Assembly: GCA_961205875.1 (NCBI GenBank)
Contig: OY540819.1
Coordinates: forward strand, 4,776,501-4,840,500
Length of the DNA: 64,000 bases
Reading direction: 5' to 3'
From: Sialis fuliginosa
Taxonomy: Eukaryota > Arthropoda > Insecta > Megaloptera > Sialidae
The notes below the pieces were generated by a model. It ran no database searches. It was not told the DNA's origin and saw only the letters and a list, made by a program, of their open reading frames with translations. The position numbers were made by a program, and so were the translations under genes. Shown here piece by piece: positions 1 to 64,000 of this stretch. Each line of letters opens with the position of its first letter. The stretch's first letter is position 1.

Positions 1-864
1 TGATTAGCGATTGTTGTGGGGAAGAAGTTTTAATTCGGTTAAAAAGTTATTCTAACAATATTTAAAGTGTGAATATGTGTGGCATGTGTGGAACATACCA
101 AGTAGACAACATTGTTGTTTATATTACCATCGAAAACTAAATACATATTTACTCATATAGTAACCTAAATTTTTTGGTTATTATTTTATTCAAACTTACA
201 GTGTATTATTAATTAAATAGGTAGGATAATTTTTTAATCACTATATTATTTATGAAACAAATCCGTTGGTTAACTATTTTGAAGTGCCTATTACTATATA
301 ATTATTGACAAGTAAAAAATAAAAATTGTCCTTTTGTTTGTAGAATATAATTTGATGAATAGATGAAAAATATAACCTTTTTTCAAATTGTTATTTTTCT
401 CATATTGTTTTATTTAAATGATTCTAGTACGACCTATAGTTACAACCGTTTTGATTAATATAAAATATACTCTCGTCGGAACATTATAAAAATTAAACCC
501 AGTTCAGATATAAACGTTGTAGTTTCTAAAATATTAATTTTTTGGGTTTTATTTTTTTCTATAACTTTTTAAAATACCTTTTTTAATATTATAAAAGAGA
601 ATACCCCTTTAATAACTCATTTCATTTTAAAATAAATTTCTAGATAAATCCCTCCTCTTAATATAAATACCCATATTAAGTGATCAGTTTCTAAAAAATC
701 AAAAACACGTGTTAACTGAATACACATTAAACGAAATAGACAACGAACGTTTGCACATAACGTTTCACATACAACAGACTTTTTTTAAACAAGCTATGAC
801 TGGGACAAATCGAGAGCATGTACCTAGTTGACATAGCAAGTTTGAACGAGGCATTCATCATTAC
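1..864. other. Intron sequence downstream of the last exon seen
   Basis: AT-rich sequence with no reading frame or repeat that I recognise. On the gene strand it begins with the donor GTAATG at 864 and should lead to the C-terminal exon outside the window. Confidence 0.6.
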
Positions 865-930
865 CTGAGTTCCGCCATTCCTCGAGGCCGTAGTCGCTGA
901 TCACCTGGTTCTCCGCCGCGCCGCCGCCCC
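865..930 (-). CDS. DIP-family gene, second stalk exon
   Basis: A 66-nt exon after an acceptor ending TTTTCGCAG and before the donor GTAATG. In phase it reads GGGGAAENQVISDYGLEEWR then NS and a split codon. Its GC-rich, glycine/alanine start stands out sharply in the AT-rich surroundings, and both splice sites keep the phase-1 pattern. It should join a C-terminal exon with the hydrophobic anchor signal left of the window. Support comes from frame, splice sites and base composition; the linker is poorly conserved in the family, so homology adds little. It could be alternatively spliced. Confidence 0.78.
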
Positions 931-1354
931 CTGCGAAAATAAAACACGGTGTTATATAATTGGGTGCTGCGACACTTACTGTTTGTTCGTTAGGGAAGCA
1001 GGTTTGTTTGTTGTGGTAGAAATTTTGTTGAGTTGGGATGTAAGTATGTTTTTAGTGGTTTTATCCAGTTTAAAAGACATTGTCAATGTCCCAATCCTAA
1101 AATTATTTTAATGAACGATTTCAAATTTCTTGCTAATTCTATTATGCCTTTCTTGTGTATGGTGGTCAAAAATGTTTACGAAATTTACAAAGAAACTAAT
1201 GAAATTTTTAAAAGTAATTCACATGTCAACAAGATTTGAAAAAATCTATATAATGTACAATTTGTTCTTTCTTAATAGGTATATTTCTGAATTTTTATTT
1301 TAAAACATCAATATTTTCATTATATTAATTGTATTTAATAGTTATTTATTATAT

Positions 1355-1400
1355 TTTAGCCTGACGATGATTCTGTGAATCGAAAGCTTGCGATACTTTT
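1355..1400 (+). ncRNA. Candidate hammerhead-ribozyme-like motif (Penelope-like remnant)
   Basis: The core CTGACGA (1361-1367) is followed, after one base, by a 5-bp stem GATTC/GAATC (369-373, 377-381) with loop TGT, then GAAA (382-385). Stem III could be the self-complementary AGCT (385-388), with T389 as the cleavage-site base. Stem I is weak: C360-G390 and G359-C391 pair, then a mismatch. Penelope-like retroelements are known to carry hammerheads with short palindromic stem III. The single extra base between the core and stem II departs from the textbook form. No Penelope reverse transcriptase is seen nearby. Confidence 0.45.
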
Positions 1401-4400
1401 TTCTTCAATAAATTTTTTGACGTTTAGACAATTAATTTGTTATTATTTATATAATGTAGATCTATATAAAACTTTCGTCAATAATTAGGTAATTAATATA
1501 CTTATCTATAATACAACACACACAAAACTATTCCTGTTTCAGTACTAATGCTATCGAATAATCGAACTTTTAAAAAAATCTATAAAATTCAAGAAATGTT
1601 CTTAATTATAGGAAGAATGAACGGTGTAATCTTCAAGTTTTAAAGTTATTTCATTTAGTAGTAGAAATCTTGAAAAACTAATTTTTTTCGTTTCGAGATT
1701 GGAATTTCTTGGCAAAGAAAACTTTCTACGATGCATTTCCAATGTAATTTGTTGTATATAGATTTTAACAATTCAGTTTTTACAGAGATTAAATTCACAG
1801 AGAACATAAAATAATTCAGTCCTCTACAAAGTGATTATAGTTTACTTTTGCTTGAGACCACAGTATTTAGAATAACAGACATGTAATACAAAATATTATA
1901 AAATTTTAATGTAAGAAATAACTTAATAATTCGTTTTTTTTTTTTAAATTTCTAGTAGTTCGATTAGAAGCTGAAATACTTTATTATTAATTTTTAGATT
2001 TTACTTTCTTTTTGTCAAAGAATCAAACACTTGAAGTATTTTTTAGCATGCATTGATATTTTTTAAAATTATCAAATCCATATATTTTCCTTCAAAAAAG
2101 TATGGTTTAATACATCAAAATAAAAATATGAACAGGTAACGAAATTTTTAATTAATTTAATGAGAATCAATATGATTTTTAATTATATGTACAAACATAC
2201 AGAAACAGTTATTTGTAATTTTATATTTAATTAAATTTTAACAATTAATTTTTCATAAATTTATATATCTATAAATATAAGTATTTTACAATTTTTATTT
2301 TTTAATTATTTTGATATTAAATCTAAATTGAGTTTTTTTCCATAAAAATTTTTTTAAATAAAATAATTTCTTCACCCAATTTGAAAATTACTGTATAATA
2401 TTTTATACAAAAATTAAATCAGCCGCATCGGCTAATAAACAGCTGTTAAACTCGTATAAACAACAAACAGTTATTAATAATACATCATTTTTTTTTTTAA
2501 ATCTAATTATACAAAAAACATTGAACTTTTTTTTTCTTTTTTTTTGCAATACCAGGTTGTTTTTGTTGGCTTTTAAAAAAATGTTCAAGGTGTATTTTTT
2601 GTTCAATTTAAACATTTTATTTGACTTGTGTGTATTTCAAAATGTCAATTTTCAAACGTCATTATTCCGAAAACCACTGATTTTAGAGATATAATAAGCT
2701 GCACAAAAAGTGTTCAGATTTTATCACACAATTCAAAAATGGTATAATATATAGGGTATTCCATTTGAAAAAATCAATGATGACTCTATTATGTTCTTCT
2801 TGAGACAGCCTGTATACAATTTTCTTATGTCAAAAAATCCGCAACTAAAAATACTAATCGACGTGTCTGAGCGTTTTTGCACAAAATAATTACCTGAATT
2901 TTAAACGAATTTGTTCCTTTCATCATGAACGCACTGTATATATCAAAATACTTATCAGAAAATGCATGCAGGGAAATTTTATACGATCTAAAAATAAAAC
3001 GACCAGAGACCATGTTGCTACTGGTAATACGTACAATAGGTGAATAGAAGGAGCGCTGACTGGCTGCATGTTTAAATATTTGGCCGCTTTGGGAATTCTC
3101 TCCGAGATGAGACGTTATTCTGCTTCTCGATTACTTTTTTCAGACATTTATTTATGAAATTGTCGCAAGAGTACAAATATTAAGTTGGAATGTATTTTTA
3201 TACTGACAATGAGCATTATATTATTAATGTATCCATTTCTACGAATATATTTTTCCTAATTTAGTATTTATTTTCAGAAGTGCCCAAATAAATTAATTAA
3301 AATATTTGCTAATTTCTTAATCCATACTTTGGAAATTAAGGTACTGAATAACTTAGTGTTATGTAATTATAAAGTAAAAATTAGATATAATTTGGCGAAT
3401 GCAGTATATAGAATATATACTATGGCCTCGCCGACGCTAGTTTTTGCACTCGCACACGTTGTTTACCTGTAAGTCGCACTCTATTACTTTAACAGATGAT
3501 TTGTTGTTGTCATGGCAGTCTTGTATTTTTAGTTGTTCATTACTTTGAATAAACTTGGTTCTGAAACTACACGTGAATGTATGTGTTTCATAATTTTTAT
3601 ATTATTTAAAAGGATTAAAGTTTCAAATAATCAGAATTTCAATAAATAGAGCACTTCCGGCGAGTTCTTTCATTTACCGTGTATTAAAAACTCTTTATGT
3701 AATATCCAATTACTCAAAAACCATACGTCTAATAATATTTTAAAAAATTAGTAAAATATATAAGCTATCCATAAATAACATATTAAAATTTAGGCTTTTA
3801 TCTATACATTTCTCTAATAATCGAATATCCTTAATTAAATAGGTATTAGACAGACTATATATAAATAAATACATACTTCAATACCACAATAAGGATGATA
3901 ATAATATGTACATATAGGTTTTAAAACAAACCAAAGTAAATAAACCCACTCGCTGTATTGTTGTTTAAATCAAATTAATTTCAAAGTTAAACAAGAAGGA
4001 ACACTCCTATGTGTATATGCTTTTTATTCATTTATTTATACATATTATGTAGTTGTTTACAAATAAAACTAGCAGGTATTTTCAAAGATGTACATAGGTA
4101 TGTTGAACAAATCGGTACATCTTGTAAACGAAATGTATCTCTTCGGTTAATGATTTTAATGGTATTCTTATGTTGAATATTAATTAAGATAAATAAACTG
4201 TAAATATCCTCAAAACTTAGTCGAAATGTTTTTCGGTTCTGTGAAAATATGTTAATAAAATATATTTAAAATAGATACAAATACATATACCAAAACATGA
4301 TGGGGATATTTGGTTTGTAATAACACATATAAAATTGAAAATAGATTATTAAAATATATCTACATGCGTTATTTTCATACAAATACATAAGTACAGTATT

Positions 4401-5004
4401 ACGTCAAATTAGCTGTGTTATAAATGTATAACATAGTATTGTATAGTCGAATGTCCATTATTTATTGAAATAGGTTTTTCGAACGTTATTGTTAAAATTG
4501 TTAAATTACTCTTTGTCTACCAGATTGTAATAATCTAAATAATGTACAGAATATTCAATTTTATCTACATAGTTTTCTTTTTTAAATGTTTAACGAAACA
4601 AATTTTGAATCCAAAAGTCTTTGAAATTAGTTTGATTATTTTCACTAAACTATTGTATTTACATTTTTCAATAAAGTAACTAGTCGGGCATAAGAAAGTC
4701 CTTTAAAAATTGATATGTAGGTATTCCCCAGTTTACGAGTAATATGACATCCACATTGTTCTACATTTTGCAAGTTCCCGCGTTACATTCGAATGTTAGG
4801 AAGCAACTAACTCAAAAAGACAGTAAATACTTGTATAACTTTCTTATAAAAGTATTTGATATAATAAATATCTGTCACTGTAATACTAAAAATAAAGATA
4901 CATAGAAACTAAAGTTCAAAACCTTCAGACAACCTAGTTTCAAATCAAAGCCATCTATGAGATCCATCTACATTGTTTCTAGTGAGTTCTGAAAATACAA
5001 TATG

Positions 5005-5275
5005 CGACGACAACAAACAAATCAAAGAAAGCCATGAAGTACGAACATCTACATTCTGCATAGCCGCCTACGTTTTGCAGCACCGTGTACGTTCATACGT
5101 CACTCGATCGGCCGTACTGTCACCGATAAAACGACACTATAAAACCGTTCCATGCTGAGCCTTAGCGCGCTATAAAATGAGTGGAGCCAGTGTGGGGGAA
5201 AGGGAAGGAGATGTTCTTCACTCCGTGTGTCTGTGACGAGCCGATGATATTTATGTGCGCCGTTATTTATTAAAC
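5005..5275 (+). promoter_or_regulatory. GC-richer block with TATA-like sequence, possible regulatory element
   Basis: This stretch has clearly higher GC than its surroundings and looks unique rather than repeated. It holds a TATAAAA at 5171 and an initiator-like TCACTC at 5218, but the 49-base spacing is too long for a standard core promoter. It could be an intronic enhancer, an alternative promoter on the plus strand, or unrecognised repeat. The reading frame through it has no recognisable product. Confidence 0.2.
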
Positions 5276-6051
5276 GCATGGCAGCAGATCATTGCCCTAC
5301 TTATAGTAATGGAGATCCACATCAAAATAAGGGGTTTTTTTTGAAAAGAATTTAACATTTTCATCGCCTTTTTTATTCGAATAATATCATATTAGGTGGT
5401 TGTATTCATAAAAAGATTAAGTATTTTAATTTTGTATTCTGTCATACAACTACAGTAGAAACCGGTTATAACGACATCGAAGGGGCCGGAATTTTAGGTC
5501 GTTTTTAAGGTAATTTGTCGGAAAAACTAAAAATTTCATGTAAAATTTACCATCTGTGAGTGAAGATATCGTCAAAATAAAACTAAGAGAATAATAAAAT
5601 ATAATAAAATATAAAACATTTACGAATACTATATAATATTCAGAAGCGACGGAAGTGACACCCAACGTTATTTTACGGAAACATAGTTTGACATTACGAG
5701 GTGTATTTTGATTGGTTACTCTCCACCAATCATGTACGTATACGATTCGAAATCTACATCTGTTTTCTGTTAATTAGAATTAAACCTAACCTACAAAAGA
5801 TGATTATTATGTCAAATAATATTTTTTATTATACAAAAAATTAAAATCAAATATATAATTTCAAACTTTTTATTTCGAAATAAAATAAAATAATACAAAG
5901 TAGAGTACCTACAGACTATAGACATTATAACATGTATTTATTTTAAATATTCTGTAATTTTAGTTTGTTTGCAACACAGATGTATGTACGTATGTATTTT
6001 GTAGCTCACGTTGCATTTTAACTAAAAATTGAAACAAAAGTCGGTCCGTCG

Positions 6052-6818
6052 TAGAGCTGGGCGCGGGCCGTGAATTTTTCGGGTCACGTCGGGTCACGGC
6101 CGTGACCCGACGTGACGTGAGCGATTTTCAAATATTGGATCGTGAGCGGGCGTGATCGTGAGTCAAAATAAAACAGTCGTGCGTGACCGGGCGTGAGTAC
6201 ATTTTTGTCGTGCGTGAGTCCGTGAGTATATGTATGTATATTTTGATATTTCTTTAATTTCTGATCTCATGCATATATGATAATAAATCGAATTTTTATA
6301 TTAAAAAATATAGTTATAAAAATTAATACAATTTTTATCAGAAAATCTTATAATAAATCTAAAATTATTATAGGTTAATAAAATATAAACAAATAACGTA
6401 TTAATTAAATGCGTGTACTGGTGGTACTACTGGTAATAGTTTCGATAATTTCCGTGGACAGCGCCAAATTGACATTTGTACATAATAATATATTCTGTAT
6501 TTATTTTAAGATAATTATTGAATATTTGTCTTAAAATTTGCACTAAAAATGCAGTTTAGAAAAATTATACAAATATAAAATATACACATATTATATTGCA
6601 CGAAAAAAAATTCATTAAACATTTTATTTATAACATATTATTCGGGTCACGAGCGTGACCCGTCGTGCGTGATCGGGCGTGAGTAAAAAAATAGAATTCG
6701 TGAGCGGGCGTGATCGTGAATACTTTTTTGTAACCGTGAGTGAGTGGGCGTGACTAAAAATTTTTCTCTCGTGAGCGTGCGTGATCGTGAGCAAAAATTA
6801 CTCACGCGCCCAGCTCTA
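6052..6818. mobile_element. hAT-like non-autonomous element nested in the pogo-like element
   Basis: Terminal inverted repeats TAGAGCTGGGCGCG and CGCGCCCAGCTCTA are flanked by a perfect 8-bp duplication GTCCGTCG (6044-6051 and 6819-6826), the hAT target-site length. The 767-bp body has no coding frame. Both ends carry clusters of degenerate CGTGAGCGGGCGTGATCGTG units (about 6070-6230 and 6650-6795), resembling the subterminal repeat arrays that hAT transposases bind. The GC-rich ends contrast with an AT-rich centre. Confidence 0.88.
6060..6230 (+). repeat. Subterminal CGTGA-rich degenerate repeat array, left arm
   Basis: Several overlapping units around CGTGAGCGGGCGTGATCGTG with interleaved CGGGTCACG palindromes. 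A matching array in the same orientation lies near the other end of the hAT-like element (6645-6800). Confidence 0.7.
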
Positions 6819-8072
6819 GTCCGTCGTACAAACCGATAAAATTCTCCGAAAATATTGTAAACAGATAGTCGTAAAACCGGTATTTCGTTGTAAGCGATGT
6901 CGTTATAAACGGTATATTATAAAAGGTACGACGTTATAACCGATGTCGTTATAACCGGTTTCTACTGTATATCAATAATAAGAACTGCCGAATATTTTAG
7001 ATTTGGTACATAAGAACTTGTTAACTTAATAAACCTCGATCATGAAAATTGTTTCAAAAAGTTGACCAAAATGACGTGACTTATATCGAAAAGTCAAGAA
7101 TCACATTACTTAAGTAAAAATTAATTGTATTTTAGAAAGTTAAAAACTTCGGTTTTTGAATGTTTCAAATAATGTCAAGTTAGTCTTTTCGGCTTCTGAT
7201 TTATTTATATGTGAAGCATGATCATCACCGATAGAGTATGTGCTAGAATTTACGGCTTTCGCGGTTGCAATGTTGACATAATTTAGTAATTCCAAGTTTA
7301 GCATCAATTCAAAGTTTGTATATTGATTCAAAGTATCGACAAACTTTAAGGCGCTGTCAAGAGAAAATATTTATTTGGATTGAATATGTCTTGTGTTAGA
7401 CATACATATATTATTGGTGACGTATTCTATGTATAATTTATGTAAACTTATTGAATAAAATGAGAATGGACTAGGTTTTATTTATACTGCCCTCCTAAGC
7501 CAAAAAGGTTGATCCCAGTTTTTATTTGATTTAAACTGTTTTATTTAAAATCGCGTTCGGCATTTTAGGCTTAAAATAAATTATTTGTGTAAGCAGAAAG
7601 AATAACTGTAATTATTATTATTTTTTACTTATAATTGGACATATGTCCTTTGATAAACAATAGCAATGATTCTATTATCTGCTGGATTACTATTAAATAT
7701 TTTTATACGCTGAATTTACTGAGAAATTTTACTACACATTAAGTTTGTAGCATAATGATATTAAGCATTAAACAACTAAGTAATTAACGTAAGTCGGTTA
7801 ATTATTATGCTTATAGTTTGTAAAATGGAGATACAACCAAATTGCTTGTGTAATCGCGCTAAATACACAAGCAAAATATTCTTTAACGGTTGGTTTATAG
7901 TAGTTTTCGTATATAACTAACATTTGTTTGTATTTTAAAACACTGAATAAGCAAAAAAAAATCAACATATCAGTGAAGAATTAAAATACCTATATTTTTG
8001 TTGTCTTTAGTTTTTAGTTTTATTCAATTTTTTTAGACTGTGTTTTTGAATTAAAAAAAAGTGTAATCTTAA

Positions 8073-8735
8073 GGGGGCAGACCCAGTTAGAATTTAAAAA
8101 AAATCCATTTTTTTGCATTTTCTCAAAGTAGAATATTTCAAAAGTATTCTCTGAAAATTTCAGACAAATGTCCTGTTCATAGACGATTCAGTGTAAGTTC
8201 CAAAATAATTTTTTTATCTGCATGCAAATCGTACTCAAAACTTTAAACGCGTTTTTCTCGAAACCATGTTTTCGACGTCGGTGATCACTGTAACTTGAGA
8301 ACGGCTTTGCCGATCGGTTTGAAATTTTTCTCACTTATTCTATACATAATTGTCCTCCGGATGAACGAAGGATTTTTTTTTGAACGATTATTATTTTTTT
8401 TATAATCGAAATTGCGAGTGAAATTTTAGTCGAATAAATAACTTTTTCAATATCCGCCATTTTGTGAAAATTCAAAATTTTTCAAATCCCTTCGTTCATT
8501 AGCTAATGATCCATATTGTTTTTTTTTTAATTTCAAATGATCTAGTGACGAGCAGCAGCGATCATGGCAAAACACTTTTTTTTGGACCCCTCCCAAATTT
8601 GCTATAACCCACTTATTTTTTAATATTTTGCCATAAAAAAATTACAATGTTTTCTGTATATAAATATCTTTCATGTGGAAAAACATTTGTTATTAATTAT
8701 TTTAATGCGTGGCCAAAAAAACTGGGTCTGTCCCC
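8073..8735. mobile_element. TTAA-flanked non-autonomous DNA transposon (piggyBac- or Kolobok-type)
   Basis: The element sits between TTAA at 8069-8072 and 8736-8739. Its ends are inverted: GGGGGCAGACCCAGTT on the left and AACTGGGTCTGTCCCC on the right, one mismatch. TTAA targets point to piggyBac or Kolobok. The 663-bp body has no transposase frame. Confidence 0.75.
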
Positions 8736-10689
8736 TTAAAGAATAATTTTGTTAGAAATCGTTTGATATTTTTTTACCCATAAAAAAATTAACAAAAATA
8801 AGGATTTTTTTTAAAATCACTCAAATATTCAATAATGAATTAAAATTTTCTTCAACAAGGTGGCACGTGATAATTGTATAATAGGTACCTACAATACAAA
8901 ATATTTTGAATTTAAAAAAGAGGTTCATACTGCTGTTTTCACGTAACCAAATCTAGCAGAAACATTTTTAGAGCAGGCATCATCATCAACATTGTCAAAT
9001 ATATTTACGTACAGCGTTATTTATTAAACTAGCCTACTTACCGTAATGGAATCTCAGTTCAGTATTTGAGTACCTACTCCAACAAAGCGCGAACAAATAG
9101 GGGTTGAGGGTGTTACATAGCTCACGGCGTTCAGTGGCTGTTAATGATTGACTCGAAATAGGTAGAACTTTTAGTGAATTAACCGACCAAAAATGCCGAA
9201 AAACAAATAATGATTCGTCATTCAGCAAACATAATCAATGGAACTGTTAAACATGATGAAAATACATATATACGGTACATAGGGAAATTCAGATACATCC
9301 AAATGTAATGTTTCAAAAGTTCATCTATAGATTTTGCCATATTCAGAATAAGAAGTTCTAACTACAGACAATTCTATACCTTGAATTATTTTATAAATGT
9401 ATTAATTAAAATTCAAGGTATGCTATTTATTTTCTATAATTTAATTGTAAGTTATATGTAAGAATTTCTTATAAGCATCAAAGTTACAAAATACCGTAAT
9501 GTCAACAGGAGAGTAAATATGAGTATATATTTGAAATAAAATTGAGTTCCGTATGTACACATATTATAATATTTAATTAAAAAGAAAAATATAAAACAAA
9601 TTATAGGTATACTCACATATTATAACATTAACCTTTTATGCATGCTATAAGTCAAAAATATCCGCTAATCGAGGCAACGAAAAAATACATTATTTACTAC
9701 TCAAATAAATAAAAATTAAGATTTCCAACTCATACGTATTAGATAAAAATAAATTTTCAATATACTAAATATCATCGTAAAAATACCGCTTTGTAGAAAC
9801 GTCCAGTTTTCTAAAATTGCAGAATGTATTTTATTTAAAATTGAATTAAAAAATTTCCACGAGTGAAATTCCATACACACGCTTCACAAAAAGAAATTGA
9901 CTCACAAGAAATAGAATTCATAATAAATGAGTTAGTTCTAGATAAAATCATCGTACGTGTTGAGAATTTAAATTATGTTATTAGATTTTTCTATTTCAAG
10001 TTAAGTCTGGATATTATTTTTATTAGATTATAGTAATTTGTTTAACAATGTCAAGAAATCTTAATAGTCAACTATAAAAACTACTATTTAATGCTTTTAT
10101 GAATACTTTTTTATAATAAAGTGGATTTCGTTTCTTTTTGATGAGAATGTATTATTTATTCTTTCTGGTTGACCGCGGTTTCACACGCGCTAAGGTTCTT
10201 ATTTTACACAATTGTCTAGGTTACCGTTTAATTTGTTTTTGTATATTTTTTAATTTGATGGCGTAGATAAAAATTAATAAATAAAAAATATGTACATTGA
10301 ACACAAAATATGCTGTCGCTGATTTTTTCGTGTATGCACCATAACTCGTCGCAATTTCCATAAAAGATTTTTATTTTTATAGTTAAGCCAGTGTACCGAG
10401 AATTTTTGTGTCGTGAGCTACTTTTTTTCGTAACATATTCTTCACTTCATCAGTCACCTGTGTGATAACCTAAAACCTACCTAGATAAATTAAAATATGT
10501 CAGTGATTTACGAGTTTATCGTAAGCAGACAAACAGGCAAGAAACCATATAGTGTTAATTTTCAAAGAAGATTACAGTTTTGCTTCCTCGCAATATCGAA
10601 GATACGAGAAGCATTGTGATCGTTTCAGATTGAGACAAAAAAAATGTTCTCCGATTTCAAAATTTTAAATTGATCTTTCCGTTTCACGT

Positions 10690-10910
10690 CAAAACAAACA
10701 CTTTTCGTTCCGTGTTTGCCTGTCTGTCCGTCCGTCTGTCCCCTCCATGAATCCTTGTGACACGCATAACTCATGAACCACTGAACCGATATTATTGAAA
10801 TTTGGTGGGATGATTGTGTTTGGTTTGAGGACGGCCCCATTTCAAAATCATCAAAATCGTGAATAAGGGGGAGGAGTGACACCCCAAAAATATATTTTTT
10901 TCAAGATATC
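10690..10910 (+). repeat. Dispersed-repeat fragment with CTGTCTGTCCGTCCG block
   Basis: A CCTGTCTGTCCGTCCGTCTG run is followed by a GAACCACTGAACCGATATT phrase and a TTGAAATTTGGTGGGATG phrase. This arrangement is common in dispersed insect repeats. Related pieces occur at 17.2 kb and 62.4 kb. Family and ends unknown. Confidence 0.5.
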
Positions 10911-12857
10911 TCAAGAACGACACATGTTATGTGAAAATATTATAGAACATTTTTTGTAGAACATTAAATTTTCTATAATATGGGTCTACAACGTTTGTTG
11001 TAAAATATTACCTTTCGAAGATTTATCTCAATTTATTTTAAAAATCGTGCTTTGTTTTTCTAAATTGATATTTGCTTGGATATATTGAATGTCATTTTGA
11101 CGTTTTAAATGTCATTTTGACATTTGTCAAAAAATTAAAAATATACAAAAAAATAATCAGGTGTGTCTTGAGAAAAATTTCGAACAAATATTTTTTAGTA
11201 AAATTGTATAAAAATTAAATGGTTAACCAATTCCAGGCAATTTATCTCAACACTATCGGTTTTTATTTAAATTGTTCAATAATTAACTACCTTTCGTGAA
11301 TTTAGCACGAGGAAGCACTGTGCATTTACTTGGCAGATGTTTTTTTAAATTAACTTTAATATTTATTATTAAATTGATGGAATAGCTAATTTTTAGTAAA
11401 AATACACAAGTGAAAGAAGTAATTTTTTAAAACAAATTGACAAGGAAATAAAATGTATTGTTTTCTAAAACTATTAAAATAGTATTTTGCTATCAAAATT
11501 AGAAATAATAACAATAAGAGCGATGATTTATTTTGGCTTCTGAACGACTCAAATATAAAATTATTTTATTTTATTGAACCTTAAAATATGAAATGATATA
11601 TTTTTGTCAGCCATCTATAAAAATGTAGCAAAGCATGCGGATAATGCTTCACGTTGCACAAATGACATAAAAAATCTGATAATGATAATTTTATCGTATC
11701 AGTGTGAACGGAATACTAAAGCAGTACACGAGAGGTGACAACGCGAATACTGCTGGAAATAATGAAAAAAAGATGCTTTAATAATTCATAAGATGGGATG
11801 AAAATTCCAACTGTATAAATTTCTATTTGACTGAGAGAGATAGACGTATTAAAACAGTAGTACTTAACTGGTAGAAAAAAAAACTAAAACACAGCTTTGC
11901 TTGATTTTTCTATTCACAAGTTTATCAAATGATGAACACCGCAGATATTTATCTCTTGATCTATTTAAGAGATAATATTATTATATACAAGGTTTATTTT
12001 ATATACCGTAATTCAGACTAAACAAGATGAAAATTTTAAACGAAAATTCCTATAAGTATATTTTGACACATTTTAAACTGAATTCAGTGGTAAAATAAAT
12101 AAATATATCCCTTGAATGATGTAATGTTGAAAGACAATATACTTTTTTTAAATTCATCTCAGTTGAACATATATTTATTATTAAAAACAAACAAACGGAC
12201 TACTAATTTTTAAAACTTAAATAAAATAAAGAAAAGAGTTTTTATCTGAATATTTTATGGCAAATCAATTTTTTTATTGTTATTTGAAAGAATTTTTTAA
12301 TCTATTTACAATATTGAACTTGAAATTAACTACCTGAAGAGTAACAAAATCTAGGAAAAACATAATTTATCAACACATATTTTTCAGTTTCTTATTTTCT
12401 ATGCAACTGAATCTAGAAAGAAAGACTAAGAAAGTACAATGAATTATTTGAAAAGTTCATTCCTCCTTGAAGTATATATCAATGGAAAATTCAAAAACAC
12501 AATTGCTCAAAAGGATTATTACATATATACTTGTATTTATTTATTAGACAACCTTATAATAAGTTGGGAAACACTGTAACATAGTTTGTAATTGCACCTC
12601 TCTAGTTATATTTGCAATGTAAAATTATGTATACCGTATGAACACAAGAACTAACTTTGTGAAGCTGTACCATTAATGCTGTAGTATGGTACATACAAGT
12701 ATGTGTATAATATTTTCTCAGAATTAGTGCACGTTTTTAATTTATGATGTATTTTTTTATACAAAGACAGATTACATTTTTTTTATAAATCTAAAGTGAC
12801 TGAGTTTATACGGACAAAAAGAGGTCTGACTTTTTTTTAAATTTTATCTAGATTTTA

Positions 12858-12915
12858 GATGAGCGGTCCCCAAACTACGGTCCGTGGGCCTGATTCGGTC
12901 CTCGATATACTCAAA
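12858..12915 (+). repeat. hAT-type terminal fragment
   Basis: GCGGTCCCCAAACTACGG followed by TCCGTGGGCC resembles the CAGCGGTCCCCAA starts of many hAT miniature elements. No partner end was found, so this is probably a solo fragment. Confidence 0.4.
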
Positions 12916-15473
12916 CTAGGAATCGAATATGTATTTTTGTACTATTGCTGAAACTCCGGAATTATAAAAAAATCAATTTATTTAAACTAATTTTCCATAT
13001 TTTCCATGTTCATCTCTTTGGTTACCAAGACTTAATTTTTTTTAAGACTAGAAATTATAAAAAATTGTACAAGGCTACAAAACTGAGACTAATTGAAGTA
13101 TAAAACACCAAACGCATATTTAAAACCACAAATGCCATATTAGACTGTGTTATTGGTATTCTAAAATATAATCTCGTTAAGGCTTGAACAATTTTTGCAA
13201 ACATGAACAGAAGTAACGATTCTATCTTGTGCGAAGATGTAACTTTATCAAACTAACGACTGATTTCAATAAAGAAACAGTTACCAAGCTTTTATAGTAA
13301 TATCCTGTCTGAGTGCTGGAAATGATAATTTTCTCTCACTATTATTCAGTAATTAATATTTTTCCAAAACGAATGAATAATTTTGATCGTTCTTTAGTAT
13401 AAAATTATTGTTTGTATAGAGATGGATGTAGGTATGTAGACATTTCATGAATTTAATATTTGAAAAGGAAGTGGTGTATGTACATTGTACAAATGAAAAA
13501 ATATATATATTAAAATGATTAATATCAAAGAAATCAATATGAATATTTTCAAAGGATTTAACATTTCATAAAACGTCATTTCCATTTAATAATTACGTTA
13601 GCAATTATTAATGCTAAATTAAATTTTAAATAAAAATAATTTGTCATTTTATGTATGAACAGTTATTATTTGACATGAAAAAGAATTTGAATGTTTTATT
13701 TTTATAGAATATTAAAAACCCAGTTATTTTTGCGATTCTGACAAATTTAATTATTTATAAATTGTATTAAATTAAGTATGAAAAGATAAATAATATTTAT
13801 TTTTAAATTTCATAATTAGAATAAATATATAAATGCATTTTACTGTTTTTATAAGCAAAATGAACTGTATGTTGTAGTATTTTCTAAATGGTTATTTTTT
13901 TTTGCTATTTTAAAGATCCATTATAATTTCTGAAATAACATTAGACGAAACAATGGTTATGAAGACCATATCTTCTATTCTTAACCCTCCAGTACTGGTT
14001 CTCTTCAGATATTAATATATTTATATAAATTTATTATAATTACATTTTTTTTTTTGCAATTTCTTTACATGTTATATTAAATATTATATTATAATATTAA
14101 GAATACACTAATGGTGGTGTAAAGTCTAATAGTCTTTATCATAAATACTAAAAGTAATAGAGAAAAAAATAACTACTTGTACAAATGTGAAAGAACGCGT
14201 TTTAGCACCCTTTACCAATAAATTATTTAAAAAAAAGAAAATCCATTGGGTATTTGAGATTCAGATATATGAGGCAACGCCCAAGAGTTAAAAAAGATCA
14301 TTGTCTTTTTATTAAAGAATCGATATTATTCTTTGCAAGACATAGATATATTGAGCCATTAATTGTATTGAAATATTGTTTATAGAGCACCGCGAAAGCC
14401 TCAAAATTTGCAGTAAACAAGTTAATATATCAACAAAGGTCGAAGTTAAGAGATCCAGAATGATATGGTTAAAAATAAATTGGATATAAATTTTTCTAAA
14501 CGGGTAGTTAACTCTAAAACGAAAGTACATGTTTATCCTTTCTAAGAGAAATAAATAGCACAGTTACTCTGTCTTCAATAAATACATAATGACTTTGTTC
14601 TCTGAATGTAGCTTTATGTGTCCGCTGGTGGAATGTTAAATATTTTACACAGAATTAACTTTTTACGGCCGCTTTAAAACTTGTAATGATTGACCTTTCG
14701 CAACCGTAAATTTAGTTTTGTTTTCCGTGCCATTAAGAATTTTCACGGCAAAAGTGAATTGTATAAAATGCTGCGGTTTAACAGATAAGATAGATGATAT
14801 ATATATATTTTATTATTTAAATAATAAAAAGGGTAATTAAAAATATAATACATTTTTGTTGCAATGTTAAATGATTTTTTTATTTTTCAAAATTTTACTC
14901 ACAAAAAATCTGTATTTTGAATCTAATATTTCATTTCCTTTATTGTTTATTTAACAAAACAAGATTATTTTAGTAATTTTTGAGCTGATACCATCTCAAT
15001 GTTTTACAAGTCGAGACGGTTTTAAGAAATTTCATTTTTTATCCGTTATTCTAGGTTTATTTTAACCAATATATTCTCTATATAAAAATTTAAGCCGGTT
15101 AGATTTCAATCTCAAATGAAAGCCTGTTATTGGGTAGAACTTTTTTGATACTAAAAATAATGTATAATGTAGTATTGAACTGTCAAAGTAAGGTTAAAAT
15201 ATTTATCAATTTACTCTCTTATTTTGGATTAAATTGTTTATTCCAAAGGCAGAAATTAATTAAACTAAAATTTATACCAGTACAGCACAACTTAATTCAT
15301 AAATTCATATTCAGTAAAAGTGATAATAATAATATTTAATAACGAAATGAATCAACATCCCAACTCTAAAATTTCCAATTTCAGTAAATCCAAACTTGAC
15401 TTCAATAATATCAAATCAAAGTAATATACATACAACTAAACAAACTTAATAACAGAATTTCCATTCTACTTAC

Positions 15474-15533
15474 CTTTACTTCTTGAAAGTGAAGCTACCG
15501 TCGTAGTTGTAAGCAAAGTAGGCGCCGGAATTT
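15474..15533 (-). CDS. DIP-family gene, juxtamembrane linker exon
   Basis: A 60-nt exon too short for standard reading-frame lists. It follows the acceptor ATTACAG and ends before GTAAGT. In frame from the previous exon it reads EIPAPTLLTTTTVASLSRSK, then a split codon. An EIP or EMP motif followed by threonines and prolines is usual just after Ig3 in DIP proteins, so the reading is supported by family knowledge as well as by splice sites and frame (2 + 57 + 1 nt). The threonine/serine-rich stretch is probably an O-glycosylated stalk before the membrane anchor. Confidence 0.88.
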
Positions 15534-15595
15534 CTGTAATCAAAGCACACTTAATTAAAATCTGATTACAAATATAGATAGATTGATTCCTTTAC

Positions 15596-15745
15596 CTTCA
15601 AGTTTGATGATCCCATCAGTGTCCCCGAGAGAATTCTTAGCGACGCATTTGTACGATCCGAAATCATCTGGACCAACGTTACGGATTTTGAGCATCATGT
15701 ATTTCGTATAACCGCTGTCCATTGACACCGATTCGTATTTCTCTC
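15596..15745 (-). CDS. DIP-family gene, exon for second half of Ig3
   Basis: A 150-nt exon, acceptor TGATTTCAG and donor GTAAAG. It encodes (G)EKYESVSMDSGYTKYMML, KIRNVGPDDFGSYKCVAKN and SLGDTDGIIKLE. GSYKCVAKNSLG is the conserved end of DIP Ig3 and carries its second cysteine. DDFGSY matches the Ig D-x-G-x-Y signature before the cysteine. The link between GDMIIS of the previous exon and GEKYES is short. The exon is followed by an intron of only 62 bp, in sharp contrast to every other intron seen in the gene. Confidence 0.95.
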
Positions 15746-16021
15746 CTGAAATCAGAATAAACAGATTAGATAGTAGCATTATGCATAAATACTATATATT
15801 TATAGATACATTTTCAGTCCAAACATTGGTATGTCGGTAAAATTTGTATTTTAAATTGATGATATTAATAAATTAAACTTTCAATTAACCCTTACTCCGA
15901 AGTATCCGTTTCTTAGCAATTGTTGGAAGTATGTGTCTGTTAGGCACGCAATGAGAATTCCGCTTAATTTCGAACTTTAAACACATTTAAATGTAAGCAG
16001 AAACATTATTTATTTAAAAAA

Positions 16022-16480
16022 TTTCCATATAAGGTACTGGCGCCAGTGATGGCCGCTATAAGAGCAAGGTTCACTGTTTTTGTGATTGACGGGTTTCTTT
16101 TTTGTAATGTTATTAATAAAACAAGTAACTCTTTATTTAATCAATATAATTACCAAAGTCCGCAAGTATAGTTTGTTTTTTTAAATTATAACCTTTTATT
16201 TTGTTTATGTCTTTTCTTCACTAATGGATAAAGTAAAACCAGTAATGAGCATGCAGTGATGGACACTTGCTAACGACTACAAAACTACAATACAAAAGAT
16301 ATAAAAGAAATAATCGTCAAATTTGAAACAATGTAAAGCAGTTGCTATGATAATATAATAATTAATTAATAAATTAAACTAATATTTAGTTTAAATGTCC
16401 ACCATTTTGACACTTATTGCCTGATTTTCATCAAATAACGCTGTAGGACAGTTAAATGTATATAGATTAATATTCAGAAA
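16022..16480 (-). mobile_element. 0.45-kb repeat family, copy A (minus orientation)
   Basis: It starts ATAAGGTACTGGCGCCAGTG and aligns along its length, reverse-complemented, with copies at 44.06 and 44.99 kb. Shared phrases include TGGATAAAGTAAAACCAGTA, TAGTTTAAATGTCCACCATT and ATTTTCATCAAAT. The far end is degraded. Likely a non-autonomous DNA transposon; no coding. Confidence 0.7.
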
Positions 16481-17189
16481 TGGTAGTAATCAAATATCAA
16501 CAAATATTTCTAATCGTTTTATACATTGACTTTTTAAGAATGATAGACAATCTATAACTAATGAGCCCCGCATGTGAGACTTAAAAATCGAAATAATTTT
16601 AAATCTTGGAAAATAAACATACATTGATGTACTGATTTAATTTGATACAAGAAAATTTATCGTAAATTCTGGTAAGTGCCCATTTACCAAAAGCACCTAA
16701 ACCTGACTTTACGTGTTTCTAACAGCATCATGTATCCGAAATCGTATTTCTCGCTTGCAATGGAAACAAACCTGTTTTAAAATTTATAAACTATCTTGGG
16801 TACTAGAAATGTTTTACATTGACTGACATTGGAGATAAAAACTGTATATTATTGCATTACACTGAAATTCTTGTTCTAATTTTTGTTTTGCAGTCTGGAG
16901 ATTCGAGTTTATTTTGGCTCTTTTACAAGTTAGTACAGGCAAATTATGCAAAAAATCGACCTGAAAAGAACATAATTCTTAGATCTATTTTTTTTAATTT
17001 TAAATTACTTTGTTATATATATATACTTTAAGAATCCAACGAGTCCCGAGTTTTAAGGCTGTTGCGTATGTGAATATTGGAGGGTAATGGTTGCGCGCGG
17101 ATATAGCTTTTATATTGTTGATGATTTTCTTTAATAACACATTAAAGACTGTCTTAATTTTAAATATTATACAACTAATATCTATTTTA

Positions 17190-17660
17190 GGGTTCCGTAG
17201 AAAACTAGGAACCCTTATAGTTTCGCTCTGTCCGTCCGTCCGTACGTCTATATAAATTTTATACCGATTAAGATAAAATTTGGTATACGAATGTAGATTG
17301 ATAGCTCAAAAACAAATTGAAAAAAAAAATTATTGGACCCCCTTCCAATAGACAGAAAAAAAAATTTTTTTTTCACCTATACCATCAAGTTGGATGTCCT
17401 TAGATAAGTCTTCTAAAATGCAACAAAAACTGTCGAATGACCTTTTGATTTTAACCCTTCAGTCACGATATATTTGCTTTTCAATGTTATTGTCTTGATT
17501 CAAAAAATCTGGAATTTTTTTTTAAATGTAGCTTTTAATTAGTACTTTCACTGAAAATTATAACGAACACTGTCAAAAAATTCTTTGGACCCCCCTCCCA
17601 TAGACTGAAAAGCGTACATTATTTTCATGCATTTGATCGAACATGTCCATTTTACCCCAC
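17190..17660 (+). repeat. Dispersed repeat with AGGGTTCCGTAG head
   Basis: It begins AGGGTTCCGTAGAAAACTAG then GAACCCTTATAGTTTCGC and a CTGTCCGTCCGTCCG run, a form common in insect genomes. Its second half (about 17535-17615) matches, inverted, part of the hAT-type element at 38.6-39.9 kb: ACTGAAAATTATAACGAACA and GACCCCCCTCCCATAGACTG have counterparts near 39580-39665. Confidence 0.6.
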
Positions 17661-18551
17661 TGAGAATTAATTTCATAATTAAGTCCTCCTCTATTTCTTA
17701 TTAACGTTTCCTTATTAATCACAGTGTATAAATTGAAATTTTAAACCAAACTAAAGAAGTCTTTTATACTTAAAAAATAAATAAAAATCAACGTGTTAAT
17801 ATTAACACATACATAATTTACATGGATACATGTAAGTGTACGCGGTATTATATTTTGTAAAACAGCTCATAAACCTTCCTCTCCTTAAGGGACCAACTAA
17901 ATCCAACACAAAAGTTATTTATTAAAATTTAACACCAAAATGCACACACAGCAACCTCATACGAACACTCATGTGTCGGATATATGTGTGTGGAAATTGA
18001 AGGCAAAATCAAAATGTTAGGTACAATGCATTAATTAGGGAAGTAGATGCATAAATAATATGAATTATAGAGTAAAGCGGTGCTGGGTGGGTGATGTGTG
18101 GAGGTTGGGTACTAGGGGAAGGATGGGGGTACCGCGTCATGAGTTGATTAACGACGAGGGTGATTTATAACTTACAACTACAGATAAATCATGGTGGTGA
18201 GCTGGTTGTATATATGGACATTTTACTCTGATCAGGGGTGTCGTTATTATAGATAGGCTCCGGGGCAAAACAGGATATAGCATGAGCTACATATTATAGA
18301 TGGAACTATATGAATAGTTATTCTGTTTCTAAATTATTATGTACCTAAATGGAACTAAATAATATTTTATTTGGCTGTGCAAAAATATCGAAATCGAATA
18401 GATGCATTTAGACCAAGGATAGGCAAATGTTGACGAAGGATCGAAAGTGTTTATTTGGCTTGAGCTTGCAATCATATAAAAATGAAAAGTACAAAGGTGT
18501 TTTTGACAAAAATTTCACCGGTTTTTTTTTAAATAAAATTTTGAACTTTTA

Positions 18552-19152
18552 GGCCCTCCGCACACGGAGCAACCGTTTTGCAACAAGAATCGCAAACCGT
18601 TTGGTGACTTTGCACGTGTAACGTAATGGCCCTCCGCACACGGTGCGACTGAAACAAAACTGATTTGCAATCAGTTTCGAACTGGTTTTATGCAACTGTG
18701 CTGCAGGTTGAATATCGGTTTCAGTTGCGTGGTTGCATGATATTTTAGCTTTATAATTATAATAATATTATTATTTATTTATAATTAAAATTATTAGTTA
18801 ATTATTATTATTCCTATTAATAATTACCTTCTTAGTTAGTTCATTCAGAATGAAAGATCAGTTAATAAACATTAAATTCGTCGAGGAGGTGGAAAAACAT
18901 GAAGTTCTATACAATTATAACCTTCCTAGGTATTCAAGAATGCTTGACATGTTGCCAAAAGTAAATTTTTTTTTTTAAAACCGCGTTTTTTTATCACGGC
19001 AATTCCCATAAAACTGTCTACTGATCAATATTCAGTCGCGCTCGTGTGCAAAGCGAGGACTTAAATCGATTGCAAACCAGTTGTAAAATAGTCGCTTCCG
19101 CAACTGGTTTGCGATTGTCGTTGCAAAACGGTTGCTCCCCGTGCGGAGGGCC
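18552..19152. mobile_element. PIF/Harbinger-type miniature element, copy 1
   Basis: Inverted ends GGCCCTCCGCACACGGAGCA and its near complement at 19120-19152, with TTA on both sides (18549-18551, 19153-19155). A 3-bp TWA duplication is the PIF/Harbinger hallmark. The 601-bp body has no coding. A second copy of the GGCCCTCCGCACACGG end lies inside at 18628. It aligns with the copy at 25.6 kb. Confidence 0.85.
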
Positions 19153-19536
19153 TTAAGGTACAAATGTGCTAAATTAAAATATTCTAAAATGATTAAATAA
19201 TTTTTCTATATCAAATAATTTTTAATAAACTCTCAAGATAAGAGCTTGTTGCCAAACGACTTCTAATTACTTGCTAATTTTAAATTCATGTTATTTAAAA
19301 TGAATAGATTCGAGAGAGTTTAAAATATGTTTTATTCTTATTTTTAATTTACAATATCTACACATCAATCTTGAATGCAAATATTTTGTTATAGTTGAGC
19401 TAGATAAATTCTAAAATATTACCACAAAATAAGTTATCACGATATTTTGATACAGTATTAAATCACGTTATTCTATTTGAAAACTTGTGTCTAATTTAAA
19501 TAATTTAAGCTCATAATTTTAGAGCTTCTTATAGAG

Positions 19537-19741
19537 TAGCAGTTCGTAAACTTATGTTGTCTAGGGACCCTCTTTTGTACAATTATATTTCAGGGACCCT
19601 CCTTCTAACAGAAAAAACAAAGAAGGTCGTTAGATACTAATTAATCATTGATAAATAGAAATGTAAAAGTTATTTAATTTATGTCAAATATGTTTCACGG
19701 ATCCCTCGAAAAAATACAACGGACTAGTTTCAGAACCGCTG
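19537..19741. mobile_element. hAT-type miniature element, copy 1
   Basis: A 205-bp element starting TAGCAGTTCGTAAACTT and ending AGAACCGCTG. It aligns with 43114-43319, including the exact phrase GAAGGTCGTTAGATACTAAT. The flanking octamers TTATAGAG and TTTTAGGG agree at five of eight positions, as an old duplication could. Confidence 0.7.
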
Positions 19742-19910
19742 TTTTAGGGCAGTTCAATTAGGAGCTGTAGATTGAGGACCCTTAATGGGCCAAAACTATT
19801 TTTCAAGAATACATATTGGGATGCGACATTGGATATTTTGTCTTACAAAAGGGTACTTTTATTTGAAATAAATGGAAAACCAAAAATATTAACTAAATTT
19901 ATTGCATACA

Positions 19911-20519
19911 CATTAGGGTGTTTTTTTTTTGGTCCCGTAGGCCTATGTTTTAGCTTTGGATCAAAAGTTAGCTGTCACAAAATTTCAGACTCATAGATCA
20001 AGCCTGTGGACAGCGCAAACCGAGTCTTTTTCCCATTTGATGAACATGGGAAAAATTACTTTTTTACCTACGCGTGAATATCTCGTTGAATTTTTTTTTT
20101 TTAATTTCTCAGAGGAGTATTTTGTAGAGAATTAAGTGCTCAATTCATAAATCCAATAAATATTAAAAAATGTTTGTTTAAAAATTATCATAAAAATTGG
20201 ATTTTACTTTTCATAATAATGTTTGAACGAACATATCTTTAAAAATATTCGATCTATGAATTGAGCACTTGGGATCATTTTTGTAAGAAATTTAATTCTC
20301 TATGATATACTGCTGTAAGAAATTAAAATAAATACGAGATATTCACGCATAAGTAAAAAAATAATTTTTCCCATGTTAATCAAATTGGAAAAAGACTCGA
20401 TTTGCGCTGTCCACAGGCTATCTATGAGTCTGAAATTTTAGAGCAATCAACTTTTGATCCAAAGCTAAAACAAAGGTCTGCGGGACTGAAAAAATAAAAA
20501 TAAAAAAAACACTCTAATA
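19911..20519. mobile_element. Fold-back miniature element
   Basis: Two arms of about 250-300 bp are near-perfect inverted copies. ATTAGGGTGTTTTTT on the left faces AAAAAACACTCTAAT on the right. Shared inner blocks include AGCTTTGGATCAAAAGTT, CTGTGGACAGCGCAAA and TTTTTCCCAT, with an AT-rich centre near 20.2 kb. No coding; the reading frame that enters the left arm is incidental. Confidence 0.8.
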
Positions 20520-20639
20520 TACATAGGTGTATATTTTGTCGATATTGATTCAACAAATATTTTACATTACTGTACATAAATACGCCTACGGACCTGGGTA
20601 CTGTAAGCCCCTTGCCCTCTTGTCATCAAGCCTATGAAC

Positions 20640-20682
20640 GCACACATACACACACACACACACACATACAAACGCACGCACT
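20640..20682 (+). repeat. (CA)n microsatellite
   Basis: An imperfect CACACACA tract interrupted by CATACA and CGCACG. The threonine/histidine repeat frame across it is translated microsatellite, not a protein. Confidence 0.9.
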
Positions 20683-21262
20683 CGCGATGACGGATCCAGT
20701 AGATGACGACGGTCCCAATCAATTAGGGATGAGGGGGGACGGGGCTAATGGTGTGGATATATCAGATGTCTATTATCGTGTGGCGATGTCTAAATTAGTT
20801 CTTTCGCGATGTGTCGTTTTTCAAAACGGCGCCGCTTCATTTGTGTATAGACAGTTTAATTAATTTATTATCAGATTATTTGACGTTGTCTAAATGATGT
20901 ATAGTTTCATACCGAAATTGAATTTTAATTTTGAAAATGTGTGGTGTAACGTATATAGAATAATATAGATACTGTCTATGTATACTGTATACGCTTTCAT
21001 CGGGTAGGTAAAGTCCTTTTGTCTGTTTTATGTCGGTGTTTATTATGTTCTATTATCTATGTACATTAAGCGGCATGTATTCTACAGCAATATAATATGA
21101 AGAAATTTAGAAGGAATAATATAATGGAAATGTGGTGATATAACATGATATGTTTTGTTGTTACTGCTTTAATGTGAAATAAATAAATTTAAACTAAAAT
21201 ATCGTTATCCTAGGGTGCTTCGCATTTTATAACTTTAATAAAGAATCTCAATTTGGTAAATA

Positions 21263-21602
21263 CGGAGAGTCTGGGGGTCCTCTGTCAAAAACTCTAAAAG
21301 TCACGTGTTGATGTGTTAGAATAGAGTAGAGTATGTTGTATCTATGTTAATATATTATTTAGTGCATAAACAGAAATTCATAAACCTAACCCTACCTGAA
21401 AACGAACCAATCTATCTGGACTACTCTAACTTAAACTAAATAATTAAATATAACACAGCTAAACGTGGTCAGTCGTTTTATAAAATGCGTGATTTATAAA
21501 AGTTGTTAACACTTACCTAGTTACGCATGCGCGTCAACCCTATTCTGAATAACTATATACGTGATTTTTCACAAATCTGACAGAGGACCCCTAGACTCTC
21601 CG
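21263..21602. mobile_element. TA-flanked miniature element with CGGAGAGTCT ends
   Basis: Inverted ends CGGAGAGTCTGGGGGTCCTC and GAGGACCCCTAGACTCTCCG match with one difference and continue into CTGTCA/TGACAG. TA lies on both sides (21261-21262, 21603-21604), fitting Tc1/mariner-type target choice. Length 340 bp, no coding. Confidence 0.75.
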
Positions 21603-23194
21603 TATTAGCCCTCAATTTTTTTACATTTCTATGAATTTTTTTTTTATTGTTTAGTTGTGCAGCTTACCTCATGCGTTGCGTTACAAACAAATGGTATTAT
21701 TTATAGTAATGTCCAATATTTTTAAATGGTATGTGGATATCATAATGAAAATGTTCCTCAAAAAATTAAAATGACGTCATATCTCTGAAGTATGGTGGTA
21801 CAAAATAAAATTAATATAACCAAGTTATGGGAAATTATTAGAATCGGTACCAGTAATGTCCGGTATTATAAAGAATTTGCTCTGGAGGGTATTAAATATA
21901 AATGACTGACAGTTCTAATCAATTGTAGTATTTATATGAATGACTTTGAAGCATGCGCGTTAAGTAGAAATCAGCAATATAAAAGCAGTGGTGACAATTA
22001 AATGTACAGCATAAAATACAAAGCATTTACATTATTATATATTTATTACTACTGCTCTAAAATCCCGAATAAATTCATAACTATTTGACAACTCAGCTTA
22101 GTTTTTACTCTATAGTAAATTCTTTATAATATCCGACATGAATGAATTAATTTTTCAAAAGAAAATCAATTTCCGTTAAATGTATCAAATTAAATAAATA
22201 AAATATTTAGCAAAACATGGTTTCCTTTTAGTTGTACAATGTACATGTTATTTTATTTTTCCAATTAAGCATCAATTATCTGTTTCTCTGGTATCGGAAT
22301 TCATCCAATATGTATTCTTCAAAAGAAAAAAAACTCTGATCAGTAGCACTCAAATATTTGCTTCACAACAAATCATACGGTATTTACACTGGAGGGAAAA
22401 AAATCAAGAACTTTTTCCCCGTTGGTTGATTAATGCCGCAATTTATTCAACGAAAAACATTTCAAAGTTTTTTTAGCCATAATAAATATGCAAAAGTAAG
22501 GATTACTTCGTACCAGAATCGAGAATACTTCAACACTGGCTTTTGATTCTCGGAGCATTATGCCTGCCAAGAATGTGCAGGTATATTGTGTGATAAGATT
22601 ATTATTTCTATAATAAATTGTTGGTAGTTTATATTTTACTATTCGTGTTTATGTTGGGTAATTTATCTCTTGAAATTAATACAGTTTTTTAGAAGGATTT
22701 ATTCTGAGGGAAAATTAAATGTAAGGGAATTTTTTGTAAACATTAATTATTTCATTAAATGTTTATATTTAAAATTGTAAATTGTAACACTTTAATTGAT
22801 GATGTAATTTTTTATTTACGTAGTTTTAATATTAACTAATAAAACAAGCATTGGATTAAAAATTAAAATTGAGAATTTATTTGCTTAACATTTTTTAAAT
22901 ACACGAACTGTTATTTTTTTGTGGCAGTAAAAAAAATATATATTATAATTTTTCATTTAAATGCAATTTTTGACAATTTTTTTTTAAAAACTTCATTATG
23001 TTTGGCTATAATTTGCAATGTATTAAAAATATTGGTCTGCCTTTTTTTTTTGTTGGAATTTTTTTATGATTATTTTACTATTAAAACGACATATTAATAT
23101 TGTACCAAATATTTTGTGGATAAAAAAATGAAATAATATATTAAAATATTGATATTTTACAAATTTTGCGGTTTCCGCAGTAATCTGGATATGG

Positions 23195-23330
23195 ATCGAT
23201 TTGGTCATACTATCGACGAACGTTTCGTCACACATTGCAATGGATATCTTCAGGGTTCTTCTAACGAAACGTTGGCCGACAACATGACCAAATTAACGCG
23301 GCTTATACACAGAAGCCAAGATTGACATTG
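23195..23330 (-). repeat. Inverted repeat with paired GAAACGTT motifs, possible Penelope-like remnant
   Basis: TTTGGTCATACTATCGACGA at the left is matched in inverted orientation by sequence at 23262-23293; both arms carry an ACGTTTCG core. Between them, the minus strand reads CTGAAGA (23253-23247) and later GAAAC (23226-23222). The order recalls the hammerhead-like motifs elsewhere, but the intervening stem is poor. Then comes GGCTTATACACAGAAGCC, a small palindrome. Confidence 0.4.
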
Positions 23331-23770
23331 ATATTTTATTTTAAAATTTCAATTCTGTGTGTTAAATTTTTGTGTTTTGTATTTGCACATTTTCTTTTTT
23401 AATTATCTTGCAAAGTATTTTTTGTTCGCTTAAATTCAGAAAAGAATTTGAATTGGTGTATAATTGGGTATTCATTGTAATGTACTTTTAGAACATTAGC
23501 AAGGAAATTGTTATGCAGATATTTTAATTTGAATTTTTTTTTATTTACCGGAAAGTACTAGTTAGGAGTATTTATACGTGCCTTTGTTATGCTAAATTAT
23601 TTAAATATTCCTTATTATAGTTAAATCAAATGGTAGCGTGTAAATTTCAATGCTGTAAAAACTGTTAGGATGTATCAATATATTAACAAAAAACAATAAA
23701 GGTTGCCAATACCTTATAGTTATAAATTAAAATAATAACTAAAAACATATAGATTATTAAATAAAATCAC

Positions 23771-24620
23771 ATAAGGTATTGGCACCAGTTATGGCCGCTA
23801 TAATAGCAACTGCACTGTTTTTGTGATTGACGGGCTTGTTTTTTCTAATTCTCATCATAGTCAGGACTTTTCATCTGCAATTTTTGATAGAAGCATGAAA
23901 ATTGGTATAGTGGTATTAAACCTTCCTTTACAAAACTAGAAATGGCGACATTTCAAAAACCCGTGTGGTCCTCCTTTTAGGGGTAAAGCTATCTCCGCGG
24001 ATTTAGTTTTTCTTATTTATTTCGCAAATGGTTATCCGGACGTCACAAGTAGAGGACATCCAAAATAATGTTTTTTAGATTCTAAACAAAAGTTGTTATT
24101 ATAAATTTTACGATAGGAGCCACCGTTGCCGTATAAATGGGGGTTAAAATTATGAGAAAATTTGCGCGCGCGGCAAAACTTGCGTTCATGCTCAAATATC
24201 TCGTAAACAGGTTTTCTCACGAGAAAAATTAATAGGACAAATATTAAAGAGCAAATAATTCTCTATCAGGTGTGTGAATCTTTCATCCTGTAAAATTATT
24301 TTTTAATTAATTTTGTTCACTACAAGTAGAATAACATATTATATGACAATTTATGAAAAGTAACTGTTCTCGCCCAATTTTGTTTTCGTTATGTATAATT
24401 AAGCACTTGTAATGTTAAATTATGGTTCTTTTATAATAATTTATGAATACATAGAATAAAGAAAAAGAAAAAAATTGTGTTAAATTGACCTGCATTTATC
24501 AATAAATCAAAAAATAACTATACAAACAAGTATAGTTATTATATATTAAGTATTATTATTATTATTAATATAGTAATAATATTCAGAAAAGGTAGTAATC
24601 AAATATCAAAAAGTATTTCT
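23771..24620 (-). mobile_element. 0.45-kb repeat family, copy B, interrupted
   Basis: The first 75 bases (ATAAGGTATTGGCACCAGTT, then ATGGCCGCTATAATAGCA) match copy A at 16.02 kb. A second match (AATATTCAGAAA followed by GGTAGTAATCAAATATCA, about 24580-24620) corresponds to copy A at 16.47-16.52 kb. The interval is roughly twice as long as in copy A, so this copy has probably taken a later insertion. A separate inverted end (TTGCCAATACCTTATAG) lies at 23703, so two elements may abut head to head. Confidence 0.55.
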
Positions 24621-25592
24621 AATTCAGCATTTATTTATTCTATAATTTAAAAAAATTATTTTTATATCAGTGTGTTATTTCTCCACCAATAAGCCTACTT
24701 ATTCGAAAACAAAAAGGTTTAATTTTTCATGTATTATTTATTAACAATAAATATAAATATAAAACTAGGTAGGTATATGTAAGTATACATATTTGAACAA
24801 AAAATCATAACGAAATTTTTCCGGAAAAATAAATATTTTGTTGCATAAATGTGTGCTGATATTACACCAGTTATTTTCGTCACATATTGGGATCGATACC
24901 AAATTTCGCATGTTGTAGAAGTTGGATCACATTTAATATTTAGTATAGGAAGAGCGTATAATAAAATGTTATCATTGGTGACTATATGAATATTTGATTG
25001 AGTGATACGAAAACTGAATCAATATAAACAGAAACCATCTAGCCCGTGTTTAGCTGTTTCTTCCACGACACCTATACGTTTGATTTGAACTATTTTTTAT
25101 CGATTTGAAAATATGAATTTATGTATTTTTTTAGGCAAATGTTTATATGCGTTAAAAGTGAAAATGAAACTTTTCATGTGGTTGTTTACAGGTATCGATA
25201 AATCTGGTTATCTATGTTTTCATTTGAATCATTATAAAAATATATATTTAATCTAGTAAACGATATTATATCAAAAACTGTTAACATTTATTATATGATA
25301 CTATGCATTTGTTTGAGTTGGAATTAAATGTTATTTATTTTTGAGGTGACTTTTTGATCAAAAGTTCTCATGGGGACAATGTTCAAAAATAGTTAGTTTT
25401 TTAGTTATTCTAGCTTAGAAATGCAAATGTCTACTGATCATGTTTATACATTATTTTTCTTTACCGAAGTTCGGATTTAAATGAAACATAATACTAGTTT
25501 TTGCCTTTACAACATTTATGACATAATTATACGGTTTTACGGAGGAAATATGGAAAAAGTTTACTGAGTCCATAATCTCTTAGGTTTTCTAA

Positions 25593-26208
25593 GGCCCTTC
25601 GCACACGGAGCAACCGTTTAGCAACGAGAATTGCAAACCAGTTGCGTAAGCAACGGTTTGGTGACTTTGCACGTGTAACGTAATGGCCCTCCGCACACGG
25701 TGAGACCGAAACAAAATTGATTTGCAATCAGTTTCCAACTGATTTCGTGCAACTGTACTTGCAGGTCGAATTTCGGTTTCAGTTGCGTGGTTGCATGGTA
25801 TTTTAGCTTTATGATTATAATAATATTATTATTTACTTAATTAAAATTATTAGTTAATTATCATTATTCCTATTAATAATTACCTACTTAGTTAGTTCAT
25901 TCAGAATAAATGATCAGTTAATAAACATTAAATTCGTCGAGGAGGTGGAAAAAAATGAAGGTCTATACATATACTATGTCCTGGGTATTCAAGAATGCTT
26001 GTCATGTTGCCAAACGTCAACAAAACTTAAAAACTTAAAAAAATCGCGTTTTTTCTTCACGGAAATTCCCATAAAACTGATCAAGGTTCAGTCACGCTCG
26101 TGTGCGGAGCGAGGACTTAAATCAATGGTAAACCAGTTGTAAAATAGTCGCTTCCGCAACTGGTTTGCGATTCTCATTGCAAAACAGTCGCACCGTGTGC
26201 GGAGGGCC
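25593..26208. mobile_element. PIF/Harbinger-type miniature element, copy 2
   Basis: Inverted ends GGCCCTTCGCACACGGAGCA and CACCGTGTGCGGAGGGCC are flanked by TAA on both sides (25590-25592, 26209-26211). It aligns with copy 1 at 18.6 kb throughout, including TTGGTGACTTTGCACGTGTA and an internal terminal-repeat copy at 25685. Copy 2 is 616 bp and has slightly better preserved ends. No coding; frames inside it are incidental. Confidence 0.87.
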
Positions 26209-26344
26209 TAAGTAATACATGCATGGATATTGTATATATTTGAATTCCTAACTTTTGAATATATAAATAACTAAAAAAAACTGTTCTTTTTCAAACCTTG
26301 TGTTTCAGCCAATTTGACATAAAAACTGACTATTTTCGATCCTT

Positions 26345-26508
26345 TTGTACAGGTAGAAAAGTTGACTTACGCCAAAATAATATACTTGGATTAAGAATAT
26401 ATTCTTATAAGTATTAAGAAAATATCGTTTTGGTTATAGTATATAAAACAAGATTTTCTTGGCCCAACTCACTTTTCCACTTGTGTACCTTGGGAACCTT
26501 TGGTTAAC
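26345..26508. repeat. Short imperfect inverted repeat
   Basis: GTACAGGTAGAAAAGTTGAC at 26348 is matched in inverted orientation by AACTCACTTTTCCACTTGTG near 26486-26505. It may be a small decayed transposon; no target duplication is clear. Confidence 0.4.
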
Positions 26509-26834
26509 AAGTTACGAACTACTTCATTCTTCTGTTTCAGTCGATTTTACCGTGGTTTTGTATGAGGTAATTTCTTGATAAATTGAAAAGTATATTAAAT
26601 AATAAATATCTTATATTTAAAATCATCGATCTTATTGACTGTTTTGGCCTTTAAATGTTCATAATCCAGTTAAAACGAATAACAAAAACACCCTTATCAT
26701 TTCCCCCAATCATCACAGACACTTAAACGTATTTAATAAAAAATGAATCAATATAATATTACAAAAGAAACGAGTTTCCCACCCTTTTTCATATAACTAC
26801 GGTATCGTTGATCTAATACATTCATGACACTAAC

Positions 26835-26972
26835 CTGAAATAATCATATCGCCCCGTTCCGTCGTCCAGTAGTTGATTGATGTGGGGTAGGCTTCCGTAT
26901 GGCACTCAAGGGCCACGTCTTGTCCGATGTAAGCGCCCTCCAGCTGATTTGGTATGGAAAGCATCGGTGGGA
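26835..26972 (-). CDS. DIP-family gene, exon for first half of Ig3
   Basis: A 138-nt exon, acceptor TTTCCAG and donor GTTAGT. It encodes (F)PPMLSIPNQLEGAYIGQDV, ALECHTEAYPTSINYW and TTERGDMIIS. ALECHTE holds the first Ig3 cysteine and INYW the core tryptophan; PNQL and EAYP are strongly conserved among DIP third Ig domains. It begins and ends in phase 1. The donor GTTAGT departs from the commoner GTAAGT but keeps frame into the next exon. An 11.1-kb intron follows. A plus-strand reading frame over this exon is only its antisense shadow. Confidence 0.95.
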
Positions 26973-28461
26973 CTGGAAATTACAAAGGATAATTCTCTTT
27001 TTACTGTTTACGTTTTGCATAATGTCTTCAGTATCACGGTATAGTGAAAGTTGGTTAGTTGGTGAGGTTACTTTTACTTAACGGTATTGATTTTTGTTTT
27101 AGTTTTGTTTGTTTTGGTGGGTAGGTAGTGTTTTGTTTTCTGTATTGCTTATGTACTTTATTGCAGTGTTTCTCAACATATGGTTCTGTTGTTTTAAAAT
27201 ATATGTAGGTATTCTGCGGAAAAATGTTTTTGATAAATAATAATAAATTTCGACAATTAAAATAAATATTTTACGTTGAAAACATTTCTTTCTTACTGTA
27301 TATAATTAGTAAACGTACCTACTTTAATTAGATACAAAGCTATCGCTAATTAATTATTAATTAATTTTGGATTATATATAAATCGTATTGATTTGGGTAC
27401 TAATCCGACTAACGGGATATTCAAGGCTCATTGTTCTGAATATATACATTATACATGTGACGCAAATTTAACACTTTTTATAATAGTACAACTTAATTAC
27501 TTATTTTACTTTACTTTTCGCCATAATTTCTGTGTGATGGCGTGTTTCTAATATAAGTTTAAAAATGTTTTAAAGTTTTCAAGTTGAAAGTTACTCCCAA
27601 AAATGTTATTTGACATTTATGTGTGGTACTTAATTTCGTATATATAAATATATATTAAAAATTCATTTTACAAATTGAAATCTACACATTTTAAAGCTAT
27701 CACAAATTAAAAAGTCAGTCATGTTTTGACGACTTGTAGGATCATAAACCAAATACAAAAAATATAAATATTTTTGTTAAACTTTGTCAATGCGAATTTT
27801 GTCGAAAAAATGCCATATCTTTCATTTATTATCAACATTAATTACCGCTTTCAAATGACAAAACGGGAAAAATATTTTGGAATTTGAATAAATTTTCAAT
27901 CCATACAAATTATTAGAAATCCGAGATTTCAATCATTATATATAAATATTTTTACCATAATAATAATAACAAAATTATTTTTACAAAAATCTTAATCTCC
28001 TAATTTATCTGATGAGTGTATAATAACTTAAATCTCACACAATAAATTCATTTTTATAACAGCAATAGCAAAAGCACCCCTTCCAACAAAACAGCTACAA
28101 AGTCGTCTTTAAGATACCGTGTATCTGAACCAATAAATTCAAACGTTCTTCAATGGATATAGTGCACACATAACACTGCTATATTGTCTTTGACAATTCT
28201 ATTAAATTGTGTCGATAAAATTTTGTAGTAACCATTCTCCACTCACACACTATAGTGTATTATATGCATTCATTATATCAATTCTCCTTTTATATATAAC
28301 TATCTTTGTTTCACATGAACCCTAATCGCACTGTTTTAAGAAAGGCTCACATGCGAAATGGCAATAAACAGATAGTTTCTGATTATATAGAAGTGTACTT
28401 ATGTGTTTGGTGTGCTTTAACCAATTGGTTATTATTATAATTTAATAGAGAGGTTTTGTAC

Positions 28462-29475
28462 CAGTGGCGGCGCGTGGGCGATTTGATTAACATCGCAAAT
28501 TATTATTAAAACGGTTTGTAATTTATTGAATGGAAAATGAAAAGAGTTTATGAAGATATTTTTAGCTCAAGTTCATTGCGTGTGGAGTATTATCTATAAG
28601 CTTTTTTATGTGATTAGTGAAATATTTTCAAAAATTATATTGGATCATATTATACAGATAAAGAATTAGGTAGGTACATATGTAAATTAAAGATTGGCCA
28701 AAATAATTTTTTTTCGCACCAACCTACTGGGCAGTGACTATAAACTTTAAATATTAGTGAATTACTGTTTTTGATTTTAGTTTGGTTTTCAATATTATAC
28801 AGTGTCATATGACGAAATTGAATAAAATCCTTCTATAACTTCTTGTATGGCTTAATTATGCCTAGTCTACCACCTTTTTTCTTTGTTAAAAGTTTTGTAA
28901 TTGCGGATTTCCCTCTCTAATTTTTCCGGAACACGTGCATTTGGTGTTGTATAAAAAAATTATAGATAAAGTATTTTTTTCAAACTGTAATAAAAAAAAA
29001 AAACGTGCGAGAAAAATTTTTCTGACAAAATTTTTGAAAATTTGGGGTGTCTACTATTTTAAACTTGTCAAAATATCGACTTCTGAAAATTTATTGATAA
29101 TTAGCTGATTTTTTCAGGATAATGTTTATTGAAAATATCTAAAACCCAATAATTACTGTCGGACAAACTATATTTTCCGATTTCCAGTCCGACGCGTGGA
29201 ATGTTCTGGAAAAATCAGAAAAGGAAATCCGTGATTACAAAAATTTTCGCAGAAAAAAAAGTTGTTAGACTAGGCATATTTAGCCACACAAGAAGTTATA
29301 GAAGAATACTATTTAATTGCGTCGTCTGTCGGCGGGCCCCCAGACTATAGCGCGAGCATTAATCGATTTCAAACTAAACGAGGATAAAGCAGGGAAACCC
29401 TTTTTATTTTACAATATTTCACTTCTCAATATAAATTATTTTTATCTCTAAAATTGTCATTATGTATCGCCACTG
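28462..29475. mobile_element. CAGTGGCG-ended element, probably hAT-type
   Basis: CCAGTGGCGG at 28461 and CGCCACTGG ending at 29476 are inverted copies, and TACCAGTGGCG is mirrored exactly. Similar CAGTGGCG ends with good 8-bp duplications occur at 38.6 and 59.4 kb. Here no convincing duplication is seen, so the class is inferred from the ends only. Confidence 0.45.
28806..29325. repeat. Fold-back repeat inside the CAGTGGCG-ended element
   Basis: TTCTATAACTTCTTGTATGG (28831) is matched in inverted orientation at 29278-29303, and the similarity runs on through ATGCCTAGTCTA and GGATTTCC for about 120 bases on each arm. No coding. Confidence 0.7.
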
Positions 29476-30825
29476 GTAGAGTAGATAGTAGATTAAATGA
29501 AATAATAGCGTTGAAGTGGTGTAGGGGTTATTTATTTTAACCACTGTAATTACATTGTTTTTTAAACAATTTACTATAGTCTGTGAAGTAATGTAAAGTG
29601 CCAATTATGTTTTGTAACCTTTTTCTATATTTACGTTCTGCTGATTTTTTGTATCTACATAATATGGTAATATTATTTACTTTCAGTATTTCAGTTAAAA
29701 TAATGTGTGTTTTGTTATTATTATTAAAGTCACTATTGACCTCATAATATGCAAATTACTATATGTATACTGGTTAACAAAAAAAAACTTTTTCTATACA
29801 GGAGACTTGAACACTCGATTTTGAAGATCTTTGGCGCACTGAAATTGAATCCGTTACTCAAATTGTTCGTCAGGTTTTTGATATATTTTAACCTATGGTT
29901 ACCAAAAAGCAGGTCATTTTTCATACTTTTTTTCATAATAGAAAATACTATACTCTGAAACGGATTTATACAAAATACAATAATTTGAACTATATAATAT
30001 ACTAATATATCTCAGCGAAAGAAAACCATACAGTAAAAAATATTAATTCATTTACATAAACCATAATATACCTAAAAATTATTGATATACTGAAATGTGT
30101 ACACTCCTGCTTTGGAATAAGTTTTCGTGTATTTTAGAGCAAAATAAATTACATATTGCTGCAATAAAATTTTCAATTTAACAAAAACTTTACACAATAA
30201 AAATGATCATCTGTTTTTCAAATCTTATCCATTTTATAAACTCGAGCAAATTGCAAAAACTAACTTATTGACAGCACGAGACAAAACAAAATTAGCAGAA
30301 CAACGTACATAGGGCAATATGTACAAAGCAAAAAACAAGAAAACAATTTACTCGATTGTAGAGAATACATTTCCAGAGTCGTGTGAGCCGAGTGTGTAAT
30401 ATTTGTAACGTTACAAGATTAAGTCAGTTGCAGTACAGCGACGACCAACCGGTACCTGTCCAACTTCTTTTACACTCTCTGAGATTTGTCTTCTGAGAAT
30501 TTATTTTTCTTTAAAATAAAATCAACACATATTCTCCTACTTATTTTATATAATAAATTATCAAGTCGGAACAAACGAACAGACAAACTAAATATTTGAA
30601 GCCTGTGTAACATTTATCAATTTTTTTTGTATTGCAAAAGAAAATTATCGTAAATGCGTATTCCTTATGTTACCTATTATAACAAAATATATCCTATAAC
30701 CTGGCCAGAGAACATATCTATGAATTAAAAAAAAAACACGTAAATCGAATAAATGGTTCTCGAGTTATAAGCGCACTAACGGACATACAGACAGACAAAG
30801 AGACGTTGAGCTTTATATTATTATA

Positions 30826-31516
30826 CAGGCTGATTTACAACTAGTGTAAAAAAAATTTACGCTAGATCGAGGATGTAATTTGTGTCCGGAAATTCTTCGT
30901 GAGGGAGCTATAATATTTTGCCCATAATTAGTATTTATTTAATATCAATATTAAATTTGACACAGGGTTTGGTATTAATAAGTGTTATCGAAAAGTTTAT
31001 ATAAATATACGTCCAAAACTGAATTTTAAACAACAAACAGCCATTTATAGTTTCGTTTTTTAATCATGTAATACAACTGGCTATAACTCTATGATGATAA
31101 GTATTAGGAGGTATATTTATATTAACTTTTTAACTTATTTGTAATTATGGAAGAAGAATATAAACTTATTTATTGTAATTTATATTTTTGTGTATTTTGT
31201 ATCATTCTACAAGAACCCAAAACTTCAAGAACAAAAAAATACTTGATAAAAATCGACAGGCCCACCAGCCCCATACACCCATGTCTAAATTATTATTATT
31301 TGATACTGGAAATCGATAACACTTATTAATACCAAACTCTATATCAAATTTCATAACTGTAGCACAATGAGTTCTCTAGATATTAAATAAATACTAATTT
31401 TGAGTAAAAGGCTGTAGCTCCCTCACGAAGAATTTCAGCACATAGGTTCACATAAGGTTTTTTGCTTAAAATTACATCTTCGTTAAATTTTTTTACACTA
31501 GTTGTAATTCATCCTG
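30826..31516. mobile_element. TA-flanked fold-back element, copy related to 38.4 kb
   Basis: Inverted ends CAGGCTGATTTACAACTAGT and ACTAGTTGTAATTCATCCTG lie between TA dinucleotides (30824-30825, 31517-31518). Inner blocks TTCTTCGTGAGGGAGCT and GTATTAATAAGTGTTATCG recur inverted in the other arm and again in the 38.4-40.7 kb element. Because it lacks the insert found there, it serves as a paralogous empty site. Length 691 bp. Confidence 0.78.
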
Positions 31517-31524
31517 TATATTAA

Positions 31525-32120
31525 CACTAGAAAGATGGGAAAATCTACCTATCTACAAAGACGGCGACCGGTCAAATGACTACAAATTTAGTAAATATCT
31601 TTTTTTATGAGTGGCGAAAAAAATTTAATAAGTAAAGAAATAAAACAAGATCTAATGTATGATTAATTTTAATATTCACACACAATTTTTACATTTCATC
31701 TTCGGGTATATTTTGCAAAATAGAAAGTATTTCGTTATCTCGAAGCCCTCGAGACATTTTTTCACAAATTACTCACAAAATATCGATCCACAATTACAGG
31801 CGGTCAAAACTATACTGACCACTCCTTTGACTGATAAAATAAAAGCAATTCATATACGTATTTATTGTTGTACCCTCTCAACAACAATTAAAAACATTTA
31901 TCAGATCATAACCGTCAAAAGACCGCCGCCGTCTTTGTCAGTATATCAATATTTTAAACAATAAAGAAAAGACATGTGAATTATTTTGATACATAGTATC
32001 ATTTAACTACTAGTATTAATAAAAGTCACAAAGTCTCAGTACGGTAAGTCAAATAGTTTTTGAATTATTCAATATTGAAATTGAAATTACCGTCAAATGA
32101 CTGCTCCCGTCTTTCTAGTG
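31525..32120. mobile_element. TTAA-flanked piggyBac-like non-autonomous element
   Basis: TTAA at 31521-31524 and 32121-32124 flank inverted ends CACTAGAAAGATGGGA and CCCGTCTTTCTAGTG, close to the CCCTAGAAAGATA end known for piggyBac. GTCAAATGAC motifs recur near both ends. The 101-codon frame inside (31659-31964) shows no transposase features. It abuts the fold-back element on its left and ends 66 bp from an Ig2 exon. Confidence 0.8.
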
Positions 32121-32186
32121 TTAAAGATTATTTTAATAACAAACACACAATACAATAAAATGTTTGGGGATCACTGTTGTACTCAC

Positions 32187-32315
32187 ATTGCACTCGCAGC
32201 TGTATCCTCTTGCTGATTGACGGAGGGACGCCGTTGGACGCAATGCACAGATAAACGGCCATGTGCAGTCTGCTCACTTTGGTGATGAAAAGCACTTCGC
32301 CGTCAACGACGTTCA
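32187..32315 (-). CDS. DIP-family gene, exon for second half of Ig2
   Basis: A 129-nt exon, acceptor TTTGCAG and donor GTGAGT. It encodes VNVVDGEVLFITKVSRLHMA, VYLCIASNGVPPSISKRIQL and RVQ, plus one base of the next codon. VYLCIAS carries the second Ig2 cysteine. Two GT sites lie close together; the upstream one (GTGAGT) is chosen because it gives the family's RVQF-PPM junction with the next exon, with the split codon TTC. Exon and flanks are squeezed between repeats: a TTAA-flanked element ends 66 bp away on one side (32120) and a large fold-back starts 207 bp away on the other (32522). Confidence 0.94.
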
Positions 32316-32521
32316 CTGCAAATGGAAATAAGGATTATAGTGTGAATTTATTCCGACATGTACTCCGGTTTATTCCAGATTATTAGCTATCGTTATGTCG
32401 GAACGACACCGTTTTTTAACCCTTGTATGATAATGATGCTGTGTACTGAATTTTATACAGACAACTTTAGTGGAATATCGATTATTTGATTTTTTAGTTG
32501 AATGTTTTTTTTTGTATTATA

Positions 32522-33403
32522 CAGGACGAGTCATTTAAAGTGTAACAGTTGATTATCTCAGAACCATCGCATATTTGAAAAAAATGTTTCAATCAAAAAA
32601 TGTTTGGTTGTAAGGGGGTAATCGAATACTAATATTTATTTGCTATTTTAATGTGGCCTTCAAGGATATTTGAAGGTCAACATCATTTTTTTAAATAGGA
32701 AACTAGTTTTTATCTAGTAATCTTATTTTAGGTGAAAAATACGAATCTTTTATTGAAAAATTTTTTTTGAACAACCCAAGCTTTCCAAGGTATCTTAAAT
32801 AATTCGATATTTTGAATTTTCAAGAATTTTTTACTCAGAAACCATAAACTTTAGAAAAAAAGTACAAGATACAAAAATGTTTATTTTGGTCTAATGAAAC
32901 TTGGAGAATTATTCTAGATTTTTTTTAACATTTCGTACTTTTTTTTGTTTTTGCTAAAATAAAATAAATAGAAAAAGTTTTTAAATGTTTTTAAATTTTT
33001 TAAAATAATTCTCCACACTTTATTAGACCAAAATAAATATTTTGTGTATCTTGTACTTTTTTTTCTAAAGTTTATGGTTTCTGAGTAAAAAATTCTTGAA
33101 AATTCAAAATCTCGAATTATTTTGTAAGATACCTTGAAAAGCTTGGGTTGTTCAAAAAAAAGTTTTCAATGAAAGATTCGTATTTTTTTACGTAAAATAA
33201 GATTACTAAATAAAAACTATAGGTTCCTATTTAAAAAAATGATGTTGACCTTCAAATATCCTTGAAGGCCACGTTAAAATAGCAAATAAATATTACTATT
33301 CGATTACCCCCTTACAACCAAACAGTTTTTAGTTGAAACATTTTTTTCAAATATGCGATGGTTCTGAGATAATCAACTGTAACACTTTAAATGCCCCACC
33401 CTG
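32522..33403. mobile_element. TA-flanked long fold-back element
   Basis: Two arms of about 400 bp are near-identical inverted copies over their outer and middle parts. CAGGACGAGTCATTTAAAGT faces ACTTTAAATGCCCCACCCTG, and inner blocks include TTGATTATCTCAGAACCATC and TTGAAGGTCAACATCATTTT. TA flanks both ends (32520-32521, 33404-33405). The terminal CAGGGTG-type sequence is shared with the elements at 30.8 and 38.4 kb. A transcript of either strand would form a long hairpin. Confidence 0.85.
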
Positions 33404-33954
33404 TATAAGTGATTTACAATATTTTGCATTATTTAACATTACTTTAAAATTGTTTTTTGTATAAATAAATGATATAGGCTAAATTGGCCCATGGATCGTA
33501 TGCAGTAGCTCAATCATTTTTACAGCTTATAGAGTCATACATTACATAAATGAAAAATCTTTAAGATGCTCCAATTCCAATGATTTCTATGAAATATTTT
33601 GATCTGATTTAATCTCTAATAGATGGTTAGTAAAATATTTTACGTGAAAAAGTATCTTGTATATTTAAAAAAAATAATAAAACCGATATTACATATTTTG
33701 AGATTTCAGTACTGCTGCTTTACCATAACATTATGTATTAGTAATGGTAAATACTTTCGCTGATCAATAATATTGTTGTTACGCTGACGTAAATGTAATG
33801 GGACAGAATAATTTTATAATCATAAGAAGATACAAAGACTGAGTATTTTGATATTTTTATTAGAAAGTTTTTTATTTAATTTAAGAATGTAATTTTTTAA
33901 TTGTTCTTAATAAAACTATTAAAAACTACTGAATGAAACATCTCCAAAGTGCAA

Positions 33955-34190
33955 TAATCACCGAAGGCGGTCTCGACGGTCTTCGGGCATTAGGTAGTCT
34001 TAAAGATAATGGTGTAAGCTATATTAAAAAAAAAATGGAATCTGTAGGATCGCGCCAAGCTGATATATTAACTATTCAACTTATTTGTTAAATTATTAAT
34101 TTTAATTTTTTAATAATAACCGAAGGCGGTCTCAACTGTCTTCGGGTATTAGATAGTCTTAAAGATAATGGTGTAAGCTATATTTAAAAA
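33955..34190 (+). repeat. Direct duplication of a 70-base unit with CCGAAG/CTTCGG hairpin
   Basis: Units at about 33958-34031 and 34117-34190 share CCGAAGGCGGTCTC, then TTAAAGATAATGGTGTAAGC and TATATT. Each unit has a potential hairpin with CCGAAG pairing to CTTCGG. Copies differ at several codon positions without regard to reading frame. Function unknown. Confidence 0.7.
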
Positions 34191-35275
34191 ATGATCAGCT
34201 ATGGTGACATAAAAAATGTTCGTTTGTCAATATCAAAGCACTTATTTCTTATGAATTCTCCATGTTCAGTTTAAAAATAAAATACGACCGAATGCAAATT
34301 CGTGAGTATAGCACTTAAACGTGAATAAATTCTAAATAGAAGTGTGGATTAGATGCAGTAGAAGAGTACAAAGAACTGCGCGCCGCCTCGCTCAATTAAA
34401 ATGCATGCAATTAATTTATTATTGCGAGTCGAGATCCCAAAGGCCTTTGGAAATAGTGACACGTGACAGTAATTTTCGCTGGGTTAGTCGCTTATAAAGT
34501 AATTAGAAAAATATTTTATTTGCTCCTTTCAGCGCTTGTTTATTTATATATGTTTAAAAAATAGACTCATTCAATTTTGGGTCATATGTATGTATATAAT
34601 TGCACTAAAAATTTGATATTATGCACTTTTTACACTTGAATATGAAATTATTAGAGTAATCTATTGCGGCGAAAGGAGGTTAGTTTTGGTTAGGTTAAAA
34701 TATAGAAAATCACAATAAATACATCAAAAATATCAAAAATCAGTGGAATAATTTAATGTAAATATAATATAATCTCTTTATAACTAAACAGCAAAATATG
34801 TTCTATGTTATCCCATTTCATATTACTCTCTTTGTTATTTCATATTTTTACAATAATTGTACTTGAAACGATATAGTCTGGCTGTAATAATATAAACTAA
34901 TTGTATAATTTATGTTAATAATTACACGTAGAATAATAGGTATAATGTATACACAACATAATCATAATACATATTCTCGTGAGAATAGATATACCTGTTA
35001 GATTATATTATATATACCAACATATATTGTATATGTGCATACGTATTTAAAGATAATTTTTATTCTACCTTAACTATAATATGAGCCGTTTATTTTGAAA
35101 ATGGCCTAACTCCATTTGTGGTAAAAATACACAAATTATTCGTTTAATAATTGGGGTTATTTTAATTGTAAATATAAATTTAACCCTCTTAGAAACACTT
35201 AATCAATGTGGCACATTGATATCTTACACGTATATTTTTAATTTTATTGAAACGCAAACTCTTAATTAATATCTC

Positions 35276-36097
35276 ACAAGGGGAAGCAACAGCACGGTTA
35301 ATGAGAATTTCAATGAGCTTGTGGTATGTCAAACTAGAGCAAAAATAAAAAGACACGTGTCCAACAATTTGATATTATAGGCCTTAATTACAAAGATAAT
35401 TAACTTTGAAAATTTGTGTATTCAATATAACCGTGTATTATGTTCGTGTAATAATGCTGTCGTAAAATCTTGTTTCAATTATTTACACACAAATTAAACC
35501 AAATAAAAATATTTTCATTAACTAGTAAATTACAGAATTTACTTTTTCAGAATTAAAACCCGAAAATAAAAAAATAAAATGATTTCACATGAAAATATTG
35601 ATATATACGCCAGTACATAATTATTAATTTGTTTTAAAGTAAATTTAATTTATTATTGACACAACTCATTAGTTTTTAATTAATAAATTGAAAAGTTTTA
35701 ATAAAAAACAAACTTGAAAGAAACCACAAACATCTATTGTCAATAATAATATATGTTTTATTTATGTCTAATTTATCGATTTTTACGCAAGTGGTAGAGG
35801 TAATGTGTACAAAAAAATAAAAAATAATTGTAAATAAAAATTAAAATCAAAATCTTAAGACCGAGATTCGAACCATCGTTTTCCAGGCGAGACACCAGTG
35901 CGTTGACCGCAGGGCCGTGTTTCGAGCGAACATAATATACGGTTATATTGAATACACAAATTTTCAAAGTTAATTATCTTTGTAATTAAGGCCTATGAGA
36001 TCAAATTGTTGGACACGTGTCTTTTTATTTTTGCTCTAGTTTGACATACCACAAGCTCATTGAAATTCTCATTAACCGTGCTGTTGCTTCCCCTTGT
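35276..36097. mobile_element. Fold-back element with 171-bp arms and ACAAGGGGAAGC ends
   Basis: Arms 35276-35446 and 35927-36097 are nearly identical inverted copies, including AACAGCACGGTTAATGAGAA, GACACGTGTCC and CCTTAATTACAAAG. The 480-bp centre holds a tRNA-like sequence. A decayed relative appears at 51.78-52.01 kb. No clear target duplication was found. Confidence 0.8.
35854..35918 (-). repeat. tRNA-like (pol III type) sequence inside the fold-back element
   Basis: On the minus strand GGTTCGAATCTCGG fits a pol III B box; upstream GCGGTCAACGCACTGGTG could serve as an A-box region at about tRNA spacing. It is not a clean tRNA: acceptor pairing is not evident. Probably SINE-like material carried by, or fused to, the fold-back element. 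Confidence 0.55.
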
Positions 36098-36766
36098 CAG
36101 TTTAAACATAAATGGAGCTAGATCAGTTTCAAAATAAACGAGTCAATATAGTTTTACAGAACATTTTATTAAGACAGATTTGTAATAATAATTTTGTAAT
36201 AAACTGATGGTGTATGTATGTATGTATTGAATCTACATATATAAATATTCAACACTGCAGCTGTGGAGCCAAGTCTCACAGTCTCAACAGAGAATTTTAA
36301 GTAATTTAGTTAGAGGTGATGCTAGACACATGTTATTCTCAGTAGCTGTTTATTTTTATAATTACTTTCATTGTGATATTTATTTTCTGTGTTATTTTTT
36401 GTGTTAATGAAAATATTGCTGCAATAGTCTGTCAAATTATTTATTTATAAATAGTTATTATATTTTATACAATTATAGTTAGATTAAAAGTTGTAAATAT
36501 TTTATGTTATCAGTTGTTTTGTTTTTATTTATATTATTTATTTAAAAATTTAAAACGATTGTATATTTATTATCTAATAATTGTAAGTAAAGTATCTTTA
36601 CTAGCCCCTAATTAATTTTAATTACCTGTGGACCTCACAGATTTGTTGCCACAATCAATATCATAAGAATTGACTATCATAACTGAGGGGTTAAAAATGT
36701 CGAGAAAGCTTTATTGTTATTTATACATGTTTTTATATAGATTCAATTGTACAGGTGTGACTTATA

Positions 36767-37177
36767 CAGTGTGTTATACAAGTTGATTAAGCCATGGGAA
36801 ATTTAACATGGTGACAATTAGAAGTATTGTAGTAACCATTGGTCAAATTTAACGATGTGTCATTGGTGCATTTTGAAATGCCGCCACAAAATTTAATAAA
36901 ATAGTAATTAGTATTTTGTTTTCAAATTTATATCTGCCAAAAAATATTATTTTAACTTTATCTAGGATGCTTACTTTAATTTAATTAATGTATTTTATTC
37001 TTTATAATAGTTGAAAACAAAATACTGTTGATTAATTTAAAATTTATCAGTTAGTTTCGAGGCGGTATTTCAAAATGCACCAATCACATATCGTTAAATT
37101 TGACCAAAGGCTACTACAACAATTCTAATTGTCCCCATGTTAAATTTCCTATGTCTTAATCAACTTGGAATACACTG
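36767..37177. mobile_element. TA-flanked fold-back miniature element
   Basis: CAGTGTGTTATACAAGTTGA at the left faces TCAACTTGGAATACACTG at the right, with TA on both sides (36765-36766, 37178-37179). The arms continue through GGAAATTTAACATGG and CATTTTGAAATGCCGCC-like blocks. Length 411 bp, no coding. Confidence 0.8.
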
Positions 37178-37302
37178 TATATGAAAGAACTATAAAAACT
37201 AGTAAAAAAAATATCTGTTATTCAAGTGTATTTTAATGGGAAATGTTTATCTCATAAATGCACGTAGGTATTTACTGTGTATAATAATATGTATTGCCTT
37301 AC

Positions 37303-37458
37303 CGTTTTCTCCGTTATATCGTATATTTTCTCCGTCCTCTCTCCTCCACATAACATAAGGTTCTGGATAGCCTGTAGCTTTACATGTTAGACTAACATTG
37401 GACGATTCTAAGACAACCATGTCTGTACTCGTTTCTCTGTCAATAATGCTCGGGGGTA
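37303..37458 (-). CDS. DIP-family gene, exon for first half of Ig2
   Basis: A 156-nt exon with acceptor TTTTCAG and donor GTAAGG. It encodes (V)PPSIIDRETSTDMVVLESS, NVSLTCKATGYPEPYVMWRR and EDGENIRYNGEN. VPPSI is the linker entering Ig2, SLTCKA holds the first Ig2 cysteine, VMWRR holds the core tryptophan, and NVS is a likely N-glycosylation site. It starts and ends in phase 1. Reading past the donor gives a short non-homologous tail, which supports the splice call. A TA-flanked fold-back element ends only 125 bp downstream on the gene strand (36767-37177), so the 5.0-kb intron that follows begins almost directly with repeat sequence. Confidence 0.94.
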
Positions 37459-38440
37459 CTGAAAATAACAAAAATGTATTATTAGTCTACAATACTATTG
37501 TATGTATGTACATAGTTTGTTTTTTGTATACACGTATGATTTATTGTATTTCTTTTATTTTATTTGTTTTTTTTTGTGTGTAATCTATTACAAATTCAAA
37601 TACTTTGTAAAAAGTACACAATATAATTGTTTATATTTATTATAAAATGATATTTTCAAAATAAAATCTGATAGCCCACAGGCCGTAGTTTATTCAAATT
37701 TATTGTACACAAATTTTCTATATGCTAATTTATAATAGTCTGTTTTTAAGCAATATTCAGGGTTCGAAATATCTGATAAGTAGCCAATAACTATCTCATA
37801 ATTTTGCATTCTATGTTCGAAATTATCGGGTAATTTCGAAGTTTATTTTAAGTTATACTATCTTCAAAGTAATGTTAATTAAAATCAAGTTTAATATAAT
37901 TTAATATAGGATGTGGAAAAGCTATTACTTATAAATATTGGATATGCGTACTGTAAGCTTTATTTAAAAAATAACAATTTATTTTGTTTTTATAGTAATA
38001 ATATACCGGTTTAATTAATAGAATACAATTAGATTAACTTCTTTTCAGTAATACAAATAATTACTTTAAATTCAAGATTATTTAGTTATATTCATTCCAT
38101 GATGTTTTATCCCTTTCTCCCCCTCTTTGTCTACATAAAACAATTACACCTATATCGTAATTACTAATGTAACATTGTCCGTGAGAATCTGTTCCCCATG
38201 TTCCCATGTATATTTGATTTGTTTGAAAGTTTCCAAACGCCAGAACGTGTTGAAAGTAATTTATTCACGGGAACAGTTTATTACGTGTTCTCTTGAATTT
38301 ATTATGACTGTTCTTCATGCAACCAATAAGCTTCTAATCGTAAGAAGCGACTTTTCGGCTGACGTCTCATCGCACGATTCTTTGAATAAACTAACATAAT
38401 GTTATATTTAATTCAAATTAATTATTTTTAAGCTATAGTA

Positions 38441-40719
38441 CAGGGTGAGTCATATCAGGTGGAACAAACTTGAACCGTGGATTGAGAAAAATATTTTAAG
38501 CAAAAAAATTATATAAACATGTGTCCGGAAATATGTCATGAGGGGGCTACAGCCCTCCAAGAATTTTATTCAAAATTAGTTTTTATTTAATATCTGGAGA
38601 ACCCATTATACTAAAGTTATGAAATTTGATACGGGCAGTGGCGTCACTAGGGGGGTGCGGGGGGTGCGGACCGCACCGGGTGACACCATCACAAGGGGTG
38701 ACACCCAAATGCAAAACATCACTATCTACGATTCTGTCACCCCATGAAATTATTCTTATGCATTGTTTCACCTCAGCCGGCCCAGCGCACTATGGAAAAT
38801 TTATTAACAACAACATATCATAAATGTTTTTTACTAAAGTCCCTACATACATTATATTTTAATTTTATTTATTAGTTTAATGGTCAATCTTTATTCTTTA
38901 CTATAATGCAGGAATTTCACATAATTTTATGTAAAAAGACTATTTTTCAATTCAAACCTGTTCGCTTCATCACTTTAAAAGTTAATTTTCTATAAAACTT
39001 TGTAGGAATATGTATAATGTATTATATATTTCTGAAAAGCTCATCTTATGGAGATTTTAGGACAATTTTACGTTTTTAATTATACGGTTCAGTTAACGAT
39101 TAATTAATTGAACAATAAAATAAGGGAGAAAAGAAAATTCTTCAAGTTCACCGAGGCATTTGGCAGTCACCCACGCTTCCAACGCTTTATATTTAATATA
39201 GATTTGTAGCTTAGGTGTTCATTCTAAACATTTATAAGAATTAGGTGCAGAAACGTGCGGTTTCCGAAGTTATCGGGAAAAAATTCAGGAAACGGAAAAC
39301 TGCAATTTATCGTGGTTTAAAATTTTGTCTATTTATAGCAATAGTTTGGTGTACCTATGTTTTTTAATTTATAATCAATTATTTATTGATACCACGGCCT
39401 TATAGTAATTTTGCACTCATTTTGCGGTGAAAATGTTATCGGCAATTAATGCACACTGCACTTTCTGTAGTCATTCTCACTACGATTTATAAAAAAAGAG
39501 TTATTTCAAAATTGTTTATTGTATTTTAGGAGACCTATCAATAAATAACACCCCACTCAATGGGGTAAGTGGGAAAAAGTGTGAGTTCACTTTTCAGTCT
39601 ATAAAAGGGGGGGTCCAAAATATTTTTAACAATGTTCGTTATAATTTTCAGTGAATGTACTAATTAAAAGCTACATCCTGGAATTTTTTCAGATTTTTTT
39701 TATTGATGGCTTAGAAAATAGAGGGGGGGGGGGACGCTTTTATAATGACTTTAAAGAGTAAATAAATCGTGATTGAAGGGTTAATGTATCAAAATACATG
39801 TTTTGTTGAATTTTAGGAGACCTTTCTAACGACACCCCACTCAATGGGGTAGGTAAAATTTTTTTGAGGGGGGTGACACCATGAGTTACCGCACTGGGTG
39901 ACACCAACCCTAGTGACGCCACTGGATACGGGGTTTAGTATTAATAAGTATTATTGATTTCCAGTATTAACCAATTATAATTTAGACCAGGGCTGTATGG
40001 AGTCAGTAGGCCCATCGATTTTTATCTAGTATTTTTTTGTTCTTTAATTTTTTCCTGAGTTAAACATTTGATTAAGACTCTATGACACAAAATACACAAA
40101 AATATACATAGCTTTATATTCTTGTTCTATAATAAAAAAGAAGACAAATTTTTTTATACATATACCTCCAAAAATTCACCCTTATCAACAAATAAACATT
40201 TAAAGTATCGCTTTTTAGTTCTGTTAGTAAAGTACTTGTAACAGTGATAGAACTGGAAATAGGTCTAAGAGGACGCTTATTAGTGATATATGTACATGAA
40301 CTTATTTTCTTACCTTTAATTATAGAATAAGAATATAAATTTATTTTGTGTAATTTGAAGCTTCCGTATTAAGTAAAATTCTGCATGCTTTCCTTTGCAT
40401 CGATATTTTTCGTAAACGGTTTATCCTATGATAAATGAGCAAAGTATATTTTTGTGTATTTTGTGTTACATAATCTTATTAAAACGTCTAACTCAGTAAA
40501 AAATTAAAGAACAATAAAATACTAGATACTAGATTAAGATTACTGTAACACAATGGGTTCTCAAGATATTAAATAAAAACCAATTTTGAATAAAATCTTT
40601 GGAGGGCTGTAGCCCCCTCACGAAAATTTATCGGACATATGTTCATATAATGTTTTTTGCTTAAAATATTTTTCTCAATCCACGGTTCAAGTTTTTTCCA
40701 CCTGATATGACTCACCCTG
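38441..40719. mobile_element. TA-flanked fold-back element split by a hAT-type insertion
   Basis: Inverted ends CAGGGTGAGTCATATCAGGT and ACCTGATATGACTCACCCTG match exactly, with TA outside (38439-38440, 40720-40721). Arms share TTGAACCGTGGATTGAGAAA-type sequence and the GAGGGGGCTACAGCCCTCC block. Removing the 38636-39924 insert and one copy of its duplication restores about 980 bp that aligns with the 30.8-kb relative. Confidence 0.87.
38636..39924. mobile_element. hAT-type element nested in the fold-back element
   Basis: Ends CAGTGGCGTCACTAGG and CCTAGTGACGCCACTG are exact inverted copies, flanked by a perfect 8-bp duplication GATACGGG (38628-38635, 39925-39932). Inner motifs GGGTGACACC and CACCCCACTCAATGGGGT recur. 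The 1289-bp body has no transposase frame. Part of it is shared, inverted, with the repeat at 17.5 kb. Confidence 0.9.
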
Positions 40720-40906
40720 TATATAAATGAAAAATATGTAGGTTATGTGTTTCTGAATTTCGATTAAATGTAGCAATTCTTAGATTCACGCTAGGTGACC
40801 AAGTCGCATTCATTTCCAAAATTATTTTGTTTTGAATATAAAATTAATGCTTTACGATTTGGCTGTCTAGTATGAAATAAATCTTAACCTGTACTTAAAT
40901 ACTGAC

Positions 40907-41114
40907 CTACTACTTGCAGGTAGCCCTGACGTGATCTCATGGGGTCGGTGTTGACCTGGCACATATACCAGCCGCGGTCTTCTTCCTGCACGTTGCGGAT
41001 GTGCAGGTACCACGAACGGTGATCGTTAAACGAGAGCGTGATCCGTGGATTCTGCGTGATCACGCTGTGATGGATCGACAAGATTGTCTGTGTGTCCACT
41101 CGCACCCACGCCAC
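40907..41114 (-). CDS. DIP-family gene, exon for second half of Ig1
   Basis: A 208-nt exon, acceptor TTTCAG before GTGGCG and donor GTCAGT. It encodes 69 residues, starting VAWVRVDTQTILSIHHSVIT and closing with EDRGWYMCQVNTDPMRSRQG then YLQVV. WYMC carries the second Ig1 cysteine, and the tryptophan in VAWV is the core Ig tryptophan. The NTDPM motif followed by GYL and a VV end is typical of DIP first Ig domains, the domain that in known DIPs contacts Dpr proteins. GC content is far above the flanking introns. The exon ends in phase 1; its last G joins TA of the next exon to give valine. Confidence 0.95.
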
Positions 41115-41882
41115 CTGAAATGAATCAGAAGTGTGTAAATTAGAATTTATATTTAATTAGTATATTCATATATAGCAGTTTTAAACGTCTAGTCCGCGGT
41201 AATATTTTCAGTGATCTTTTTAAGATATAAAAATTGTAAAAGGGTGAACAAAAATTAAAGACAATAAGAAATTTCTTGTGATGAAAGCTATTATTAACAA
41301 ATATAATTTAAGTAAGGTAGTGAAATATTTCATACTACACTTATACTAAAACTTATTTGTGTGAATGGAAATTTTCAGTATTTTTATAAATCAAAATAGC
41401 ATGGCTTGGCCATAAAATGCACACCCCTCAGACTTTTGAAACTATCGTTTTTTGAAGCATGTTTCAAAAAATGTTAATTTTCTTATTTGCTCTCATTTCT
41501 TGTAAATTTGTAAAAAATGATGTTAATCACTTTCAAGTAATATGTTTTCTTAAAACAATTTGTCATAAAATAATAAATAAATACAGAACCTGAAAAACAT
41601 GTTCCACAAATAATAAATAACACATTTTAATTTATCAAATATACGTTAATCCTACAATTATAACTATTCGGAATTAACATTAAATTTCAACAAACACAAT
41701 TCAAAATACCAACAATGAAACATTTGAAATTCATAACACAGATATCCAGATGATTATTACCTTCGTATATTTTCATAGAAAAACGTATCAAACAATAATT
41801 GACAATAACATAATTTAATAAATACAAAATTTAAATGTGCATTTTTGAGCTATAATGCTATAATGACAGATGTAAATTGTAA

Positions 41883-42575
41883 AGCCGCGATTACACTATG
41901 TAGCAAAACCTGCTACATAACAAATGTTATATAACTTTTGCTATAAGTACGAAAACGGAAAAATGTCAAATGTTACATGTAGCAGTTTTTGGTGCTACAT
42001 ATAACAAAATCTGCTACATATAGCAAGATTTATGTTTTCCATCCAGAGTAGGTAAAGATCAAAGAAAAATAAGCTACATGTAACTTTTGCTATATGTAGC
42101 AAGTACTACAAGTAGTTTTGGTTCTCTAGCATCTGCTTCATGTAGCAGTTTCTATCATTCGAGTTCAAGCGGTGATATTTATATGTCTTATGTGTCTATG
42201 TCTACAACGGTTTTTTCATTTTTAATAAAGCTTTCATAATGGAAAAGTCATGCAAAGTCATCTGCATTTAAGTCTTTCAGCAAATCACTTCAACTGTATT
42301 TTTCTCTAGCTAATAATAACGGCCGAACCCAAAACCTACGTTTCCTTCTATGACATGCCAAAAATATCGTAATAGCTGCCGCTAGCATTAAGTCTTTCCT
42401 CCTCGACATCTTCAATCAGACTGAATGTTATATAACTTTTGCTACATGTAACACAGTATCATTTGAGTACAATTTGAAAAATATAGCAAATGTTTTATAA
42501 CATTTGCTATATGTAGCACTGCTACATATAGCAAATGTTATATAGCAGATTTTACTAAATAGTGTAAATGCGGCT
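41883..42575. mobile_element. PIF/Harbinger-type element loaded with ATGTAGCA motifs
   Basis: Ends AGCCGCGATTACACTATGTA and its near complement at 42550-42575 lie between TAA triplets (41880-41882, 42576-42578), the PIF/Harbinger target type. Inside, about ten copies of ATGTAGCA or its complement TGCTACAT occur near both ends in both orientations, several forming GCTACATGTAGC-like palindromes. No coding in 693 bp. Confidence 0.78.
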
Positions 42576-43113
42576 TAAGTAGATGTATAAAACATGTCAG
42601 TTCACGCAATGGTCGCGCCTAACGGATATTTTTCAAACTTTCCTGAACAACTATGTATATATTTGCCAAAAATTTTGACGTTAAAAAACACAAAAATATT
42701 CAAATAAACTCCTTACTTCTAGTTATCCGATTTGGCTGAGTTTTAATAGGGTTCTATTCTGCAAATAGATGAAGCGAATTTAAAAGGTTTGATGTTAATT
42801 TATAACGTATTGCGAGCTGCAGTTTGTTGCCGTGGTGTAAAAATAGGTCTAAAACGACAAATTGAACTTTGTTTATATTTTTTATGACAGAAAATTAAAA
42901 CCAATCGGTATTAAATTAAGTGAATATGGAGACTGTAATGTTCTCATTTAGAAAATGTAAACATGTAAGGAGGTTACTGAAGAAATTTAATATATAATGC
43001 TCATTTTATCAAATTTCATACGAAAAAAATAATGGGATGAGAGTATTACCACACTGCAAAGCATGCTTATATATGAGGCAAACTTTAGTATTATTAAGCC
43101 GAACCTGTTAGAG

Positions 43114-43319
43114 CAGCAGTTCTTAAACTTATATGGTCTAGGGACCCCCTATTGAACAATTATTTTTCATGGAATCCCTTTCTCCGGACAGAAAAACAAA
43201 GAAGGTCGTTAGATACTAATTATTTATACAATGGTAAATAGAAATGTAAAAGTACTTTAATTTATGCCATGGACCCTCATTAAAAGTTCATGTAGTGGAC
43301 TCTAGTTTAAGAACCACTG
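43114..43319. mobile_element. hAT-type miniature element, copy 2
   Basis: A 206-bp element from CAGCAGTTCTTAAACTT to AAGAACCACTG. Flanking octamers TGTTAGAG and TGCTAGAG match at seven of eight positions, as expected for an aged hAT duplication. It aligns with 19537-19741. Confidence 0.8.
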
Positions 43320-44059
43320 TGCTAGAGAATGTTTCAATGAACAAAATTATTTTTAAATGTAACTACAACTATTAAAAAGATTATATGGGTTTCTTTCTTC
43401 GAACCCGAACCTAAAAAAGTTATGTTCTTTTTATGCATTTTTGTAACTAAACTAGAAACCGAACAGATCATTATACATATATTGAACTCGAACCAAAAAT
43501 ACATTGATATCAAATGTCGAGTTTTAATGAATCCAATTTAATATACATATTATTATAAACATTTCATTATATACCTATTCGAAATAATTAGAATATAATT
43601 AAATTACAAGTACCGTAAAAATTATAATACTAATTTTAATAAATTAATATCAAGATTTAATCATTAAGAAAATTAATATGACAAAGATGCGTCAATCACG
43701 AAGTTTTTACATAGTAGCTTCGAAATCAAAGTGAAATTTTCATACCAAAGGTAGATTTAAGAGACAAGTTAAAGTCTCGCGATTTAATTAATGGTACAAT
43801 TAATCTGTACACCCGCTGAAGTGTGATTTATTTTGATAAAACGTTTAAAATTCTTATGTCTGCCTCCTTGTCATTCACTTGCAGTACTTTAATGGCTTTT
43901 TGAATATTGTTGTTCTTATTAATATAAGAGCCAATCATTTTTGTTGGCGTGAAACATACAAAAGATTTTTAGTATAAGCCTCTGGTTTGATACAGTATTA
44001 ACATAATCGATCAATTATTACATTGGTTCTAAAACTTTTTTTTTAAACAAAACAACATG

Positions 44060-44522
44060 ATAAGGATCTGACTTCAGTCTTGGATCATACCCCAGTATTG
44101 GATTCTTCTTTAATTAAGTGTGCTGAATTAAATGGCTTAATTTGATGATAAACGGCCAATGGAAGTCAAAATGGTGGACATTTAAACTAACTATTAGTGT
44201 AATCTATTTATTCATTATTATATTATCTTAGTATCTGCTTTACATTGTTTACAATTTTACGATTCTTTATTTTATATCTTTTTTGTCGTAGTATTTACCA
44301 TTTTGTAATAATTAGCAAGTGTCCAGCACTAGATACTCATTGCTGGTTTTACTTTATCCATTACTGGAGAAGAAAATAAATAAAATAAAAGACTATAATG
44401 TAAAATCAAACCATATTTGTAGACTTTGGTAATTACAAATTGATTAAATAAAGAGGTATTTGTTTTATTAGTAACATGAATTAATGAGAATTACAAAAAA
44501 TAAGACTTGTGCCAGTACCATA
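44060..44522 (+). mobile_element. 0.45-kb repeat family, copy C
   Basis: Its left end ATAAGGATCTGACTTCAGTC and right end GACTTGTGCCAGTACCATAT are imperfect inverted copies. It aligns in the same orientation with copy D 465 bp further on, and inverted with copy A. Shared phrases: TTGGATCATACCCCAGTATT, TGGTTTTACTTTATCCA. Confidence 0.75.
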
Positions 44523-44986
44523 TATTTTTTTTGAATATCTTTTCAATAAATAAAATATATATTTGTATACTTTTCTTCATGTAAAAATTTCATTGTTTTT
44601 TTTTTTTTTTGTGAAACATACATAAATAAGTTTGATATATTAGGTACATACATATGCATGAATAGATAATATTAATGTAGGCATTCTATATATCCAATAG
44701 CTGTCATTGAATATAGCGCTTGTTTTTTCCATCTCACCTTATCTGTAAAATGACAAGATGCGAATGTCAACTTGTTGAAATATCTCGACGTATTCATCTT
44801 TTACTGGAAGAAAACAAAGTTGTGGAGCGTGTCAAGGTGAAGTGTGGCGTTCTACCATACCTCATAACTTCCTCGTATAACTGCTTCACACTTTTTTTAT
44901 TCAACAACTTCATACGTACATGTGTTTAAAAAAATTATATTTGTATATTTATGTAGTGTTCTTACATAGTTCTTGGGAATTTGCAA

Positions 44987-45470
44987 ATAAGGTACTGGCG
45001 ACAGTCTTGAATCATACCCCAGTGTTGGATTCTTGTTTATTAAATGTATTAATCATAATCTATAGACACTTAACCATAAAATAGCTTAATTTGATGACAA
45101 TCCGTCAATGGGTGTCAAAATTGTGAACATTTAAACTAATTGTAAACGTAATTTATTTATTAGTTTTTATATTATCATAGTATTTGCTTTCCATTTTTTT
45201 AAAATTTTACTATTCTTTATTTTATAACTTTTGTAACGTAATACTTATCATTTTGTCAAATGTCCATCACTAGATACCCATTACTGGTTTTACTTTATCC
45301 AAAATAAAAAGCTATAATAAAAAAAACTATATTTGCAGACTTAATTAAATTGATTTAATAAAGAGGTACATTTTTTAAGTAACACGAAAATTACAAAAAA
45401 TAATCCTATAAATCCTAAAAACAGTATAGCTTGCTCTTTAAGAGTCCAAGACTGATGCCAGTGCCTTATT
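44987..45470 (+). mobile_element. 0.45-kb repeat family, copy D
   Basis: Ends AATAAGGTACTGGCGACAGT and GATGCCAGTGCCTTATT are inverted copies. This is the best-preserved copy with both ends. It is a direct neighbour of copy C, in the same orientation. No coding. Confidence 0.78.
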
Positions 45471-45979
45471 TAAATTGCTATCAATATTACACAAGATTGT
45501 ACCTATTTTTTTTTTAAATTAAATGCTTCATCCGAATGTATTATTGGTTTGAAATTTTGTTCTTGACATTATTTAAAGTTTTTACAATTATAACTACTGA
45601 AAAAACAACTTGCCTCGGATTGTGGAATAATTTCTATTGGTGTTTATAGCCCAACCCGAGCGACTAACTTAGAATATTAATTAATATTATATTATTAATA
45701 TTAATGATTTATTAATTAAGTTGAAGCTTGAATCAACTCTTATGTATTAATTACACGGAATTAATTATAATATTTAAATGAAATTTTCTGCGAATGTAAT
45801 TATAATTGGGTAATTATATATACAACAACACATTAACATATTTACGCCAATCTTACAAATTACAAAATAAAATAACGTTCTATTTAAACAAACATCACCC
45901 ACGTACCTTTCTATATTTACATATTTATGTTAAAACCCATCAAATATGTATAAGATAAAAAAGATTTGTCAGTCTCTTC

Positions 45980-46640
45980 TCAGGTGAGACATTAGCAACA
46001 AACCGTAAACACGTGCACGAAACAGATTAAAGCCAACCTGAGATGGAAACAACAGAGTCGCATTTTAAAACGTACGAGATCTGTCGAATGATATACAAGT
46101 TCTATATCAATTGTGATAGTTGACTCGAGATAGAAGAAGAAGAAGAAGGGGTCGGTAGGCGTCCTGATGGATTGCCTCAAGCAGTGTTATTGGATTGTGC
46201 AAACGACAAGGGACCAAAAGCGTCTGAAAATCGAGTTTGCAATACGTAAAATCGGTACGATTTATATCTACCGAAATCGAGAAATAATAACATTAGTGTA
46301 CACCCTGTTATATATTAACAATAAACTGAGAGGTGGAAAGAAAACAAACTTGAAAATGGAAGTGCAAAGGGTGAGAGAATTGTTCGTGAGCTGAATTCGC
46401 CGCGAGGTTTTTTGGGTCTCGGAGGACTGCCAACGTGCACGGCTTTACTGATTCGCCCGTCGATACGATGGGTTTGTATTCGTTTTACCTCCAGTAGTAC
46501 TACTTTGGACTGTACACGCCGTTATTGAATTTGTCATTGTCTGCGCGCATCTGGTGTACAACGCCAGTCGACCGATTGGCTTCTTTCACACGGACAATGT
46601 TCTTTATAACATTCAATTTGTACTCTCTTGGATACAATGA
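45980..46640. promoter_or_regulatory. GC-richer, apparently unique intronic block
   Basis: Base composition is well above the intron average and I see no second copy in the window. Short frames on both strands have no family match. A conserved intronic enhancer is possible but untested; no promoter consensus is evident. Confidence 0.2.
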
Positions 46641-46735
46641 AGAACTGGCGATAAGGGTCTTAATATTTAGAAATATGCGAAATACCATACATTTATAATC
46701 AAATACAAATCCCCTAACCATAAAAATTGTAAAAG

Positions 46736-46786
46736 TTTAGACTTACACGTGTTTCAATAGCAATGCTATCATCATCAGAGTCCTAA
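46736..46786 (-). ncRNA. Candidate hammerhead-ribozyme-like motif, best of three
   Basis: On the minus strand: stem I GGACT (46783-46779), core CTGATGA (46778-46772), one base, stem II ATAGC/GCTAT with loop ATT, GAAA (46755-46752), self-complementary stem III ACACGTGT (46752-46745), A at 46744 as the cleavage base, then AGTC (46743-46740) and T46739 pairing back to GGACT, the last pair a wobble. All required core positions of a type I hammerhead are present. The one-base bulge before stem II is non-standard, but shared with the two other motifs in this window. Penelope-like elements commonly carry such motifs. Confidence 0.6.
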
Positions 46787-47939
46787 AGACACTATAAAAA
46801 TAATAATAAATAAATAAAATATTCATTAGAATATTAATTCTTAATCCTTATTTTTCATAGAGAGCCTTAGAGTAAGGTTTTCACATACGTAAGGAACTTA
46901 TTTAGCCTGTTATGACACTATACCTATGAAGAAAAGATATAGTACTAATAACACATTACCTAGCGTTGTTACCATATTGCTCAATCGCACTTAAAAAAAT
47001 CAATTGTTTTGAATTATAAAACTAATTAATAATAAATGTTTTATATTATCTTTAAAAGTATTTCAGTGATAATTGATTAACAGAGAAACGTCTATTTGGA
47101 ATTATCATCTTTTTTACATACCAAATTCAACTGTAATTTAAAGCATATTTTGTATATTATAAATTTTCAACTGACGCCTCTGGGATCATATGCATGGAAA
47201 TGACGTGTAAGTTAAAAACTATACCACATATCACTAGAGTACCCTCAAACCGCAATTTGTTTAACTGCCATAATACTGTAATATTAAACCAGTAAAAAAA
47301 TTATTTATATCAAAAAAATAAATTTCTTTTTATAAATGAATAAACAAAATTGTACCGTGTGAAACAGTTTAACTTGTAGAAATGTCTGTTCTCTTGTTGC
47401 ATTACCTTAAGAGATTCGTAGCTACAAAAAATCTTTACAGATATTTCTGGTTCATTAATGGCTCCATTGCAACCAACATTAAAAAATACGTTTTTATGAA
47501 TAATGGATGCTATAAATTAACTAAATTTATTTTATGTTCAACGCAATAAAACTAAATATAATACATAACGCTAATAAAAAATATTGAATATTATGTATTA
47601 AAATCACTCACATTCTTGCGATTAGTAAAATTAAAATAAAATAATATTGCAAAATTCTTTCGTGATCAATAAAATTCTGTGTTGTAATAAAATGCGTTGT
47701 TAACAGTAAGTAAAAACCAAAAGTTCTTATAAACGTATAAATATCCCATTATTTCCATGTTATTAATAGCAACTTTAATATTCTACGTACACGCATACTT
47801 AGAAGTGTAACAACTTGTTCAATTCTATGTTGTTTTCAGTTTGGCTTTACTTATAAGGTTAATTAAATTTATATATTAATAATAATAAGATACTAAAATA
47901 ACATCGTATTTACTATATTGTGCAAATGATTCTATAAAT

Positions 47940-48560
47940 ATGCTTATAATTTTATAACTAAAAAAAGTATTTTTGTTTCGTTCATGGTTTTTACTTCCAT
48001 GTTCTGAAAGAAATGGAAGTATTGTAATACCATCGAAAAATCGTGTCCGAGAAAATGACAAATTCTGATTGTACTAACTTCAAAATGTAAAGAAAAGTTA
48101 ATTTCCGCATGACGGCTGTGCGTGTGTTTGTGTGCCTGTGTGTCAGGATGTAGATTTTTCTTTCGTTCACGATAACTACTGTACAAATGCACTGATCTGA
48201 ATTATTTTTGGAGAAAATGTTTGTCTCAGTGAGTACTCCAGACCTATTGATTTTGGTGCTAATCGGATCAGGGGTTTTGGAAATATTCCAAATTTTGAAA
48301 ACTTTTTTCGTCTAAAAAGTGAACATAGCGAGTATTATCTCACTAATTTTGATAAGATTTGGTACATTTACAGTTAAATTGAATCTAAGGGACATTTATT
48401 ATTTGTACGTGCCTAAACAGCCATTAAAGGGGTGAAAAACACACTTAAAATTTGAATTTTAAATACTAATTAATACGTCATTAATTCATGTTGCCTTGGA
48501 AACAAATGCAACTAAATTCAGATTGTCAAATTAGTTGTTCTACGAATGTGTATTATGTTT
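47940..48560 (-). repeat. Dispersed-repeat fragment
   Basis: The stretch mentions typical repeat phrases on the minus strand (CATTTTCTCGGACACGAT). Its right part (48478-48560, ATTAATTCATGTTGCCTTGG then AAACAAAT) has a related copy at 54365-54430. Ends and class unknown. Confidence 0.4.
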
Positions 48561-49285
48561 TTCACATTATATATTTATATACAAATGGCAATAACTGCTG
48601 AAACCGTCGTAAGTATATATGTTTTTTATGTATTACGTTTATATTCATAGTAGTAGATTATATTAATAAAATATTTTTCAAAAAATTTATATTTAAAAAT
48701 TATTTAAAAAGATAGAAAGAACATGGAAGTCATGTATGGTTCTCCATACCGATATTTAATATAAAACAATCAGTAAGTTTTTTTTTTTAATTTTTGGTGC
48801 TAGACTCCTGTTCAAAAAGTTATATACATACGTAAATTAGAAGACGGTTTAACATATTCTCACCTTTATTTGATGATTTTACCATATTTCAGGTATAATT
48901 TAAGAACATCAAAATTAAAATTTTACACTGTTCGAAAGTTTTACTTATGTCCGATATTATAAAAGAGATAACTTTGTTAGCTAGCAAGCACTTTTCAAAT
49001 GGGTTATCTATGGATTAGTTATGGCATTTAGAGCAGTGATGCATCATCTTATTATAACACAGTTGGCAAATCAACCGTTGGTGTTTATTTACCACGCGTA
49101 CGTGTACAGTTTTTTGGATTTATAACTAAAAATATTATGTATATTGTATATATACCATACAAAAACCTTTTTCAAAAATAGTATAATGCTATCAAGAAAA
49201 TTCTACATATTTCCCGTAGATATGTACATGTATATTTTAGTTCGTCGTTTCTAAAAATAAATCAGAGAAAAATATATTTGCTTAC

Positions 49286-49389
49286 CTTAAATCCGCGTAA
49301 ATTCTCAACAACGCATGCGAGCAGTGCGTCTCTGCCAATTGTCACCGTGACGTTCGGGATGTTCTCTGCGAAGCGGGGAAACGCCAATT
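49286..49389 (-). CDS. DIP-family gene, exon for first half of Ig1
   Basis: This is the 104-nt exon that opens the mature protein. Read on the minus strand it follows a pyrimidine-rich acceptor ending TTCCAG and ends at AAG before GTAAGC. The reading starts with the last two bases of a split codon, then LAFPRFAENIPNVTVTIGRD and on to LLACVVENLRGFK. The cysteine in LLACVV is the first Ig1 disulphide cysteine. NVT is a likely N-glycosylation site. The exon ends in phase 0 and joins VAWVRVDTQTIL of the next exon, giving the usual Ig1 strand C tryptophan. The 8.2-kb intron downstream is full of repeats. The preceding exon (signal peptide) was looked for to the right and not found, so the protein start is unknown. 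Confidence 0.92.
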
Positions 49390-49435
49390 CTGGAATAGGA
49401 TACATTTATTGTATATACTTGCGTGATGTATGTAT

Positions 49436-49480
49436 CAGTGGCGAGGCGTGAAATTTTTAATAAGGGAAGCCTATTTTGTC
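49436..49480 (+). repeat. Solo CAGTGGCGAGGCGTG transposon end
   Basis: CAGTGGCGAGGCGTG resembles the hAT-type starts at 28.5, 38.6 and 59.4 kb. No matching right end or duplication was found within the next kilobase. Confidence 0.35.
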
Positions 49481-49799
49481 AAAATGTAAGTAAGTAATAA
49501 CCGTTTTAACATTGGGCATATCAAATCCTACCCCTCCTATTAATAAAAAAAAACTGGCTATAAAACACCAAAAGTTCAAGCTTTTACTTACAAATATCTA
49601 CTAACATACAAGAAAATAATTATTTTCTTGTATTTTAGTAGATATTTGTATGACTAGTTGAAGTTCACTGCAGGAAATTTCACTAAAAAGTATGTTTAAT
49701 GTATAAAAAATGACGTGAAAAGTTGAAATTTTCAAACCGTAGGTCTGTATCTCAAACGGTTCTCGAGTTATAGCCTCTGAAAATTTTATTTTTTTCAAA

Positions 49800-50100
49800 T
49801 TTTTGGAGAAAAATAGCCATAACTTTTGAACGGGTGTTCGGATTTTAATTTTATTGACGGATTTGGAATCAGAGGGTCAAAATCTATAAAATGACATGTA
49901 TAATACTTGAAAATTTTACACAAAAATTTGATCGAAAATCGATCGGTATTTTTTTTTAAATTTCACGAAATTTTTCTTCTTGAATTTTAAGGTATTTTAT
50001 ATGTAATTATATAGATTTTGACACTCTTATTTCAAATTCGTCGACAAAAATCAAATCCGACCACTCATTCAAAAGTTATGGCCATTTTTTTTTCATCAAC
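49800..50100. repeat. Fold-back repeat
   Basis: AGCCATAACTTTTGAACGGG at 49815 is mirrored by CATTCAAAAGTTATGGCC near 50068-50085, and similarity continues through GTCAAAATCTATA (inverted TATAGATTTTGACA). Arms are about 120 bases. No target duplication was identified. Confidence 0.7.
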
Positions 50101-50445
50101 AGGATTATGGATTGTAAAATTTGATACGATACTCTAATTTAGACTTTCCTAGTTCTTATCTCGTTGTGTGAACTCTTAACATCTACCAAGATACATATGT
50201 AATTCATAAACCCCATTAAAAAAAAATAGACCTATTATAATCGCAGATCATAAACAAACCATAACTGAAATCACAGCTAATTTTTCCCCAATCACGACCT
50301 TATTAAAATCTAATGCAATTGAGATGATTGTAAACACAATTAGACTCTTCTGTAGTGCACGTGAAATATGCAGCGATAACGTTAGGCCGGAGGTGATAGC
50401 TCGGACGTGTTACAGCCCTATTGGATCGCAAAGCCCGTGCAGAAA

Positions 50446-50509
50446 TGTCGTGAATAATTAGTGAAGCGACGATAATCCTAGCAGCTCAATATATACTTGA
50501 TTAGTGTTT
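50446..50509 (+). promoter_or_regulatory. Three-block conserved non-coding element, copy 1
   Basis: Blocks TGTCGTGAATAATTA, CGATAATCCTA and CTTGATTAGTGTTT are identical to those in copy 2 at 52.1 kb, in the same order and orientation, while the spacers (9 and 15 bases) differ. TAATCC and AATTA are homeodomain-type core sites. The copy lies upstream of the first exon seen and in a GC-richer patch. An old repeat is the alternative. Confidence 0.4.
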
Positions 50510-51337
50510 CCAGTACGATGCTGGACATCAGAAGTTCTCAAAATGTATGTTATCAGTATTTGACTTCGGATACACGTACTGATCGTGCATGCAGTATTTA
50601 CTGCATTTACTCAATGAAATAAAATCTAGAGAGCTTATATGGTACATGCCATTTTCGAGTAGTACGTGTAACCGTAAATTTAGATTAATTAAGCTATGGT
50701 TTTTCGGGAACTAAAAGTCTATTAATAATTGAGAGAAAAAAAATTGTATACAATTAAGAAATACAAAAATAAGTATATGTATTAAATTAATCAATTTCGG
50801 TGGCATTATATATTTAACTAAATTATTTCATATCGCTCTCCAAAATCACTTAATTTTATTTTTATTTTTAAACCCTCTATAATAATTCTTTTTAAATACC
50901 TATTTAAAAATATTATGTTTCCTAAAATAAACACGTACCTAGTTAGGAAACAAATTATTTATTATAAATTTTAATTAAATACCTACAGCAATTATTTCAT
51001 CCTAATTAGTACTAATTAGTTACCGAAACGGTATTTTAAATGAAAACAATTATATTTTTTACGATTTCTCTTCGTAACGATATAAGATAATTTCTAACTG
51101 AAACAAATTTGAGTGACCCTAAAAACAGTTTTTTTTGCCCGTTTGAAAGACCGCAAATGTTTGATTAATTTATGATCTAAATAATATCTTATGATGAAAT
51201 ATTAACCACAAAAAAAATTAAATAAGCATACGAATAGTTTCAATGATATAGCGGTCAAAGTATTTGATATACGTAGAACGTTCAAATGAACGAAATTATG
51301 TATATAAAATTATAAAACGATATAAAATATATATTAA

Positions 51338-51558
51338 CCCTTTAGCAGGCCATATTTTTCTTGAACATTCAACTTAAATAGAAGTTTGCGAATCAAAAAC
51401 CCGGTTCTGAAAAATTTAAACGATGTCAATGTATAGAGAAATATAAGACTAAAGGCAAGGTGGCATTGTCGTTGGTTAAAATTTTTTAGCTTACGAGCAG
51501 TCGTAAAAATAGTAAAAATTGTGAGGTCCGCCTAAAGGCGGTCATGCCTGCTAGAGGG
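51338..51558. mobile_element. TTAA-flanked piggyBac-like miniature element
   Basis: TTAA at 51334-51337 and 51559-51562 flank inverted ends CCCTTTAGCAGGC and GCCTGCTAGAGGG. Length 221 bp, no coding. TTAA plus a CCC start fits piggyBac-derived miniature elements. Confidence 0.82.
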
Positions 51559-51769
51559 TTAAATAGTTGGAATTAATTAATCACCATAATTATATTTAAT
51601 TTCTTACAAATAAATTTTATTAATGAATCTAATTTTATAAATAAATCATTGAATTTACCTACATAATATATTTTAATCTAGAAACATGTGTTACTGAATT
51701 ATCGATAATTTTATATTTTATCTAAAAAAAATCAAAGTTTAAACAGACAGCCGAAATAGAAGAGAAAGA

Positions 51770-52015
51770 ATATAATAAAAAGTAAAATTCCTAAATCAAG
51801 ATTCGAACCACAGTTCACTGCGTTCCAATCAAGATTGTTAACCTCACGACCACATATATTAGTACATATGAAATACAACAGTTTTTAGAATTAAATATCG
51901 TAATTAATAATGAGGATTGAAATAAATACTCGAACACGTGTCTTTTTATTTTTAATCTAGTTTCACCTCCCAAAAGATTTATCCATCAACTGTGACGTCC
52001 CCTTGTTACTTGCAT
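51770..52015 (-). repeat. Decayed relative of the 35.3-kb fold-back, with tRNA-like sequence
   Basis: ACACGTGTCTTTTTATTTTT, CTAGTTT and CCCCTTGT match the right arm of the 35.3-kb element, and a tRNA-like sequence (51792-51856, minus strand GTGGTTCGAATCTTG) precedes it as it does there. This shows that the tRNA-like part belongs to the family rather than being a chance insertion. Confidence 0.6.
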
Positions 52016-52095
52016 ATACGAACTAAAAACGACCCATTTTTTATCACTGATAACTTTTGCTGATGATATAATTTTGAGTAATCCTGATACATGTC

Positions 52096-52157
52096 TGTCG
52101 TGAATAATTACCAAGTTTCGATAATCCTACGGTTCGATACAGGCTTGATTAGTGTTT
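52096..52157 (+). promoter_or_regulatory. Three-block conserved non-coding element, copy 2
   Basis: It shares the 15-, 11- and 14-base blocks of copy 1 exactly; spacers are 8 and 14 bases and unrelated. It lies 1.65 kb from copy 1 and about 80 bases from the decayed fold-back relative, so membership of a repeat cannot be excluded. Confidence 0.4.
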
Positions 52158-53199
52158 TGCGAACAATCAGTATGTCTATGAATACGACCGTCCAACATCG
52201 CGTAATTACGATACCTAAATCATAAATATCAAATGCAAAGCGTTAATTGAAACACTACAAAACAATATTCAATACATTTTAAATCAACTTGTACTATTCA
52301 CTATTCACGTTTATCATAGTAAACAATGGTACCTTTGTAAATTATCTATTTGTCTGCCTTACAAATAATATTGTACTATTATTAGGTGCATTTGCTTTAT
52401 TTGAGATAAATTGGTGGAATTATATTTATAACTAAGAGATTTTATTGCTGTCTATATGAATGTAAAATAGCTCCGTTGTTGCAGTTTGTGGTTTTAAATT
52501 AATTAACTCACAGAAAAAGGAATATTTACTGATTCCAATATCTAAAATTTCAAAGCGTACGTAGATCTTTAGGGATAAAAAACCACAAGCTGAAATTTCA
52601 AATTATAAGGCAAATTATAGAAACTATCGTAAATAATATTAATTCATATCTTAAAACGAAACGATATCAATGTTAACATTTTTGATAAGAATCTCGGTTT
52701 ATAATTAATATTCTAGGTCCTTAGACTGTAAGTTACAATATTATAAACAATATTTATTAGGTACCTACATATTTAAATTAAATAAAATGCTCGATAGCAT
52801 AAAATTGATCTTCTTACGTAAAATAAAATTATAATTAGAGAGCCTTCAATTCAGACGAGACAAGATCGAGACGAAATTGACTTAAAATATTACGAGACGA
52901 GACCCGTAGGACACCGTAGGTAACACACAGATAGACTGACATACATAGTTACTTTCGTATTTATAATATTAATATGGATTTGATTTTGTTTCTGAGATTA
53001 CATGATTTTAAGAGAAAGTTTTTTTTTCCTTAGGGCGTTTTTTTGAAATTTTGGCAAGACAAAAACGAGAGTCTCGCTTTTAAAAGAAAATATTATTTTA
53101 CAAAAAAAATCACCCCAGACCGAGAATTGTCTTGGTCCCCGTTTCGATATTTGATTTTGTTAATTAGCTAACTTAAAAAAAATCACAAAATTAACAATG

Positions 53200-53958
53200 A
53201 AAATAATAATAATAATAATAATATATATCTTTATTCTTTTTGACTGTTTATAAATACAGTATAGAATGAGTCAACACAATAAAGAAAAAATAATAATAAT
53301 AATAATAACATAATAACATAATAATTATACAATACAAAAACCTATAGTGAATATGAAAAAAAGAAAAAAATGTTCATTGAAAAAATTCAAGTAGATCATA
53401 ATAATTTTTTAGATGCAGATGAGATTTTAATTTATTTTTAAATTGTTTAATGTTTAGTTCTTTTATGTTATTTGGAATGTTATTGAATATTTTAATAATT
53501 GCATTTAATAGTCCTTTCTTGATTACTGCGAGTGAATGCTGTGTTATTACTAACTTATTTTTATTTCTGTTGTTGTATTCATGTTGTAATAAATTATCTT
53601 GAAATAGGTGAGGATATTTTTTAGCAAACATTGAACATTCGAATATGTATAAATCGTATACTGTGAGTATTTTTAGTTGCTTAAATAAGGGACGACAAGA
53701 TGTAGTAGGGCTGACATTATACATAGCTCTTAAACATTTTTTTTGCAATAACAATATGTTTTTAAACACTAAATAACACGAAAATATTGAATATGTTAAA
53801 GTTGCATATAAATTGAGACTTGGCATTTTTTCTTCATTACAAGTAGGCCAACATAAAGAAATTGAAATCCCCTGGTACTTATAATCGCAACCTGAACATG
53901 TCATTGAGATGCTTCTAGATCCCTCTTTATTAAAATACCGTGAGCGCGATCGGGTCAC
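53200..53958 (-). mobile_element. LINE 3' end with C-terminal part of reverse transcriptase ORF
   Basis: A minus-strand frame (53958-53374, up to 194 codons) encodes the segment that follows the catalytic domain in Jockey/CR1-like LINE reverse transcriptases: LLLQKKCLRAMYNVSPTTSC, RPLFKQLKILTVYDLYIFEC and then IIKIFNNIPNNIKELNIKQF. Residues about 70-190 carry this match; the first 60 or so do not clearly fit. A 3' tail follows with AATAAAG and two TTA/ATA-type microsatellites (53204-53228, 53290-53325). No catalytic YxDD region is present, so the copy is 5'-truncated, as is usual for LINE insertions. Clade assignment is tentative. Confidence 0.8.
53204..53325 (-). repeat. TAA/TTA microsatellite tracts at LINE 3' end
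   Basis: Two AATAATAAT tracts separated by about 60 bases of apparent 3' untranslated sequence. The outer tract probably marks the end of the insertion. Confidence 0.7.
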
Positions 53959-56380
53959 ATATAGATGTAGAATTTAATATCTTTGAACATACAAATAATA
54001 ATTTCGTGTTTGGTTTGCGGATGCTGAGAGTGTGTGTAACAGTGTTATTAACAGCAAGATGAAAGCAGCTACTTTGATATGTATTTATAGATCTTATGAA
54101 AATGACGGTTATACGCGTATAATGTTTCATAAGAAAAATTAATTAAATCAAGGAGCTCTCGTTAACGATAATATATTATTAAAATTTATTGAAGATTTTG
54201 GTTTTCAAGTAAACAGCGAAAGAACAAGAACGATATTTAAATATGAGTGTGGCAGTGTTTATTTGATGCATACAAAAAATTCTTGTAGATTATTTGTATT
54301 TCAATTTTTTTTTTATTTAAGATTACAGCGGCAGGTTGATTGACAATAACACAATTTTCATTATCTATTAATTTATGTTGTCTTGGGAACAAATTGTCAA
54401 ATAATTTCTTCTCAAAATGTGTATTATATTATCGACATTAGGATATTAGAAAACTAATATTCATAAAACAAAAGTGAGTTTTATATCTTACAAATTCCAT
54501 TAAAAGTTTTCATATACCTACATATTAAAATATTACTATCTTTATTCTGTGGGCTAATCTAGTGCGAGAATAGTACCTGTACGAATCATACTGTCTTATC
54601 CCCGACCACCACTGCAATCTTAAATGAAACAGTCTTTAGCATGAATGTGATATTTTTATAAATAATTTTTATACTGATTCAATTTTTTTTTGCATTTTTT
54701 TTAAACAATGTAATTAATATTATGGACTAAAAGTTAATTTGGAAAAAGATTAATTTATGAATAAACTATGACCAAAATTGTAAAATATAATAAAGTAATA
54801 TATTTTAAAACTATTTTACTATATCAAGATAATATTCCAAAAACATTTTGGTACCATCATTGTTCATGTTTATTTTAACACAATAAGTAAAATTATTACA
54901 GATATATTTTTATAGGTTTATAAAACTTCACTGTAACGATATTGAAGTTAAGTCAAGCATCATAAAAAAAGTAATCTCATTACAGAATTGCTTTGTGGAT
55001 GTATATTATCGACCAATCACCAACTCAATTCTTAGAATCTTCTTCTTGTTCTCCCGCTCCTTGTATAGGACATCTTAACACAATCTTCTCTTTACAAACA
55101 ACAACCATGTTGCTGTTAACATAATTTACTTTTTAACTGTTTTATAAGATGAAACAAAACGAATTTAATTATGCTAATATAATATAAATATCACGTAAAA
55201 GAGCGTTCTATTATCCGGACTCAATGGATTTTATAATTTATAAAATATAATTTTAATCATATTTTAAAATGGTCGACGTTCTATGGAAAGTCACTAATTG
55301 TAAGTCCATTTCTAAAACCAAATCTACCCTCACTATCTCTTAACAAAAATTGAGCAAAAATATAGAAAATATAAATTTTAACAATAAATTGAATATTAAA
55401 CAAAACTAAATTGGATTTACAATAAGTTACTTTTCATTGATAATATGTATCTACATAAAAGATTTTGATCTAGTTAATATAGTTCAAAATTTTAAATATA
55501 GATATTCTTTAAACAATCTTAATATACAATAAAAACGTTAATAATAAATATTAATATAATATAAAGCATGTAAAAGTATAATACAAGAACAAAAATTACA
55601 TTGGGAAGGCAATTAACATAATCAATTTTGATAGTTATTTGAATTATGATAATTGAAATTATAAATACTAAAACTAGTTTGTATTAATAAAATAACAATT
55701 AATTTTCCAATAATAACAATGAAAAATGAAAAGGCTAATTGACAATTGGCATTTAATACTTAGGTAAACAAATATAAATGATTGTTTGTACTACACATGT
55801 ATATTTTTATAAAAAGTTTGTGATGTGTACATAATTATATTTGTATGTTCGATTTCATTTTTTGAAATCCCCACCAATAATAAAAAATATTTTTTTTAAT
55901 TTAGTAACTCTACAGCACATAAAATAAGATAAAAAATTATTATTTCGACGAAAATATATATTTATTATTCTTCATTATACAAATAAAATCACGGATATAT
56001 CAAATATACGCCTACACTTGTATTAATATTATATTCGCTATATACATACAATAATAGATATTTGTAAACATCCATCAGAACACACGACAGAAATCGATAA
56101 ATATATATATATACAACAAATGTCCCCTGACGCGTTAAATCAAAAGCATAGCTTTCAGTCAATAATCAGTATAAACGCAACCGTCATAAAATGTCATACT
56201 TACAAGGAAATATGTTCTGTATCACATAATACGAAAATTGTGAAAAAATCGTGAACGAAATACATCTGCTTGCACGCACTTTTCTCATGCGAAATAGTTT
56301 ATTCGATAGGGGAACTGTGTGTGTGTGCGTGTATGTGATCTACACCAATACAAAAATAGGTATACATACAAAATTCTTAC
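53959..56380. other. AT-rich stretch without recognisable genes
   Basis: Apart from the 54.37-kb copy of the repeat at 48.48 kb, a GT-rich tract at 56311-56340 and short AT microsatellites, I see no coding or structured element. Confidence 0.5.
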
Positions 56381-56649
56381 AGGTACAAACGTTTATTGAA
56401 GAAAATGGATTGAAAATCCTAGGATGGCCTGGAAATAGCCCGGATTTAAACCTAATAGAAAACTGTTGGTACATGATTTCAAAAAAAGTAGCTCAACATA
56501 AGCCGAAAAATAAAGAAGAATTAGTAAATACACTAAAAAAAGTCTGGGAAGAGGACTTAGATCTGAATTATTTGACAAATTTGGTGCATTCAATGCCAAG
56601 AAGGATTAAAGCAGTAATAAAAGCAAGAGGAGGGTCCACTAAATATTAA
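56381..56649 (+). pseudogene. Tc1-like transposase C-terminal fragment
   Basis: Residues from QVQTFIEENGLKILGWPGNS through PDLNLIENCWYMISKKVAQH to MPRRIKAVIKARGGSTKY and a stop match the C-terminal third of Tc1-family transposases. The SPDLNxIENxW motif supplies the final glutamate of the DDE triad. The first two catalytic aspartates and the DNA-binding domain are absent, because the sequence before 56381 is unrelated, including a GT tract. The surviving 89 codons keep an open frame to the natural stop. It cannot be active. No clear terminal repeat is seen downstream. Confidence 0.9.
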
Positions 56650-59398
56650 ATACTTTTTCTTAAATGTACATAATCCAAATTTTATAATAATTATAGAAAT
56701 AAAAAAAATTCTTTATATATAGTATGTATAAATTATTTATTTTTGCCTTTTCACACATGCGAAAAAATACGTATTGATAAATTAAACAAAATATAAAGTA
56801 AATAAAAGACTTCTTGTGAAATATTTTATACATAGATGAAAGTTAAATGATGTACTTAACCATCTATGAATAGAAAACCTACCTGAAATAACATACAAAA
56901 AAAATATTGGAACCGGTAATGATAATTCATACTTCATACGTGTTCGGATTTCATGTCACACTACTGTATATATAATTCAATAAGTCTAAAATACTTGTTT
57001 TTGTTAGATCTTGAAAAATTAATAATTTTGAACATCACTCAAAAAATATTTTGATAATACGTTTTTCTAACATACTTTGTTCCTACATGTATTATTACTC
57101 GTATATATTTTTGAAATCGTCTATTACAACCCTTTAATTTATAATTTTGATAGCTCTATTTCATATCCCTTTTTAAACCCTTTACATTTTTCCGAATTTT
57201 TTTTCTATCTTGATTTTTTTAATATTATCCAGGGGGCAATTAAAATAGATCACCATACTTTTAATGTAAATGATTTGTAAGTACGTCACCATACTTGGAA
57301 TCATTTATTTTTGATAGATAACAAAAAACTAAAGAAGTATTTCATGCTAACTTTTATTGATATTAGAAATCATTGCTTTTTTTAATGTTTGGATATTTCA
57401 ATTTGCGGTTCAATACATATATACCCGATATTATAAAAAAAATGTTTCTAAGCAAAGGCAGTTCCTTTTGAGTTTAACAAAGTTCAACGTGAAAGAAACA
57501 TATCGTAAGTAAGTGTTAATTACCGAAAAAATATTAATTTGGTTGCAAATAAATAACATGAAAAAAATTAATTCGGGCCTGTCATGAATACATTCGATCC
57601 TAATATTACACTGTTCAAAGTATACCGAGAAAAGAGATTGTCTTATTTTATTTCAAACATTTATTGTTTTTCAACTTAATTGGAAACCGGAAACGAAAGT
57701 AAAAGAATGTCATAACTCAAATACAATTTATTTGACAAAAAAAACATTTTACATTACATTCCAGCATACGAGAAATTCTTTTTTAATTTACTAGATTTAA
57801 AATTGAATTAATACTGCATACATCTTACAAAATTGTATATATACATCTACTTTTGTTTAGTTTCAATCAAGTATAATAAGTAATAATGTTCTTAACCAAC
57901 GTTTCTTTATACAGATTTGAGTAAGAAGACACAACTTCCACTCAGAAGTCATGTTACCATTTCTACTATACCATACCTAGTTACAATAATAACAATGATC
58001 GATTTACAATTTACATTTAACTATCCATAACTATTAATATGAACAATCAGACCTCTTGATTCAACTGATTAGTAAAATATAACCAGCGCTTATACTCATC
58101 GGTTGAAAATTTACGCAAATATACTTGCAATAGGCATGATGTCTAATTTTTAAAACTATTTTATGATGATCTTACGTGTCTCTTATTTCCAAAAAAATGC
58201 TTATTTCTGCAGAAAATAAAGGTTTCTTCACAAAAATTAACCCTTTTAAAACTAATTTTAAATTTGACGCCAAAACGCTCGCAGGTGTCATGGCGCATTT
58301 TTGACGTCACGCCTATGTAAACACTCCTTGTCAACTATAATAAATCCTTGTTACATCGCTAATGTTTCTCGGTTTTACTTTTGGTAACACAAAACTGAGC
58401 AAATTGATAATTTAAAACCACAAAATAATTTATAAACAATGCAGATTAGCCGTGACGTCATCCACTCTGACTGGCGTTTTATCAAACATGGCGGATTGCT
58501 GTATTTTGCGTTTTTATTTTAACAAAAATCATATTAATCTCGCTTTTAATATAAAAATAAATACATTTTTTAGAATTTTTTTAACTTATTTCAATATTTA
58601 AAATCATAATTTCAGTGATACTTTGTTACTGGCATCATGCCTATTACAATTGACTTTGACCCGAAATAATTAATTGTATAATTCCAAACGGAGCACATTT
58701 TTGTAGACACAATACTAAAAAGCGTGTTATGAGTTCTATATTTATCCTTGTCTAAGGTTTTATTACACACTACAGTGAACATCTTCATTTGCAATGCCTG
58801 GCGAAACGTCGATCGGGATAGCGATAAAAATGATACATAACATACAATAATCGTTATCTAAAAAATAAAACAAAAATACCAAAAACACCAAACCCAGCGA
58901 AATAGATCAAATACATCTTATCTTTCTCGAGTTAGTGTGGCGTGAGTATCTCCGGCTCTATGTGCGTAAATGATGACATACTTATAAAGGTTAAGAGAGG
59001 AATAATTCAAGGGTGAGTAATTATTATGGTCAGAGGGTTACTTCATAAGTTTTGGTCAACTTTACGGTACAGAAAACGCATGATATGTTTATGCGAGTGC
59101 GTAAATGTACATTATATACAATACACTGGCTATGTATGTAGGTATTTTGTATCTGAAAGCGTATACGTTTCTAACATTAAATTGTTTATTATGTTAATGT
59201 TAACTACATTTTTTCTTCTTAAAATAAACTTTAGATTATAGCATAGTTTATCAGATATTTTGATGTATCGACGACAAACAGAGAGACGAAAAAGTAAGAT
59301 TATTTATTAAGATTCTGAACCCGAATAATTTAAAAACTACGCAATTTATATAAAAATCATATCACAAATAATATCGATTGTTTAGAGTATGTAAGTCT
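56650..59398. other. AT-rich flank with one candidate miniature element
   Basis: Nothing recognisable from 56.65 to 58.1 kb. The inverted repeat at 58.13-58.65 kb is listed separately. Confidence 0.5.
58129..58652. mobile_element. Possible miniature element with TGCAATAGGCATGATG ends
   Basis: TGCAATAGGCATGATGTC on the left and GGCATCATGCCTATTACA on the right are inverted copies with few differences. Inside, TGACGTCA-like and GGCG-rich patches (58265-58315 and 58450-58495) are partly mirrored. No clear target duplication, so the class is open. Confidence 0.5.
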
Positions 59399-59930
59399 CA
59401 GTGGCGTAGAAACGGGAGGGGTTTTGAGGTCAAAACCCCCCCGAAATATTCAATGTTCTTAAAATATGTGAAATTATTATTATAATTTTGAATTGAATGA
59501 CCTTTTTTTATTATAACCCCCCCGAAATATTCAATGTTCTTAAAATATGTGAAATTATTATTATAATTTTGAATTGAATAATTTTTTTTATTATAAACCC
59601 CCCCCCCCTCCCCCGAAATATTCAATGTTCTTAAAATATGCGAAATTATTATATTTTTGAATTGAATGACCTTTTTTTCTTTGATCGTATAGTTAATTGT
59701 ACTTATTGTTAGTCTTATGACTAAAAAAAAAAAAGATCTTCAGTAACTATTTATTAATTAATTTTCAATCGTGTCACCTTTTTTTTAGTTATCAAACTAA
59801 ATAGGTACAGTTAATTATGTGATCCAAAAAAAAAAAAAAGTTGTTCGATTAAAAATTATGATAATAATTTCGCATATTTTAGGAGTCCCAAACTTATCCC
59901 CCCCAAAAAAATTTTCTTGCTACGCCACTG
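59399..59930. mobile_element. hAT-type element with internal 81-bp tandem repeats
   Basis: Ends CAGTGGCGTAG and CTACGCCACTG are exact inverted copies with a perfect 8-bp duplication GTAAGTCT (59391-59398, 59931-59938). Inside are three tandem units starting CCCGAAATATTCAATGTTCT at about 59440, 59521 and 59612. The right end carries a partial inverted unit. No transposase frame. Confidence 0.88.
59436..59675 (+). repeat. Three tandem units of about 81-91 bp
   Basis: Units share CGAAATATTCAATGTTCTTA, AAATATG and GAATTGAATGA. The third is longer because of an expanded C tract. Sequence identity between units is very high, so the array is recent or homogenised. Confidence 0.85.
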
Positions 59931-60705
59931 GTAAGTCTTCATGGCTTATGTACAAAGCCAGATATCCCATACATTTCAGTTTTAATTTATTTATAAATAA
60001 CTGATACATTGAGTGATTTCTACCGAAAATAAAGTTAACCATTTTGGCTTCTAGACTTTATATTTTGTTACTAAAAAAATGTATGGATTATTTTGAATTA
60101 ATAGTTTATTTTTTCACTTATTCATCTCAAAGAATCTAAAATCATAAACACTCAAATATAGTTTTACGAACATGATGTACCTTTTTTGATCGTACATAAT
60201 TTCAGATTGTATTTATATCTTGAAAACATGTACGTGTACGTGAGAGAGAGAGAGAAAGATGAAAGTGATATTATGTTTAAACCATTTTTACACCTTTCCT
60301 GATAAGAATTATCTACAGTTACCATGTTGTTAAAAGCAAATATATGACAATGTAGGTATGTATGATACGTAGAATAAAAATATTTAAAATGCGATTTCAC
60401 TTTTGTTATTTTTTGAGATATCAAAGAGAATCTATAAAAATATGTAATATCTTCGCTAATTTTAAATGAGAATTTGAATTAACAAATCGAGAATATAAAA
60501 TTTCTTTGATTTACTAGAGTATATAATTTTATATAGAGTATATTTTGTATGTGATAAAAAATAAAAATAAATTAAGATCATACTGACTAATATTTATTTT
60601 AAAAAAGTTCAAAAGATATGAGTGAGTCAATAAAAATACGACATTAAACTTGATACAGCAGTGATATACAAATATCAACAAGGACTCATAAGGGTTAGTT
60701 GGACG

Positions 60706-61020
60706 TTTTTATTTATTTATTTTCTTCAGCGACGGTCGCTCTGACTCGACACGTAGGCCATATGTCCGTAGTACTAACTCCGACATTTTTGCCTTATCCC
60801 CTTGACAGCAACCCTGTTCCTTTAAATAAAGTTTACGAGAGTTGTCTGTCATTGGAAAATTAGCAGCTTCTCCTGGTTCAACAAAACAGTCTCCCCAGGT
60901 ACGTATATTAGTCTTCTGACCATTAAGCAGGGCAGAAGAACCTTAATACAATGCATCAGCCGGGAAACGAACTCGAGCCGCACGCGTGGCAGGCGAGCAT
61001 TCTACCTCTGAGCGAATTTT
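60706..61020 (-). mobile_element. tRNA-derived SINE with tRNA-Gly(GCC)-like head
   Basis: On the minus strand GCTCAGAGGTAGAATGCTCG then CCTGCCACGCG closely follows tRNA-Gly-GCC: A-box region, anticodon loop CTGCCAC, and a TTCG T-loop ending CCCGGC. The 5' acceptor strand does not pair with the 3' side, so it is not a functional tRNA. About 200 bases of unrelated body follow, then an AAATAAATAAATAAAAA tail at 60706-60725. Head-body-tail order is that of a SINE. Flanking duplications were not resolved. Confidence 0.75.
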
Positions 61021-61859
61021 ACTATTTACCATAAAAATAGGAATATTACTTCAAAATCGATACCGTAACGAGATCAGTCTTAATTTAGATGAGACAAACC
61101 GGCTTAAATTTAGTTGTTAGTTTCACTGATGACTAAAAAACAATATGTTAAATTAAAAGAATTTTGTATATCAAAAATTAAATTTCTTTTGAGACCGTTA
61201 CAGACAAAAGTTTCGGTCCCTGTATCGGTTACGTATCGAGACAAAACTGAATTAAATTTTGACGAAATAAGACTAATCTCGTCTCGTGCGAAACCTGTAG
61301 GTACAGTCACCTGCATTAATGGTCTTGCAGTTTGTATTCATTTTCGTTTATCACAAACTTAGTAGGCTCCTCCCATTTGAATATTATAATATTTAAATCA
61401 TTTCTCCATGTATCAAATAAAGACAGACATTTTGAAATTCATTTACTAGATAAAGAACTCCTCTTCATTTACAGTACTCATATATATTTGTGCAATTAAA
61501 TTATTATGAAATCTATTGAAAATTGTATACGTAAATTTTGTGGCAATAAATATTTGATATTCCGAATTTTAGTATTTAAATATATTAAACTTGATAGAAA
61601 AAGATAACCGATGATGTTTGTCTTTAAATTTGGAATCTGTTGTAAGCGATTCTAGTTTTTAGGGTACCAGACGAGTTCTGCAGGCGACTGTACATTGAAA
61701 TTTAAAATAATTACATAACGCATAACCCATGAAAACGTATTGTTGTAAAATAAAATTTATAGCATTAAAAATCGTATAATTTGTGTTTCGAAGAAGAACA
61801 GCACAAACGGATGAACAATAATGATTTAATATTCTTATCAACATCCATTTACTAGACAT

Positions 61860-62150
61860 AAAGATGGTTTAGTACGTTCAACATTCGGCTGTTCTGGTAT
61901 CGACACGAACTAGCGTGGTTCATACATAAATGATTTTCCCGGGCAACATTCGGTGGCCCATTCTGACCCTTATCATTCTATTAGTAAGAAAAGAATGACG
62001 TCTGAAGTCGCCCTCTCAGCATATTATTTGTTTCCAATCTACCGAGCTCGGTCGTAGCACGCACTACCGATATTTTGTGTGCAATTCGTTAGTTTATTAT
62101 AACAGTTATTTATTATAGTACCAACTTCTGTGTTATTTGAGTAAGTTTTA
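61860..62150. promoter_or_regulatory. GC-richer block of unknown role
   Basis: Composition stands out (for example CCCGGGCAACATTCGGTGGC), and CAACATTCGG occurs twice 65 bases apart. No frame or repeat family is recognised. It could be a promoter or upstream-exon region of the DIP gene, or part of an unknown repeat. Confidence 0.2.
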
Positions 62151-62399
62151 TTGAAAAATAAACTGAAGTGATTTTTTTGTATTTATTGCATAGCTTTCAA
62201 CCTTTAAAAGACGATTGGCAAAATAATTTTGAATTACAATTCATCCTTACATATTTTATGTTTTGCTGGCGCCCTGCTTCTATTGTTTTAAAGATGTTTA
62301 GCATTCGTTTTTACTTTCCAAAATTTTATAATCATTTTTGGGTATATCAATTCATTTATTTTTAGTTTCTTCGCCTTTACACAATATAAAACATTTTGA

Positions 62400-62510
62400 T
62401 ATATAGTTTCTAGAATTTGTATGTCTGTCTGTCGGTTTGTTTCTACTTTATACGAAAACTACTGAACCGATTTTGATGAGACTTTCACTGTTCGAAGGCT
62501 TAAATACCTA
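62400..62510 (+). repeat. CTGTCTGTCGG-type dispersed repeat fragment
   Basis: ATGTCTGTCTGTCGGTTTGT followed by ACTACTGAACCGATTTTGAT resembles the fragments at 10.7 and 17.2 kb. Ends not defined. Confidence 0.5.
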
Positions 62511-63840
62511 AAATTAGTGATAATTAATAATAAACATTAGGATGTTCTTATTAAGGGAAATTTACATTTGATTTTTTTATAATAAAAGATTTTAAAACTT
62601 ATTTTTATGTAATTTGAAATACGTTTTCGAATAAAAGAAAAAGTAGTATATGACTTTAATTAGACCACATATATTTGCGAATTTTAAATTACTTTTATTA
62701 GAGATTTTATCTCCAATAGATCATTTTTAACTATAGTAAAAACACAAAATAAAGCCCTTATTAATTATGAGTCAGCGTTTGCGATACAAACATTCAAATT
62801 TGTTCGTTGCAAATACAAATTAAAATTCTATATTAATAACACGATTAAATAGTACAAAATTATTGAATTGTTTAAACAGTTATATTGACAGCACAGCTTT
62901 ATTTTCCGTATTCATAGTTTTATCAATTTAGTATTTTGTTTTCAATTCAAATTTCAAATGACGTCAAAATGTTACCAATGTGTAATTATAAAAAGTTCAC
63001 AATCATAGAACTTTAACAGCTCATAATACCTACATACAATTAGTTTGATTATAAACAATTACCTATGCTTTTAGTGTTGTGGATACAAAAAAATAAACTA
63101 ATGAATTGATTTTATTTAGTAAAACAAAACTTTTATAAATATCAACTGTAATATGTGACAAAACGTTGATTTGAAGTAAAATAAATTATGTTTCATTTTT
63201 GGCGTAAACTAGTTGTACAAATAATTCTTAAACCTACGAATACAATTAGAAAAAAATGTATTAATTTATACGTCCCACTAATAATTTTTCTCTGGTCTGG
63301 TTATGTATTTTTTTTTAATTCAACATAGGTAAAGGTAGTCTGCGAAATGGAAACACCAATCTGCGCAAAGACTAATCTAGAACTATTAATCATAGAAATC
63401 TCGAAGTAGTATATTTTTTCTAATTCAGTTTATTTTTATGTAGTAAAATTTCAAATCATTTCAACCAATTTTTAGTTTTTATAGTAGGTACTTTATACGA
63501 TGAGCAAGTTAATATTTCAGTTGTTTTTGAGATTACCAGTGGGTTTTACAATCATTTCCATTCTATTATTATGTTTGCAATGGATTTAAAATGTTGGTGT
63601 ACCAAAAATCACTTACTCATTTTTTAATCAATATAAACTAGTTTTTTCCAGTATTTATTTAATTTACTTAAACGGTTTGTTAAAGAATAATTTAAGATTG
63701 AAAGATATTATATTACTGAAAATATTTATTTGTTGTCCATTTCAAAAAGCTACTAAGTAATGTATAGCTCAGGAGTACTATACCACAAAAGATGGTACGT
63801 TTTTATTAACTCAATATTGATAAATATCTTTCTTCTGTAG
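62510..63840. other. AT-rich stretch, nothing recognised
   Basis: No coding, repeat or RNA feature could be supported here. Confidence 0.5.
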
Positions 63841-63865
63841 GCTTTCGTGACCGTTGTCCATAGTA

Positions 63866-64000
63866 GCTAACTTTTCGGGCTGTTGTCCACGTTGTCGTAT
63901 TTTTCTTCAGAAGTGATTCTGAAGAAGACTCCGACATGAGAGTCGAAACGTCAAGTGTAAGAAAAATACGACAACGTGGACAACAGCCCGAAAAGTTAGC
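63866..64000 (+). repeat. Perfect 42-bp inverted repeat around a hammerhead-like motif
   Basis: GCTAACTTTTCGGGCTGTTG begins the left arm (63866-63907); the right arm (63959-64000) is its exact reverse complement. Between them lies a hammerhead-like core: CTGAAGA (63919-63925), one base, stem II GACTC/GAGTC (63927-63931, 63940-63944), GAAA (63945-63948), self-complementary ACGT (63948-63951) and C63952. Stem I is weak. The right arm reaches the window edge, so the element probably continues. Likely the terminal region of a Penelope-like element. Confidence 0.55.

Follow-up and report, generated by a model that had tools for sequence, protein, structure and literature searches.

The hammerhead-like motif at 46736–46786, on the minus strand of the window (the whole 64-kb stretch of DNA analysed here), raises a simple question: does it serve the gene in whose intron it lies, or does it belong to something that has inserted there? 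The intron (41115–49285, minus strand, with exon ends read from the sequence) is 8.2 kb long, in phase 0 and on the same strand as the motif. Its donor follows 49286 (exon ..VVENLRGFK) and its acceptor ends at 41115 (exon VAWVRVDTQTIL..). For the second exon, a match to Dpr-interacting protein eta was obtained (E = 1.5e-27), and the best matches of the gene are DIP proteins, known from flies, which points to an insect; the exon boundaries and this match uphold the location in an intron of the DIP (Dpr-interacting protein) gene given by the first-pass annotation. Our reading, to which we assign a probability of about 0.92, is that the motif represents the hammerhead ribozyme of a Penelope-like retrotransposon (PLE) of the endonuclease-containing type, present in the DIP intron as a short insertion consisting of pseudo-LTR (pLTR) only. 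The motif is real and ordinary in kind: PLE hammerheads are already known, usually without helix III, as described in PMC6155905.

Organization of the hammerhead motif

From 46783 down to 46739 the minus strand reads GGACT-CTGATGA-T-GATAGC-ATT-GCTATT-GAA-ACACGTGT-A-AGTCT, with the hammerhead parts in the correct order. The arms of stem I, GGACT (46779–46783) and AGTCT (46739–46743), are paired in the predicted dimer fold (see below); TTTA at 46787–46784 could extend this stem by pairing with TAAA, an extension absent from the predicted fold. The core C3–A9, CTGATGA (46772–46778), is followed by one extra base, T (46771), before stem II (46756–46770). The arms of stem II, GATAGC (46770–46765) and GCTATT (46761–46756), form six pairs when a closing G-U is counted, compared with 5 in the first-pass annotation; the predicted monomer contains the inner pairs and the predicted dimer all six. 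Next come GAAA (G12 A13 A14 A15.1; 46752–46755), legible in the sequence and in the aligned copies, and the palindromic stem III ACACGTGT (46745–46752), which has no loop and contributes eight intermolecular pairs to the dimer fold. As modelled, ACACGTGT can form a full stem only with a second copy as pairing partner. The predicted cleavage site lies between A17 (46744) and A (46743), placed by its position in the motif and identical to the site first proposed.

We searched the window with a descriptor comprising the core, a stem II of at least 4 pairs with 0 or 1 extra base, a palindromic stem III, H17 and a stem I of at least 3 pairs. It matches once in the 64 kb and never in 300 dinucleotide shuffles, which, together with the sequence itself, confirms the near-complete hammerhead reported at 46736–46786. 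A chance match is ruled out by the shuffles (0/300) and by 404 genome copies. The core CUGANGA, the GAA and H17 are those of a type I hammerhead. Two features depart from that type: stem II does not follow A9 directly, one base intervening, and stem III, a palindrome without a loop, is not closed within one molecule.

Covariance models do not recognize the motif. No hammerhead was found by Rfam 15 in the whole window at the gathering score, nor at E up to 10 in 1101 and 66 bases around the motif, where a bacterial thermometer (both spans) and a snoRNA fragment (one span) were the only matches, both at chance level. Across the whole genome, RF00163 gave a single sub-threshold match (22 bits), where no core could be read. 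The significant covariance-model score by which the first-pass annotation had proposed to check the motif is thus not provided by Rfam, in the window or around the motif, which by that criterion would speak against a hammerhead. This miss may plausibly be due to the extra base and to a stem III that lacks a loop, and a constant extra base may be one reason why standard covariance models overlook these ribozymes.

The lowest-energy dimer predicted for two 57-nt motif RNAs is, base for base, a double hammerhead, with an 8-bp stem III between the strands, stem I formed across the strands, stem II within each strand and the core open. The predicted monomer fold differs from this arrangement. In the predicted fold the palindromic stem III pairs two motifs, as in dimer-acting PLE hammerheads, with an energy (−26.3) that is ordinary: among 300 shuffles each, 48 are as low for the window form and 29 for the L042 form (a tandem element of the same family, described below). 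Fold energy, being no better than that of shuffles, was accordingly dropped as support. Compensatory changes within the family were not usable, as the copies are too alike.

The parent repeat is a Penelope-like element

The whole insertion spans 46698–46793 on the minus strand and is a 96-bp pLTR piece of a PLE family, which we call family A (reference positions 396 to 491), as delimited by BLAST and by the ends of other copies. Its 5′ end is the common start A396 and its 3′ end is the first of two common end sites (490–496); BLAST against the pLTR of L042 aligns 46698–46803 at 94.5%. Over 396–491 the window copy shows two differences from the column majorities of 83 copies, namely G at 406, a common subfamily letter (37/83), and T at 456 (2/83). 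These 83 are the copies, among 121 unique ones, that cover 404–485; part of the set came from exact-motif searches, so that conservation is biased upward in the core counts, where the core letter is present in 76 to 81 of the 83 copies depending on the position. The extra base is C or A in 3/83. No clear target duplication was seen at the single window copy.

In the 392-Mb genome, the exact 24-mer of the motif occurs at 192 places, a fuller ribozyme pattern at exactly 404 and a 26-mer just downstream of the motif at 606, each with a reversed-pattern control of 0; with a 141-base query, 40 were scored out of 1228 first-look candidates. Judged from these sequences, the window copy belongs to a high-copy repeat and is a young insertion. 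With its hundreds of near-identical copies and readable ends, this young and well-defined family would be a clean one in which to test the role of the ribozyme.

Long copies run upstream into an open reading frame. The element L042 (C9:1292500-1302000, minus strand) consists of two tandem units with a period of 2587, one of which has a frame of 815 codons from stop to stop; counted from its first ATG, this would give 783 residues. This frame encodes a reverse transcriptase (RVT_1, E = 2.7e-13), in which GTAMGNSLSP and YVDD are legible; we take these two motifs to be marks of PLE reverse transcriptases. We also count a C-terminal GIY-YIG endonuclease, since GIYKI..YIGQS..R..EH is legible, with PF01541 scores of 21.1 bits (E = 3.9e-4) for the C-terminal part and 18.6 bits (E = 0.0023) for the whole frame, both below the Pfam cut-off of 22.6 bits. 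A PDB search with the frame (E up to 0.1) gave no sequence relatives, and none of the protein were found among viral contigs. In the tandem element the ribozyme core lies 114 nt after the stop codon, and the ATG of the following unit comes 86 nt after the predicted cut. The family displays the PLE traits of tandem pLTR units, head-to-head inverted pLTRs, short target duplications and a one-sided tail. The palindromic stem III had been taken at first sight as a mark of dimer-type Penelope-like hammerheads, and the parent repeat is indeed a PLE pLTR. The reverse transcriptase motif GTAMG/GTPMG..SP occurs at 31 places in the genome, and the letters available for 10 of these fall into five sequence types (control 2); judging by these types, the genome probably holds several PLE families.

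The extra base before stem II, regarded in the first-pass annotation as the main doubt about the motif, proves to be the rule. All 404 exact copies of family A carry a single base after A9 and before stem II, and none lacks it. Other hammerhead-like repeats follow the same pattern: CTGANGA-T-G..CGAAACGTT occurs 1574 times against 12 for CTGANGA-G..CGAAACGTT (of these 12, two overlap places listed for the first set, and four more share their 45-base span), and CTGANGA-N-G..CGAAACGTC occurs 747 times against 6 without the extra base, with 2 in that control. The totals for these other repeats, 2321 with the extra base versus 18 without, count copies and not independent events, perhaps from few families; a 35-base span is identical in 93 of 100 listed places of CTGANGA-T-G..CGAAACGTT. 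Inspection by eye of the 100 listed places of each set gave 5 opposite-strand neighbours within 500 bp for the CGAAACGTT set and 14 for the CGAAACGTC set, all head-to-head, and 2 and 1 same-strand neighbours, respectively. We infer that these repeats are also PLEs. In the anole element, as described in PMC11167929, the start codon comes after the core residues C3 and G8; by analogy, this position would fit A9-U-G with the same extra U.

Copy ends and the role of the ribozyme

An 800-nt reference was cut from L042 around the stop codon, the pLTR and the next ATG, and copies in other loci were mapped onto it, leaving out L039–L044. The main sample, which was not selected for the ribozyme, was drawn from contig 1 and comprises the first 52 of the 606 matches to the 26-mer, corresponding to 42 loci and 70 copies including inverted partners. 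The 3′ ends cluster at two sites 35 nt apart, 490–496 (24/70 copies) and 526–531 (29/70). The 5′ ends fall at 394–403 in 32/70 copies, with 18 exactly at A396, within TTAGTG. Because this common 5′ end has TATATAAATA, a TATA box, about 31 nt upstream, A396 is probably the transcription start. At the predicted cleavage site, A445^A446, we found no copy ends in the 70 copies, neither 5′ ends at 444–448 nor 3′ ends at 443–447; among all 121 unique copies there is one start at 447 (L037) and one piece that stops at 444 (L019). The positions of the copy ends argue against the usual use of cut RNA as template and put the ribozyme in what is probably the transcript leader. Five of the 70 copies (L060, L079, L084, L085 and L094) begin exactly at 442, in the palindrome and four nucleotides before the predicted cut; all are in head-to-head loci, and L060 resembles an internal deletion.

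Head-to-head arrangements make up 26 of the 42 sampled loci, with no tail-to-tail arrangement. The mapped loci together contain 42 head-to-head pairs, and a shared stretch of at least 8 letters within about 25 nt of both outer ends is present in 30 of them, compared with 47 of 840 shuffled control pairings; most of these pairs therefore look like single insertions. Four pairs were set aside as unclear when their ends were classed. Of the remaining 38, 34 have one short and one tailed end, two have both short and two both tailed, where 19 mixed pairs would be expected (p = 3e-7). In the contig 1 sample alone, the ends are mixed in 21 of 23 classed pairs, out of 26. Finally, it should be noted that GTCTTTAAGAC, in the family A pLTR (reference 399–409) near the RNA 5′ end, is nearly palindromic, and that 5 of the 26 sampled head-to-head junctions overlap by 14–17 nt at this sequence, as if cDNA ends had annealed.

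These observations can be assembled into a mechanism. The motif would start about 6–15 nt from the probable start site, with the TATA box upstream, so that transcripts would have it in the 5′ leader, and those of tandem units would contain an internal one as well. Two copies of the ribozyme would pair in vivo via the palindrome ACACGUGU and a cross-strand stem I, and the resulting double hammerhead would cut at GUGUA^AGUC. For the window copy, reverse transcription most likely began at an internal site, at about reference position 493, and continued as far as the 5′ end of the RNA.

The PLE motif may instead be a structural relic or an RNA pairing element, its catalysis unused and its conservation due to promoter, leader or dimerisation needs. 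This is a tenable explanation that we do not favour. It would account for the lack of sampled 5′ ends at the cut and for the overlap between the ribozyme and the inferred leader, and the extra base beside the core points the same way. According to PMC3088659, insertions at other places in the core impair known hammerheads. In the account of the anole PLE given in PMC11167929, the ribozyme does not cut without protein and is dispensable for insertion in vitro, its mutants still being inserted. On the other hand, the core letters of family A are in the majority at every position, and PLE hammerheads are reported to cleave as dimers in PMC7761336 and PMC6466107, where their role is called unknown.

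A further proposal, which we regard as speculative and unlikely, is that the PLE hammerhead chiefly links RNA dimers and is not a cutter. Leaders would pair through stem III and a cross-strand stem I, so that a single particle would hold a pair of templates. Once the target had been cut in a staggered manner, each of its strands would prime one template, the two using different ones of the adjacent start sites. If true, this would explain the frequent head-to-head insertions with target duplication, the predominance of pairs with one short and one tailed end, the missing 5′ ends at the cut and the extra base kept beside the core in more than one family.

Minimal type I hammerheads of Penelope-like elements were reportedly described by Cervera and de la Pena in 2014 and by Lunse, Weinberg and Breaker in 2017. 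As portrayed in citing papers, they share with family A the type I order, a tiny or absent palindromic stem III, an occurrence in pLTRs and in tandem, and a proposed action as dimers; family A differs in its 8-nt palindrome, in having A as H17 and in its constant extra base after A9. According to PMC11167929, the anole element PAc (Poseidon of Anolis carolinensis) similarly has a reverse transcriptase and GIY-YIG frame, tandem pLTRs and a hammerhead near the start of the next unit, and the two 3′ sites of family A match the Penelope ‘tail’ and the two measured internal start sites of that element. Its cut lies 26 nt inside the frame, whereas that of family A would precede the ATG, and PAc requires protein for cutting, whereas cleavage in family A is predicted only.

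The Pen families of Adineta vaga, as described in PMC3846280, also have inverted pLTRs that are mostly head-to-head, target duplications of 8–10 bp and a TATA box with initiator in the pLTR. Their optional tail on one inverted pLTR measures 31 bp, compared with 35 nt in family A, and most of the sampled family A copies, in contrast, are pLTR-only. The one-sided tail on inverted pLTRs has thus already been described for rotifer PLEs in that source, and only the count is new here. By description, a putative hammerhead of Aedes aegypti resembles ours in being of repeat type with a palindromic stem III and a proposed 10-bp dimer pairing (PMC3088659). Metazoan retrozymes likewise carry a type I hammerhead in a small repeat but, in the description of PMC7229834, have tandem units of 170–400 nt and contacts between the loops of stems I and II but lack a frame, whereas family A has a PLE frame of its own.

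Possible effects on DIP and other elements in the window

The lone copy in DIP is most likely inert. Beside a T-rich stretch, the insertion creates a possible 45-nt cryptic exon at 46747–46791, which would put an in-frame stop into DIP. An effect of this kind is possible from the sequence; that the insertion acts as such an exon (46791–46747, minus strand) strikes us as quite improbable. Both splice signals are directly legible, a T-rich ..TTTTTATAG acceptor and a GTAAGT donor overlapping the ribozyme cut site, but the phase 0 reading TGT CTT TAG ends in a stop and the sequence is repeat-derived. A plain coding exon of 45 nt between splice-like signals is ruled out by the genome search, which shows a repeat.

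The first-pass annotation suggested that the motif, if active, could cut the DIP intron RNA. Least probable of all is that the insertion now works in this way, as a hammerhead that tunes DIP expression by cleaving the pre-mRNA within the intron, whether in cis or through pairing with PLE RNA. It lies in sense orientation with its motif intact and could adopt the dimer fold with family A PLE transcripts, but cutting in cis is unlikely because a single copy without a loop on stem III is unable to form the fold and the 64-kb window holds no second family A copy, and because the repeat is young, with hundreds of equal copies, the intactness of the motif is uninformative on host use, nothing having been found in favour of retention on behalf of DIP.

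Other elements are present in the window. On the plus strand at 63919–63952 there is a hammerhead-like core, CTGAAGA-A-GACTC..GAGTC-GAAACGTC, again with one extra base and flanked by perfect 42-nt inverted arms (63866–63907 and 63959–64000). By its sequence, the whole segment (63866–64000, plus strand) has the appearance of a head-to-head insertion from a second PLE-like family; Rfam detects no hammerhead there, with sub-threshold matches only. On the minus strand, 23219–23253 is a copy of a third hammerhead-like family, CTGAAGATATCCATTGCAATGTGTGACGAAACGTT, one letter off a pattern that occurs 1574 times in the genome. For these two other motifs, taken with their flanks, the predicted dimer minimum is not a double hammerhead. 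Finally, an open frame of 199 codons on the minus strand (53377–53973) may be the C-terminal end of a non-LTR retrotransposon reverse transcriptase, which it resembles.
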